The notes under the pieces: generated by a model | Told to the model about the DNA's origin: nothing | Database searches by the model: none | Seen by the model: the letters and a program-made list of their open reading frames with translations, nothing else | Part shown: positions 1 through 64,000 of the stretch, piece after piece | Layout: each line of letters begins with the position of its first letter | Position numbering within the stretch: the stretch's first letter is position 1 | Assembly: GCA_016794595.1 (NCBI GenBank) | Contig: JAEUJN010000022.1 | Location: forward strand, 62,001-126,000 | DNA length: 64,000 nt | Source of the DNA: Kineosporiaceae bacterium | Lineage (GTDB): Bacteria; Actinomycetota; Actinomycetes; Actinomycetales; Kineosporiaceae | Direction of reading: 5' to 3' | Position numbers and translations under genes: made by a program

Positions 1-837
1 CTCCAACCGGGTCGAGGTGATCATCTCGGCGGTGAACCGGACCAGGGCGTGCGAGACCGGTGACGCGTAGGAGTACCGGCGGATCATGACGGCCTCGAGG
101 TCGCTGACGATCCGCCGCCCGCGTTCGACCAGCCTCGGTGTCCGGCTGAGCGCCCGGACCGTCGTCGCGCCCAACCGCGGGATCAGCCGGCCCAGCCCCG
201 TGATCCCGAAGTCGACGTCGTCCATCCCGCCCGAACTGGTCGAGATCAGGGCCACCGCGCGCACCCGTTCGACGAACAGCTCCGGACGCCGGTGGGCCAG
301 CGACATCACCGTCATGCCGCCCATCGAGTGCCCGATCAGGATCAGCGGCCCGGACGGCGCCACCGCGTCGATCACCTCGGAGAGGTCCGAGCCGATCTGC
401 TCGATGGTGGCCGACTCGGCGGGGCCGGTCGCCGAGCGGCCGTGGCCGCGCTGGTCCCAGAACACCATCCGGAAGTCACGGCCCGTCTGCTCACGCAGGC
501 GTTTTCGCTGGAAGTGCCAGGAGTCCATGGTCAGCGTGTACCCGTGGCTGAACACGATGGTCGGGTCGTCCGGGCCGGGGTCGCCGATCGCCTCGACCTC
601 GACGTGCAACCGGACCGCGTCGTCGGCGAGCACGACCTGGCCGAGGGTGTGCAGCTCGCCGTAGTCCTCGCCGTCCCCCTGCGGCGGGCCGAAGGGGGGT
701 AACAGCGGGCGGCCCACCGCCACCCGCTCGGCGGCCACGCCGAGCGCGGCGCCGACCCCGGCCGCGGCCAGGCCGACCCCCAGCGACACCAGGCCGACCT
801 TGGCCCTCGCCGGGGCTGCGTCGGCTCGTTCGGTCAC
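1..837 (-). CDS. Alpha/beta hydrolase, 3' end cut by window edge
   Basis: The minus strand reads open from a GTG at 837 to the edge (279 codons, C-terminus missing). An N-terminal hydrophobic, Ala/Gly/Val-rich stretch (about residues 12-38) suggests a membrane anchor or signal. The fold follows: a HGYTLT oxyanion-region motif, WDQRGHGRS, and the nucleophile elbow GHSMGG, so Ser is the likely nucleophile; the catalytic His lies beyond the edge. The GTG overlaps the TGA of nnr by 4 bp (GTGA), so the two are translationally coupled. An alpha/beta hydrolase next to nnr and acpS is common in actinobacteria. Substrate unknown. Confidence 0.8.
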   Translation of the reverse strand, partial: MTERADAAPARAKVGLVSLGVGLAAAGVGAALGVAAERVAVGRPLLPPFGPPQGDGEDYGELHTLGQVVLADDAVRLHVEVEAIGDPGPDDPTIVFSHGYTLTMDSWHFQRKRLREQTGRDFRMVFWDQRGHGRSATGPAESATIEQIGSDLSEVIDAVAPSGPLILIGHSMGGMTVMSLAHRRPELFVERVRAVALISTSSGGMDDVDFGITGLGRLIPRLGATTVRALSRTPRLVERGRRIVSDLEAVMIRRYSYASPVSHALVRFTAEMITSTRLE

Positions 838-2405
838 CTGATGATTCTGGCAGGTGAGGCTTCGGCGCGTCCGGCGAGGTCGAGCAGACCCCGGACGGCG
901 CGCGGCAGGGCGGCCGCGACGTCCCCGGCCGTGATCGGCCCCCCGCCCGAACCGTCCGGATGGCAACCGGCGGCCAGCCGGGCGGCCCGGCCGTGCACCA
1001 GGACGGCGGTGCACGCGGCCTCGAACGGATCCCGGCCGGAGGCCAGCAGGGCTCCGATCACCCCGGCCAGCACGTCCCCGGCGCCCGCGGTGGCCAGCCA
1101 GGGGGTGGCATCGGCCTGGGCCGCCAGGCGCTCGGCCCGCTCGCTCGCACCGTCGGCGGACTGCACGATCAGGGTGGTCGCCCCCTTGAGCACCACGACC
1201 GCCCCGGTCAGCTCGGCCACCCGGCGGGCGTGGTGCACCGGAGCCGCCTCGACCGCCTCCCGGGACGCCGGTTCGCCGAGCCGGGCGAGCAGCCGGGCGG
1301 CCTCCCCCGCGTGCGGGGTGAGGACAGCCCGGCGAGGCAGCAGGGGGCGTTCCGCCAGGACGAGCCCGCCGGCGTCCAGGACAGCGGGGACGCCGTGCAA
1401 CTCGTCCCGGGCGGCGAACTCCTCCAGCACCATCGCCGGCGCCAGGCCGCTGCCGATCACCCACGCATCGACCCGATCACCGGCCCCCACCCCGATCACC
1501 GTCTCGGGGTGGGCGGCCAGCACCCCGTCGGCGACCTCGCGCGACCCGAGGTAACGCACCAGCCCCGCACCGGCACGCTGGGCCCCGGCGACCCCGAGGA
1601 CGGCGGCCCCCGGGTAGTGGGGGGAGCCGATCATCATGCCGAGCACGCCCCGGGTGAACTTGTGGTCTGCCGTGCCCGGCACCGGCCAGCAGCGCGCCGC
1701 GTCCGGCGACTCGAAGCGCTGCACGGCCGGCGCGAGCGGGAGCAGCGGGCCGAGGCCGATGTCGACCAGCTCCACCCGGCCGCACACCGAGGCCGCCGGG
1801 GGCAGCAGCAGGCAGGGCTTGTGGGCGCCGAAGGTCACCGTGACCTCGGCGGTGACGTGTCGCGAACGGCCCTGCTCGTCCGGTGGCGGTAGCTCTCCGG
1901 TGTCGGGGTCCACGCCACTGGGCAGATCGACGGCGACCACCACCGCGCAGGGCCCGATCGCGGACACCGCGCGCGTGGCGTCCTCCCGCAGGCCCGGGCT
2001 GCCACCGAGGCCGACGATGCCGTCGATCACCAGCTGGGCCGGTGTCAGCACCGCCGACACGGCGGCGGCGTCCTCACCGAACACGACCCGCCCACCGGCG
2101 GCCCGCAGCGCGGCGGCCCCCTCCTGGTGCACCCGCCCCACGGCTGCCAGCAGCACGGCGTCCACCCGGGCCCCGCGCCGCGCCAACCGCTCACCCGCGT
2201 ACAGCGCGTCACCGCCGTTGTTTCCCGCCCCGACCAGCAGGACGACGCGCCGTCCACTCACCCCGCCGGTGCGCGAGCGCAGTTCACGAGCGCAGACCGC
2301 GGCCAGTCCGGCCGCGGCCCGCTGCATCAGGGCGCCCTCGGCAACCTCCGCCAGGCGGATCTCCTCCGCCCCGCGGATGTCGCTCACCCGCCACGCGGTC
2401 AGCAT
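834..2405 (-). CDS. nnr: Bifunctional NAD(P)H-hydrate epimerase / ADP-dependent hydrate dehydratase
   Basis: Repairs hydrated NADH and NADPH: the N-terminal YjeF_N half (about residues 1-220) epimerises, and the C-terminal carbohydrate-kinase-like half (about 240-510) dehydrates the S-hydrate. The N-half shows [10 protein letters not shown], the C-half [19 protein letters not shown] with the catalytic Asp. The length of 523 aa is normal for the fused enzyme. It starts inside the last codons of acpS (7-bp overlap) and its stop overlaps the hydrolase start, so acpS-nnr-hydrolase form one coupled unit behind glmS. Confidence 0.93.
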
Positions 2406-2755
2406 GCGCCCTCGGCTACCACCATAGCGCTGGCGATGCCCCCGTCGTGCGACATCGACAGGTGAAGCCGGACGACGCCCAGCTCCGCCGCCCGCTCGGC
2501 CACCGTTCCGGAGATGGCGAACTCGGGACGTGTCGCGTGCGGGCGCAGGATGGTCACGTCGTGCCAGCTCATGCCGACCGGAGCCCCGAGCGCCTTGGCC
2601 AGGGCCTCCTTGGCGGCGAAACGCGCAGCCAGGCTGAGCACGCCGAGTTCGCGCTCGGGAGCGGTGAACAGCCGTTCGCGCAGGGCCGGCGTGCGTTCCA
2701 GGGTGCGCTCGAAGCGGGCGATGTCGACCACGTCGATCCCGACACCGATGATCAT
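2399..2755 (-). CDS. acpS: Holo-[acyl-carrier-protein] synthase
   Basis: Transfers 4'-phosphopantetheine from CoA to apo-ACP. The protein begins [15 protein letters not shown], the canonical AcpS start with Asp8 as Mg ligand, and has [13 protein letters not shown] with the second ligand Glu50; 118 aa is the family length. I chose ATG at 2755 because the domain begins there. A GTG at 2794, overlapping the glmS stop as GTGA, would add 13 residues and cannot be excluded. It overlaps nnr by 7 bp. Confidence 0.9.
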
Positions 2756-2790
2756 CGCTGGCGCAGCCCGTCCACTCGGTGCCGCCCGGC

Positions 2791-4647
2791 TCACTCGACC
2801 GTGACCGACTTGGCCAGGTTGCGCGGCTGGTCGACGTCCAGTCCCTTCGCCGAGGCCAGCTCGCAGGCGAACACCTGCAGGGGCACCACGGCCAGCAGCG
2901 GCGAGAGCAGCACCGGGGAGGCCGGGATCCGGATCACCTCGCTGGCGTACGGCACGACGTCGTCGTCACCCTCCTCGGCGATCACGATCGTGCGGGCGCC
3001 GCGGGCGTTGATCTCCTGGATGTTGGAGACCACCTTGCCGTGCAGTGAGTGCGGCTCGTCCGGTGGCGGCACGATCACGAACACCGGCTGCCCGGGCTCG
3101 ATCAGTGCGATCGGGCCGTGCTTCAGCTCGCCGGCGGCGAAGCCCTCGGCGTGGATGTAGGCCAGCTCCTTGAGCTTGAGCGCACCCTCCATCGCCACCG
3201 GGTAGCCGACGTGGCGGCCGAGGAAGAGCACCGAGCGGGTGTCGGCCATCCAGCGGGCCATCCGGCGGACCTGGTCCAGGCCCTGCAGCACCTTGGCGAT
3301 CTTGTCGGGCATGGCCTGGAGCTGGGCCATCACCTCGCCGACCTGCTCACGCGACTTGGTGCCCCGCAGCTCGGCCAGGTACAGCCCGAGCACGTAGCAG
3401 GCGGTGATCTGGGCCAGGAACGCCTTGGTCGAGGCGACCGCGACCTCGGGCCCGGCGTGGGTGTAGAGCGCGGCGTCCGACTCGCGCGGGATGGTCGAGC
3501 CGTGGGTGTTGCAGACCGCGATCACCCGGGCTCCCAGTTCGCGGGCGTGGCGTACCGCCATGATCGTGTCCATGGTCTCCCCCGACTGGGAGATGGCGAC
3601 CACCAGGGTGCGCTGGTCGACCACCGGGTCGCGGTAGCGGAACTCATGGGCGAGTTCGACCTCCACCGGGATCCGGCACCAGTGCTCGATGGCGTACTTG
3701 GCCACCTGACCGGCATAGGCGGCGGTGCCGCAGGCGATCACGACGATCTTGTCGATCTCGCGCAGCACCTGCTCGTCCATGTGCAGCTCGTCCAGGGTGA
3801 GCCGGCCGGCGACGTCGGTGCGGCCGAGCAGGGTGTCGGCCACGGCGTGCGGCTGCTCGTTGATCTCCTTGGCCATGAAGGTCGGGTATCCGCCCTTCTC
3901 GGCCGCCGAGGCGTCCCAGTCCACGTGGAACGGCTTGCCCTGCACGGGCGCGCCGAGGAAGTCGGTGATCGAGACCGAGTGCGGGGTGATGGTCACCACC
4001 TGGTCCTGACCCAGCTCGATCGCATCCCGGGTGTGGGCGATGAACGCGGCGACATCCGAGCCGAGGAAGTTCGCGCCTTCCCCCAGGCCCACCACCAGCG
4101 GGGAGTTGCGCCGAGCGGCGACCAGGGTGTGCGGGACGTCGCCGTGCACGGCGAGCAGGGTGAAGGCCCCCTCCAGCCGGCGGGCCACCGCGCACATGGC
4201 GGAGGACAGGTCACCGGTGGTCGCGTACTCGCGGGCGAGCAGGTGCGCGGCGACCTCGGTGTCCGTCTGGCTGGCGAAGTCCACTCCGTCGGCCTGCAAC
4301 TCGGCCTTGAGGGTGGCGAAGTTCTCGATGATCCCGTTGTGGACGACGGCCACGGCCCCCCCGGTGCCGACGTGCGGGTGGGCGTTGTCGTCGGTCGGGC
4401 CGCCATGGGTGGCCCACCGGGTGTGCCCGATCCCGGTGACCGCAGCCGGCAGCGGCTCGGCCTCGAGCGCCTCGGTCAGCCGTGCCAGCTTGCCGGAGCG
4501 CTTGAGCATGACGATGCCATCCGGGGTCTGCAGGGCCACCCCGGCCGAGTCGTAGCCGCGGTACTCCAGTCGCCGCAGCCCGCCGAGGACCACGTCCAGC
4601 GCCGACAGGCCCGGGTCGGTCCCGGTGTATCCCACGATTCCGCACAT
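2791..4647 (-). CDS. glmS: Glutamine--fructose-6-phosphate aminotransferase (isomerising)
   Basis: Makes glucosamine-6-phosphate, the first step toward UDP-GlcNAc. The N-terminal Ntn-hydrolase glutaminase begins MCGIVGYTG with Cys2 as nucleophile, which fixes the start at 4647 rather than the in-frame codon at 4656. Two SIS domains follow (about residues 285-610), with SQSGETMDT and the C-terminal LAKSVTVE. Upstream, TAGGGT (4655-4660) followed by 7 nt and ATG fits a leaderless transcript. The gene is divergent from coaA and heads the glmS-acpS-nnr-hydrolase run. Confidence 0.96.
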
Positions 4648-4747
4648 GGCCGCCACCCTATTCCCCCGCCGAGATGGCTCCCCCGCCTGTGTGATGGGCC
4701 ACGCTGCTCGGCCGACCTCGGCCGGGGGGGCCGGGCAGAATGCTCCG

Positions 4748-5689
4748 GTGCAGCCCTACGTGGAGTTCGATCGAGCCGCCTGGCGGGCGCTGCGCGACGC
4801 CACTCCGTTGCTGCTGTCCCAGGGCGATCTCGACCGCCTTGCCGGCCTGGGCGACCGGATCGACCTGGCCGAGGTGGAGGACATCTACCTTCCCCTGTCG
4901 CGGCTGATCGATCTCTACGTGGGCGCCGTGCGCGGGTTGCACTCCTCGACCTCGGCGTTCCTGCGCGACGGGACCCGTCAGACCCCGTTCGTGATCGGCA
5001 TCGGCGGGTCGGTGGCCGTGGGCAAGTCGACCACGTCGCGGCTGCTGCGCCAGCTGATCTCGAGCTGGCCGCGGACGCCGTCGGTCGACCTGATCACGAC
5101 GGACGGCTTCCTGTTGCCCAACGCCGAGCTGGAGCGCCGGGGACTGTTGCACCGCAAGGGTTTTCCCGACTCCTACGACCGCAGCGCGTTGTTCAACTTC
5201 GTCCGCCGGGTGAAGTCGGGCGCGGAGGAGGTCGCCGCTCCGGTCTACTCCCACCTGACCTACGACATCGTGCCGGGCGAGCACATCCGGGTGCGCCGAC
5301 CGGACGTGCTGATCATCGAGGGCCTGAACGTGCTGCAGCCCTCCCCCTACCTGCGTGGGACGGCGCGGCGCCCGGGCAGCGTGATGGCCCTGTCCGACCT
5401 GTTCGACTTCTCGATCTACGTCCACGCGAGGGCCTCGCACATCCGGCGGTGGTACATCGAGCGCTTCCTGCGGCTGCGCGAGACGGCCTTCGCCGATCCG
5501 GGCTCCTACTTCCACCGCTATGCGTTGCTCGAGGACGCCGAGGCCCGGGCCACGGCGGAGCGGCTCTGGTCCCAGATCAACGAGCCCAACCTGGTGGAGA
5601 ACATCCGGCCCACCCGCGACCGGGCGCGCGTCGTCCTGATCAAGGGCCCCGACCACGCGGTCTCGCAGGTGCGGCTGCGCCGGATCTGA
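4748..5689 (+). CDS. coaA: Type I pantothenate kinase
   Basis: Phosphorylates pantothenate, the first committed step of CoA synthesis. The P-loop [11 protein letters not shown], the DLITTDGFL segment, [10 protein letters not shown] and the C-terminal [12 protein letters not shown] are family signatures. From GTG at 4748 the protein is 313 aa and starts [12 protein letters not shown], matching the usual actinobacterial N-terminus; upstream in-frame codons would add unmatched residues. CAGAAT six bases before this GTG looks like a -10 box and supports a leaderless start. The gene lies between glmS and glmM, a common actinobacterial arrangement. Confidence 0.93.
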
Positions 5690-5701
5690 GGGAATCCCCC
5701 G

Positions 5702-6058
5702 TCACACCAAGGGATTTCGAGTCCTCAGCGCCGGGAAGTAGGAGAAGTCACCATCGGCGGTCAGCAGTTCTCGGACCCCGTGCCCCAGGCAGATCGCGGC
5801 GATCCGCGCATCGTGCACCTTCGGCCCGGCGATGCCGGACCGGGTGATCAGGTCGGCCAACAGCGCCAGGTGATCGTCGACTTCCCCGAGAAAGCGCACA
5901 CCGTCGAGCTGAGCCAGGTCGTCGAGGGCGCGCACCGCGTCGGCGGGCGAGGATGGCGGGTCGTGGACCCGTGGGTGGGTCACGATCGCGGAGAACTCGT
6001 GCACAGGGCCACGGCACCCCCAGGCCCCTCGCGACCGCGTCAGGTCCTCGAGGTCGAG
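5702..6058 (-). pseudogene. PIN-domain (VapC-like) toxin remnant, 5' truncated
   Basis: The open frame follows the glmM TAG in the same frame. From about 6004 it encodes FSAIVTHPRVHDPP, an acidic LDDL helix, KVHDARIAAICLGHGV and LLTADGDFSYFPALRTRNPLV, which match the middle and C-terminal half of VapC toxins, including two acidic metal-binding positions. The N-terminal half with the first catalytic Asp is missing, and no antitoxin is visible beside it. A GTG at 6004 would give a 100-aa product. I infer a decayed toxin gene left by an insertion or deletion behind glmM. It is convergent with coaA (12-bp gap). Confidence 0.6.
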
Positions 6059-6061
6059 GGG

Positions 6062-7417
6062 CTACAGCGCGAGCCGGTCCTTGACCACCACGGCCAGGTC
6101 ATCGGCGATCCGGCGGGCCTGGTCGGCCGCGCCGGCCTCGACCATGACGCGCACCAGCGGTTCGGTGCCCGAGGCCCGCAGCAGGACGCGCCCGGTGCCG
6201 TCCAGCTCCGCTTCGGCCCGAGCCACCGCCGCCGCCAACTCAACGTCCATGGCCTCACCGCCGGCGCGGGCCTTGTCGACGCCCTTGACGTTGACGAGCA
6301 CCTGCGGCAGTCGCTGCATCACGGAGGCCAGGTCGGCCAGCGAGCGGCCGGTCTGAGCCATCCGGGCGAGCAGGTGCAGCCCGGTCAGGGTGCCGTCGCC
6401 GGTGGTGGCGTGGTCCAGCATCACCACGTGGCCGGACTGCTCACCCCCCAGGGAGTAGCCGCCACGGCGCATCTCCTCCAGCACGTAACGGTCACCGACC
6501 CCGGCCTGGATCACCGTCACACCCTCGCGCTGCATGGCGAGCAACAGGCCGAGGTTGCTCATCACGGTGGCGACCAGGGTGTCCTCGCGCAGTGCCCCGC
6601 GGTCACGGAAGGCCAGCGCCAGCACGGCCATGATCTGGTCACCGTCGACGTCACGGCCCAGGTGATCGATGGCCAGGCAGCGGTCGGCGTCCCCGTCGTG
6701 AGCGATCCCGGCATCGGCGCCGTTGCTCACCACGGCATCGCGCAGGTGGTCCAGGTGGGTGGAGCCGTAGCCGTCGTTGATGTTGCGCCCGTTCGGGTCG
6801 GCACCGATCACGATCACCTCGGCACCTGCCGCGCGCAGGGCGGCCGGGGAGGCGACGCTCGCGGCCCCGTGGGCGCAGTCCACGACCACCCTGAGCCCGT
6901 CCAGCCGGTTGGGCAGCGTGGCGACCAGCCGGTCGACGTAGTTGCGCACCGCCCCGTTCATGTGACTGACACGCCCGACGTCGGCGCCGGTCGGCCGGTC
7001 CCAGCGCTCACCCATGCGGTGCTCGATCTGGTCCTCGACCTCGTCGGGCAGTTTGTGCCCGCCCTTGGCGAAGAACTTGATCCCGTTGTCCGGCATGGGG
7101 TTGTGGGAGGCCGAGAGCATGACCCCGAGGTCGGCTCCGGTGTCCGCCACCAGGGCAGCCACTGCCGGGGTGGGTACGACGCCGGCGTCGTGCACGTCCA
7201 CGCCGGCGCTGGCCAGCCCGGCCACCACAGCCGCGGACAGGAACTCACCCGAGGCACGGGGATCGCGCCCCACGATCGCGGTCGCCCGGTGCCCGGTGAA
7301 GGCACCGACCTCGCCCAGGACGTGGGCAGCAGCCACCGCCAGATCGAGCGCCAGCTCGGCCGTGAGATCGCGGTTGGCCAGTCCCCGGACTCCGTCGGTC
7401 CCGAAGAGCCGTCCCAC
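6062..7417 (-). CDS. glmM: Phosphoglucosamine mutase
   Basis: Interconverts glucosamine-6-phosphate and glucosamine-1-phosphate for UDP-GlcNAc and cell-wall synthesis. The N-terminus [12 protein letters not shown] is diagnostic, SASHNP (about residues 102-107) holds the phosphoserine (Ser104), DGDADR is the metal loop, and [12 protein letters not shown] near the C-terminus binds phosphate. Full length at 451 aa. It starts 8 bp after the rpsI stop, so rplM-rpsI-glmM form one transcript. The PIN remnant follows its stop in frame. Confidence 0.96.
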
Positions 7418-7425
7418 GAGCGCTG

Positions 7426-7932
7426 TCAGCGCTTGCTGTACTGCGGCGCCTTGCGCGCCTTCTTCAGACCGGCCTTCTTGCGCTCCTTGATCCTCGCGTC
7501 GCGGGTCAGGAAGCCCGCCTTCTTGAGGGTGGGGCGGTTGGCGTCGTGGTCGATCGCGTTCAGCGCCCGGGCCACCCCGAGGCGCAGTGCGCCGGCCTGG
7601 CCCGAGGAACCCCCGCCGTGGATGCGAGCGATGACGTCGAAGCGCCCCTCGAGCTCGGTCACCTTGAAGGGGTCGTTGACCAGCTGCTGGTGGACCTTGT
7701 TGGGGAAGTAGTCCTCGAGCGTGCGCCCGTTGATCTTCCAGGTACCGGAGCCGGGGACCAGCCGCACCCGCGCGATGGCCTCCTTGCGGCGACCGGTGGC
7801 GGCCCCGGGGGCCGTGATGCTGGAACCGCCGCCGCGCAGCTGGGGGGTCGAGGTGCTGTAGCTGCTCGGTGCGTTCTCGCCGTCGAGGACGTCGCCGTCC
7901 GGCGTGACGATCTCGGGGGTGGTCTCGGCCAC
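7426..7932 (-). CDS. rpsI: 30S ribosomal protein S9 (uS9)
   Basis: Small-subunit protein whose C-terminal tail reaches the P-site tRNA. The domain runs from about residue 47 ([13 protein letters not shown]) to the conserved basic end QYSKR. The first 45 residues are an Asp/Ser/Thr-rich extension, as in many actinobacteria, making it 168 aa against about 130 in E. coli. It lies 29 bp behind rplM. Confidence 0.96.
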
Positions 7933-7961
7933 GGTTCTCCTGGTCCTAACTGCCGACGCGA

Positions 7962-8405
7962 TTACTGGGCGACTTGGGTGATCTGGAAGGGCTGCGGCTG
8001 CTGCGCCTGGTGCGGGTGCTCCGGCCCGGCGTACACCTTCAGCTTGCTCAGCTGGGCCCGCCCGAGGGAGTTCTTCGGCAGCATGCCGCGCACCGCCTTC
8101 TCCACGGCCCGCTCGGGCCTGGTGGCCAGCAGGTCGGTGTACCGGACGGCGGTGAGCCCGCCGGGGTAACCGGAGTGACGGTAGGCGTGCTTCTGATCCC
8201 GCTTGTTGCCGGTCAGGGCCACCTTGTCGGCGTTGATGATGATGACGAAGTCACCGGTGTCGACGTGCGGTGCGAACACCGCCTTGTGCTTGCCGCGCAG
8301 CAGGGTGGCCGCCTGGACGGCGAGCCGGCCGAGGACGACGTCGGTCGCGTCGATGACGTGCCAGCGACGATCGACGTCGCCCGGCTTGGGGGTGTACGTG
8401 CGCAC
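7962..8405 (-). CDS. rplM: 50S ribosomal protein L13 (uL13)
   Basis: Early-assembly large-subunit protein. [31 protein letters not shown]-like and [13 protein letters not shown] segments are typical; length 147 aa. Starts with GTG at 8405. First gene of rplM-rpsI-glmM, with its own promoter in the gap shared with sthA. Confidence 0.97.
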
Positions 8406-8519
8406 AGTCGTACCTTCGTCCTCGTTACGGATGTCTGCGTCTCGATAGCGCCCCGGCTCACACAGAGGGAAACGAGTCCCCAGACCGGTACCGGCGGGCG
8501 GTTACCACAACGACCTGCA

Positions 8520-8548
8520 AGGTTACCGGCGCGCCGTCAGGGGGTCAA
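8520..8548 (-). promoter_or_regulatory. Promoter of rplM-rpsI(-glmM)
   Basis: On the minus strand TTGACC (8548-8543) and TAACCT (8525-8520) are separated by 17 bp, a near-consensus housekeeping promoter. Transcription would begin near 8512, about 107 nt before the rplM GTG. A second TAACCG box lies about 19 bp further downstream. Seen by eye, not mapped. Confidence 0.7.
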
Positions 8549-8573
8549 AACGCGGGCCCGTAGCATGCACGTC

Positions 8574-9995
8574 ATGGCTGCGGACTACACAGAGCGACGA
8601 CGTGACTACGACTTGTTGGTGATCGGCTCCGGTCCCGGCGGCCAGAAGGCAGCGATCGCCGCCGCCAAGCTGGGACGGCGGGTGGGCATCGTCGAGCGCA
8701 AGGCCATGGTCGGCGGGGTGTGCATCAACACCGGCACCATCCCGTCCAAGACCCTGCGGGAGGCGGTGCTCTACCTGACCGGCATGAACATGCGGGATCT
8801 GTACGGCCAGAACTACCGCGTCAAGCACGACATCACAGTGGGCGACCTGCTTGCCCGAACCCAGCACGTGATCGGCCGCGAGATCGAGGTCATCCGCAGC
8901 CAGCTCCACCGCAACGGGGTCGACCTGGTGCAGGGCACCGCGTCCTTCCAGGACGAGCACACCGTGGTGGTGCGCGGCGAGGGCGAGCGCACGGTGATCG
9001 CGGACAAGTTCGTGATCGCCACCGGGACCCACCCGGCCCGGCCGGAGACGGTGGCCTTCGACGACCTGCGGATCCTGGACTCGGACGGCATCCTGAACCT
9101 CTCCTCGATCCCCCGCTCCCTGGTGGTGGTCGGGGCAGGCGTCATCGGCATCGAGTACGCCTCGATGTTCGCCGCCCTGGGATCGCGGGTCACCGTGGTG
9201 GAGTCACGCGATCGCATGCTCGACTTCTGCGATGCCGAGGTGGTCGAGGCACTCAAATTCCACCTGCGCGACCTGTCCGTGACCTTCCGGTTCGGGGAGA
9301 CCGTCTCCTCGGTGGAGGCGAACGAGTCCGGCACCGTGACCACCTTGGCGAGCGGAAAGCGGATCCCCGCGGACACCGTCGTCTACTCCGCCGGACGGCA
9401 GGGGGCCACCGACGACCTCGACCTCGAGAAGGCCGGGCTGCACGCGGACCCCCGGGGCCGGATCACCGTCGGTCCCAACTACCAGACCGCGGTCGAGCAC
9501 ATCTACGCCGTCGGGGACGTGATCGGGTTCCCCGCACTGGCTGCCACGTCCATGGAGCAGGGACGCCTGGCGGCCTATCACGCCTGCGACGAGCCGGCGA
9601 ACTCCCTGGTCTCGTTGCAGCCGATCGGCATCTACACGATTCCCGAGATCAGCTACTGCGGGCAGACCGAGGACGAGTTGACCGAGTCCTCCATCCCCTA
9701 CGAGGTGGGGATCTCGCGCTACCGCGAACTGGCTCGGGGGCAGATCATCGGCGACTCCTACGGCATGCTCAAGCTGCTGGTCTCGACCCGCACCCGACGC
9801 CTGCTCGGCGTCCACGTCTTCGGCTCGCAGGCCACCGAGCTGGTCCATCTCGGCCAGGCGATCATGACCTGTGACGGCACCGTGGACCATCTGGTCGACA
9901 CGGTGTTCAACTACCCCACGCTGTCCGAGGCCTACAAGGTCGCCGCCCTGGACGCGGTCAACAAGATGCGCGCCGTGGAGCGCTTCGTGGTCTGA
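8574..9995 (+). CDS. sthA: Si-specific NAD(P)+ transhydrogenase (soluble)
   Basis: FAD enzyme of the pyridine nucleotide-disulfide family that moves hydride between NADPH and NAD+ in the cytoplasm. [12 protein letters not shown] binds [20 protein letters not shown] binds NAD(P), and [17 protein letters not shown] and the C-terminal dimerisation domain are intact; 473 aa. In the active-site segment [14 protein letters not shown] only one Cys of the disulfide pair is present, as in known SthA proteins. I chose ATG 8574; TAGCAT at 8561-8566 sits 7 nt before it, suggesting a leaderless transcript. ATG at 8565 is the alternative. Divergent from rplM. Confidence 0.93.
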
Positions 9996-10022
9996 GCCCG
10001 CAGCCTCGGTCGAGGGCTTGCC

Positions 10023-10334
10023 TCATGATCCGACGAAGATCCCCAAGGCGATGACGATGAATCCGCCGACGATTCCGGCCACCCCGAACTCCGTGGTTCC
10101 CGAGATCGCGGCAATGGCCAGGCCGAGCACCATGAAGAGGCAGCCCCCGCCGACACAGCCGTTGGCCATCTTGGCGTCCGAGCGCTCGTTCGCCCGGATC
10201 GGCGCGTAGCACGTGGCGCACAGTGGGGGTTGCATCCCGCGCAACTCGGCGTGCTTGCCGCAGGCGAGCAGCCCGCACTGATCACAGCTGTGCACCCCCA
10301 CGTTGGTGCACCCGGGTTCTATCTGACACTGCAT
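10023..10334 (-). CDS. Small zinc-ribbon membrane protein, function unknown
   Basis: 103 aa from ATG 10334. The N-terminal half has spaced Cys/His (MQCQIEPGCTNVG, CDQCGLLACGKH, CATCY), a plausible two-site zinc ribbon like a degenerate B-box or AN1 finger. The C-terminal half (about residues 55-103) is one or two hydrophobic segments with Gly-rich turns, so the zinc part would be cytoplasmic and membrane-tethered. It is convergent with sthA. An in-frame start 150 bp further up exists but adds low-quality sequence. No function assigned. Confidence 0.65.
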   Translation of the reverse strand: MQCQIEPGCTNVGVHSCDQCGLLACGKHAELRGMQPPLCATCYAPIRANERSDAKMANGCVGGGCLFMVLGLAIAAISGTTEFGVAGIVGGFIVIALGIFVGS

Positions 10335-10545
10335 GTCACGTCCCACCCGCCTCAGCTCGTCGCCTGCCGTTCGGATCGCGGGTGGACGCGCGACCGGATC
10401 GTCCCACACGCTCTCCCGAGCGGCGCAGGTCCCGACGTCCCGGCCACGGTCCATCAGCGAACCGCGGTCACGAACCGCGATCACCGAACCCGATCACCGA
10501 GACCAGCCGGGCCCGCCCGGCGCAACCTCGGCTACCCTCACCCGG

Positions 10546-11478
10546 ATGCCAGCGCCGACCGACGCCGTCCGGCGCCACCGTGAGGGCCTGGCCTGGGCGT
10601 TCCTCGGCGTCGTCCTGTTCTCGTTCTCGCTGCCGATGACCAAGGTCGCGGTGACCGGCTTCAGCCCCTACCTGACCGCCACCGGACGCGCCGCGATCGC
10701 CGGGGTGCTGGCGGCGATCCTGTTGCAGGTGCGGCGAGTGCCCTTCCCCGAACGCCGCCACCTGCCCGGCCTGCTGATCACGCTCTTCGGGGCGGTGTTC
10801 GGGTGGCCGATCCTGCTGGCGTTGGCCCTGGAGCGCACCACGTCGGCTCACGCCGCGGTGGTGGCCGCATTCATGCCGCTCACCACGGCCCTGATCGCGG
10901 TCGTGCGCACGCACGAACGGGTCACCCCGCAGTTCTGGGCGGCGGCGAGCCTCGGGACGGCGGCCCTGGTCGCCTTCGCGCTCTCCCGGGGTGGGGCCGC
11001 GGACGCCGACCTGGTCGCCGATCTGCTGGTCGCCCTGGCGGTCATCGCCTCCTCCTGGTGCTATGTCGAGGGAGCTGCGGTCGCCGCGGCCATGCCCGGC
11101 TGGCAGGTGATCTCCTGGGTGTGCGTCCTGGCCCTGCCGATCACCGTGCCGGCCTCGGCGCTGATCTGGCTCGCGACCCGGGCCGACCACTCCCCCGGCC
11201 TGCCGGCCTGGGCATCACTGACGGGGCTGGGGCTGTCCTCGATGTACCTGGCGTTCTTCGCCTGGTACCGAGGACTGGCGATGGCCGGCTCGGCCCATGG
11301 CGGGCAGGTGCAACAGCTGCAGGCCCTGCTCACCCTCGGCCTGTCGGCCTGGCTGCTGGGTGAGCGCGTGACCTGGTCCATGGTGGCCGCCGCGACCACC
11401 GTGATCGTCGCCGTGATCTGGGCTCAGCGCTCGCGGGTCACCCGGGCCTCGTCCCAGATCGGTTCGCTCGACTCGTAG
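10546..11478 (+). CDS. EamA/DMT-family transporter
   Basis: 310 aa with about ten hydrophobic segments in two EamA repeats, the layout of drug/metabolite exporters (RhaT/YdcZ type). The N-terminal WAFLGVVLFSFSLPMTK and mid-protein FGWPILLALALERTTSAH are typical. Start ATG 10546: TACCCT at 10533-10538 lies 7 nt upstream, indicating leaderless mRNA; the long in-frame extension upstream is not protein-like. The last 55 bp overlap the 3' end of the convergent ABC-F gene. Substrate unknown. Confidence 0.85.
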   Translation: MPAPTDAVRRHREGLAWAFLGVVLFSFSLPMTKVAVTGFSPYLTATGRAAIAGVLAAILLQVRRVPFPERRHLPGLLITLFGAVFGWPILLALALERTTSAHAAVVAAFMPLTTALIAVVRTHERVTPQFWAAASLGTAALVAFALSRGGAADADLVADLLVALAVIASSWCYVEGAAVAAAMPGWQVISWVCVLALPITVPASALIWLATRADHSPGLPAWASLTGLGLSSMYLAFFAWYRGLAMAGSAHGGQVQQLQALLTLGLSAWLLGERVTWSMVAAATTVIVAVIWAQRSRVTRASSQIGSLDS

Positions 11479-13172
11479 ACCGTTCCATCCGAGCCGAACA
11501 CCAGGAAGCGGTCGAACGCGCGGGCGAACCACCGGTCGTGGGTCACCGCGAGCACCGTCCCCTCGAAGGACTCCAACGCCGCTTCCAGCGCCTCCGCCGA
11601 GTGCAGGTCCAGATTGTCGGTGGGCTCGTCGAGCAGCAGCAGTGTGGCCCCGGACAGCTCGAGCAGCAGGATCTGCAAGCGCGCCTGCTGGCCGCCTGAC
11701 AGCGACTCGAAGGTCTGCTCGGAGGCCCGGGCGAGCTCGTAGCGGTCCAGGGCCCGGGCAGCCTGCTCGCGCGGCATGCCCGGCCGGTGATCCGTTCCCC
11801 GGTGCAGGATCTCCAGCAAGGTCCGCCCCCGCAGCTCCGGGTGATCGTGGGTCTGGGCGAACCAGCCCGGGCGGACGCGGGCGCCCAGTCGTGCCCGACC
11901 GGTGTGACCCACCGGCGCGATGGTGACCTCGTCGACCGGGCGGTGTTCGACGTCCGGATCGCTGCCCCCGGCGGCCAACAGCCTCAGGAAGTGGGACTTG
12001 CCCGAACCGTTCGACCCCAGGACGGCGACCCGTTCGCCGAACCAGATCTCGGTGTCGAAGGGATGCATGAGACCGGTGAGCTCGAGCCGCTCGCAGATCA
12101 CGGCCCGTTTGCCGGTACGCCCTCCGCGCAGCCGCATGGTGACCTTCTGCTCGGTCGGAACCTCCTGCGGCGGACCGGCCTCCTCGAACTTGCGCAACCG
12201 GGTCAGGGCAGCCTGATAGCGCGAGGACATGCCGTCGTTGTACTCGGCCTTGATCCGCAACGTGGTCACCAGGGTCCTCAGCTTGAGGTGCTCCTCGTCC
12301 CAGCGGCGGCGCAGTTCCTCCAGCCGGGAGTTGCGCTCGGCGCGAGCCGCCGGGTAGGTGGCGAAGGACCCGCCGTGCACCCATGCGCCCGCCCCGACCG
12401 CTGTCGGCTCCAGGGTGACGACATGGGTCGCCGCCTGCGACAGCAACTCTCGGTCGTGCGAGACCAGCAGAACGGTCTTGGGGGTCTCACGCAGCCGCTG
12501 CTCCAGCCAGCGCTTGGCCGGCACGTCGAGGAAGTTGTCCGGCTCGTCGAGCAACAGCACCTCGTCCGGCCCGCGCAGCAGCGCCTCCAGGGCCAGCCGC
12601 TTCTGCTCCCCGCCGGACAGGGTGTCCAGAGCTCGGTACTGGCAGCGGGCGAACTCCACCCCGAGTGCCGCAGTGGTGCACACGTCCCACAAGGTCTCGG
12701 CCTCGTACCCGCCGACGTCGGCCCAGTCGGCCAGGGCCTGGGCGTAGCGCAGCTGGGTGGGCTCGTCGTCCGTGGTCATCATGTCCAGCTCGGAGGCGTC
12801 CAGCGCTCGGGCGGCGTCCCGGATCCGTTGCGGCGCCAGCGAGATCAGCAAACCGCGGACGTCGTCGATTGCGCCGTCCGCGGCGGCGGCGCCCACCGCG
12901 CCGCCCTCGTCGCCGTGGGGTTCGCCACGCCCGGCTCCGCGCAGTTGCCCGATGAACTGCCGCATCACGCCGAGTCCACCGCTGCGGGTGACCGCCCCGG
13001 ACTGGGCCTCGAGGTCCCCCGCGATGATCCTCAGCAGCGTGGTCTTGCCGGTCCCGTTCGGACCGACCAGGGCCACCGTGGCGCCGTCGCCGACCCGAAA
13101 GCTCACCTCGTCGAGCAGCGGGCGCCCGTCCGGCAGGGCGAACGAGACGGCGTTGACCTCGACGTGACCCAT
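11424..13172 (-). CDS. ABC-F family ATPase
   Basis: Two ABC domains on one chain and no membrane segments, so a ribosome-acting ABC-F protein (translation factor or antibiotic-target protection) rather than a transporter. Domain 1: GPNGTGKTT, LSGGEQKRLALEALL, LLLDEPDNFLD. Domain 2: GSNGSGKSHFL, LSGGQQARLQILLLEL, LLLDEPTDNLD. The charged interdomain linker is at about residues 270-340 (RWDEEHLKLRTL...KFEEAG). The second Walker A has His after Ser where Thr or Ser is usual. A CAGACT box 7 nt before the ATG fits a leaderless transcript. It might confer drug tolerance; the ligand cannot be read from sequence. Confidence 0.88.
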   Translation of the reverse strand: MGHVEVNAVSFALPDGRPLLDEVSFRVGDGATVALVGPNGTGKTTLLRIIAGDLEAQSGAVTRSGGLGVMRQFIGQLRGAGRGEPHGDEGGAVGAAAADGAIDDVRGLLISLAPQRIRDAARALDASELDMMTTDDEPTQLRYAQALADWADVGGYEAETLWDVCTTAALGVEFARCQYRALDTLSGGEQKRLALEALLRGPDEVLLLDEPDNFLDVPAKRWLEQRLRETPKTVLLVSHDRELLSQAATHVVTLEPTAVGAGAWVHGGSFATYPAARAERNSRLEELRRRWDEEHLKLRTLVTTLRIKAEYNDGMSSRYQAALTRLRKFEEAGPPQEVPTEQKVTMRLRGGRTGKRAVICERLELTGLMHPFDTEIWFGERVAVLGSNGSGKSHFLRLLAAGGSDPDVEHRPVDEVTIAPVGHTGRARLGARVRPGWFAQTHDHPELRGRTLLEILHRGTDHRPGMPREQAARALDRYELARASEQTFESLSGGQQARLQILLLELSGATLLLLDEPTDNLDLHSAEALEAALESFEGTVLAVTHDRWFARAFDRFLVFGSDGTVYESSEPIWDEARVTRER

Positions 13173-13190
13173 GCCGCTCAGTCTGCAGGC

Positions 13191-14216
13191 CTACGGCGAG
13201 TTCTCACCAACGAGTTCACCGCCATCGCGTGTGATCACCTGGTCCGGCCCGATGACCAAGTTGACCATGTCGACCACCGGCTGGTACCCGATCAGGTGGT
13301 AGATCGCGTTCGAGGTGGGGTTCGCCTGGTCGGTGAACAGGCAGACCCGCACGCCGCCGTCGGCGAACTCCCGGGACAGCGCCCCCACCATCGCCGAGGC
13401 GTACCCCTGGCCACGGTGCTCCGCGGGCGTGTACACCGGACCGATCCGCACCACGCCGAAGCTCGGAGGGGTGTGCGCACTCAGGTGCACCACGGCGCCG
13501 GACTCGTCCTGCCACAACCACACGGTTCCCGCCTGGAGTCGCCGGCGCAGTTGGCCCTCGGTCTCGTGGGGTTCGTGACCACTGCCCGGCGGACGCCCCG
13601 CCTGCTCGTCGGCGGCCGTCGAGAAGTCGGCGAACCATGCACTCACCAGGGGCAGGTCCTCGATCGTGGCCAGGCGCCGCCCACCGGCGGCGGCTTGCTG
13701 CGACGGCTGCGACGGCCCGGGGCGGAACTCGAACAGCCGGGTGTGCATCCCCTCGCGGACCCGGCCGCCGATCAGCCGGGCGATCCGCGCCGCACACTGC
13801 CGCGCAGCGGGCAGCGCACCGTTCACCCCGTACCTGCCCCCCGCCCGGACCTCACCACGCGCCGCCAGTGTCTCGGCCACCTGCACCGCAGCCTCCTCCG
13901 GCATCGGCAGCAGGAACACCGGGTACGGCTCGAACGGTGCCGTACGCATCCCGACGCCGACCACCTCACCGTCCTGCCGGGCCACCACCCACCACGGCGC
14001 GAACGGCAGCCTCTGCCCATCGTCAGCCGTCGCGCCGCCGGCTCCCGCTTCCTCGGCCTCCACCCGCCTCCGCTCGGTCACCGTGGCCACCACCGTGCCG
14101 AGCACCGGATCCGCCCCCAGGTCGCGGTCGGCCTCGGCGAGGAACGGCCCCGGTGCGTCGAAGAACTCGAGTGCGATCACCGCCCCAGCCTCGCTGCCCG
14201 AGCACCAGGTCGCCAC
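13191..14216 (-). CDS. GNAT family N-acetyltransferase
   Basis: 341 aa. The C-terminal half (about 180-320) is a GNAT domain: VVRIGPVYTPAEHRGQGYAS is the beta4/acetyl-CoA loop, and FTDQANPTSNAIYHLIGY the late motif. The N-terminal half is a weaker second GNAT-like domain (WWVVARQDGEVVGVGMRTAPFE). A GTG at 14216 opens the frame but AAGGAGG touches it directly, so the true start may be the GTG at 14180 (VIALEFFDAPG). It starts 1.04 kb upstream of the ABC-F ATG and ends 18 bp before it, in the same direction. Substrate unknown. Confidence 0.8.
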   Translation of the reverse strand: MATWCSGSEAGAVIALEFFDAPGPFLAEADRDLGADPVLGTVVATVTERRRVEAEEAGAGGATADDGQRLPFAPWWVVARQDGEVVGVGMRTAPFEPYPVFLLPMPEEAAVQVAETLAARGEVRAGGRYGVNGALPAARQCAARIARLIGGRVREGMHTRLFEFRPGPSQPSQQAAAGGRRLATIEDLPLVSAWFADFSTAADEQAGRPPGSGHEPHETEGQLRRRLQAGTVWLWQDESGAVVHLSAHTPPSFGVVRIGPVYTPAEHRGQGYASAMVGALSREFADGGVRVCLFTDQANPTSNAIYHLIGYQPVVDMVNLVIGPDQVITRDGGELVGENSP

Positions 14217-14344
14217 CTCCTTTTCCAGGCCGCCCGCTCAGGCCGCTCGCCCCTCACGACGCGCCCGACGGGTCAGGTCGCACGATCCCAGCTGGGACGT
14301 TCCCGGGGGCGACCGCCTGCCCCGGGATCGGGCACAGTGAACCC

Positions 14345-15049
14345 ATGGAGCAACCCGACCGGGCAACCGACCAGGACCTGGATCACAGAAGCGGCACCTC
14401 CCCGATCAGGACGACCTACCTGCGGGCGGCCGAACACGTCGTCCAGGTGATCTCGCGCCCCGAGATCGGCGAACGCTGGCAGCACCCCAGCGCTCTCGAG
14501 CAGATGAGCATCGGCGACCTCACCGCACACCTGTGCCGCTCCATCCAGCTGGTCGCAGCGTTCCTGGACAACGAGGAGCCGCCCGCCGACGACGTGATCA
14601 CCCCACAGGCCTACTTCGCCGACATCGCCGGGCTCGACGACCGGGACTCGGCGGTGAGCCATGGCGTCCGCGAGCGCAGCCGGCAGGACGGCGGCGCGGG
14701 CCACGCGGCGACCCTGGACTCGGCTCGCCGCACCCTGGGCCTGCTCGCCACTCGCCTGCAGCACGAGCCGGCCGGACGGCGGGTGAGCGCCTTCGGCGGG
14801 CGGGCGATCCTGCTCGACGACTTCCTGCGCACCCGACTGGTCGAGTTCGCGGTGCACCTCGACGACCTGACCGTCAGCCTCGGGGACGACGCGGCCGCCG
14901 AACCCGAGGCCAGCGCGCTCACGGACGCCCTGTCGGAGGTCATCGACCTGCTCGTCGGCGTGGCCCGGCGCCGACACGGCGACCTCGCCGTGCTCCGGGC
15001 GCTCACCCGACGGGAACGTGACCTCGGCGGCGCGCTGCACGTCTTCTGA
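14345..15049 (+). CDS. MDMPI/DinB-fold protein (maleylpyruvate isomerase N-terminal domain)
   Basis: 234 aa, helical. MSIGDLTAHLCRS supplies one His and LVEFAVHLDDL an ExxxH pair, the three metal ligands of the mycothiol-dependent maleylpyruvate isomerase fold. Actinobacteria carry many such proteins, most acting as mycothiol- or thiol-dependent enzymes of unknown substrate. Start ATG 14345 is the first residue of sensible sequence; the longer open frame upstream is Arg/Pro-rich shadow. Its last 47 bp overlap the 3' end of the convergent P-type ATPase. Confidence 0.75.
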   Translation: MEQPDRATDQDLDHRSGTSPIRTTYLRAAEHVVQVISRPEIGERWQHPSALEQMSIGDLTAHLCRSIQLVAAFLDNEEPPADDVITPQAYFADIAGLDDRDSAVSHGVRERSRQDGGAGHAATLDSARRTLGLLATRLQHEPAGRRVSAFGGRAILLDDFLRTRLVEFAVHLDDLTVSLGDDAAAEPEASALTDALSEVIDLLVGVARRRHGDLAVLRALTRRERDLGGALHVF

Positions 15050-17726
15050 TCGCCTTCTCCGCCTCGACGGCCAGGAACACCACGCTGGAGGCGGCCAGGC
15101 ACACCAGCAGCTCGCCACCGCTCAACGGCTGGGTCGAGAAGACGTCGTTCAACCACGGCAGGTAGAGGATCGCCAGTTGCACCACCGTGGTCGCGAGCAC
15201 CGTCAGCAGCAGCCACCGGTTGGTCCACCAGGCCCGCGAGAGGACCGAGGCCGACTCGGAGCGGATCGCGAGCACGTGCCCGAGCTGGGACAGGGTGAGC
15301 ACGGTGAACACCATGCTCTGCCAGTGAGCCCCGGACTCGATCGCCGCCGCCTGCACGGCGAGGCACACCCCGCCCATGAGCAACCCGACCCACAGCATGT
15401 GCTGCCACATTCCCCGGGCGAACACGCTCTCGGACGGCGGACGCGGCGGCCGCTGCATCACCCCGGGTTCGGCCGGCTGGCGGGCCAGCATGATGCCGGG
15501 CAGGCCGTCGGTCACCAGATTGACCCAGAGGATGTGGATCGGCAGCAGGGGCAGCGGCAGGCCGAGGAAGGGCGCCAGGAAGATCAGCCAGATCTCGGCC
15601 GAGTTACCGGTCATGGCGTACTTCACGAACTTGCGGATGTTGTCGTAGATCCGCCGGCCCTCACGGACGGCGCGGGTGATGGTGGCGAAGTTGTCGTCCA
15701 GCAAGACCATGGACGCCGCCTCGCGGGCCACATCGGTGCCGCCACGGCCCATCGCCACCCCGATGTCCGCGCGCTTGAGGGCCGGCGCGTCGTTGACCCC
15801 GTCGCCGGTCATGGCGACCAGCTCGCCGCCGGACTGCAATGCCTGCACGATGCGGATCTTCTGGGCCGGGTCGACCCGGGCGTACACCCGGACCCTTCGC
15901 ACTCGCTCCGCGAGTGCCTCCTCGTCCAACCGGGCCAGGTCCACCCCGGTCAGGACCTCCCGGTCGCCGGCGGCGCAGATCCCGAGCCGGGTCGCCACGG
16001 CCACCGCGGTCGCCGGATGGTCACCGGTGATCATCACCGGGGTGATCCCGGCCGAGCGGCACTCGGCGACCGCGGCCAGTGCCTCCGGCCGGGGTGGGTC
16101 GAACAGGGCCACCAGGCCCAGCAGGCTCAGCTCGGACTCGAGCTGATCTGCCTCTCCGGGGTCATCCGGAGTGCTTGGGGCACAACGCTTCTCGGCCATC
16201 GCCAGCACGCGCATCCCGCCGGCCGCGAGGTCCCTGACCCGGGCTTCGACCCGCTGCCGGGCGTCGGGGGTCATCGGCACCTCGCCGCCGGCCTCGTGTA
16301 GCCGGCCGCAGCGGGCGAGGACCGCCTCCGGCGCGCCCTTGACACACACCCGCACCCCGACATCGCCCGAGACGTCACCCTCGCCGTCGGGGTGGACGGT
16401 CGACATCAGCTTGCGATCGGAGTCGAAGGGCACCTCGCCGTGACGCGGGTGGGCCCGCCGCACCGCCACCACGTCGGTCCCGGCCGCCAGCGCCCCCTCG
16501 AGCAGGGCGACCTCAGTGGGCTCACCGACGACCGCGATCGTGCCGTCGCCGCTGGTCCCCTCGCCCGCGAGGCCCTCTCCCCCGATGAGTTCGGCATCGT
16601 TGCACAGGACGGCCACCTCGACCAGGGCGCGCCGCGCCACGTCGTCCGGGGCTTCGATCGCCTCCACCCGCATCCGGTTCTCGGTCAGTGTCCCGGTCTT
16701 GTCCGAGCAGATGGTGGTGATCGACCCCAGGGTCTCCACTGCCGGAAGCCGCCGGATCAACGCCTGCTGACCCACGAGCCGGTAGGCCCCCAGGGCGAGG
16801 GTGATGGCCACCATCGCGGGCAACGCCTCCGGAATCGCGGCCACCGCCAGGCTGACCGCGGTGAGGAACATCAACGCCGGGTCCTCACCCCGCAACAAGC
16901 CGGCGACGAAGACCACGACACACACCGCCAGCACCAGCAGTGCCAGCCAGGTGCCCAGCCTGGACAGCCTGCGCTGCAACGGGGTTCGCTGGGTTGCCGT
17001 GGCACCCAGCAGCTGCGCGATGCCCCCGAGTTCGGTCTGCAGGCCGGTCGCCACCACCAGGCCGACCCCGCGACCGGCGGCCACCGTGGTGCCCTTGAAC
17101 GCCATGTTGGTCCGGTCGGCCACCGCGAGATCCACCCGGTCCAGGGTGTGGCTGCCCTTCTCGACCGCCACCGACTCCCCGGTCAGCGCCGACTCCTGGG
17201 TGGCCAGCCGCGCGGCGTCCACCAGGCGGACGTCGGCCGGCACCACACCGCCGGCCTCCAGCAGCACCAGGTCGCCGGGAACCACCTCGTGGGCCGGCAC
17301 CTGCAGCGCCTGCCCGGCTCGCCGCACCCGGGCGGACGGCGCGGCCAGCGTGCGCAGGGCGACCATGGCCCGTTCGGCGCGGTACTCCTGCACCACCCCC
17401 AGGACGGCGTTCAGCACCACGATCACGACGATGGCCACGGTGTCCGCCACCTCGCCGACCAGCCCCGAGACGACTGCAGCGGCGACCAATACGATGATCA
17501 TGAAATCGGCCAGCTGATCGAGCACCATCCGGGCCAGGCCGCGAGCTGGGATCTCCGGCAGGGCGTTGGGGCCGTGCCGCTCCAGAGCGGCCGAGGCGGC
17601 CCGGGGCTCGAGCCCCGAGGCGAGATCGGTGCTCAGGTGGCGCGCCAGTTCCTCCACGGGCCAGCCGTGCCAGTGCTCCGGGCTCGCGGGCGGCCCGGCG
17701 AGTGGGGTGATGACGGACTTCGGCAT
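15003..17726 (-). CDS. P-type (P2) cation-transporting ATPase
   Basis: 907 aa from ATG 17726 ([11 protein letters not shown]). Order: cation-ATPase N domain (about 12-80), actuator with [11 protein letters not shown]4 with [10 protein letters not shown], phosphorylation site SDKTGTLT, nucleotide-binding [11 protein letters not shown], hinge [13 protein letters not shown], then the C-terminal M5-M10 block ([22 protein letters not shown]). The PEALP motif and full C-terminal membrane domain place it with Ca/Mn or mono/divalent P2 pumps, not heavy-metal CPx pumps. The ion is uncertain. It starts 24 bp after the aldo-keto reductase stop. Confidence 0.9.
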
Positions 17727-17749
17727 GGCGGGTGTCCCGATGGACGAAC

Positions 17750-18811
17750 TCAGGTCATGTACTGCCCGATCAGCGCCAGGTCCGCCTCGCTCAGACGCTC
17801 GGACGCCGAGGCGAGCTGGTGCCAGTACGGGTAGGCGAGGTGGGGCCGGCTGACCCGTTCGAGCCGGTCGAGTTCCTCGGCGGACAGCTCCAGCGACGCA
17901 GCCGCCAGGTTGTCGGCCAACTGTTCGGGGGTGCGCACTCCCATGATCACCGAGGAGATCGCCGGCCGGGTCAGGACCCACGCCAGGGCCACCTGCGCGG
18001 CCGAGACCCCGCGCGCCGCACCGGTCTCGGCCAGCGCGTCCACGATGTCGTAGAGCTGCTCGGTGTCCGGCACCGGGGGCTCGTTCCAGTCGGTCAGGTG
18101 CCGCCCACCCTCGGGCTGCACCCCGCGCCGGTACTTGCCGCTCAACAGGCCACCCGCCAGGGGAGACCAGACCAGGACGCCCAGGCCTTGGTCGACGGCC
18201 ATCGGCAGCAACTCACGTTCGACGTCTCGGGTCTGCAGCGAGTAGTGAATCTGCTGGGAGACATACGGCACCAGGTGCTCTCGGGCCGAGACCGCCAGCG
18301 ACTTCATCACGTGCCAGGCCGAGAAGTTGGAGCACCCGACATAGCGCACCTTGCCCGCGCGCACCAGGTCGTCCAGCGCCGACAGGGTCTCCTCGACCGG
18401 CGTCCGGCCGTCCCACTCGTGCACCTGGTAGAGGTCGATGTGGTCGGTTCGCAGCCGCCGCAGGCTGGCCTCGCAGGCACGCACCAGGTGGTGCCGCGAC
18501 AATCCGGCGTCGTTGGGGCCCGGACCCATGGTGAACCGGGCCTTGCTGGCGATCAACAGGCCGTCCCGCCGGGCCGGGGACAGTCCGTCCAGGATCTGCC
18601 CGACAATCTCCTCCGAGGCGCCCTCGCTGTAGACGTCGGCGGTGTCGATCAGGTTCACCCCGGCGTCCAGGCAGGCCTCGACCATGACGCGCGCCTCGTC
18701 CACACCGACCTCGCCGGTGAGGGCGAACTTCCCCCGGCCGCCGAAGGTCATGGTCCCCAGGCTCAGGGCAGACACGCGCAGTCCGGACCGTCCCAGGTAG
18801 CGATACTCCAT
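17750..18811 (-). CDS. Aldo/keto reductase
   Basis: 353-aa NADPH-dependent TIM-barrel oxidoreductase. MEYRYLGRSGLRVSAL start, DTADVYSEG (catalytic Asp and Tyr), IASKARF (Lys), YQVHEWD (His), VGCSNFSAWH, and a C-terminal cofactor stretch SSVIMGVRTPEQLADNL: the YghZ/AKR11-13-like group. TAGGTT seven bases before ATG 18811 indicates a leaderless promoter. Followed closely by the P-type ATPase gene, probably co-transcribed. Substrate unknown. Confidence 0.9.
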   Translation of the reverse strand: MEYRYLGRSGLRVSALSLGTMTFGGRGKFALTGEVGVDEARVMVEACLDAGVNLIDTADVYSEGASEEIVGQILDGLSPARRDGLLIASKARFTMGPGPNDAGLSRHHLVRACEASLRRLRTDHIDLYQVHEWDGRTPVEETLSALDDLVRAGKVRYVGCSNFSAWHVMKSLAVSAREHLVPYVSQQIHYSLQTRDVERELLPMAVDQGLGVLVWSPLAGGLLSGKYRRGVQPEGGRHLTDWNEPPVPDTEQLYDIVDALAETGAARGVSAAQVALAWVLTRPAISSVIMGVRTPEQLADNLAAASLELSAEELDRLERVSRPHLAYPYWHQLASASERLSEADLALIGQYMT

Positions 18812-18830
18812 GACCGCCAACCTAGCGCGC

Positions 18831-19736
18831 TCAGAGCGAGCGCACTGCCCGTGCCTGCTGCGCTCTCTCGGCGAGCTGTCCCGGCTCCGGGTAGCCGACC
18901 TCTTCCAGCACGAGGCCGTGGGGTGGTACCACCGCCACCGCGCCGTCGCGCACCCGGGCGGCGAGCACCCCCGCCAGCCAGGCCGGTTCGCGCCGCCCGG
19001 CTCCCACCGCCAGTGCTCCGCCGACCAGCGCCCGGACCATGGAGTGGCAGAAGGCATCAGCCAGCACCCGGGCGACGATCAGCTCCCCGTCGTCCGAGGG
19101 CTCTCGGGACCAGCTGAACTCCAGCAGGGTGCGGATCGTGCTGGCCCCCTCCCGCTTCTTGCAGAAGGCCGCGAAGTCGTTCAGTCCCAGCAGGTTCGCG
19201 CACGCGAGGTTCATCGCGGCCACGTCCAACCCGCGCCCGGGCGCCCGCACCGCCAGGACGTCACCGCGGCGCAACGGGGGCGCCCCGACCGGTGAGTCGG
19301 TGATCCGGTAGGCATACCGCCGCCAGCTCGCCGAGAACCGGGCGTCGAACCCGGGCGGCGCCACGCCGACCCGGTGCACCCGGACGTCGGGTGGCAGGAC
19401 CCCGCGCAGCGACCGGGCGAGAGCCTCCGGTGGGCTCAGCGACGAGCGACCGGGGACGGCGCCCCAGACCGGCTCGGCGACGTCCAGGTGCGCCACCTGG
19501 CCGCGAGCGTGCACCCCGGCGTCCGTCCGGCCCGCCACGACCAGCGCCGGCGGCTCGGGCAGGCGCAACACCCGGGCCAAAGCGGCGCCGAGCACGTCCT
19601 GCACCGTGCGTCGCCCGGGTTGGGCGGCCCAGCCGGAGAAGCCGGAACCGTCATACCCCAGGTCGAGCCGGATGCGCAGGAGCGTGCTCGGCGTGAACTC
19701 GGTGCTCGCCGCGGGCGCGCTGACCGGGATCGTCAG
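18831..19736 (-). CDS. truA: tRNA pseudouridine(38-40) synthase TruA, unusual start
   Basis: Converts U38-U40 of the tRNA anticodon arm to pseudouridine. The catalytic motif [18 protein letters not shown] and downstream [15 protein letters not shown] are intact. The expected N-terminus ([18 protein letters not shown]) is encoded upstream of the first canonical start (GTG 19604), which would cut off the first strands. No ATG, GTG or TTG precedes it in frame; I take CTG at 19736, which overlaps the rplQ TGA as CTGA, giving 301 aa. CTG at 19679 is the alternative. Coupled to rplQ, as in many actinobacteria. Confidence 0.8.
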
Positions 19737-20491
19737 TCGTCCTTGGCCTTGCCGGCCTCGGTGAAGCCGGCTTCCTCGGCCGCGGACGCCGTGCGGAAGT
19801 ACACCTCGGCCACGGTCTTGTCGTACCAGGGAGAGGCCGGGGTGTGGAACTTCATCGAGTCGCGGTTGCCCTTGACCAGGAAGCCCTCCGGTGCCTCACC
19901 ACCATCCAGCGGCAGGCGCGACTCCGGTCCGTACGGGCCGGACTCGGCGTCCTCGGACACCGTGTCGGCACCCGGCTCGATGTCGGTCGGGTCGAGCTCG
20001 ACCTGGTCGGCAGCCGGCTCGGCCGCAACCGGCGCCGCCTCGGCAGCCGCCTTGGGCTTGGCGGGGGTGGCCTTCTTCGCAGCCCGCTTGGTGGCTGCCT
20101 CGGCCTCCCTCACGGTGGCCTGCTTGGCGGTCAGCGGCTCGAGCACCAGCTCGATCACCGCCATCGGGGCGTTGTCGCCCTTACGGTTGCCGATCTTGGT
20201 GATCCGGGTGTAGCCACCCTGGCGCTCGGCCATCACCGGGGCGATCTCGGTGAACAGCTCGTGCACCACCGACTTGTCACGCACCACGGTGAGCACCCGG
20301 CGTCGCGCGGCGAGATCGCCACGCTTGGCGAAGGTGATCAGGCGCTCGGCGAGCGGGCGGACCCGCTTCGCCTTGGCCTCGGTGGTGGTGATGCTGCGGT
20401 GCTCGAACAGCTGCGTGGCGAGGTTGGCCAGGAGCAGCCGCTCGTGAGCCGGTCCACCACCCAGACGCGGACCCTTGGTGGGCGTGGGCAT
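19733..20491 (-). CDS. rplQ: 50S ribosomal protein L17 (bL17) with C-terminal extension domain
   Basis: Residues 1-120 are standard L17 ([20 protein letters not shown] start, [16 protein letters not shown]). An Ala/Lys/Glu-rich linker (about 125-175) leads to a folded-looking tail of about 65 residues with [47 protein letters not shown]. This module resembles the small 'sunset'-type domain on several actinobacterial proteins. At 252 aa it is twice the E. coli length. Last ribosomal gene of the alpha operon; truA is coupled behind it. Confidence 0.95.
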
Positions 20492-20545
20492 GTCGGTCGT
20501 TCTCCTTGCTCAGGCGATCACGAGGATCAGCGGTCGGGGGGTGGC

Positions 20546-21562
20546 TCAGAGCTGCTCGTCCTCGGCGAAGGACATGTCGTCGTCCGCGCCGAAGCTGTCG
20601 ACCACGAGCGCCGGGTCGAACCCGGGCGGGGAGTCCTTGAGCGCCAGACCCATGCCGTGCAGCTTCGCCTTGACCTCGTCGATCGACTTGGCGCCGAAGT
20701 TGCGGATGTCCAGCAGGTCGGCCTCGCTGCGGGCCACCAGCTCGCCCACGGTGTGGATGCCCTCACGCTTGAGGCAGTTGTAGGAACGGACGGTGAGGTC
20801 CAGCTCCTCGATCGGCAACGCCAGGTCGGCGGCCAGTGCAGCGTCGGACGGCGAGGGGCCCATGTCGATGCCCTCGGCCTCGACGTTGAGCTCGCGGGCC
20901 AGCCCGAACAGCTCGACGAGGGTCTTGCCCGCCGAGGCCATGGCATCGCGCGGCTGGGTCGAGGGCTTGGTCTCGACGTCCACGATCAGCCGGTCGAAGT
21001 CGGTCCGCTGCTCGACCCGGGTGGCCTCGACCTTGTAGGTCACGCGGAGCACCGGCGAGTAGATCGAGTCGACCGGGATCCGGCCGATCTCGGCGTCCCC
21101 GGACTTGTTCTGGTTCGCCGAGACGTAGCCGCGGCCACGCTCGACGGTCAGCTCCATCTCCAGCTTGCCCTTGCCGTTCAGGCTGGCGATGTGCAGATCG
21201 GGGTTGTGTACCTCGACGCCGGCCGGCGGGGCGATGTCCGCTGCGGTGACGGTGCCGGGCCCCTGCTTGCGCAGGTACATGACGACCGGCTCGTCGTGCT
21301 CACTGGAGACCACCAGCTGCTTGATGTTCAGGATCAGCTCGGTGACGTCCTCCTTCACCCCCGGGACGGTGGTGAACTCGTGCAGGACGCCGTCGATGCG
21401 GATCGAGGTGACCGAGGCACCGGGGATGGACGACAGCAGCGTGCGGCGCAGGCTGTTGCCGAGGGTGTACCCGAACCCGGGCTCGAGCGGCTCGATGACG
21501 AACCGGGAGCGGTGGTCGCTGACCACCTCTTCGGTGAGGCTGGGCCTCTGGGCGATGAGCAT
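20546..21562 (-). CDS. rpoA: RNA polymerase alpha subunit
   Basis: 338 aa. The N-terminal dimerisation domain ([24 protein letters not shown]) is followed by a linker and the alpha-CTD (about 245-320; [39 protein letters not shown]) that contacts UP elements and activators. An acidic tail ends the protein. It lies between rpsD and rplQ in the alpha operon; a double-hairpin repeat precedes it. Confidence 0.98.
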
Positions 21563-21601
21563 TGTCGTGACTCCTTCTGGCGACCGCTATATGACGCCTG
21601 A

Positions 21602-21698
21602 CAGACACGGGCGAAGCCCTTGTCTGAAGTGCCTTCTGTCTTCTGATCTTGCTCTTGTCTTTCGGGGGGCTCACGGGGGGCGAAGCCCCCTGTGTGAT
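21602..21698 (-). repeat. Double-hairpin intergenic element (copy 1, rpsD/rpoA)
   Basis: Two GNA-type triloop stems lie between rpsD and rpoA: 21602-21612 pairs with 21616-21626 (11 bp, one mismatch), and 21672-21681 with 21685-21694 (10 bp, one mismatch). The 43 bp at 21656-21698 match 31644-31686 at 39 positions. GC-rich stems without a U-run suggest an attenuator or mRNA-processing/stability site rather than a full terminator. Confidence 0.65.
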
Positions 21699-22324
21699 TA
21701 CTTGCTGTAGAGCTCGACGATCAGCTGCTCCTGCACCTGGGTGTCGATCACCTGGCGAGCGGGCAGGCCGTGCACCAGGATGCGCATCTTGGTGGGGATC
21801 ACCTCGAGCCAGGCGGGCACGGTGCGCTCGCCGGCCTCGGCGCGTGCCACCACGAACGGGGTCATCTCGACCGACCCGGCCCGCACGGCCACGATGTCGC
21901 TCTCGCTGACCCGGTAGCTCGGGATGTCCACCTTGGCGCCGTTGACCGTGAAGTGGCCGTGGCGCACCAGCTGGCGCGCCATGTCCCGGGACTTGGCGAA
22001 GCCGGCCCGGTACACGACGTTGTCCAGGCGGGACTCGAGGATGCGCAGCAGGTTCTCGCCGGTCTTGCCCTGCTTGCGGTTGGCCTCTTCGTAGTAGCCC
22101 CGGAACTGCTTCTCCAGGACGCCGTAGATGCGGGCAGCCTTCTGCTTCTCCCGCATCTGGAGCAGGTACTCGCTCTCCTTGGTGCGCGCCCGGCCGTGCT
22201 CACCCGGAGGGTAGGGACGGATCTCGATCGGGCACTTCGGGGAGTCGCACTTGGCTCCCTTGAGGAAGAGCTTGGTCTTCTCGCGGCGGCAGCGCTTGCA
22301 GTCCGCCCCGGTGTAACGAGCCAT
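21698..22324 (-). CDS. rpsD: 30S ribosomal protein S4 (uS4)
   Basis: 208-aa primary 16S-binding protein. It starts MARYTGADCKRCRREKTKLF with a Cys-containing N-terminus (C9, C12, C26, C31 spacing) that can bind zinc, i.e. the C+ form. The S4 RNA-binding domain follows at about 95-160 (RLDNVVYRAGFAKSRDMARQ). In the alpha operon after rpsK. Confidence 0.97.
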   Translation of the reverse strand: MARYTGADCKRCRREKTKLFLKGAKCDSPKCPIEIRPYPPGEHGRARTKESEYLLQMREKQKAARIYGVLEKQFRGYYEEANRKQGKTGENLLRILESRLDNVVYRAGFAKSRDMARQLVRHGHFTVNGAKVDIPSYRVSESDIVAVRAGSVEMTPFVVARAEAGERTVPAWLEVIPTKMRILVHGLPARQVIDTQVQEQLIVELYSK

Positions 22325-22369
22325 GGAATTACTCTCCTGAAAGCTTCGGCTGGTCTGGGTGGGCGGGCG

Positions 22370-22777
22370 TCAAACCCGGCGGCGCTTCGGGGGACGGCAC
22401 CCGTTGTGCGGGGTGGGTGTCACGTCCTGGATCGAGCCGACCTCCAGGCCGGTGGCCTGGAGCGAGCGGATCGCGGTCTCACGGCCCGAACCCGGGCCCT
22501 TGACGAAGACATCGACCTTGCGCATGCCGTGCTCCTGCGCCCGGCGGGCGGCCGCCTCGGCGGCCATCTGCGCGGCGAACGGGGTCGACTTGCGCGAGCC
22601 CTTGAAGCCGACCTGGCCGGCGGAGGCCCAGGAGATCACCGCACCGGTGGGGTCGGTGATCGACACGATCGTGTTGTTGAACGTGCTCTTGATGTGCGCG
22701 TGGCCGTGGGAGACGTTCTTCTTCTCCTTGCGGCGGGGCTTGCGGGCACCGCCAGCGGCGCGCTTCTGGGGAGGCAT
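22370..22777 (-). CDS. rpsK: 30S ribosomal protein S11 (uS11)
   Basis: 135 aa. [35 protein letters not shown] and the C-terminal [16 protein letters not shown] are invariant S11 features. Its ATG shares one base with the rpsM TAA, so the two are coupled. Confidence 0.97.
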
Positions 22778-23157
22778 TACTTCTTACCTGCCTTCTTCTT
22801 GCCGGCGACGGTGCGCTTCGGGCCCTTGCGGGTGCGGGCATTGGTCTTGGTGCGCTGACCGCGCACCGGCAGGCCGCGACGGTGCCGCAGGCCCTCGTAG
22901 CAACCGATCTCCACCTTGCGGCGGATGTCGGCGGCGACCTCACGGCGCAGGTCGCCCTCGACCTTGAAGTTGCCCTCGATGTAGTCGCGGAGTCTGACCA
23001 GGGTTTCGTCGTCCATGTCCTTGACCCGCAGGTCCGGGCTGACGCCGGTGGCCTTCAGGGTCTCGAGCGCACGGGTTCGGCCAACGCCGAAGATGTAGGT
23101 GAGCGCCACCTCGAGCCGCTTGTCGCGGGGGAGGTCGACGCCGACGAGGCGTGCCAT
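22777..23157 (-). CDS. rpsM: 30S ribosomal protein S13 (uS13)
   Basis: 126 aa. [16 protein letters not shown] start, the helix-hairpin [17 protein letters not shown], and the basic C-terminal tail ([21 protein letters not shown]) that touches P-site tRNA. First gene of the rpsM-rpsK-rpsD-rpoA-rplQ run. Confidence 0.97.
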
Positions 23158-23210
23158 CTGCTGGGTGTCTGTCTCTCTCTACGCAGAGGTCTGGTGCAAC
23201 ACCGTTCCCG

Positions 23211-23290
23211 GGGCACGATGCCCGCGAGTCCCCGGCCTCTGTTCCGGGGGTGGCGTCCCGGGGCGAGCCCCGGGGGTCGGGTGTTGCGTG
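23211..23290 (-). repeat. GC-rich hairpin element between rpmJ and rpsM
   Basis: Two strong stems can be drawn, one around 23240-23262 (CCCCGG arms) and one around 23253-23275 (CCCGGGGC with GCCCCGGG, two-base loop). The layout resembles the elements at 21602-21698 and 31593-31686, though the sequence has diverged. It probably limits read-through or stabilises mRNA ends between rpmJ and rpsM. Confidence 0.45.
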
Positions 23291-23318
23291 GGGTGGTGCG
23301 AACGGCGAGGGGTGCTGC

Positions 23319-23432
23319 TCAGCCCTGGCGCTGCTTGTGGCGGGCGTTGTCGCAGATCACCATGACCCGACCGTGGCGGCGGATCACCTTGCACTTGTCG
23401 CAGATCTTCTTGACGCTCGGCTTGACCTTCAT
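23319..23432 (-). CDS. rpmJ: 50S ribosomal protein L36 (bL36)
   Basis: A 37-aa gene beginning [20 protein letters not shown] and ending ARHKQRQG. The C-C-C-H zinc set (CDKC, then VICDNARH) is complete, so this is the zinc-binding C+ form. It follows infA by 16 bp, the standard infA-rpmJ-rpsM order. Confidence 0.96.
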
Positions 23433-23448
23433 GGCTCCGTTTTTCCGG

Positions 23449-23670
23449 TTACTTGTAGCGGTAGACGATGCGACCACGGGAGAGGTCGTAGGGGCTGAGC
23501 TCCACCACCACCCGGTCCTCGGGGAGGATGCGGATGTAGTGCTGGCGCATCTTGCCGGAGATATGGGCCAGGACCTTGTGTCCGTTGCTCAGCTCCACGC
23601 GAAACATCGCGTTCGGCAGCGCTTCGACCACGGTGCCCTCGATCTCGATGACCCCGTCCTTCTTTGCCAT
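23449..23670 (-). CDS. infA: Translation initiation factor IF-1
   Basis: 73-aa single OB-fold protein that binds the ribosomal A site with IF-2 and IF-3. [32 protein letters not shown] and [17 protein letters not shown] are invariant. It heads infA-rpmJ-rpsM. A TACACT -10-like box lies about 120 bp upstream (23796-23791, minus strand) without a convincing -35. Confidence 0.97.
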
Positions 23671-23964
23671 GTCCTCCGCACTTCTTCGAGCCGCAACTGG
23701 GGATGTGTCTCACGGTGTGACGACAGTCCCGAGTCGCCAGACCAGCCGCGGGGCGACACCGGACTCCAGATGCACGTGAGCCGACAGGTGAGTGTACGCC
23801 AGCAGGCGCGCCGCAGAGAAATCGATGATCGCCTCCCGCCCCTCCACTTCCACCCGCCGAGAGTGTTGCCCTGGTCGGCCCTTGGTAGGGGGTGAGAGGG
23901 TCGACTCCTGGATGATCACGGTGCGGCGGACTCGGGGGGGTCGCTGGCAGTGGGGGATGCGGTC

Positions 23965-24153
23965 ATGGATCATGATCAGGTCACGGGGTTCCTCGTCCTG
24001 ACGCTCGTCATCGTCGGTGCGCTGCTGATGCGGCCCAAATACCCCATGCAGGTGTGCCCGACCTGCAACGGCGACGGGCGCGAGTTCGAGCGCGGGACGA
24101 AGAACTTCCGGGTGTGCGTTCAGTGCGGAGGCAACAAGTCCGTTCCCCGGTGA
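23965..24153 (+). CDS. Small membrane protein with DnaJ-type zinc ribbon, function unknown
   Basis: 62 aa from ATG 23965 (GGGGGA about 8 nt upstream). One N-terminal hydrophobic segment (GFLVLTLVIVGALLM, about residues 8-22), then CPTCNGDG and CVQCGGNK, two CxxC pairs like the zinc repeats of DnaJ. It is on the strand opposite to the operon, in the gap between map and infA. A membrane-tethered zinc ribbon is all that can be said. Its third-position GC fits a real gene. Confidence 0.65.
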   Translation: MDHDQVTGFLVLTLVIVGALLMRPKYPMQVCPTCNGDGREFERGTKNFRVCVQCGGNKSVPR

Positions 24154-24169
24154 GCCGGGCGAAGTCCGG

Positions 24170-24991
24170 TCACGCGACGGGGGCGAAGCGATCAGCGGCA
24201 CCGATCGCGGCCAGCCCGGCCTCGCCGCCGTCCCTGGCGGTGAGCACCCACAAACCCTTCTCGTGCAGGGCGACCGAGTGCTCCCAGTGCGCGGCGCGGC
24301 CTCCGTCCACGGTGACCACGGTCCACTCGTCGGCCAGGACCCTGGTCGTCGGTGTGCCGGCGGTGAGCATCGGTTCGATGGCCAGGCAGATGCCGGCCTT
24401 GAGCTTGGGGCCGCGGTCGCGGGTGCGGTAGTTCAGCACGTGCGGATCCTGGTGCATCGCGGTGCCGATGCCGTGCCCGCCGTACTCCTCGACCAGGCCG
24501 AAGCGGTCGTCGACGAAGTCCTCGATGGCCCCGCCGATGGCGTTGAGCCGCTCCCCCACCGCCATCGCCGCGATCCCGTGCCACATGGACTGTTCGGTCA
24601 CGGCCACCAACTCGACGTCGCGGGGGTCCGGCTCGGCACCGGGCACCAGCGCACTGAACGCCGCATCGCCGTGCCAGCCGGCCACGATGGCCCCGCAGTC
24701 GACCGAGACCAGGTCGCCGGCCGCCAGCTGCAGCGGCCCCGGGATGCCGTGCACCACCTGATCGTTGACCGAGATGCACAGCGTGGCCGGGTAACCGTGG
24801 TACCCCACGAAGGACGGGGTCGCCCCGGCCGAGCGGATCACCCCCTCCGCCACGGCGTCCAACTCGGCCGTGGTGACCCCCGGACGCAACTCCCGACGCA
24901 CGGCATCGAGGGCATCAGCGACGAGCAGACCAGCCCGGCGCATCAGCCGGATCTGGTCTGCCGTCTTGTACTGGATGCGGTCGCGACCCAT
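24170..24991 (-). CDS. map: Methionine aminopeptidase type I
   Basis: Removes the initiator Met. Start MGRDRIQYKTADQIRLMRRAG at 24991, 273 aa. The five metal ligands are present: Asp in VDCGAIV, Asp in WHGDAAF, His in GGHGIG, Glu in AIEPM, Glu in WEHSVALHE. It lies 36 bp behind adk, giving secY-adk-map. Confidence 0.96.
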   Translation of the reverse strand: MGRDRIQYKTADQIRLMRRAGLLVADALDAVRRELRPGVTTAELDAVAEGVIRSAGATPSFVGYHGYPATLCISVNDQVVHGIPGPLQLAAGDLVSVDCGAIVAGWHGDAAFSALVPGAEPDPRDVELVAVTEQSMWHGIAAMAVGERLNAIGGAIEDFVDDRFGLVEEYGGHGIGTAMHQDPHVLNYRTRDRGPKLKAGICLAIEPMLTAGTPTTRVLADEWTVVTVDGGRAAHWEHSVALHEKGLWVLTARDGGEAGLAAIGAADRFAPVA

Positions 24992-25027
24992 GATCACCGG
25001 GGTCTCATGTGCGGATCACCAGCCGGG

Positions 25028-25594
25028 TCAACGCCCGTCGAGGGCCGCGAACAGCCGGTCGGTGACCTCGGTGATCTCACCCATGCCGTCGACCCGCAGC
25101 AGCATGCCGCGGCCGTCGTAGATGTCGATCAGAGGCGCGGTCTCGGCGGCGTAGACCTCCTGCCGATGCCGGATGACGTCCTCGGTGTCGTCCTCGCGGC
25201 CCTCGATCTCGGCCCGCTTGAGCAGCCGGGCCACCAGGGCATCGGTGTCGGCCGTGATCAGGACAACGGCGTCCAGCGGGGTCCCTGCCGCGGCCAGCAT
25301 CGCGTCCAGAGCGTCCACCTGGGCGGCGTTGCGCGGGTACCCGTCGAGCAGGAAGCCCGGGGCGACGTCGTCGTGGGTGAGCCGGTCGCGCACCATGTCG
25401 TTGGTGACCTCGTCGGGGACCAGGCGACCGGTCGAGGTGTAGCTCTGGGCGAGCTTGCCCAGTTCGGTGCCGCCCTTGATGTTGCTGCGGAAGATGTCAC
25501 CGGTCGAGATGGCCGGGACGCCGAGGCGGGCGGCCAGACCAACGGCCTGGGTGCCCTTGCCGGCACCGGGAGGACCGAGCAGGACGAGTCTCAT
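25028..25594 (-). CDS. adk: Adenylate kinase
   Basis: AMP + ATP to 2 ADP. Start MRLVLLGPPGAGKGTQAVG at 25594 with the P-loop GPPGAGKGT, GFLLDGYPRN as the AMP/ATP segment, and a short LID without zinc Cys; 188 aa, the short actinobacterial form. It overlaps nothing; 150 bp separate it from secY. Confidence 0.97.
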   Translation of the reverse strand: MRLVLLGPPGAGKGTQAVGLAARLGVPAISTGDIFRSNIKGGTELGKLAQSYTSTGRLVPDEVTNDMVRDRLTHDDVAPGFLLDGYPRNAAQVDALDAMLAAAGTPLDAVVLITADTDALVARLLKRAEIEGREDDTEDVIRHRQEVYAAETAPLIDIYDGRGMLLRVDGMGEITEVTDRLFAALDGR

Positions 25595-25744
25595 CGCGGG
25601 CATCTCCTCGACGTGGGACAACGGGAACGTCAGGCTATCCGCCGGATCATGGCCGTGACGATCGTCGCGGCGACGTACGGGCGAGCCCGTGCGACCGGCG
25701 GAAGGCGCCGACCTGCTGCGGGACGGCGGGCGGTGGCGCCGCCG

Positions 25745-27070
25745 TCAGCGCAGGAACCCCTCGTAATGGCGCTGCTGGAGCTGGGACTCGATCTGTTTCA
25801 CCGTCTCCAGACCGACCCCGACCACGATCAGGATCGAGGTTCCCCCGAACGGGAAGGACGCCTGATTGGCCTGGATCAGGGCGAAGGCCACCAGCGGGAT
25901 CAGGGAGATGATCGCCAGGTACACCGATCCCGGCAGGGTGATCCGGGACAGGACGTACTCGAGGTACTCGGCCGTCGGCCGCCCGGCCCGGATTCCCGGG
26001 ATGAAGCCGCCGTACTTCTTCATGTTCTCGGCGACCTCGTCCGGGTTGAACGTGATCGAGACGTAGAAGTAGGTGAAGAAGATGATCAGCGCGGTGTACA
26101 GCAGCATGTAGATCCAGTGATCACCGTTCTGCAGGTACCGGCGGATGAAGGTCACCCACCCGGCCGTGCTGTTCTGCTGGAAACCGGAGATCAGGCTGGG
26201 CAGGTAGAGCAGCGACGAGGCGAAGATGACCGGGATGACGCCGGCCATGTTCACCTTGATCGGGATGTAGGTGCTGGTCCCGCCGTACATCCGCCGGCCG
26301 ATCATGCGCTTGGCGTACTGCACCGGGATCCGGCGCTGGGACTGCTCGACGAAGATGACCAGCGCCATCACCACGACGCCGATCAGGATGACCAGGGCCA
26401 GGATGTCCCATCCCCGTCCGGCGGCGTCGTTCTGCTGCTTGATCCCCCACAGGGCGCCCGGGAAGGTGGCGGCGATCGAGGTGAAGATCAGCAGCGACAT
26501 GCCGTTGCCCACACCGCGCTCGGTCACGAGCTCGCCCAGCCACATGATCAGGCCGGTGCCCGCGGTGAGGGTGATGACCATCAGCACGATGGTCCACAGG
26601 TCCTTGCGCGGGACGATGTCGGCCGAGCAGTTCGGGAAGACGTTGTTGGCGCGGGCCATGGCCACCAGGGTCGTGGACTGCAGGATCGCCAGGCCGATCG
26701 TCAGGTAGCGGGTGTACTGGGTGAGCTTCGTCGTCCCGGTCTGCCCCTCCTGTTTGAGGGTCTCGAACCGCGGGATCACCACGGTCAGCAGCTGGATGAT
26801 GATGCTCGCCGTGATGTACGGCATGATCCCGAGGGCGAAGATGCTCAGCTGGAGCAGCGCACCACCGCTGAACAGGTTGGCCAGCGCGAACGCCCCGGCC
26901 GCCCCGCTGGAGGCATCGATCTGCCCCACACAGGTACGCACCGCGGTGTAGCTGATCCCGGGCGTGGGGATGAACGACCCCAGGCGGAAGATGGCCATGA
27001 TCGCCATCGTGAAGAGCAGCTTGCGGCGAAGGTCTGGGGTACGGAACGCCCGGGCGAACGCGGTGAGCAC
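25745..27070 (-). CDS. secY: Protein translocase subunit SecY
   Basis: 441-aa channel protein of the SecYEG translocon, ten membrane helices. Start MLTAFARAFRTPDLRRKLL; plug and TM2 region GALLQLSIFALGIMPYITASIIIQLL; C-terminal GTSILIVVGVGLETVKQIESQL and YEGFL end are diagnostic. In the spc operon behind rplO; the 88-bp gap before it contains a strong hairpin. Confidence 0.98.
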   Translation of the reverse strand: MLTAFARAFRTPDLRRKLLFTMAIMAIFRLGSFIPTPGISYTAVRTCVGQIDASSGAAGAFALANLFSGGALLQLSIFALGIMPYITASIIIQLLTVVIPRFETLKQEGQTGTTKLTQYTRYLTIGLAILQSTTLVAMARANNVFPNCSADIVPRKDLWTIVLMVITLTAGTGLIMWLGELVTERGVGNGMSLLIFTSIAATFPGALWGIKQQNDAAGRGWDILALVILIGVVVMALVIFVEQSQRRIPVQYAKRMIGRRMYGGTSTYIPIKVNMAGVIPVIFASSLLYLPSLISGFQQNSTAGWVTFIRRYLQNGDHWIYMLLYTALIIFFTYFYVSITFNPDEVAENMKKYGGFIPGIRAGRPTAEYLEYVLSRITLPGSVYLAIISLIPLVAFALIQANQASFPFGGTSILIVVGVGLETVKQIESQLQQRHYEGFLR

Positions 27071-27106
27071 GATGCCTCCTGATCAGTCCTCGGGACGGAA
27101 CGGACA

Positions 27107-27152
27107 CGGGCCGGGTCTGGACGACGGAGCACCGCCGCTCAGACCCGGCCCG
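27107..27152 (-). terminator. 13-bp perfect stem-loop between rplO and secY
   Basis: 27107-27119 pairs perfectly with 27140-27152 (CGGGCCGGGTCTG arms), with a 20-nt loop. On the mRNA it lies just past the rplO stop. No U-tract follows, so partial attenuation or processing is more likely than full termination, which would let SecY be made at lower levels than ribosomal proteins. Confidence 0.55.
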
Positions 27153-27158
27153 CCGTCC

Positions 27159-27635
27159 TCAGTCGGTGGAGGCAGTCCCGCCGGCAGCGGTGATCTTCTC
27201 CCGAGCGCTGGCCGAGAAGGCGTCGGCGCTGACCTGCAACGCCGCACTCACCTCACCGGTGCCCAGCACCTTGACCGGGTGACCGGCGCGCACGGCGCCC
27301 TTGGCCACCAGGTCGTCCACGGTCACCGCACCGCCCTCGGGGAACAGGGCCGAGAGCCGGTCCAGGTTCACCACCTGGTAGGTGACGCGGAACGGGTTCT
27401 TGAACCCCCGCAGCTTGGGCAGGCGCATGTGCATCGGCATCTGGCCGCCCTCGAAGGCGGCAGAGACCTGGTAGCGCGCCTTGGTGCCCTTGGTTCCCCG
27501 GCCGGCCGTCTTGCCCTTGCTGGCCTCGCCGCGACCCAGCCGGGTCTTGGGAGTGCGCGAGCCGGGTGCCGGCCGCAGGTGGTGAACCCGCAGTGGCTTC
27601 TCGCCGTTCGCAGCGGCGCCCTGTTCGGCAGCCAT
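27159..27635 (-). CDS. rplO: 50S ribosomal protein L15 (uL15)
   Basis: 158 aa. [49 protein letters not shown] and [10 protein letters not shown] are typical. The first 12 residues are a short Ala/Gly extension. It follows rpmD by 2 bp. Confidence 0.97.
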
Positions 27636-27637
27636 GG

Positions 27638-27819
27638 TCAGTCAACCTCCTCGACGGTGACCAGGTGGCGCACCGCCTTGACCATCCCGCGGATCTCGGG
27701 ACGGTCCTCCTTCACCACGACGTGGCCGATCCGCTTCAGTCCCAGCGAGCGCAGCGTCTCGCGGTGAGCGGAGATCCCGCCGATCGTGGACCTGATCTGG
27801 GTCACCTTCAGCTTGGGCA

Positions 27820-27820
<1 letters not shown>
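27638..27820 (-). CDS. rpmD: 50S ribosomal protein L30 (uL30)
   Basis: 60 aa ([15 protein letters not shown]...). The ferredoxin-like [10 protein letters not shown] and [10 protein letters not shown] are conserved. ATG 27820 shares a base with the rpsE TGA (TGATG); a GTG codon just before it could also be used. Confidence 0.96.
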
Positions 27821-28449
<629 letters not shown>

Positions 28450-28492
28450 CAGAGGTTCCTTCCCGCGTGCATGAGTTCGATGGTCACAGGGG

Positions 28493-28882
28493 TCACAGGG
28501 ACAGCCCGCCTTCCCGCGCGCCGTCCGCCACGGCAGCGACCCGGCCGTGGTAGCGGTTGCCGCCGCGGTCGAACACGACGGCGGCGACGCCGGCGGCCTT
28601 GGCACGCTCGGCGACCAGCTCGCCCACGCGCTTGGCCTTGGCCGTCTTGTCGCCCTCGTGCGCCCGCAAGTCGGTCTCGAGCGTCGAGGCCGAGGCGAGG
28701 GTGCGCCCGACCGAGTCGTCGACCACCTGGACGACGATGTGCCGGCTGGACCGGGTGACCACCAGGCGCGGGCGCTCGGACGTGCCGACGATGCGCTTGC
28801 GCACCCGCAGATGGCGCCGCTTGCGCGCCGCGTCGGAGCCCTTGCCGGCCCCGCCCCCGCTGCGCTTGATGCCGATCGCCAT
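28493..28882 (-). CDS. rplR: 50S ribosomal protein L18 (uL18)
   Basis: 129 aa, 5S rRNA-binding. [32 protein letters not shown] and [14 protein letters not shown] are conserved. ATG 28882 shares a base with the rplF TGA. Confidence 0.97.
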
Positions 28883-29421
28883 CACTTCTTCCCTGCCTTC
28901 CCGACCTTGCGCCGGATCTGCTCGCCGGCGTACCGCACGCCCTTGCCCTTGTAGGGGTCCGGCTTGCGGAGCTTGCGGAGGTTGGCGGCCACCTCGCCGA
29001 CCTTCTGCTTGTCGATGCCGGACACCGAGAACCGGGTCGGGGCCTCGACGGCGAAGGTGACGCCGTCCGGCGGTTCGACGGTGATCGGGTGGCTGTAGCC
29101 GAGGGCGAACTCGAGGTTGGCGCCCTTGGCCTGCACCCGGTAGCCGGTACCGACGATCTCGAGCTTCTTCTCGTATCCCTGGGTCACGCCGGTCACCATG
29201 TTCGCGATCAGCGTGCGGGTGAGGCCGTGCAGCGCGCGCGAGGTCCGCTCGTCGTTCGGTCGGACGACGCGCAGCGTCGCCTCCTCACGCTCGACGGTGA
29301 TCGGGGCGGCCACGTTGTGGGACAGGGTCCCCTTGGGGCCCTTCACCGTGACGTCACGGCCGTCGATCGTCACCTCCACGCCACCGGGCACGGTGATGGG
29401 TAGCTTGCCGATGCGGGACAT
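28882..29421 (-). CDS. rplF: 50S ribosomal protein L6 (uL6)
   Basis: 179 aa with two L6 repeats. [19 protein letters not shown] start and the C-terminal [21 protein letters not shown] signature. It is 12 bp behind rpsH. Confidence 0.98.
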
Positions 29422-29433
29422 CTCAGCTCTCCC

Positions 29434-29832
29434 TCACCAGACGTAGGCGAGGACTTCCCCACCCACGCCCTTCTTGTTCGCCTGCTTGTCGGTCAGCAGC
29501 CCCGAGGACGTCGACAGGATCGCGATCCCCAGGCCACCGAGCACGCGCGGCAGGTTGGTGGACTTGGCGTAGACCCGCAGCCCGGGCTTGCTGATCCGCC
29601 GGATGCCGGCGATCGAGCGCTCACGGTTGGGGCCGAACTTCAAGGTGATCGACAGCGACTTGCCCACCTCGGCGTCGCCCACGTTCCACGCGGCGATGTA
29701 CCCCTCCTGCTGGAGGATCTCGGCGATGTGCGCCTTCAGCTTGCTGTACGGCATCTCGACGGAGTCGTGATAGGCCGAGTTGGCGTTGCGCAGACGCGTC
29801 AGCATGTCTGCGATCGGGTCGGTCATGGTCAT
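29434..29832 (-). CDS. rpsH: 30S ribosomal protein S8 (uS8)
   Basis: 132 aa. [18 protein letters not shown] start and [22 protein letters not shown]-terminal motif. Its ATG overlaps the TGA of the 76-aa ORF upstream by 4 bp (ATGA), so translation of S8 is probably coupled to that ORF. In E. coli S8 is the translational repressor of this operon. Confidence 0.97.
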
Positions 29833-30059
29833 CGGGCTTGCCCGCCCTTCCTCACCGCGGTTTCGCCGGACGAGTCCGTCTCGGCGACCTTCGGCGTAGT
29901 GGTTGCCTTGCTGCTGACAACCTCGCGCAGTGCCTCGTCGAGGTCCTCCGGGTTGATGGTGCTCATCGGGGCGTCGATCAGCGGCATCGGGTGCCGCACC
30001 GTCATCCGCCCGGTGTTCGGGTACTTGCTGCGCAGCCGCACCATCTCCAGGGTGGCCAT
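29829..30059 (-). CDS. Unrecognised 76-aa protein inside the spc operon
   Basis: An extra gene between rpsZ and rpsH. It starts 5 bp after the rpsZ TGA (GGTGAG nearby as ribosome-binding site) and ends in an ATGA overlap with rps[19 protein letters not shown], then [20 protein letters not shown], an acidic helix DEALREVV, and a Thr/Ser/Lys tail. Third codon positions are nearly all G or C, so it is coding. I know no ribosomal protein at this place in the operon and do not recognise the family. There is no membrane segment, and no Cys. Confidence 0.7.
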
Positions 30060-30064
30060 GCCGC

Positions 30065-30250
30065 TCACCAGCTGCTCTTGGTCAGGCCGGGCAGCTCGCC
30101 CCGGTGCGCCATCTCGCGCAGGCAGACCCGGCAGAGCCCGAACTTGCGATAGACCGAGTGCGGCCGACCGCACCGCTGGCAGCGGGTGTAGGCCCGGACC
30201 TTGAACTTCGGCTTGGCGTTGGCCTTGTTGATCAACGCGGTCTTGGCCAC
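30065..30250 (-). CDS. rpsZ: 30S ribosomal protein S14 type Z (uS14)
   Basis: 61-aa short, zinc-binding S14: [20 protein letters not shown] carries both CxxC pairs. Ends [12 protein letters not shown] start at 30250, one base after the rplE stop. Followed by the 76-aa ORF rather than directly by rpsH. Confidence 0.97.
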
Positions 30251-30251
30251 G

Positions 30252-30818
30252 TCAGCTCTCCTTGAACGGGAAACCGAGGTGGCGCAGGAGCGCACGGCCC
30301 TCGTCGTCGGTGGTGGCGGTGGTGACCACGGTGATGTCCATACCGCGGACACGGTCGATCCTGTCCTGGTCGATCTCGTGGAACATCGACTGCTCGTTCA
30401 GGCCGAAGGTGTAGTTGCCGCGCCCGTCGAACTGGTTGGGCGCCAGGCCGCGGAAGTCACGGATCCGGGGCAGCGCGACCGAGAGCAGACGGTCCAGGAA
30501 CTCCCACATCCGGTCGCCCCGCAGCGTCACGTGAGCGCCGATCGGCATACCCTCGCGCAACTTGAACTGGGCGATCGACTTGCGAGCCTTGGTGACCTGC
30601 GGCTTCTGACCGGTGATCGCGGCCAGGTCCTTGATGGCGCCCTCGATCAGCTTGGAGTCGCGGGCGGCCTCGCCGACGCCCATGTTGACCACGATCTTGA
30701 CCAGACCGGGAGTCTGCATGACGTTCGCGTACCCGAACTCGGTGCGCAGGGCGGGGGCGATGTCGCTGCGGTAGCGCTGCTTGAGCCGCGGTCCGCTGGT
30801 GAGTGTTGCTGTGCTCAT
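30252..30818 (-). CDS. rplE: 50S ribosomal protein L5 (uL5)
   Basis: 188 aa, 5S rRNA-binding, contacts P-site t[43 protein letters not shown] and [23 protein letters not shown] are conserved. It lies 2 bp behind rplX. Confidence 0.98.
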
Positions 30819-30820
30819 CC

Positions 30821-31174
30821 TCAGATGTCCTTACCCGAACGCTTCGCGACCCGGATCCGCACGGTCTTGGTCCGGCCGTCACGCTCGACGGTCTCGGTCC
30901 GGATGCCGACGCGGGTGGGCTTCTTGGTCTGGGGGTCGACCAGCATGACGTTGCTGATGTGGATCGCCGCCTCCTGGGTGACGATGCCGCCGGTGCGCGA
31001 GCCACGCTGGCTGGTGCCGACCTTGGTGTGCTTCTTGATCCGCTTGATGCCCTCGACCAGGACCCGCTGGGTGTCGGGGTACACCGCGATCACCTTGCCG
31101 GTCTTGCCCTTGTCCTCCGCGGCGCCGGCGATCACCTGAACGGTGTCGCCCTTCTTGATCCGCACCTTGGCCAT
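30821..31174 (-). CDS. rplX: 50S ribosomal protein L24 (uL24)
   Basis: 117 aa. KOW motif [28 protein letters not shown] and [19 protein letters not shown]. Starts 1 bp after rplN. Confidence 0.97.
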
Positions 31175-31175
31175 G

Positions 31176-31544
31176 TCAGAGCACCTCCGGTGCCAGCGAG
31201 ATGATCTTCATGAACTTCTTGTCCCGCAGTTCGCGGCCCACAGGGCCGAAGATGCGCGTCCCTCGCGGGTCGCCGTCGTTGCGCAGGATGACGGCCGCGT
31301 TCTCGTCGAACCGGATGTAGGAACCGTCCGGACGACGGCGCTCCTTGGTGGTGCGCACGACGACAGCCTTGACCACGTCGCCCTTCTTGACGTTGCCGCC
31401 CGGGATCGCGTCCTTGACCGTCGCCACGATCACGTCGCCGATACCGGCGTAGCGGCGACCGGACCCACCGAGAACGCGGATGCACAAGATCTCCTTGGCA
31501 CCCGTGTTGTCGGCGACACGCAGTCGCGACTCCTGCTGGATCAC
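31176..31544 (-). CDS. rplN: 50S ribosomal protein L14 (uL14)
   Basis: 122 aa. [28 protein letters not shown] and [28 protein letters not shown] are invariant. First gene of the spc part; a double-hairpin element separates it from rpsQ. Confidence 0.98.
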
Positions 31545-31592
31545 TGAACTACTCCTTTGTCACGCTGGTTCTCGCGGGGAGCCTTGCGGAAC

Positions 31593-31686
31593 GACCCGAG
31601 AGGCGCAGCCTCTCGGGTCTGCCTGTCTAGCCTTTGACCTTGCTGTCTTCCGGGGGGTCCACGGGGGGCGGAGCCCCCTGTGTGAT
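31593..31686 (-). repeat. Double-hairpin intergenic element (copy 2, rpsQ/rplN)
   Basis: 31593-31604 pairs perfectly with 31608-31619 (12 bp, triloop) and 31660-31669 with 31673-31682 (10 bp, one mismatch, triloop). Same orientation and layout as copy 1 at 21602-21698, with 39 of 43 identical bases over the second hairpin (31644-31686). It marks the S10/spc operon boundary. Confidence 0.65.
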
Positions 31687-31690
31687 GTGG

Positions 31691-32008
31691 TTACTTGGCC
31701 CTCTCGACGATCTTCTCCAGCCGCCAGCGCTTGGTCGCCGACAGCGGCCGGGTCTCCACGATCTGCACGAGGTCACCCACGCCCGCCGCGTTCGTCTCGT
31801 CGTGCGCCTTGACCTTGTTGGTGCGGCGCAGGACCTTGCCGTACAGCGGGTGCTTGACGCGGTCCTCGACCGCCACCACCACGGTCTTGTCCATCTTGTC
31901 GCTCACCACGTACCCGCGGCGCACCTTGCGGTACCCACGCGCCTGCGTGGCAGCGCTGTCGTTACCAGTCTCGCTCACAGAGGTCTTCGCTTTCGAGTCG
32001 TCGGCCAT
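31691..32008 (-). CDS. rpsQ: 30S ribosomal protein S17 (uS17)
   Basis: 105 aa. The OB-fold starts near residue 25 ([23 protein letters not shown]), with [19 protein letters not shown] and [22 protein letters not shown]-terminal 24 residues are a polar extension. ATG 32008 shares a base with the rpmC TGA. Confidence 0.97.
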
Positions 32009-32238
32009 CACTGCGGCCCGGAGGTGATGCCGAGCTCACGCTCGCGCATGATCGTGTAGATCCGGGCGATGTCCCTGCGGACGGCGCGCAGCCGGCCGTG
32101 GCTCTCCAGCTGGCCGGTGGCCGACTGGAACCGGAGGTTGAACAACTCCTCCTTCGCCTTGCGCAGCTCCTCGAGCAGCCGCTCGTCGTCCAGGCCGCGC
32201 AAGCTCGCCACGGCGAGGTCCTTGGAACCGACCGCCAT
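32008..32238 (-). CDS. rpmC: 50S ribosomal protein L29 (uL29)
   Basis: 76 aa, two-helix protein near the exit tunnel. [32 protein letters not shown] and [15 protein letters not shown]. Starts at ATG 32238, sharing a base with the rplP stop. Confidence 0.96.
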
Positions 32239-32657
32239 CACCCTTCACCACCCTCGCGCCGGACGATCCGGCACTTCATCGGCAGCTTGTGCATGGCGCG
32301 GGTCAGCGCCTCACGAGCAACCTTCTCGTTGGGGAACGACAGCTCGAACATCACCCGACCGGGCTTGATGTTCGCGATCCACCACTCCGGCGAGCCCTTG
32401 CCGGACCCCATCCGGGTCTCGGCGGGCTTCTTGGTCAGCGGACGGTCCGGGTAGATGTTGATCCACACCTTGCCACCGCGCTTGATGTGGCGCGTCATGG
32501 CGATACGGGCGGCCTCGATCTGCCGGTTGGTCACGTAGGCGGGTTCGATCGCCTGCAGCCCCCACTCGCCGAACGTCACGGCGGTACCGCCCTTGGCGGC
32601 ACCCGAACGGGACGGGTGGTGCTGCTTGCGGTGCTTGACCCGACGGGGGATGAGCAC
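32238..32657 (-). CDS. rplP: 50S ribosomal protein L16 (uL16)
   Basis: 139 aa, at the A site. [15 protein letters not shown] start (GTG), [23 protein letters not shown] and LPMKCRIV end. It follows rpsC by 3 bp. Confidence 0.98.
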
Positions 32658-32660
32658 GGC

Positions 32661-33518
32661 TCAGGCCTCCGTTTCGGTGCTGGTCTCGGCAGCCGGTGCG
32701 GCCGCCTCGGCGACCACGGCCACCGGCTCCTCGACGGCGGCCGCTGCGGGGGCCGCGGCGGCGTCACGGCGACGCGGAGCGCGACCGCGGCCCTCACCAC
32801 GACCACCCTCGCCGCGGCCACCACGGTCGTCACGGCGAGGCGCACGCGGGGCAGAGACCTGCTCGCGAGCGAGCTCGCGCTGGGTCAGGTCGCCCTTGTA
32901 GATCCACACCTTGACGCCGATCCGCCCGAAGGTGGTCTTGGCCTCGTAGAAGCCGTAGTCGATGTTCGCCCGCAGGGTGTGCAACGGCACCCGCCCCTCG
33001 CGGTAGAACTCCGACCGGCTCATCTCGGCACCACCCAGGCGGCCCGAGCACTGCACCCGGATGCCCTTGGCGCCGGCGCGGGTCGAGGACTGCATCCCCT
33101 TGCGCATGGCGCGCCGGAAGGACACCCGGCTGGCGAGCTGCTCGGCGATCCCCTGGGCCACCAGCTGAGCGTCCACCTCGGGGTTCTTGACCTCGAGGAT
33201 GTTCAGCTGCACCTGCTTGCCGGTGAGCTTCTCGAGCTCGCCCCGGATCCGGTCGGCCTCGGCGCCACGGCGTCCGATCACGATGCCCGGGCGCGCGGTG
33301 TGGATGTCGACCCGCACCCGGTCGCGGGTGCGCTCGATCTCCACCCGGCTGATCCCGGCCCGCTCCATGCCCTTGGACATGAGCCTGCGGATCGCGACGT
33401 CTTCCTTCACGTAGTCGCGGTAGCGCTGACCGGCGCGGGTGCTGTCGGCGAACCACCGGCTCTTGTGCTCGGTGGTGATGCCGAGACGGAACCCGTGCGG
33501 GTTGACCTTCTGGCCCAC
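32661..33518 (-). CDS. rpsC: 30S ribosomal protein S3 (uS3)
   Basis: 285 aa. [22 protein letters not shown] domain with [16 protein letters not shown], and the C-domain [26 protein letters not shown]. The last 70 residues are a low-complexity tail, first Arg/Gly then Ala/Glu/Thr, longer than in E. coli (233 aa). GTG start shares a base with the rplV TAG. Confidence 0.97.
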
Positions 33519-33880
33519 TAGCGGGTCCTCCCCTTCGGCTGCCCCACCACGACAGTGATGTGGCTGGTTCGCTTGTTGATCCGGTACGCGCGGCCCTGCG
33601 CCCGCGGCCGGAACCGCTTCATGGTCGGGCCCTCGTCCACGTAGGCGGACTGCACCACGAGCTCGCGCTCGTCGAACGGCTCCGAGGCGCGGTCGGCCTT
33701 GGTGCGAGCGTTGGCGATCGCGCTCTGCACGACCTTGCGCACCGTCTCGCTGGCCGCCTGCGGGGCGAACTCCAGCACCGCCACGGCCTCGCTCGCCTGC
33801 TTGCCCCGGATGAGGTCCACGACGCGTCGGGCCTTCATGGGCGTGACACGGACGTACCGCGCCGTCGCCTTGGCTTCCAT
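33518..33880 (-). CDS. rplV: 50S ribosomal protein L22 (uL22)
   Basis: 120 aa. [21 protein letters not shown] and the tunnel hairpin [29 protein letters not shown]. The hairpin is where macrolide-resistance changes occur; it reads as the usual sequence. Confidence 0.98.
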
Positions 33881-33912
33881 TCGTGCGTCCCTTCGATGCT
33901 CTTGTTGCGCCG

Positions 33913-34194
33913 TCAGCGACGGCGACCCTTGCGGTCGTCCTTCTCGTGACCGCGGAAGGTCCGGGTCGGAGCGAACTCCCCGAGCTTGTGACCGATCATC
34001 GACTCGGTCACGAACACGGGAATGTGCTTGTTGCCGTTGTGCACGGCCAGCGTGTGCCCCAGCATGTCGGGCACGATCATCGATCGACGTGACCAGGTCT
34101 TGATGACGTTCTTGGTGCCCTTCTCGTTCTGAACGTCCACCTTCTTCATCAGGTGGCCGTCGACGAAGGGGCCCTTCTTCAAGCTGCGCGGCAT
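33913..34194 (-). CDS. rpsS: 30S ribosomal protein S19 (uS19)
   Basis: 93 aa from [19 protein letters not shown] at 34194. [19 protein letters not shown] and [17 protein letters not shown] are conserved. An open frame upstream of this ATG is not protein-like. Confidence 0.97.
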
Positions 34195-34214
34195 GTCTCT
34201 TCTCGCCTCTCCTG

Positions 34215-35051
34215 TCAGCGCTTCTTGCCGGTGCGCCGGCGGCGGACGATCAACTTGTCGCTCGGCTTGTTCGGGTGACGGGTGCGGCCCTCGGCCTGAC
34301 CCCACGGGCTGACCGGGTGACGGCCACCGGAGGTCTTGCCCTCACCACCACCGTGCGGGTGATCGATCGGGTTCATGGCCACGCCACGCACGGTCGGGCG
34401 CTTGCCCTTCCACCGCATGCGACCGGCCTTGCCCCAGTTGATGTTCGACTGCTCGGCGTTACCCACCTCACCGACCGTCGCGCGGCAGCGGACGTCGACG
34501 TTGCGGATCTCACCGGACGGCATGCGCAACTGCGCGTACGGGCCGTCCTTGGCCACCAGCTGCACCGAGGCACCGGCCGAGCGGGCGATCTTCGCCCCGC
34601 CGCCCGGGCGCAACTCGATGGCGTGCACCACGGTGCCCACCGGGATGTTGCGCAAGGGAAGGCTGTTGCCCGGCTTGATGTCCGCCGAGGGGCCGTTCTC
34701 GATCCGGTCGCCCTGGTTGAGCTTGTTCGGCGCCAGGATGTAGCGCTTCTCGCCGTCCGCGTAGTGCAGGAGGGCGATCCGCGCGGTGCGGTTGGGGTCG
34801 TACTCGATGTGGGCCACGGTGGCCGGCACGCCGTCCTTGTCGTGACGGCGGAAGTCGATCAGTCGGTAGGAGCGCTTGTGCCCCCCGCCCTGATGACGCG
34901 TCGTCACGCGGCCGGCGTTGTTGCGCCCTCCGGACTTGCTCAGCGGGCGAACGAGCGACTTCTCCGGCTCGGACCGGGTGATCTCGACGAAGTCGGCGAC
35001 GGACGAGCCACGCCGGCCCGGCGTCGTCGGCTTGTACTTACGGATTCCCAT
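34215..35051 (-). CDS. rplB: 50S ribosomal protein L2 (uL2)
   Basis: 278 aa, next to the peptidyl-transferase centre. [18 protein letters not shown] start, [40 protein letters not shown] with the conserved His of that loop. Confidence 0.98.
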
Positions 35052-35097
35052 GTTCTTGTCAGTCCTCGAGTGTCGGGCGAACCTGGTGCGACCGCCC

Positions 35098-35409
35098 TCA
35101 GGCGGCCGGTCCGCCGAAGATGTCGATCGTGCCGTCGGACAGGGTGACGATGGCGCGCTTGGTGTCCTTGCGACGTCCGATCCCGTTGCGGGTGCGGCGA
35201 GCCTTGCCCTTGCGGTTGGCCGTGTTCACCGACGAGACCTTGACCCCGAAGACCTGCTCGACGGCCTGCTTGATCTGGGTCTTGTTGGCCCGCGGGTCCA
35301 CCAGGAACGTGTACTTGCCCTCGTCCAGCAGCCCGTAGCTCTTCTCGGACACCACCGGCGCGAGCAGGATGTCGCGCGGGTTGGCGTTGACGTTTCCGGC
35401 GACGCTCAC
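35098..35409 (-). CDS. rplW: 50S ribosomal protein L23 (uL23)
   Basis: 103 aa, at the tunnel exit where trigger factor and SRP dock. Starts with GTG at 35409, overlapping the rplD TGA (GTGA). [28 protein letters not shown] and [12 protein letters not shown] are conserved. Confidence 0.96.
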
Positions 35410-36098
35410 TTCGATGCCTCCTCGTCGGTGCCGGCCGCCGCGCTCGTCCCGGTGGCCTTGGCACCCTTGCCGCGTGCCGGGCCGGCCAGGAAGGCGTCGA
35501 GCGCCCCTGAGGTGAAGACCACCGAGTCCGCGCACAACACGTCGTAGGTGTTGAGCTGGTCTGCCCAGAGCAGGTGCGCACGATCCACGTTGCGCAGGCT
35601 CTTCCAGGTGAGCTCCTCGGAGCGGTCCAGCACGACCAGGAGGCGTGCCGCATCGCTCACCGCGGCCAGGGCCGCGGACGCCGACTTGGTGGACGGCGCC
35701 TCGCCGGTCAGCAGGGAGGAGACCACGAGCACCTTGCCATGACGTGCCCGGTCGGACAGCGCACCGCGCAGGGCGGCGGCCTTCATCTTCTTGGGGGTGC
35801 GCTGGCTGTAGTCCCGCGGGGTCGGACCGTGAACCGCTCCACCACCGGTGAACTGCGGCGCCCGGGTCGACCCCTGACGGGCACGGCCGGTGCCCTTCTG
35901 CTTGTAGGGCTTGCGGCCACCACCGCTGACCTCACCCCGGGTCTTGGTGTCGTGCGTGCCCTGACGGGCGGCGGCGAGCTGGGCCACCACGACCTGGTGG
36001 ATCAGCGGCACGTTGGTCTGGGCCTCGAAGATCTCCGCGGGCAGCTCCACGCTGCCTGCCTTCGTACCGGAGGCGTCCATGACGTCGACGGTCGCCAT
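35406..36098 (-). CDS. rplD: 50S ribosomal protein L4 (uL4)
   Basis: 230 aa from [17 protein letters not shown] at 36098. Tunnel loop [30 protein letters not shown]-terminus ends in an Ala/Thr/Glu tail of about 25 residues. In E. coli L4 represses the S10 operon; no leader like the E. coli one was looked for in detail here. Confidence 0.97.
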
Positions 36099-36102
36099 GA
36101 GC

Positions 36103-36753
36103 TCAGGCTCCCTTCGCGGCGGTCTTGACCAACACCACGGAACCCCGGGGACCGGGCACCGCACCCTTGATCAGCAGCAGGCCGCGCTCGGCGTCCACCG
36201 CGTGCACGGTGAGGTTCTGGGTGGTCTGACGGACATTGCCCATCCGGCCGGCCATCCGCACGCCCTTGAACACCCGCGAAGGGGTGGCGCAGGCGCCGAT
36301 GGAGCCAGGGGAACGGTGCTTGCGCTGGGTGCCGTGCGCGGCTCCCAGACCGGCGAAGCCGTGGCGCTTCATGACGCCCGCGGTGCCCTTGCCCTTGGTC
36401 CGGCCGATGACGTCGACCTGCTGACCGGCCTCGAACACCTCGGCAGTCAGCTCCTGGCCCAGGGCGTGTTCGCCGGCGTCGGCGGTCCGCAGCTCGACCA
36501 GGAACCGCCGCGGCGTGACGCCTGCCTTGGCGAAGTGCCCGGAGACCGGCTGGTTCACCTTGCGCGGGTCGATCGATCCGTAGGCGATCTGGACGGCGTC
36601 GTAGCCGTCGGTGGCCGCCGAACGCACCTGGCTGACCACACACGGACCCGCCTGCACGACGGTGACCGGGATCAGCTTGCCCGCGTCGTCCCAGACCTGG
36701 GTCATGCCCAGCTTCTCGCCGAGCAGCCCCTTGACGGTGGATTTCTGACTCAT
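36103..36753 (-). CDS. rplC: 50S ribosomal protein L3 (uL3)
   Basis: 216 aa. [24 protein letters not shown] start, [18 protein letters not shown] and [16 protein letters not shown]. Four bases separate it from rplD. Confidence 0.98.
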
Positions 36754-36763
36754 CGCCTCGGCC

Positions 36764-37072
36764 TCAGAGCTTGATCTCGATGTCGACCCCGGCCGGCAGG
36801 TCGAGCCGCATCAGCGAGTCGACGGTCTTCGGCGTGGGGTTGATGATGTCGATCAGCCGCTTGTGCGTGCGCATCTCGAAGTGCTCGCGGCTGTCCTTGT
36901 ACTTGTGCGGAGAACGGATCACGCAGTAGACGTTCTTCTCCGTCGGCAGCGGCACCGGTCCGGCCACCGTCGCACCAGTACGGACCACCGTGTCGACGAT
37001 CTTGCGCGCCGAGCTGTCGATGACCTCGTGGTCGTAGGCCTTGAGCCGGATGCGGATCTTCTGTCCCGCCAT
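36764..37072 (-). CDS. rpsJ: 30S ribosomal protein S10 / NusE (uS10)
   Basis: 102 aa. [26 protein letters not shown] and [16 protein letters not shown]. Also pairs with NusB in antitermination. First gene of the S10 operon; a 356-bp non-coding gap separates it from tuf. Confidence 0.98.
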
Positions 37073-37428
37073 GGCTTCGCTGTGCTCTCTCTCTTCCGTG
37101 GTGCTGCGTGCGGGGACCGTTCGTACTTCGGATTCACCGGCCCCCGAGGTCGGGCGTGTCGCGGACTCGGATCATCCGCGCCCACGAAACCGTGGAGTGG
37201 GATGTCGTCACGAGCGGCGGACGCCGGCCCGGGATCCGCGAGGATCCGGGGGTGTCGCGCACCGCGACGGAGCACGGAACAACCGCTCCAGTCTGCCAGA
37301 GCGCCCTGGTGCTTGACCAATCGGGCGATCTTGGTCCGGATCTGGGTCGTCCCGGGCCCCGCCGCGGCGTGCGGTGGTGCTCAGTCGTGGTGCTGGTGCT
37401 GCTCAGGTGGTGCGCTGAGTGCAGGAGG
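37073..37428 (-). promoter_or_regulatory. 356-bp leader/promoter region of the S10 operon (tuf-rpsJ gap)
   Basis: No gene seen on either strand. A possible promoter is TTGGTC (37320-37315) with CAGACT (37295-37290), but the spacing of 19 is long. It would leave a leader of about 210 nt that contains two GGGTGTCGCG-like motifs (near 37150 and 37249) and an imperfect hairpin built on GGATCC (about 37229-37249). The distal end next to tuf is rich in GGTGGTGCTC-type repeats. Confidence 0.4.
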
Positions 37429-38622
<1,194 letters not shown>

Positions 38623-38760
38623 GGTGGGTCCTCCTCAGGACTGTCGATGTCGCCGTCCGGTCGGGACCGGGGTGCGGCCGTTCTGTTACGTCCCGCCGTC
38701 CGGTTGACGGTCGGGGTGATGCGGTGGATCAGGTGCTGCAATGGTGCACGGCCGGGGAGG

Positions 38761-40863
<2,103 letters not shown>

Positions 40864-40971
40864 TGCAGTCAGCCTCTGCTCGTCGTGTCGTGGGCCTTGC
40901 GTCGCCGGCTCGTGAGCGCGGCAGCGTGGGCAGGACCGGTGCGCGGGACGGCGCGACGCGCCGTCCGCACC

Positions 40972-41442
40972 TCACCAGCGGTAGTGGGCGAAGGCCTTGT
41001 TCGACTCGGCCATCTTGTGCGTGTCCTCGCGACGCTTGACCGCGGCACCCAGGCCGTTGCTCGCGTCGAGGATCTCGTTCATCAGCCGGTCGGTCATCGT
41101 CTTCTCGCGGCGGGCACGGGAGTACGTGATCAGCCAGCGCAGCGCCAGGGTGGTCGCCCGGCCGGCCTTCACCTCGACCGGGACCTGGTAGGTGGCGCCA
41201 CCCACGCGGCGGGACTTGACCTCGAGCGTCGGCTTGACGTTGTCCAGCGCACGCTTGAGCGTGATCACCGGGTCGGTGCCGCTCTTCTCGCGGCACCCCT
41301 CGAGGGCGGAGTAGACGATCCGCTCGGCGGTGGACTTCTTGCCGTCCAGCAACACCTTGTTGACCAGCTGGCTCACCAGCGGGGACCCGTAGACCGGGTC
41401 GACGATCAGCGGCCGCTTCGGGGCGGGACCCTTGCGAGGCAT
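40972..41442 (-). CDS. rpsG: 30S ribosomal protein S7 (uS7)
   Basis: 156 aa. [20 protein letters not shown] start, [27 protein letters not shown], and C-terminal AFAHYRW. Its ATG shares a base with the rpsL TAA. In E. coli S7 represses this operon. Confidence 0.98.
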
Positions 41443-41816
41443 TACTTCTTCTCCATCTTCGCGCCGTACCGGCTACGAGCCTGCTTGCGGTTCTTGACAC
41501 CCTGGGTGTCGAGCGAACCACGAATGATCTTGTACCGGACGCCGGGAAGGTCCTTCACCCGGCCGCCACGGACGAGCACGATCGAGTGCTCCTGGAGGTT
41601 GTGGCCCACCCCGGGGATGTACGCGGTGACCTCGATCTGGCTGGTCAGCTTGACGCGCGCGACCTTGCGCAGAGCCGAGTTCGGCTTCTTCGGCGTGGTG
41701 GTGTAAACGCGCGTGCACACGCCGCGGCGCTGCGGGCTCCCCTTGAGAGCAGGGGTCTTGGTCTTGCCGACCTTGTCCTCGCGGCCCTTGCGGACCAGCT
41801 GCTGGATCGTGGGCAC
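41442..41816 (-). CDS. rpsL: 30S ribosomal protein S12 (uS12)
   Basis: 124 aa. [33 protein letters not shown] and [13 protein letters not shown]. The two lysines that give streptomycin sensitivity (PKKPNS and GRVKDLPG) are both present. First gene of the str operon, with a leader of about 260 nt. Confidence 0.98.
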
Positions 41817-41833
41817 TCAACGTCTCCGAACTG

Positions 41834-41867
41834 TGCGGGTGGTTCTGGTCTGTGGGTGGTTCTGGTC
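41834..41867 (-). repeat. 17-bp tandem repeat in the rpsL leader
   Basis: TGCGGGTGGTTCTGGTC (41834-41850) is followed directly by TGTGGGTGGTTCTGGTC (41851-41867), 16 of 17 identical. It ends 18 bp before the rpsL start on the mRNA, close enough to influence ribosome access. Confidence 0.7.
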
Positions 41868-42080
41868 AATGGCACGTGGTGCGGGTGCTGCCGTTCGATG
41901 GTCCGTCTCGGGTGGTGCCGCCTACCGTGGTGCATGCTCTGTGCGAGCGGCCCCCGCGCTCGGGTGTGTCGCGCTCCCCGGACGTTCCGAGCCTCCGTGT
42001 CGGAGCCTTCGGAGATGGCGTTCGCTGTGCGTCCCGGAGGGCGTCGCAGCAGGGCCCGGGGAGCCCAGGCACGCCTGCCG

Positions 42081-42110
42081 AGGTTACCCGTCGGCCGACT
42101 CGAGCGTCAA
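42081..42110 (-). promoter_or_regulatory. Promoter of the str operon (rpsL-rpsG-fusA-tuf)
   Basis: Minus-strand TTGACG (42110-42105), 18-bp spacer, TAACCT (42086-42081): a strong housekeeping promoter. The start site would be near 42073, about 33 bp after the -10 of nothing else and 70 bp after the rpoC stop. The spacer holds the palindrome GTCGGCCGAC (42090-42099); a second copy is at 42121-42130. The remaining gap 41817-42080 holds the leader, no gene, and a GGGTGTGTCGCG motif near 41963. Confidence 0.72.
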
Positions 42111-42142
42111 AACGGTTCGCGTCGGCCGACGGGCAGGGCATT

Positions 42143-46027
<3,885 letters not shown>

Positions 46028-46086
46028 GGCGCTGCCTGCTTTCTCTTGAGTGGTGCGGGATGCTGAAAGCGATGTGGGGGAAGGGA

Positions 46087-49000
46087 TCAGACTTCTTCCA
46101 CTGAGCTCGGCTCGCGGCGGGACAGGTCGATGCCCAGTTCCTCCGCGGCCCGGAAGACGTCCTCGTCGGTCTCGCGCATCTCGATGGACATGCCGTCACT
46201 GGAGAGCACCTCGACGTTCAGGCACAGCGACTGCATTTCCTTGATCAGCACCTTGAAGGACTCGGGGATGCCCGGTTCGGGGATGTTCTCGCCCTTGACG
46301 ATGGCCTCGTAGACCTTGACCCGGCCGAGCACGTCGTCCGACTTGATGGTGAGCAGCTCCTGCAGTGCATAGGAGGCGCCGTAGGCCTCGAGGGCCCACA
46401 CCTCCATCTCACCGAAGCGCTGGCCGCCGAACTGTGCCTTACCACCGAGCGGCTGCTGGGTGATCATCGAGTAGGGGCCGGTCGAGCGGGCGTGGATCTT
46501 GTCGTCGACGAGGTGGTGGAGCTTCAGGATGTACATGTAGCCCACCGACACCGGCTCCGGGAACGGCTCCCCGGTCCGGCCGTCGAACAGCCGCGCCTTG
46601 CCCGAACCGTCCACCAGCCGGACGCCGTCCCGGGTCTTGCGGCTGGAGTCGAGCAGGCCGACGATCTCCTCCTCGCGCACACCGTCGAACACCGGCGAGG
46701 CCACCCGCGTACCGGGGGGCGCCTCGAGCATCTCGGGGGGCATGCCCTCCGACCAGGACGGGGCCCCCTCGACCTGCCAGCCACGACTGGCCACCCAGCC
46801 GAGGTGGGTCTCGAGCACCTGACCCACGTTCATCCGGCTGGGCACCCCCAGCGGGTTCAGGACGACGTCCACCGCGGTGCCGTCCTCGAGGAACGGCATG
46901 TCCTCGACCGGGAGGATCTTGGAGATGACGCCCTTGTTGCCGTGCCGGCCGGCGAGCTTGTCACCGTCGGTGATCTTGCGCTTCTGGGCGACATAGACCC
47001 GCACCAGCTGGTTCACGCCCGGGGGCAGCTCGTCACCCTCGTCGCGGTCGAACACCTTGACCCCGATGACCGTGCCGGACTCACCGTGCGGAACCTTCAG
47101 CGAGGTGTCCCGCACCTCACGGGCCTTCTCACCGAAGATCGCGCGCAGCAGCCGCTCCTCCGGGGTCAGCTCGGTCTCACCCTTCGGGGTCACCTTGCCG
47201 ACCAGGATGTCGCCGGTGACGACCTCGGCACCGATGCGGATGATGCCCCGCTCGTCCAGGTCGGCCAGCACCTCCTCGGCCACGTTCGGGATGTCGCGGG
47301 TGATCTCCTCCGGGCCCAGCTTCGTGTCGCGGGCATCGACCTCGTGCTCCTCGATGTGGATCGAGGAGAGGACGTCGTCCTGCACCAGGCGCTGGGAGAG
47401 GATGATCGCGTCCTCGTAGTTGTGGCCCTCCCACGACATGAACGCGACCAGGAGGTTCTTGCCCAGGGCCATCTCGCCCTTGTCGGTCGAGGGACCGTCG
47501 GCGATCGGGGTGCCCACCTCCAGCCGGTCACCCTCGTCCACCAGCACGCGCTGGTTGTAGGAGGTGCCCTGGTTGGAGCGCCGGAACTTGGCGATCCGGT
47601 AGGTGCTGTGGGTGCCGTCGTCGTTCATCACGCTGACGGCGTCCGCGGACACCTCGCTGACCACCCCACCCTGCGTGGCCACGACCACGTCACCGGCGTC
47701 GACGGCCGCCCGGAACTCCATGCCGGTGCCGACCAGCGGGGCCTCGGCCATCACCAGCGGGACCGCCTGGCGCTGCATGTTCGAGCCCATCAGGGCCCGG
47801 TTGGCGTCGTCGTGTTCCAGGAAGGGGATCATCGCGGTGGCCACGGAGACCATCTGGCGGGCCGAGACGTCCATGTAGTCGACCTCGGCACCGGGCACGA
47901 GCTCGACCTCACCGCCCCGGGCGCGCACCGTCACGTAGTCCTCGGCGAAGGTGCCGTCGGCATTCAGTGGCGTGTTCGCCTGAGCGATGACGTGCTCGTC
48001 CTCCTCGTCCGCGGTCAGGTAGGCGACCGAGTCGCTCACCTGGACGCCGTTGACCTTGCGGTAAGGCGTCTCGACGAAACCGAACGGGTTGATCCGCGCG
48101 TAGCTGGCGAGCGAGCCGATCAGACCGATGTTCGGGCCTTCGGGGGTCTCGATCGGGCACATCCGGCCGTAGTGCGAGGTGTGCACGTCGCGCACCTCGA
48201 AGCCCGCACGCTCTCGGGACAGGCCACCCGGGCCGAGCGCCGACAGCCGGCGCTTGTGGGTCAGACCGGCCAGCGGGTTGGTCTGGTCCATGAACTGGGA
48301 CAGCTGGCTGGTACCGAAGAACTCCTTGATCGAGGCCACCACCGGGCGGATGTTGATCAGGGTCTGCGGGGTGATCGCCTCGACGTCCTGAGTGGTCATG
48401 CGCTCGCGGACGACGCGCTCCATGCGCGACAGGCCGGTACGGACCTGGTTCTGGATCAGCTCGCCGACCGTCCGCAGGCGCCGGTTGCCGAAGTGGTCGA
48501 TGTCGTCCACCTCGACCCGGACGTCGACGCTCTCGCCGCCGCGGGTGCCCGGCATGGTGCTGCCACCGGCGTGCAGGGTGACCAGGAAGCGGATCGTCTT
48601 GACGACGTCCTCGATCGTCAGGTTGCCCGAGGAGAGCGGCTGCTCCAGCCCGAGCTTCTTGTTGATCTTGTAGCGGCCGACCTTGGCCAGGTCGTACCGC
48701 TTGGGGTTGAAGTAGAGGTTGTCGAGCAGGTTCTGCGCGGCCTCACGGGTCGGCGGCTCACCCGGACGCAGCTTGCGGTAGATGTCCAGCAGCGCCTCGT
48801 CGGTGCTGGCGGTGTGGTCCTTCTCGAGCGTGGCGCGCATCGACTCGACGTCGCCGAACTCCTCGAGGATCTGGGCCTCGGTCCAGCCCAGGGCCTTCAG
48901 CAGCACCGTCACCGACTGCTTGCGCTTGCGGTCGATCCGGACGCCGACCATGTCGCGCTTGTCGATCTCGAACTCGAGCCAGGCACCACGAGAAGGAATG

Positions 49001-49566
49001 ATCTTGGAGGTGTAGACGTCCTTGTCGCTGGTCTTGTCCGCCGTCCGCTCGAAGTAGACCCCCGGCGAGCGCACGAGCTGGGAGACGACCACCCGCTCGG
49101 TGCCGTTGATCACGAAGGTGCCCCGGTCGGTCATCAGGGGGAAGTCGCCCATGAAGACCGTCTGGCTCTTGATCTCACCGGTGGTGGCGTTCATGAACTC
49201 GGCCGTCACGAAGAGCGGGGCCGAGTAGGTCATGTCCCGCTCCTTGCACTCGTCGATCGAGTACTTGGGCGGCTCGAACCGGTGGTCGCGGAACGAGAGT
49301 GACATCGACCCGGAGTAGTCCTCGATCGGGGAGATCTCCTCGAAGATCTCCTCCAGTCCCGAGGTGCCGGGCACGTCCTGACGTCCTGCCTCGAGGGCGG
49401 CCGCGACGCGCGCCCGCCACTTGTCGTTACCGAGCAGCCAGTCGAAGCTCTCGGTCTGCAAGGCGAGGAGGTTGGGCACCTCCAGCGGCTCGCGGATCTT
49501 TGCGAAGGAGATACGGCCAGAGGCCGTGCGGACGGAAGAGAGCGACGCTGTGCGCGAGGCGGCCAA
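46087..49566 (-). CDS. rpoB: RNA polymerase beta subunit
   Basis: 1159 aa with TTG start at 49566: GGAAGGA lies 6 nt before this TTG, and other actinobacterial rpoB genes also use TTG. A GTG at 49581 would add five residues but would swallow that site. The rifampicin region reads [26 protein letters not shown], so the classical Asp516, His526 and Ser531 (E. coli numbering) are wild type. Positions 518 and 522 are Thr and Ala, and cluster II reads VHTSHYGR, with Thr where Pro564 is usual. C-terminal [19 protein letters not shown] is normal. Confidence 0.98.
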
Positions 49567-49660
49567 GAGGGGTCCTTCCACGGGCCGGCGAACGGTACCG
49601 GCGCACGCCTGACGCCCCGAGGCAAATCCGTCGGGTAGTCAAAGGTGAGCGCAAAAAGGC

Positions 49661-49690
49661 AGGGTAGCCCGCCCAAGCATGGATGTCCAA
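49661..49690 (-). promoter_or_regulatory. Promoter of rpoBC
   Basis: Minus-strand TTGGAC (49690-49685), 18-bp spacer, TACCCT (49666-49661). Start near 49653 gives a leader of about 87 nt before the TTG. It explains how rpoBC can be driven independently of rplJL, behind the hairpin at 49939-49979. The rest of the 478-bp gap (49567-50044) shows no gene. Confidence 0.7.
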
Positions 49691-49938
49691 ACGGCGCTAG
49701 CAGATGACCCCCAGCCCCGCATCTCGCCGCGCCGGGCCCGGTACATCGGATCGCCGTTGGTCACGCTCGCACTACCTGCGCGCTCATCAGACCCTTCGAG
49801 GATGGCTCCGGCCATGGTCGACGTCAAGACGTTCAGCCCATCCAGATGCACGTGACCTGCACCAACAGCACAAAAACCCGGACGACAAGGGCACTGCGAC
49901 CGATCCTGGTCGCCTCGCGAGCGCTCGTGATCACGCGA

Positions 49939-49979
49939 AAGGGGCGGTCCCGCCCCCGTGAGAGGTGAGACCGCCCCTT
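49939..49979 (-). terminator. Stem-loop between rplL and rpoB
   Basis: 49939-49949 pairs perfectly with 49969-49979 (AAGGGGCGGTC arms, 19-nt loop); on the mRNA the second arm runs into CUUUCGCG. A partial terminator or processing site in the rplL-rpoB gap is the usual arrangement for setting ribosome-to-polymerase ratios. Confidence 0.6.
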
Positions 49980-50044
49980 CGTCGCGACCCGCCGGGTTCA
50001 CCGGCCGAGCGGCATCGCCGTCCAGCAGTGCGGACGGCGTGGGG

Positions 50045-50437
50045 TCACTTGACGGTGACCTTGGCGCCGGCGCCCTCGAGGGCGGCCTTGGCCTTCTCCG
50101 CGGCGTCCTTGGCAACCTTCTCCAGGATGGCCTTGGGAGCGCTGTCGACCAGGTCCTTGGCCTCCTTCAGACCGAGGGAGGGAACCAGGGCGCGCACCTC
50201 CTTGATCACCTGGATCTTCTTGTCGCCGGCGGCCTCGAGGACGACGTCGAACTCGTCCTTCTCCTCGGCGGCCTCGGCGGCGCCGCCGCCACCGGCAGGC
50301 GCGGCAGCGGCCACGGCCACGGGAGCCGCGGCGGTGACCTCGAAGGTGTCCTCGAACTTCTTCACGAACTCGCTCAGCTCGATCAGCGTCATCTCCTTGA
50401 ACGCGTCGAGCAGGTCGTCGGTGCTGAGCTTCGCCAT
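50045..50437 (-). CDS. rplL: 50S ribosomal protein L7/L12 (bL12)
   Basis: 130-aa stalk protein. N-terminal dimer domain [31 protein letters not shown], Ala/Gly hinge ([20 protein letters not shown]), C-terminal domain [27 protein letters not shown]. Start MAKLSTDD at 50437. Recruits translation GTPases. Confidence 0.98.
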
Positions 50438-50510
50438 GGTTGGCGTGTCCCTTCCGTAATCGATCACGCGGCTGGGGCGATCCCGCCCGCGTTGGGGGTG
50501 GGCGGGGCGA

Positions 50511-51107
50511 TCAGCCCTCGGTGGTCTCCGCTGCAGCCTCGGCGGGCTCGGCCTGCTCGGCCGGCACGTCGTCCGCGGCAGCGGCTGGTTCGCTCTCGGC
50601 CCGCTTCTGGCGCAGGGCGTCCAGCACGCGGGCGGCCTGCGACAGGGGGGCGTTGAACAGGTAGACGGCCTGGGACAGCGAGGCCTTCATCGCGCCGGCC
50701 AGCTTGGCCAGCAGCACCTCACGGGACTCCAGGTCGGCCAGCTTGCGCACCTCGTCGGCCGACAGCGCGCGGCCTTCGAGGAGCCCACCCTTGATCACCA
50801 GGGCGGGGTTGGTCTTGGCGAAGTCACGCAGTCCCTTGGCCGCCTCGACCGGGTCACCGGTGATGAAGGCGACGGCGGTCGGGCCGGCGAGCTGCCCGTC
50901 GAAGGCGGAGACTCCCGCCTCCTTCGCAGCGATCGAGGTCAGCGTGTTCTTCACCACGGTGTACGTGGCGTGGCCGCCGATGCTCTTGCGGAGCTGGCTG
51001 AGCTGCGCCACGGACAGCCCGCGGTACTCGGTCAGCACGGCGGCGTTCGAGGCACGGAACCTCTCCGTGATCTCGGCCACCGTTGCGGCCTTGTCGGGCC
51101 TGGCCAT
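50511..51107 (-). CDS. rplJ: 50S ribosomal protein L10 (uL10)
   Basis: 198 aa from [17 protein letters not shown] at 51107. Binds 23S rRNA and carries L12 dimers on its C-terminal helix. [20 protein letters not shown] and YTVVKNTL are conserved. The tail after residue 175 is Ala/Glu-rich. It probably represses its own leader together with L12. Confidence 0.97.
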
Positions 51108-51312
51108 GGCACTCCTTCCAGGATGTGCCGGTCGTCCCGGTGCCCGCCGAGAAAGCAGGACGCCCCGGCGCAGGGGCGCACGGGGCGGGCAGCCACGCGC
51201 CGTCCGAACGGACGACATGCAGCCTCACGGCTCGTTCACACCTGCGCAGGTCGCCCGCCTCGGCGGGACCTTCGATCACCCCGGGCTGGGGTGATGACCG
51301 GCGGTCTTCGGC
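51108..51312 (-). promoter_or_regulatory. L10 (rplJ) autoregulatory leader
   Basis: The transcript between the promoter and rplJ carries the features I know from actinobacterial L10 leaders: CCGAAGACCGCCGGTCATC at its start, a CACCCC/GGGGTG stem, CCTGCGCAGGTGTG, and near the gene a CGCCCC/GGGGCG stem (51162-51179) followed by a pyrimidine run. Another perfect stem is CGTCCG/CGGACG (51201-51214). L10-L12 binding here would repress translation. A covariance search would settle it. Confidence 0.7.
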
Positions 51313-51318
51313 GTCCCC

Positions 51319-51348
51319 AGACTAGGTGCCGCTTCGCTCCCCCACCAA
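51319..51348 (-). promoter_or_regulatory. Promoter of rplJ-rplL
   Basis: Minus-strand TTGGTG (51348-51343), 18-bp spacer, TAGTCT (51324-51319). The -10 fits TANNNT and the start would fall near 51312, exactly where the L10-leader sequence begins. Confidence 0.6.
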
Positions 51349-51433
51349 ATCCGAACCCGCTCACGATCCCCGGACGGCGGGTCGCCGGCGCGCAGCCCGC
51401 CGTCCAGATCGTGCCGTTGCCCCCCCAAAGCGC

Positions 51434-51502
51434 CTCGTGCTCCGCGGGTGTCGCGGCGTCGGGCCTCGACGGCCCTGAATCGCGACACCCACGGAGCACG
51501 AG
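51434..51502 (-). terminator. Long imperfect palindrome behind rplA
   Basis: 51434-51455 pairs with 51481-51502 over 22 bp with one mismatch; the 25-nt loop holds a second small stem, GGGCC/GGCCC (51461-51475). On the mRNA it starts about 40 nt past the rplA stop. Too long and lacking a U-run for a classical terminator; it may still end the rplK-rplA transcript or be a repeat element. Confidence 0.55.
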
Positions 51503-51542
51503 CGGTCACCCGTGGAGCATGAGCAGGTTGGGGGGGTGGGGG

Positions 51543-52265
51543 TCAGTCCTCGGCCGTGGGGTCGTCGGACTCGAGGTTGCGGGTCTTGTTGACGTCGACC
51601 GGGACGCCGGGACCCATCGTGGTGGCGATGGTGCCCTTCTGCAGGTAGCGGCCCTTGGCGGCGGACGGCTTGAGCCGCAGCACCTCGTCCAGGGCGGCCG
51701 CGTAGTTCTGCACCAGCGCGCTGTCGCTGAAGGACGCCTTGCCGATGATGAAGTGCAGGTTGGCGTGCTTGTCCACCCGGAACTCGATCTTGCCGCCCTT
51801 GATCTCCTCGACCGCCTTGGCGACGTCCATGGTGACCGTGCCGGTCTTCGGGTTCGGCATCAGGCCGCGGGGGCCGAGCACCTTGCCGAGCCGGCCGACC
51901 TTGCCCATCAGATCGGGGGTGGCCACGACCGAGTCGAAGTCGAGCCATCCGCCCTGGATCTTCTCCAGCAGGTCGTCCGAACCCACATAGTCGGCGCCGG
52001 CGGCTTCGGCCTGAGCGGCACGCTCACCGGTGGCGAAGACCAGGACCCGGGCGGTCTTGCCGGTGCCGTTGGGCAGGTTGACCGTGCCGCGAACCATCTG
52101 GTCGGCCTTGCGGGGGTCGACCCCGAGCCGGAAGGCGACCTCGACGGTGGCGTCGTACTTGGTGGTGGACGTGGCCTTGGCGAGGCGGATCGCCTCGAGC
52201 GGGGCGTAGGCGCGATCGCGGTCGATCTTCTCGGCCGCGGCGCGGTAGGCCTTGCTGCGCTTCAT
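51543..52265 (-). CDS. rplA: 50S ribosomal protein L1 (uL1)
   Basis: 240 aa, L1-stalk protein. [52 protein letters not shown] and [21 protein letters not shown] are conserved. Behind rplK in the L11 operon; in E. coli L1 represses this operon. Confidence 0.98.
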
Positions 52266-52362
52266 GGTGCGTTCTCCCTCAACGGAGTCGTGGTCAGCGG
52301 ACGGCGCGGCGTCCTGCCACTGCGGAACATCGGATGGTGCCGGTGGGCGCCGGCAGTGGTAC

Positions 52363-52794
52363 TCAGCCCTCGACGACGATGCCCATCGAGCGGGCAGTGC
52401 CGGCGATGATCTTGGCGGCCTGATCCACGTCGTGCGCGTTCAGGTCCTCCAGCTTGGTCTGGGCGATCTCCCGGACCTGAGCCTGGGTCAGCTTGCCGAC
52501 CTTGGTCTTGTGCGGCTCCCCCGACCCCTTGGGCACCCCAGCCGCCTTCTTGATCAGCTCGGCGGCCGGCGGGGTCTTGGTGATGAAGGTGAAGGAACGG
52601 TCCTCGTAGACCGTGATCTCCACCGGGATCACCTGACCGCGCTGCGACTCGGTCTGGGCGTTGTACTGCTTGCAGAACTCCATGATGTTGACGCCGTGCT
52701 GACCGAGCGCAGGGCCGATCGGCGGCGCGGGGGTCGCTGCGCCGGCGTTGATCTGCAGCTTGATGTAGCCGGCGATCTTCTTCTTGGGGGGCAT
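52363..52794 (-). CDS. rplK: 50S ribosomal protein L11 (uL11)
   Basis: 143 aa from [18 protein letters not shown] at 52794. GTPase-centre protein, binding site for thiopeptides. [22 protein letters not shown] and the C-terminal [12 protein letters not shown] are conserved. 46 bp behind nusG. Confidence 0.98.
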
Positions 52795-52840
52795 GGTTCT
52801 CCGGGTCCTCACATGAAACGGGACGATCTGGGCAGGGTGC

Positions 52841-53530
52841 TCAGATCTTGGCCACCTGATTGAACGAGAGCTCGACCGGGGTCTCCCGGCCGAAGATCGA
52901 GACCAACACCTTGAGCTTCTGGGCGTCCGGGTTGATCTCGGAGATGGTGGCCGGGAGGGTCTCGAACGGGCCCTCCATGACGGTGACGGACTCACCGACC
53001 TCGAAGTCGACGACCTTGATCTCGGCCTTGGCCGGCTTGGTCGTACCGTCCAGCTTCTGCAGCGTCGGGGCGAGCATCGAGAACACCTCGTCGAGACTCA
53101 GCGGCACCGGCTGGTGGGTGTGGCCGACGAAGCCGGTCACCCCGGGCGTGTGCCGGACGGCACCCCAGGACTCGTCGGTCAGGTCCAGGCGCACCAGCAC
53201 GTACCCGGGAATGCGTACCCGACGGACCAGCTTGCGCTGGCCGTTCTTGATCTCGGTCACCTCTTCCATGGGTACCTCGACCTGGAAGATGTAGTCCTCC
53301 ATGTTGAGGCTGGTGATCCGGTTCTCCAGGTTGGCCTTCACCCGGTTCTCGTACCCCGCGTAGGAGTGGATCACATACCAGTCACCGGGCAGGCTGCGCA
53401 GCTCGCTCCTGAAGGCGACCGCGGGGTCGACCTCCTCCTCCGGGGCGACCTCCTCCACGACGGCGTCGACCGGCAGGTCGTCGACCGCGTCGGTCTCGCC
53501 CTCCAGATATTGCGATCTCTGCTCTGACAC
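52841..53530 (-). CDS. nusG: Transcription termination/antitermination protein NusG
   Basis: 229 aa from GTG 53530 (VSEQRSQYL). An acidic N-terminal extension of about 55 residues precedes the NGN domain ([48 protein letters not shown]). The KOW domain follows ([21 protein letters not shown]). The extension is common in actinobacteria. secE-nusG-rplK-rplA is the usual order. Confidence 0.96.
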
Positions 53531-53608
53531 GCTCTTCCCTACTCCTCGAGATGGTGCTTCCACCGGCGGACGGCCGGTGAACCCCCGTTCAGCGCGGCGG
53601 CGACGGGA

Positions 53609-53845
53609 CTACTCGCTGAACACCCACAACACGAGCTTGCCGAGCCCGAAGTCGATCACGGAGATGAAGCTCATCACCGCGACGACGAAGACCAGGACCA
53701 CCCAGGTGTAGGTCAACAACTCGCTGCGGGTGGGCCGCACGACCTTCTTCAGCTCGGCCACGACCTGACGCAGGAACAGCCGTAGCCCGCCCTTGCGCCG
53801 AGGCGCGGGGGCCGATTCGGTACTGGCTCTGGTGCTGGTCGTCAC
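53609..53845 (-). CDS. secE: Preprotein translocase subunit SecE
   Basis: 78 aa from GTG 53845 (GGTGAG just upstream). Amphipathic GLRLFLRQVVAELKKVVRPTRSEL, then one membrane helix TYTWVVLVFVVAVMSFISVIDF. The short, single-TM form. An open frame upstream runs through the tRNA and is not coding. Confidence 0.94.
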   Translation of the reverse strand: MTTSTRASTESAPAPRRKGGLRLFLRQVVAELKKVVRPTRSELLTYTWVVLVFVVAVMSFISVIDFGLGKLVLWVFSE

Positions 53846-53937
53846 GATCTCACCCGGTCTGGAGAGGTTGCTGTCGGCCCGGCACACGTGCTCGGACACC
53901 CACCGTCCCTTCGCGGCCAGGCCACGAAGCTGGATCG

Positions 53938-54010
53938 CAGGGCAGGAGGGACTCGAACCCCCAACCGCCGGTTTTGGAGACCGGAGCGCTGCCAGTTGCG
54001 CCACTGCCCT
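53938..54010 (-). tRNA. trpT: tRNA-Trp (CCA anticodon)
   Basis: 73 nt without encoded CCA end. Acceptor arms AGGGCAG/CTGCCCT pair fully, the anticodon loop reads CTCCAAA inside a CCGGT/ACCGG stem (anticodon CCA), and the T arm has GGTTCGAGTCC. It sits upstream of secE on the same strand, a widespread actinobacterial arrangement. Confidence 0.96.
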
Positions 54011-54109
54011 GTGCGGTCGATCCCCGCCCTACCGAGCCGCTGATCCGCCGGGGAACCCGGTGCCGGATCAGGCAGGCGTCAGTATGGCGGTTCGCAACCA
54101 CCGCGATGG

Positions 54110-54139
54110 AGTGTACGCGTGCTGTGAGGGTGGGTCGAA
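54110..54139 (-). promoter_or_regulatory. Possible promoter of tRNA-Trp-secE-nusG
   Basis: Minus-strand TTCGAC (54139-54134), 18-bp spacer, TACACT (54115-54110). The -10 is good, the -35 poor. The transcript would start about 90 nt before the tRNA. A second -10-like CATACT lies near 54083. Confidence 0.4.
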
Positions 54140-54177
54140 CCCGTAGCCGGCGCCGCCCGCTGTGCCAGCATCGCCCG

Positions 54178-54651
54178 ATGAGGTTCCACGACCTTCCGGA
54201 CAGCGTGCGCCCCGCCCGCCCGCGGGACTACGACGCCATCGCCGCCGTGGTGGACAGCTGGTGGGGCCGACCGATCCTGGACTCCCTGCCCCGGCTGTTC
54301 CTGGACCACTTCCACGACACCAGCCTGGTCGTCGAGCGCCGCGCAGCGGGCACCACCGATCTGCGAGGTTTCCTGATCGGGTTCGCCTCGCCAACCCAAC
54401 CGCTCGAGGCCTACATCCACTTCATCGGCATCGCGCCGTCCGAGCGGGGCAGTGGGCTGGGCCGGCGCCTCTACGAACTCTTCTTCGCCGCCGCACGGAC
54501 GGCGGGACGCACCGCCGTCAGTGCGGTCACCGCGCCGGTGAACCACGCGTCGATCGCCTTCCACGCCGCGATGGGGTTCTCCGTCAGTGAGCCGGTGACC
54601 GGCTACAACGGGCCGGGTCACGACCTGGTCACCTTCCGCCGCAGCATCTGA
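54178..54651 (+). CDS. GNAT family N-acetyltransferase
   Basis: 157 aa, single GNAT domain: VRPARPRDYDAIAAVVDSWWG at the N-terminus, EAYIHFIGIAPSERGSGLGRRLYELF as the acetyl-CoA loop (SERGSGLG), and NHASIAFHAAMGFSVSEPV late. CAGCAT shortly before the ATG suggests a leaderless transcript. Divergent from tRNA-Trp. Substrate unknown. Confidence 0.88.
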   Translation: MRFHDLPDSVRPARPRDYDAIAAVVDSWWGRPILDSLPRLFLDHFHDTSLVVERRAAGTTDLRGFLIGFASPTQPLEAYIHFIGIAPSERGSGLGRRLYELFFAAARTAGRTAVSAVTAPVNHASIAFHAAMGFSVSEPVTGYNGPGHDLVTFRRSI

Positions 54652-54757
54652 GCCCGCAGCCGAGCCACGCCCGGCGCAGCGCCGTCCACCGATCGGTGGA
54701 CGGCGTGGCGGTGGCCCGGTGGATGTGCGGCCGCCCGGTGCGCACGACGCTGGAGGC

Positions 54758-55663
54758 ATGAGTACAGCGATTCGCGTCCGGGGGCTGGTGAAGACCTACC
54801 TGACCGTCCGCGCCGTCGACGGGATCGACCTCGACGTGGACGAGGGAGAGGTCTTCGCCCTCCTGGGACCCAACGGGGCGGGCAAGACGACCAGCGTCGA
54901 GATCCTCGAGGGCTACCGGCGCCGGGACGCCGGGGAGGTGCAGGTCCTCGGGCAGGACCCGCAGTCCGCCGGCCGGCACTGGCGCAGCCGGATCGGCATC
55001 GTGCTGCAGACCAGTAACGAGAACCACCAGCTGACGGTCGCCGAGCTGGTCCACCACGTGGCGGGCTACTACCCCGCACCCCGCGACCCGGACGCCGTGA
55101 TCGAGTCGGTTGGCCTGACCGCCAAGCGCACGGCCCGGATGAGCACCCTGTCCGGCGGGCAGCGGCGCCGGTTGGACGTCGCGCTGGGCATCGTCGGCGG
55201 CCCCCGGCTGCTCTTCCTCGACGAGCCGACCACCGGCTTCGATCCCCAGGCCCGGCGCTCGTTCTGGGACCTGATCGAGACCCTTCGGGCCGACGGGACG
55301 ACGATCCTGCTCACGACGCACTACCTCGACGAGGCCGAGCACCTGGCCGACCGGGTGGCGGTGGTCAGCGCCGGCCGGTTGCTCGCCGTGGACACTCCGG
55401 AGCGACTCGGGGGCCCGCAGGCCCAGGTGCCACGGGTGCGCTGGCTCGAGCCCGACGGGACGACCCGCGAGGAGCACACCCCGACCCCGACCGCCGTGGT
55501 CGCCAGACTCGGCGAGCGGTTCGCCGGTGAGATCCCGGGGCTGGAGGTCCTGCGGCCCAGCCTGGAGGAGGTCTACCTGTCGATGATCGCGACTGCGGAC
55601 GGCGACCGGGCGACGTCCGGCCGGCAGCACCAGCCGCATGCCACTGTGGAGGTGGCCCGATGA
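54758..55663 (+). CDS. ABC transporter ATP-binding protein (ABC-2 exporter)
   Basis: 301 aa from ATG 54758 (TGGAGG just upstream). Walker A GPNGAGKTT, signature LSGGQRRRLDVAL, Walker B LLFLDEPTTGFD, H-loop TTHYLDEAEHLAD; the C-terminal region is the DrrA/CcmA-like extension. Stop overlaps the permease start by 4 bp (ATGA). With the permease it forms a drug- or lipid-type exporter. Confidence 0.93.
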   Translation: MSTAIRVRGLVKTYLTVRAVDGIDLDVDEGEVFALLGPNGAGKTTSVEILEGYRRRDAGEVQVLGQDPQSAGRHWRSRIGIVLQTSNENHQLTVAELVHHVAGYYPAPRDPDAVIESVGLTAKRTARMSTLSGGQRRRLDVALGIVGGPRLLFLDEPTTGFDPQARRSFWDLIETLRADGTTILLTTHYLDEAEHLADRVAVVSAGRLLAVDTPERLGGPQAQVPRVRWLEPDGTTREEHTPTPTAVVARLGERFAGEIPGLEVLRPSLEEVYLSMIATADGDRATSGRQHQPHATVEVAR

Positions 55664-56547
55664 TCACCCCGTCCGCATCGGCGTCCGCGTCAGGTTCGGC
55701 GTCCACTGCCTCCGCGGCCGACGTCCCCGCGGGCGCCGCCCCGGGCGCCCTGCCCTCGACCCTGGGGCTCGGCATGTCCCGCAGCATGCTCGAACTGAGG
55801 GCGTTCTTCCGCGAGCGCGACAGCATGGTGTTCACCTTCGCCTTCCCGGTGATCATGCTGTTCATCTTCGGGTCGGCCTTCGGCTCCGGTGAGATCGCCC
55901 CGGGGGTCACCTTCACGCAGTACTTCGCGGCCGGCATGATCGCCTCCGGGGTGGTGCTGTCGAGCTTCCAGTCGCTGGCGATCGGGATCGCGATCGAGCG
56001 GGACGACGGCACGCTCAAGCGCCTGCGGGGCACCCCGATGCCGGCGGCGGCCTACTTCCTCGGCAAGATCGGATTGGTGCTCATCTCCAGCGTGGTGCAG
56101 ACCGTCATCCTGCTCGTGGTGGGTACCGCCCTGTTCGGGCTGGACCTGCCGGACACCGTGGACCTGTGGACCCGGTTCGCCTGGATCTTCCTGCTCGGGT
56201 CGACGGCCGGCACGGTGCTCGGGATCGCCTACTCCAGCGTCCCGCGCTCGGCGCGCAGCGCCGGTGCGGTGGTCTCCCCCGTGGTGATCGTGCTGCAGTT
56301 CATCTCGGGCATCTTCTTCGTGCTCGACCAGTTGCCCGGCTGGATGGTCAACCTGGGCTCGGTGTTCCCGTTGCGCTGGCTGGCCCAGGGCATGCGCTCG
56401 GTGTTCCTGCCGGCCGAGTTCGAACAGGCCGAGGTCGGTGGCTCGTGGATGCTGGGCCAGACCGCGGCGGTGCTGGCGGGGTGGAGCGTGATAGGCCTGC
56501 TCCTGTGCCTGTGGACCTTCCGATGGGCTCGGCGCGGTGACCGCTGA
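55660..56547 (+). CDS. ABC-2 type permease
   Basis: 295 aa. After a Ser/Ala-rich 35-residue N-tail come six hydrophobic segments (VFTFAFPVIMLFIFGSAF, YFAAGMIASGVVLSSFQSL, IGLVLISSVVQTVILLVVG, IFLLGSTAGTVLGIAY, VSPVVIVLQFISGIFFV, TAAVLAGWSVIGLLLCLWTF) and the ABC-2 signature region with PLRWLAQGMRSVF. The 3' end overlaps the kinase gene by 11 bp. Confidence 0.92.
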   Translation: MITPSASASASGSASTASAADVPAGAAPGALPSTLGLGMSRSMLELRAFFRERDSMVFTFAFPVIMLFIFGSAFGSGEIAPGVTFTQYFAAGMIASGVVLSSFQSLAIGIAIERDDGTLKRLRGTPMPAAAYFLGKIGLVLISSVVQTVILLVVGTALFGLDLPDTVDLWTRFAWIFLLGSTAGTVLGIAYSSVPRSARSAGAVVSPVVIVLQFISGIFFVLDQLPGWMVNLGSVFPLRWLAQGMRSVFLPAEFEQAEVGGSWMLGQTAAVLAGWSVIGLLLCLWTFRWARRGDR

Positions 56548-57751
56548 TCCCACCAGCGCCGGAACGCTGGCCCGTGCCGAGGGGATGTGGGCCAGCACGA
56601 TCACCGGATGGCACTACGCCATGTGGGGGGTCACCGCGCTGGGCATCCTCAGTGCGCTCACCCTGAACGAGATCACGATGACCGAGCGCCTCACGGCGGG
56701 CGCCGTCTTCGCCGGCCTGTTCGGCCTGTACCTGATCGGGATCCAGCATGGCCCCTGGCCCGGCCGGCACCCTCGGGTCTACCTGGCCGCGGCGGTGGTG
56801 GGTGTGGGGCTGGCCTGTGGCATCCATCCCACCTTCTCGCTGCTGCTGTTCATCGTGTACCCGCAGGCCTGGCTGTTCACCCACGACCTGCGCCACGGCG
56901 CGACGGTGACCGCGCTGCTGACCGGCGCCGCCATGCTGGGCATCCTGAACTCGGTCGGCTTCACGTGGGCCAATACCCGCACCCTGGCCCCCCAGCTGTT
57001 GGTCTCGATGGGCTTCAGCTTGATGCTGGGGTGGTGGATCTCGCGGATCATCGCCCAGTCCGTCGAGCGCGCCGAGCTGATCGAGGAGCTGGACCGGACC
57101 CGGGCGGCACTGGCCGTGGCCAACCAGCAGGACGGCATTGCCCAGGAGCGGGCACGGATGGCCCGGGAGATCCACGACACGCTCGCGCAGGGGTTCACCA
57201 GTGTGGTGATGCTGGCCCAGGCCGCGGCGGCGCGGGCCGACGTCCCGGAGGCCGTGCGCGACCAGCTGGCCACGATCGAGGACGTGGCCCGGGACAATCT
57301 CGCCGAGGCCCGTGCGCTGGTCACCGCCTTCTCCCCCGCCGACCTCGACGGCGCCCCGCTCCCGGACGCCGTGCGCCGGCTGGGTGAGCGATTCGCCCGG
57401 GAGTGCGGGGTCACCGTGCGCACCCGGGTCACCGACGACCTGCACGACCTGGCCCCGGCCACCCAGGTGGTGGCGTTGCGCGCCGTCCAGGAGAGCCTGT
57501 CCAACATCCGGCGGCACGCCGGCGCCACCAGCGTGCAGGTGGGGGTCGAGCGCAGCGAGAACCGGGTGAGGCTGATCGTGGCCGACGACGGGGCCGGCTT
57601 CGACCCGGACGGCGACCGTGCGGGATTCGGGTTGGCGCTGATGCGCCGTCGAGTCGACGAGGTGGGCGGCAGCGTTCACATCGAGAGCCGACTCGGCCGG
57701 GGAACCGTTGTGCGCGTTGAGGTTCCGGCCACCTCCCGAGCCGGGGAGTGA
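56537..57751 (+). CDS. Sensor histidine kinase, NarL/DesK type
   Basis: 404 aa, GTG start. About five membrane segments in residues 25-175 with almost no extracellular domain, like DesK/LiaS-type intramembrane sensors. HisKA_3 helix with REIHDTLAQGFTSVV (His213 phosphorylated), then HATPase with SNIRRHAG (N box), DDGAGFDPDG and GFGLALMRRRV. It overlaps the permease upstream and the regulator downstream, so it probably senses stress and controls the exporter genes. Confidence 0.92.
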   Translation: MTADPTSAGTLARAEGMWASTITGWHYAMWGVTALGILSALTLNEITMTERLTAGAVFAGLFGLYLIGIQHGPWPGRHPRVYLAAAVVGVGLACGIHPTFSLLLFIVYPQAWLFTHDLRHGATVTALLTGAAMLGILNSVGFTWANTRTLAPQLLVSMGFSLMLGWWISRIIAQSVERAELIEELDRTRAALAVANQQDGIAQERARMAREIHDTLAQGFTSVVMLAQAAAARADVPEAVRDQLATIEDVARDNLAEARALVTAFSPADLDGAPLPDAVRRLGERFARECGVTVRTRVTDDLHDLAPATQVVALRAVQESLSNIRRHAGATSVQVGVERSENRVRLIVADDGAGFDPDGDRAGFGLALMRRRVDEVGGSVHIESRLGRGTVVRVEVPATSRAGE

Positions 57752-57753
57752 TC

Positions 57754-58389
57754 ATGATCACTGTTCTCGTGGTCGATGACCACCCGGTGGTCCGCTCGGG
57801 CCTGATCGGGATGCTCGACGTCGAGGACGATCTGCGGGTGGTCGGCGAGGCCCGCGACGGTGAGGAGGCCGTGATCCGGGTGGCCGAACTCGACCCCGAC
57901 GTGGTGCTGATGGACCTGCGCATGCCCCGGCTGGACGGCGCGGGCGCCACCGCCCGGATCGTCGCCGGCCATCCGCGCAGCAAGGTGCTGGTGCTGACCA
58001 CCTACGACACCGACGCCGACATCGTGCGGGCGGTCGAGGCCGGGGCCACGGGCTACCTGCTCAAGGACACCCCTCGCCGCGAACTGGTCGACGCCGTGCG
58101 TGCGGCGGCTCGGGGGGAGACCGTGCTGGCACCCCCGGTGGCGGCCCGGCTGGTCTCCCGGATGCGTTCGGGGGCAGCGGGTCTGCTCACCGAGCGCGAG
58201 GTCCAGGTGCTGGCCGCGGTGGCGGACGGGCTGTCGAACGCCGAGATCGGCCGCCGACTGCACATCGGCGAGGCGACCGTGATGACTCACCTGCTCAGAG
58301 TGTTCACCAAGCTGGACGTCGACGACCGCACGCGCGCGGTGACCGTGGCGATGGAGCGCGGCATCCTGGCTCCACCGAGCTCCCTGTGA
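57754..58389 (+). CDS. Response regulator, NarL/LuxR family
   Basis: 211 aa from ATG 57754 (GGGGAG 7 nt upstream; a GTG at 57748 overlapping the kinase stop is the alternative). Receiver with DDH, phospho-acceptor Asp54 in VLMDLRMP, LTTYD, LLKDTP; LuxR HTH at about 145-200 (LTEREVQVLAAVADGLSNAEIGRRLHIGEATV). Partner of the kinase before it. Its last 103 bp overlap the 3' end of the convergent glycosyltransferase gene. Confidence 0.93.
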   Translation: MITVLVVDDHPVVRSGLIGMLDVEDDLRVVGEARDGEEAVIRVAELDPDVVLMDLRMPRLDGAGATARIVAGHPRSKVLVLTTYDTDADIVRAVEAGATGYLLKDTPRRELVDAVRAAARGETVLAPPVAARLVSRMRSGAAGLLTEREVQVLAAVADGLSNAEIGRRLHIGEATVMTHLLRVFTKLDVDDRTRAVTVAMERGILAPPSSL

Positions 58390-59585
58390 GCAGGCAGCGC
58401 AGAGCTGCGACTCAGTCCGAGCCGGCCCAGGGCGTCGTCCAGATCGGTTGCCGCTGAGGTGGTTCGGGACAGCATTCGATTCCAGACGACCGCATCCTGG
58501 CGCCAGGCACGCACGTAGGCGGGCAGGTCGAGCTCCCAGTCCCGGCGATGCTGGGCGAGCGTGTGGCGGGCGACGCTGACACCTTCCAGGGCGCGGTGCA
58601 GCCTCGACAGGTCCGCCAGCCTGGGCTCCCCCGACCCCGGGACGCGTGCCCGGGGAAACCGAGCGGGAGGTACGGCCCGGGAGTCCAGCAGGCGCTGCTC
58701 GACGTCGGCGAGGAAGCTCGACCGCACGTTGAGGTAGTCCGCCCAGTACCCCGAGCTGGTCGCCGCGCTCAGGGGCGTCCGACGGTGCAGGAGGGCGAAC
58801 AGTCCCTCCCCGAGCACGTCGCCGAACTCCTGCCGGCGGGCGTGCGCCGGGTCGGCGAAGGGGTCGAACGCCTTCTGCCGCAAGGTGCCACCGAACGCCA
58901 GCCCACGGTGCCGGCGCACCATCAGGTCGGCGAAGAACAGCCAGTCCTCGTTGTAGACCCCCGGGAAGTGCGGGAGCCGCTGGTCCACCCGCAGCAGCAG
59001 CCCGCCGGCACCGACGAAGGTGCCCTGTCGGCCACCCGCGAGCCGGTGAGCGTGACAGACCAGCGAGTTGTCGGGGAACTCCTCGAAGGCCCACCCGACT
59101 GCCCCCGGCCCTCCCCTGGCACCCAGCCGGGCGGACGCGGCCCGGATCACGTGGGCGCGGGGGGCGGTCACGTCGTCGTCCAGGAACAGCACCTGACGCC
59201 AGCCCATCGACAGGGCCAGCCGGATCGCCAGATTGCGCTTGGCACCGGTGTCGCGGGTCGACGGCTCACCGGTGTCGATGCGCTCGGTGCGCAACCACCG
59301 CCGCCCGGCCACCTGGCCCTGCGGGACGTCGACCGCCGCCACCCGCTCGCCGGGGAGGTGGCGCCCGGCCACCGCCCGCACCTGATCGGACCGGCTCTGC
59401 TTGCTGCACAACACCACCAGCACAGCCCCGGCGTCCCGGGCGACGGTCGCGGACTCGTGGATCGAGGCCGCGCAGCGTGCCGAGGGCACGATCACGGCGT
59501 CCAGCGCAGGGGGGGCACCGCCGGCACCGGTTACCGGAGCAGGCAGCAGCGCCCTGTGATCGGGGATGTGCCGAGCAGTGGTCAT
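58287..59585 (-). CDS. Glycosyltransferase-like protein (GT-A fold)
   Basis: 432 aa. A Rossmann-like N-terminus (LDAVIVPSARCAAS, GAVLVVLCSKQS), GAKRNLAIRLALSMGWRQVLFLDDDV with a DDD metal-binding motif, and GTFVGAGGLLLRVD, FPGVYNEDWLFFADL resemble GT2 enzymes. The C-terminal 170 residues are helical and unassigned. It starts 33 bp behind the XRE gene, probably one transcript. The final 34 codons run antisense to the response regulator. Donor and acceptor unknown. Confidence 0.7.
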   Translation of the reverse strand: MTTARHIPDHRALLPAPVTGAGGAPPALDAVIVPSARCAASIHESATVARDAGAVLVVLCSKQSRSDQVRAVAGRHLPGERVAAVDVPQGQVAGRRWLRTERIDTGEPSTRDTGAKRNLAIRLALSMGWRQVLFLDDDVTAPRAHVIRAASARLGARGGPGAVGWAFEEFPDNSLVCHAHRLAGGRQGTFVGAGGLLLRVDQRLPHFPGVYNEDWLFFADLMVRRHRGLAFGGTLRQKAFDPFADPAHARRQEFGDVLGEGLFALLHRRTPLSAATSSGYWADYLNVRSSFLADVEQRLLDSRAVPPARFPRARVPGSGEPRLADLSRLHRALEGVSVARHTLAQHRRDWELDLPAYVRAWRQDAVVWNRMLSRTTSAATDLDDALGRLGLSRSSALPAHRELGGARMPRSIATVTARVRSSTSSLVNTLSR

Positions 59586-59618
59586 GGGCGGTGGACTTCC
59601 GGGAGGTCGGCAGACCCC

Positions 59619-60815
59619 TCAGCGATGCTGAGGGCTGTGTTGCAGGACGTGCATGGGCCGGGTCAGATCGGGGGTCAGGGTCTCGAGTCCCTCACGGCCC
59701 TGGAACACCGGCACATAGCTGAGCAGCCAGAAGCGGTCGAGGTCGACCAGCCCGGCCAGGTGTTCCTCGTTGCGGATCCGCAGCAGCGGATCGGTGAAGG
59801 CGCGAACCGCGCCGTAGGTTCCCCGGCTGAAGATCCCGGAGTAGATGGTCACCGTGGTGGTCAGGTTCATCTCGTTGGGCTGGCGGGCGATCAGGGCGAC
59901 GTCGTACTCCAGGATCGGACGCCCGTCGGCACCGAGTCGGCGGTCACCGGTGAGGCTGTCGACCAGGAAGCGCGGGGGGTGGGCATGCCGTCGGGTGCCG
60001 TGGTAGTCGAACTCACCGCGCTCGTTCAGCGTGACCACGTACTGCCGGTCGTACTCGGGGTCGCCGTCCGGAATGGCCTCGACGAACAGGGGGAGGTCCA
60101 ACCGGCGGCGGTAGTAGGCCAGGGCCTCCGAGTACGGCCGATCGACCGAGCGCTCACCGGTGTACGCACCGTCCCCACCACCCAGGATCACCACGTGCGA
60201 GGCGAAGGTCTCGGCGGTGACGTCGTCGCCGCGGACGAAGGCGACGTCACTGGTCGGGTTCTCCGCCCTGATCTGCCCATAGGCCTCGACCAGCGCATCC
60301 ATGTCGGCAAACCGCAGGGAGGCGATGTGATTGGGGTGCCAGGGGCTGGTGTACTGCGACCTGATCTCGTCCGAGGGCAGGACCGAACTGATGATCCGGA
60401 TGGGCTGGCCGTCCGGGAAGTGCCAGAAGGATCGCGAGCGCTCGGCTCGTTGCTGGGCGCTCATCGCCCGCGAGCGCAGATCCACCAGTTCCCGGAGCAG
60501 GGCGCCCCGGGCACGCTCCTCCTCGGCAGTCAGCTCCCCGAGGGGAACCAGGTGGGCAGTGGTGCCCTCGATCGAGCGGACGGTGGCGAAGAACTGGGCG
60601 TACGCGTGCAGTCGCTCCTCGGGTGGGACGGCGTCGCCGGTGGGGCTCTCCCACGAGGAGACGAGCGGGGCGCTCGCGCCCATCGCCTCGGCGACCTGGC
60701 GCTGGGTGACCGGGGCACCCGGCCAGGTGGTGGTCCGCAGCAACCGGAGGCGCTCGGCCAGGCGGCCGCGCGCCGTCATGGCCAGCCGGGTCCTGGCGGA
60801 GACAGACTCGATCAT
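59619..60815 (-). CDS. XRE-type HTH protein with conserved C-terminal sensor-like domain
   Basis: 398 aa from ATG 60815. HTH at about residues 35-65 (VTQRQVAEAMGASAPLVSSWE). After a charged helical stretch comes a domain of about 230 residues: PIRIISSVLPSDEIRSQY, IASLRFADMDALVEAYGQIRAENP, HVVILGGGDGAYTG, and near the end TVTIYSGIFSRGTYGAVRAF. This C-terminal architecture recurs in actinomycete regulators whose function I do not know; the alpha/beta pattern with GGGD suggests nucleotide or small-ligand binding. Upstream of a glycosyltransferase gene, divergent from a two-TM gene. Confidence 0.7.
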   Translation of the reverse strand: MIESVSARTRLAMTARGRLAERLRLLRTTTWPGAPVTQRQVAEAMGASAPLVSSWESPTGDAVPPEERLHAYAQFFATVRSIEGTTAHLVPLGELTAEEERARGALLRELVDLRSRAMSAQQRAERSRSFWHFPDGQPIRIISSVLPSDEIRSQYTSPWHPNHIASLRFADMDALVEAYGQIRAENPTSDVAFVRGDDVTAETFASHVVILGGGDGAYTGERSVDRPYSEALAYYRRRLDLPLFVEAIPDGDPEYDRQYVVTLNERGEFDYHGTRRHAHPPRFLVDSLTGDRRLGADGRPILEYDVALIARQPNEMNLTTTVTIYSGIFSRGTYGAVRAFTDPLLRIRNEEHLAGLVDLDRFWLLSYVPVFQGREGLETLTPDLTRPMHVLQHSPQHR

Positions 60816-61221
60816 GGGGTGATCATCGTCCCTGGAGTTCACTGGAATTCGGCTGATGTGCACTGAAGCAGCTGATGTCCCTGACCATACCCTGATCGCA
60901 CTGCCGGCCGCACCGCTGTCGCGAGACGGGACCGATGGGCCAGCTGGAGTGGACGTCCGGGAACGGACGCCGCACCGTGGGAGAGCCTCGGGAACCTGCC
61001 GGATCCCAGGCGATCTCTGGCACCAACCCTCTTGCGTCAGCAGATCGCTCAGGGTTTACTGAAGTTCAGCCAATTGGGCTGACTTGTACCGAAGTTCATT
61101 CACCGCCCCAGCGGTCCTGGTCATCGGACGACTCGCGCAGATCCTCGGGTCGGCCGGCGATCCCATCACACCGTTCGGCGGCTCACATCCAGCGAGTCGC
61201 CACAGCAGGGGAGGTACCGCC
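60816..61221. promoter_or_regulatory. 406-bp divergent regulatory region with palindromes
   Basis: No gene. TCAGCCAATTGGGCTGA (61066-61082) is a perfect 6-bp-arm palindrome flanked by two GAAGTTCA copies (61061-61068, 61091-61098). Near the XRE start, AATTCGGCTGA (60846-60856) matches half of it, beside GAGTTCACTGG. These are likely operators, perhaps for the XRE protein acting on both divergent genes. Confidence 0.5.
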
Positions 61222-61497
61222 GTGACCGTCAGTTCCCAACTTCACTCGCCACACCTGGCACGCACCGCCCTGACCGACGCCGTGCCGCAGGTCGCGGGCG
61301 CGATCATCCTGATCTTCCTGGTGATCGCCATCGGGTTCATGTTCGCCGCCTACGCCGAGGCCGCGGCGCGTCGGATCAGGCCCCGGATCGTGCTCACCCA
61401 GCACCGCCCCGACCACGACCAGCTGAGCTCGGTGGTACTGCCGTTCGTCCTGCTGGCCGCCTTGGTGGCAGTGGCGATGTTCATGGACCGTGTCTGA
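61222..61497 (+). CDS. Small two-TM membrane protein, function unknown
   Basis: 91 aa, GTG start with GGGGAGG 6 nt upstream. TM1 GAIILIFLVIAIGFMFAAYA (about 28-47), a loop of about 25 residues beginning ARRIRPRIVLTQHRPDHD, TM2 SSVVLPFVLLAALVAVAMFM. The same layout and RRxRPxxVL motif occur in the product at 63405-63860. Followed by a good stem-loop. Confidence 0.65.
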   Translation: MTVSSQLHSPHLARTALTDAVPQVAGAIILIFLVIAIGFMFAAYAEAAARRIRPRIVLTQHRPDHDQLSSVVLPFVLLAALVAVAMFMDRV

Positions 61498-61525
61498 GAT
61501 GGCCCCCGCGAGGGCCCCGCGAGCG

Positions 61526-61571
61526 GAGCGCCGGGCAGTGTCGTCTGGGGAACGGCTGCCCGGCGCTCCTT
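61526..61571 (+). terminator. Terminator of the 61222 gene
   Basis: 61526-61538 and 61556-61568 form a perfect 13-bp stem (GAGCGCCGGGCAG arms, 17-nt loop), followed by CTTCC. It lies 28 bp past the stop codon. Confidence 0.65.
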
Positions 61572-61724
61572 CCATCCCGGCCAGGCTCCGGTGACGGCGG
61601 GAGCCGATCATCGAGCTGCAGCCGCCGCGCCGTGGGCCTTGGGTCGAAACGTTCTCTGGGGCTACTCTGCGCGATCAGAGCTGCCCGTTCGGGTACCCCA
61701 TGCCGTCCGACCGGAGACCTGACC

Positions 61725-61967
61725 ATGTCGAACTCGCCGGGGTCGAGGATCACCCTCGACCGCGATGCCCTCTCGGTGCCCACGCTGGACGAAGCCTGGC
61801 GGACGCCATCCCTGTGCACCATGGGCAACTGCGTGCAGGTTCGTCGCGTGGGTGATGCGGTGTTCGTGGGCGACACCAAGAACCCGCACGGGCCACGGCT
61901 CGAGTACTCCCTGGCGGAGTGGTCTGATTTCGTGCGCGCGGTGAAGGCCGCCGAGTTCGACATCTGA
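61725..61967 (+). CDS. DUF397 domain protein
   Basis: 80 aa from ATG 61725. Typical DUF397 order: WRTPSLCTMGNCVQVRR, VFVGDTKNPHGPRLEYS, EWSDFVRAVKAAEFDI. In actinomycetes these small proteins pair with XRE/DUF5753 regulators and are thought to bind them (WhiJ/BldB-type partners). Here the partner at 62005-62880 is convergent (37-bp gap) rather than the usual upstream tandem gene. Confidence 0.88.
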   Translation: MSNSPGSRITLDRDALSVPTLDEAWRTPSLCTMGNCVQVRRVGDAVFVGDTKNPHGPRLEYSLAEWSDFVRAVKAAEFDI

Positions 61968-62004
61968 GAACGCACCCCTTGAACCCAAGCGGTCTCAGCC
62001 GGCC

Positions 62005-62880
62005 TCATTCGGTCGGGGTCGCCTCGCTCCACGCCCGGATGATCGCGGTCAGCCGCGCCCGGGAACGGGTCGGCGTCAGCGCGCACTCGACCAGCCGCTG
62101 GAAGGCCCCGCGGTAGCGGGCCACCTGCGCATTCTGCTCGAGCAGCAACTCGCCCCAGAGTCCCTCGACGAACACCACGTCGTGCTGGCTCTCGCGTTCG
62201 AAGACCTGGATGACGAAGGATCCCCACAGTCCGGGGTGCGGGCCGGCCTCGAACGGGAGCACCTGAACGGTGATGTTCGGTGCCCGGGACGCCGCCAGGA
62301 CGGCTCGACACTGGTCCGCCATCACAGACCTCGACCCCACGGTCCGGTGCAGCACCCCTTGGTCGATCACGAAGTGGAAGTGCTTGTCGCGGCGGGGCAG
62401 AAGGATCGCCGATCGCTGCATGCGGGCCGCCACGCGTTCACGCAGCACCGGTTCGGGCAGCACCTGCTCGGGCTGGCCACCACTCATGACTGCCGTGGCG
62501 TAGCTCTCGGTCTGCAGCAATCCCGGGACGGCGAGCGCGTCGTACTCCTCGATCCGGCCGGCCGCCATCTCGAGTCCGAAGAACAGCGGCGCACTCTCCG
62601 GCAGGCCGGTGAACTCGGTCCACCAGCCAGGCTCACGGCTGGCCCGGGTGGCCGCGACCAGTTCTCGGGTCTGCTCCTCCGAGAGCGCGTACAGGTCGCA
62701 CAAGGCCCGAACGTCTCCGATCTGCAGACCGCGCAATCCGCGCTCCAGGCGGGACAGTTTGGCCGCAGAGATCCCGACCCGGACGGCCACCTCGGCCGCC
62801 GTGAGGCCCTGACGCTCCCGGTGGGCTCGCAGGAGGCCCCCGACCTCCCGCCGACGCGCCGTGGGACTGGTCTCGCTCAC
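62005..62880 (-). CDS. XRE transcriptional regulator with DUF5753
   Basis: 291 aa. HTH at about residues 12-55 (LLRAHRERQGLTAAEVAVRVGISAAKLSRLERG), then DUF5753 (about 110-280: FFGLEMAAGRIEEYDALAVPGLLQT, ILLPRRDKHFHFVIDQGVL, VQVLPFEAGPHPGLWGSFVI, YRGAFQRL). Members include WhiJ-like developmental regulators. The DUF397 protein opposite is the probable partner. AT-richer repeats upstream (62943-62995) look like its operator. Confidence 0.92.
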   Translation of the reverse strand: MSETSPTARRREVGGLLRAHRERQGLTAAEVAVRVGISAAKLSRLERGLRGLQIGDVRALCDLYALSEEQTRELVAATRASREPGWWTEFTGLPESAPLFFGLEMAAGRIEEYDALAVPGLLQTESYATAVMSGGQPEQVLPEPVLRERVAARMQRSAILLPRRDKHFHFVIDQGVLHRTVGSRSVMADQCRAVLAASRAPNITVQVLPFEAGPHPGLWGSFVIQVFERESQHDVVFVEGLWGELLLEQNAQVARYRGAFQRLVECALTPTRSRARLTAIIRAWSEATPTE

Positions 62881-62942
62881 CTCCCACCCCCTTCCACCGC
62901 ACCGGAAGACGCCCTCACGTCGCCGTCCAGAGTGGCGAAGTG

Positions 62943-62995
62943 ACTGGCAATTGCCAAGTCAATGCACTTGTCAATGATCACTTGCCTGCGGGACC
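62943..62995 (-). promoter_or_regulatory. Operator-like repeats before the XRE/DUF5753 gene
   Basis: The palindrome GGCAATTGCC (62946-62955) is followed, reading away from the gene, by two copies of CAAGTG..CATTGA (about 62961-62973 and 62974-62988, minus strand) containing TTGACA- and TTGACT-like -35 boxes. This patch is clearly AT-richer than its surroundings. No matching -10 is convincing. Confidence 0.45.
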
Positions 62996-63112
62996 ATGTC
63001 ACTGCAGGGCGACAATTCGGCGGGAGACACCAGCCAGGACAACGTTGGCAGGTCCGGCACTCGGCTCGGGTGCACTCCCGCGGGGGGAGGGAGGGGGCCC
63101 GGCGACCACGTC

Positions 63113-63157
63113 CACGTGCTCAGTCCACGTGCTCAGTTCACGTGCTCAGTCCACGTG
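63113..63157. repeat. Four CACGTG boxes at exact 13-bp spacing
   Basis: CACGTG occurs at 63113, 63126, 63139 and 63152; the first three are followed by CTCAGTC or CTCAGTT, giving a 13-bp unit repeated three and a half times. Each box is a palindrome, so a dimeric DNA-binding protein array is possible. Within the 524-bp gene-free gap 62881-63404. Confidence 0.65.
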
Positions 63158-63284
63158 CACACAGCGGAGCACATCCTCGGCACAGATCCTCAGTGCACGT
63201 CCATCGGTGCACGATCACTCGTGGAGGTCGGCGCCGCCGACCAGACCCACATCGATCCGGCCACCCGGATCCCGCACCACCACC

Positions 63285-63377
63285 GACTCACGCTGACGCG
63301 CTCAGTGGTTGCGGCCGTGTTCGACGAGCCGCAAACGCCACTGAGCGGGCGCTGCAACGCCCGCTCAGCTGTGAGTC
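63285..63377 (+). repeat. Nested, competing hairpins before the 63405 gene
   Basis: GACTCAC (63285-63291) and GTGAGTC (63371-63377) bound the element. Inside, 63299-63308 pairs with 63338-63347 (10 bp) with an inner TTGCGG/CCGCAA stem, and 63341-63351 pairs perfectly with 63358-63368 (11 bp, 6-nt loop). The two structures share 63341-63347 and so exclude each other. Could be a switching leader or a MITE-like mobile repeat. Confidence 0.55.
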
Positions 63378-63404
63378 GATCGCCGGAGAGACGAGGGAAT
63401 CACA

Positions 63405-63860
63405 GTGCGTGATGTTACTCCTGTGACTGCTGCGGATCCATCGATCGGCAGCGGTTTCCCAGGGAACCGGACCAGGCCCGCTGACCACGGGCACCCGCCT
63501 CACCGCGTCCTCGCCACCGATCACGCGGTCGGTGCTCCCGGGCCGCGGCCCGTGCGCGCCGAGGCGCTGGTGGCGATGGCGATCATCCCGCTGCGCGACT
63601 CGACGATGATCACCGACACCGCAGTGGCCCTGACCATGACCGCCTTCGCCCTGCTGCTGCTGGTCGGCACGGGAGTGGCCTTCCGCACCGTCAGCGAGAT
63701 CCTCTACCGCAGGCACCGTCCGCTGGTGTTCGTCCTGGCCTCGCAGGACGACGCGCCACCGAGCCGGCGGATCGGCGATTTCCCCCTGATCCAGGCGGTC
63801 CTGGTTCTGGTCGGCATCGCTGCCGCCGCAGCGGTCATCGGGGTGTTCCACCCGCACTGA
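63405..63860 (+). CDS. Two-TM membrane protein, function unknown
   Basis: 151 aa, GTG start with GAGGG 7 nt upstream; ATG at 63576 is an alternative that drops a polar 57-residue N-terminus. TM1 VALTMTAFALLLLVGTGVAF (about 74-93), loop beginning YRRHRPLVFVLASQDD, TM2 LIQAVLVLVGIAAAAAVIGV. Same layout and RRxRPxxVL motif as the 91-aa protein at 61222. A strong stem-loop follows. Confidence 0.6.
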   Translation: MRDVTPVTAADPSIGSGFPGNRTRPADHGHPPHRVLATDHAVGAPGPRPVRAEALVAMAIIPLRDSTMITDTAVALTMTAFALLLLVGTGVAFRTVSEILYRRHRPLVFVLASQDDAPPSRRIGDFPLIQAVLVLVGIAAAAAVIGVFHPH

Positions 63861-63916
63861 TCGCGGCCGGCACGCGTCCGCCGGGCCCTCACCCGGCCCG
63901 GCGGACACGGCCGCGA
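63861..63916 (+). terminator. Terminator behind the second two-TM gene
   Basis: 63877-63887 and 63895-63905 form a perfect 11-bp stem with a 7-nt loop; an outer 9-bp stem pairs 63861-63869 with 63908-63916. It begins directly after the stop codon. Very GC-rich, no U-run. Confidence 0.6.
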
Positions 63917-63950
63917 CCCCGCCCGATCCCGGCCCTGGCAGACTCACCTC

Positions 63951-64000
63951 ATGGAGGGGGCTTCCCGCACTGTCGCGACCTTGCCCAAGGCGCACCTGCA
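63951..64000 (+). CDS. Adenosine deaminase-like gene, N-terminus only
   Basis: ATG 63951 opens MEGASRTVATLPKAHLQ up to the edge. LPKAHL(H/Q) is the opening of adenosine deaminase family proteins, where the metal-binding HxH follows directly, though here Gln stands where the first His would be. CAGACT six bases before the ATG looks like a leaderless -10. Only 16-17 residues are visible, so the call is tentative. Confidence 0.5.
   Translation, partial: MEGASRTVATLPKAHL

Follow-up and report, generated by a model that had tools for sequence, protein, structure and literature searches.

Ribosomal protein S8 is the autogenous repressor of the spc operon of Escherichia coli, where it acts at rplE, and the part of a 2024 review covered here describes phylogenetic studies of autogenous S8/spc control as stalled and the regulation of spc as unknown outside E. 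coli and Vibrio cholerae, including in subtilis (PMC10931766, in part). The S8-binding loop in helix 21 of 16S rRNA contains the base triples A595-(A596-U644) and (G597-C643)-N641 together with an invariant A642, and the equivalent triple in E. coli spc mRNA is A+80-(A+81-U+11) (PMC4176348, in part). The E. coli rplE sequence itself reads AAGUC at +80..+84 and GAAACU at +6..+11. Ribosomal-protein leaders of the same kind as the element described below, and likewise lineage-specific, were reported by Eckert and Weinberg in 2020, with leaders for L17 and L31 in Actinobacteria; the first part of Table 1 of that work lists no S8 leader, and rpsH occurs 0 times in its main text (PMC7247131, in part). 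Our search, confined to open-access papers in PMC, turned up no previous description of an S8 site in front of rpsH in Actinomycetes, which is a weak indication of novelty.

The window analysed here, a stretch of 64,000 nucleotides from a Kineosporiaceae bacterium (GCA_016794595.1, contig JAEUJN010000022.1), carries the S10-spc cluster on its minus strand, and an extra ORF lies on the same strand between rpsZ (S14, zinc type; 30065..30250, stop codon at 30065-30067) and rpsH (S8; 29434..29832, ATG at 29830-29832). The ORF occupies 29829..30059, running from an ATG at 30059 to a TGA at 29829-29831 over 76 sense codons. Its ATG follows the rpsZ stop codon by 5 nt and its TGA forms an ATGA overlap with the rpsH ATG, exactly as the original prediction had described, a placement that would suit translation together with both neighbours, as had also been proposed. 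In the window genome the same frame extends upstream, free of stop codons, as far as a GTG that overlaps the rpsZ stop codon, giving 79 codons, so the start is uncertain, but the ATG is common to five genera. Profile searches of the ORF product against Pfam, NCBIfam and PHROGs matched no family, in agreement with the earlier failure to recognise one.

What the original prediction did not contain is an RNA element in the 3' third of this ORF. Covariance models, covariation and folding delimit a proposed S8 operator of 72 nt directly before rpsH (29827..29898, minus strand), which lies inside the ORF except for its last 2 nt and covers the last third of the ORF together with the rpsH start codon. 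Read along the minus strand, it opens with the 5' strand of an outer stem, P1 (CGCCG, 29892..29896), followed by the first core strand, 5'-AGGUC-3' (29886..29890), equivalent to 16S positions 595-599. A hairpin of variable length (29865..29886), 22 nt here when counted from the C of AGGUC, separates this from the second core strand, 5'-GAAACC-3' (29859..29864), equivalent to 16S positions 639-644, in which A642 is present and N641 is A. The 3' strand of P1 (CGGUG, 29853..29857) pairs with 29892-29896 and abuts the sequence AGGAAGG (29846..29852), whose role as the Shine-Dalgarno region of rpsH we infer. A small hairpin of the form GGGC-loop-GCCC, P3 (29834..29847), lies between this region and the ATG, and all of these parts are on the minus strand.

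The sequence upstream of rpsH was compared in 82 genomes of the order, 13 from the window's own family, Kineosporiaceae (f1), 12 from a second family in which a frame runs through the operator (f15) and 57 from other families; the sample drew on the upstream sequences of 70 of the 117 genomes in which S8 was matched, supplemented by additional genomes of f1 and f15. The pattern common to the order is ACGNCG-NA-GGTC-[variable-length hairpin]-GAA-ACC-N-CGNCG-AGGAAGG-...-ATG, five Kineosporia genomes having GGGAAAGG in place of AGGAAGG. A core of the form AGGTC...GA(A,T)ACC precedes rpsH in 76 of the 82 genomes, a count obtained with a plain pattern akin to the one used to select the alignments below, and the other six (four from f8, two from f19) have AGGCC...GG(A,G)ACC at this position. 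In the latter type a U-A pair is replaced by C-G at 598-640, a compensated change, while A642 and the 596-644 and 597-643 pairs are kept. In all ten f6 and f7 loci (L039, L040, L041, L043, L053, L054, L058, L059, L063 and L069) no zinc-type rpsN was found upstream and an AGGTC...GAAACC core still stands between rplE and rpsH, which indicates that the element goes with rpsH. In the window the ORF fills the rpsZ-rpsH gap, as the original prediction had it; in relatives without the ORF, gaps of 57-181 nt (44 genomes outside f1 and f15 measured) contain the conserved RNA element.

Structural support was drawn from three alignments. A2 consists of 33 of the 75 distinct elements above the score cut, and A4 of 32 elements from which f1 and f15 were excluded, 19 from the order and 13 from class loci; the four AGGCC-type elements of f8 are absent from both. 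Elements of A2 and A4 were chosen by a pattern demanding AGG(T/C)C and ACC, with P1 also scored in the selection, so that the invariance of the core in these alignments is partly built in. The proposed pairs are formed in 96.5% (A2) and 97.4% (A4) of cells, and six pairs in each alignment have changed on both sides, including pairs of P1 and of the inner stem. Covariation scores of 0.285 in A2 (shuffled 0.128) and 0.348 in A4 (shuffled 0.152) were reached by none of 500 shuffles, whereas 46 of 500 shuffles of A2 and 3 of 500 of A4 contained as many pairs with both-side changes. Sliding the partners of A2 by 1-3 columns lowered the pairing to 33-44%. Both-side changes between families occur in four of the five pairs of P1, as in CGUCG/CGACG, CGCCG/CGGCG, CAUCG/CGAUG and CGUUG/CAACG, while P3, paired in 94.7% of A2 cells, has no change on both sides there. 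In A5, which comprises 22 f1 and f15 copies in an alignment fitted to the model, the structure is kept in 96.7% of cells; its covariation is weaker, with shuffles reaching the observed both-side pairs in 68 of 500 trials and the observed pair types in 399 of 500. Minimum-energy folding of the window copy returns the proposed structure, whose stability is only moderately higher than that of shuffled sequences (z -2.51, 2 of 200 shuffles as stable).

Two covariance models were used to follow the element, R1 including the window copy and R2 built without any f1 or f15 sequence. The window copy scored 72.7 bits with R1, and R2 recovered it at 29827-29898 on the minus strand with 59.3 bits (E 2.6e-15). 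R2 also matched all 21 other f1 and f15 loci searched, which together with the window amounts to 10 of 13 f1 genomes and 12 of 12 f15 genomes. At E <= 1e-5, R1 matched 98 of 148 Actinomycetes genomes; in a second draw from the class, R2 at E <= 1e-6 matched 100 of 148, one match in each, rpsH having been found in 142 of these 148. Every one of the 100 R2 matches lies on the same strand as rpsH and ends within 6 nt of its start, 99 overlapping the start by the same 5-nt offset and one ending 6 nt away. The remaining 48 class genomes, f19 among them, had no R2 match. In a draw from the phylum, R1 at E <= 0.01 matched 67 of 149 genomes, and 21 loci outside the class, among the 30 listed, were set aside as noise, there being no S8 gene (rpsH) within the locus. 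By these homology searches the element is established for the class Actinomycetes and not beyond it. Rfam 15 returned only sub-threshold chance matches over positions 29600-30500 of the window, and none up to E 0.1 over 7 loci.

Variant forms were recorded in several families, and at least some of the families unmatched by R2 carry one. The f19 loci L064, L065 and L073 have a deviant upstream sequence with the Shine-Dalgarno region further on, and the f19 genomes in the two class draws are matched by neither R1 nor R2; L073 has AGGTC/GAAACC with a different P1, and L064 and L065 have AGGCC/GGAACC. The AGGCC/GG(A,G)ACC core occurs in L036, L049, L057 and L061 of f8 and also in L167 and L183 of the same class. 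Locus L118 (same class, f22) carries a degenerate copy before rpsH, CAGGTGCG...GGGAACC, which is still matched by R1 and R2; its assignment to the AGGCC type was rejected as an accident of the pattern in a degenerate sequence. In f21 (L115-L117) the rpsZ-rpsH gaps measure 216-226 nt, with lengths out of register by threes and an unusually long operator hairpin.

The letters of the core are those of known S8 sites. AGGUC/GAAACC is identical to the AAGUC/GAAACU of E. coli except for a compensated change from A-U to G-C at 596-644. At N641, 25 of the 32 rows of A4 have A (GAAACC) and the other 7 have U (GATACC), the letters found there in E. coli spc mRNA and in 16S rRNA. The window genome's own 16S rRNA reads GCGUC / GGUACG in both copies found, and the element resembles the helix 21 site in G597-U598-C599, A642, C643 and strand order; it differs in having G-C rather than C-G at 596-644 and, here, A at N641, and in lying in mRNA. 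The element has an asymmetric core loop with helices on both sides and stands at the translation start of an spc gene, the features taken here as marks of an S8 operator. With position, core letters and operon all in agreement, we infer, on the basis of about 11 core letters and the position, that it is an S8 translational operator, through which S8 probably restrains its own synthesis.

Compared with the E. coli spc operator, the element shares the S8 core with one compensated pair, the location at the translation start of an spc gene and the apparent mimicry of helix 21. The E. coli operator is found at rplE, whereas the actinomycete element lies directly before rpsH, and the strand order differs as well, AGGUC coming first as in 16S rRNA, while in E. 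coli GAAAC comes first (+6) and AAGUC second (+80). The outer stem P1 and the small hairpin P3 are the element's own, and in f1 and f15 it is additionally overlaid by a reading frame. The site at rpsH and the strand order, both unlike E. coli, point to an operator of the same kind but of separate origin, and the element was not filed with the E. coli type, which is defined by the rplE start and a GAAAC strand 5' of AAGUC.

The best explanation of the locus, to which we assign a probability of about 0.7, is that an S8 operator and a relay ORF are laid over one another. Free S8 would bind the AGGUC/GAAACC loop, which would mimic the S8 site of 16S helix 21, and S8 on the core would hold P1, which ends exactly at AGGAAGG, so that the ribosome-binding site of rpsH would be locked. 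Repression of rpsH would then extend to the genes behind it by translational coupling, as in E. coli, and P3, between the Shine-Dalgarno region and the ATG, may set the spacing. In f1 and f15, ribosomes leaving rpsZ would read through the operator, unfolding it on the way, and reinitiate at rpsH; such a crossing is possible because the frame coupled to rpsZ contains no stop codon within the operator and terminates at the start of rpsH. The ORF would accordingly serve mainly as a relay, pitting coupled translation from rpsZ against repression by S8, which would control fresh initiation at rpsH between ribosome passages. Counted against such dual control is the consideration that an elongating ribosome would displace S8, and the residues of the f1 product are more conserved than a pure relay requires. 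The earlier suggestion that the ORF may gate S8 thus keeps its link to S8 control, with the difference that the likely gate would be the RNA and not the peptide. Short ORFs that overlap the next start codon and cross a regulatory RNA structure are familiar as translational-coupling or leader ORFs; here, unlike in those systems, two ribosomal-protein cistrons would be coupled, and the structure within the coding sequence would be an rRNA mimic and no attenuator.

The threading of the frame through the operator is seen in both families. In 12 of 12 f15 genomes the frame is open through the operator, with a GTG overlapping the rpsZ stop codon and a length of 29-37 codons, and the residues before the operator are unconserved while the frame is conserved, which suggests that ribosome passage, not a peptide, has been selected there. 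All 25 f1 and f15 genomes have an operator hairpin whose length is 1 mod 3 (19, 22, 25, 37 and 40 nt in f1, 22 nt throughout in f15), and in the 52 of the 57 genomes of other families in which the hairpin could be assigned, lengths of 0, 1 and 2 mod 3 occur in 20, 12 and 20.

The competing reading that survives best, although we hold it to be rather doubtful, makes the product of the ORF a functional small protein with a ribosome-associated or regulatory role, whose gene ends in the operator only incidentally. It draws on part of the coding evidence from Kineosporiaceae, set out here as a whole. An in-frame ORF occupies the rpsZ-rpsH gap in 13 of 13 f1 genomes from six genera, including Kineosporia, which NCBI taxonomy places in Kineosporiaceae, class Actinomycetes; three of these (G003, G008 and G012) were missed by the protein search, and their ORFs were found from the gap sequence. 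The frame starts with ATG in five genera, GTG being the probable start in Kineosporia, and the stop codon overlaps the rpsH ATG or, in the six Kineosporia genomes, the next in-frame ATG. A scan of a named collection with the ORF gave nine loci, four from Kineosporia (K. babensis, K. mesophila and two other species), three from MAGs and two from Mobilicoccus. Protein matches in f15 (G026, G043) and Mobilicoccus (L103, L105) were set aside since only the part overlying the RNA aligns, and those in G022 and G032 since they are located away from rpsZ and rpsH.

Upstream of the operator (29899..30059, minus strand), where family alignments and coding controls place the conserved N-terminal block, the three codon positions have GC contents of 0.60/0.45/0.94, a profile shared with rpsZ, rpsH, rplE and rplF and in line with the GC3-rich composition first noticed. 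In the same part, 14 of 15 Kineosporia pairs give a dN/dS of 0.14-0.45, while the fifteenth has only one synonymous change. For comparisons between genera the ratio is unreliable and uninformative: 32 of 40 pairs give 0.24-0.94, two pairs are saturated, and the window ORF compared with the six Kineosporia sequences gives 1.45-2.52 throughout. The claim of a lineage-specific coding ORF therefore withstood the comparison of gaps and substitution ratios that had been proposed for it, on the strength of the 13 intact frames and the low ratios within Kineosporia. Variable columns in the six Kineosporia sequences fall 8/8/22 by codon position, of 57 each, a third-position excess that is absent from the 18-codon core block (14/10/15). 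As a coding control, nucleotide columns were permuted within codons in 500 trials and in-frame similarity was taken as the BLOSUM mean. None of the 500 permutations reached the value observed between genera (1.92 observed and 0.88 permuted with five genera, 1.77 and 0.74 with six), and 11 of 500 reached the one observed within Kineosporia; the control favours the true frame because the alignment was made on proteins.

The conserved block reads M-A-T-L-E..LRS..P..TG..T-x-R-H..P, and of 16 invariant columns in the whole f1 protein alignment the eight that lie outside the operator are M1, L4, L9, R10, S11, T20, R22 and P26. Judged from these comparisons, the ORF is real and coding, with constraint at the amino-acid level on its N-terminal block. 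AlphaFold2 predicts an N-terminal beta-hairpin with pLDDT of about 80, which would favour a functional protein, but the model as a whole is of low confidence (mean pLDDT 66.5, pTM 0.26), with a helix at 37-49 below pLDDT 70. Against a protein function as the main explanation also stand the f15 frames that persist without the conserved N-terminus, the empty family searches and the conserved C-terminal residues, which are explained by the RNA. We retain the overlaid operator and relay ORF as the preferred account, within which the N-terminal half of the peptide may have a role of its own.

We consider it improbable that the element is a true rpsH leader bound by a factor other than S8, such as another ribosomal protein or an RNase, or that it acts through its initiation fold alone. 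With P1 and P3 on either side of the Shine-Dalgarno region, the fold by itself could tune initiation; yet the letters that are conserved match the S8 core, A or U standing where E. coli spc mRNA and 16S rRNA differ, the 598-640 pair is compensated in 6 of 82 genomes, and the core stays with rpsH in the loci where no rpsN was found upstream. S8 is, moreover, the known repressor of spc in E. coli (PMC10931766, in the part covered here). Least credible by far is a chance open frame in GC-rich DNA with selection on the RNA alone: ORFs of at least 25 codons ending on the rpsH start do occur in 7 of the 44 genomes outside f1 and f15 with a measured gap, but in all 25 f1 and f15 genomes the frame is intact and lengths vary by multiples of three, and gene-like GC by codon position, in-frame similarity and the third-position excess in Kineosporia speak against it.

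Beyond the overlay of operator and relay ORF, the observations can be joined into a broader and more tentative reading, which we place a little short of even: that Actinomycetes control spc through an S8 operator at rpsH of separate origin, that in Kineosporiaceae this operator has been captured by a gene, that S8 and ribosomes race for it and that a new peptide is made. If it is true, the same 72 nucleotides would serve as codons, as an S8-binding rRNA mimic and as a lock on a ribosome-binding site; the output of S8 would depend on whether S8 or a ribosome coming from rpsZ reached the RNA first, and the N-terminal half of the ORF would make a new conserved small protein. An S8 core before rpsH in 100 of 148 Actinomycetes genomes offers a concrete candidate operator for the class. 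An S8 site that had arisen again elsewhere, with its strands reversed in order, would be a clear case of repeated rRNA mimicry, and the dual-coding gene that would run through a ribosomal-protein operator in Kineosporiaceae is unusual and would provide a clean system for competition between ribosome and repressor on one RNA.

Elsewhere in the cluster, the spacer between rpsQ and rplN at the S10/spc boundary contains a perfect 12-bp inverted repeat with a 3-nt loop (31593-31619) and a second inverted repeat of 10 bp and 90% identity (31660-31682), which could be an attenuator or a processing site.
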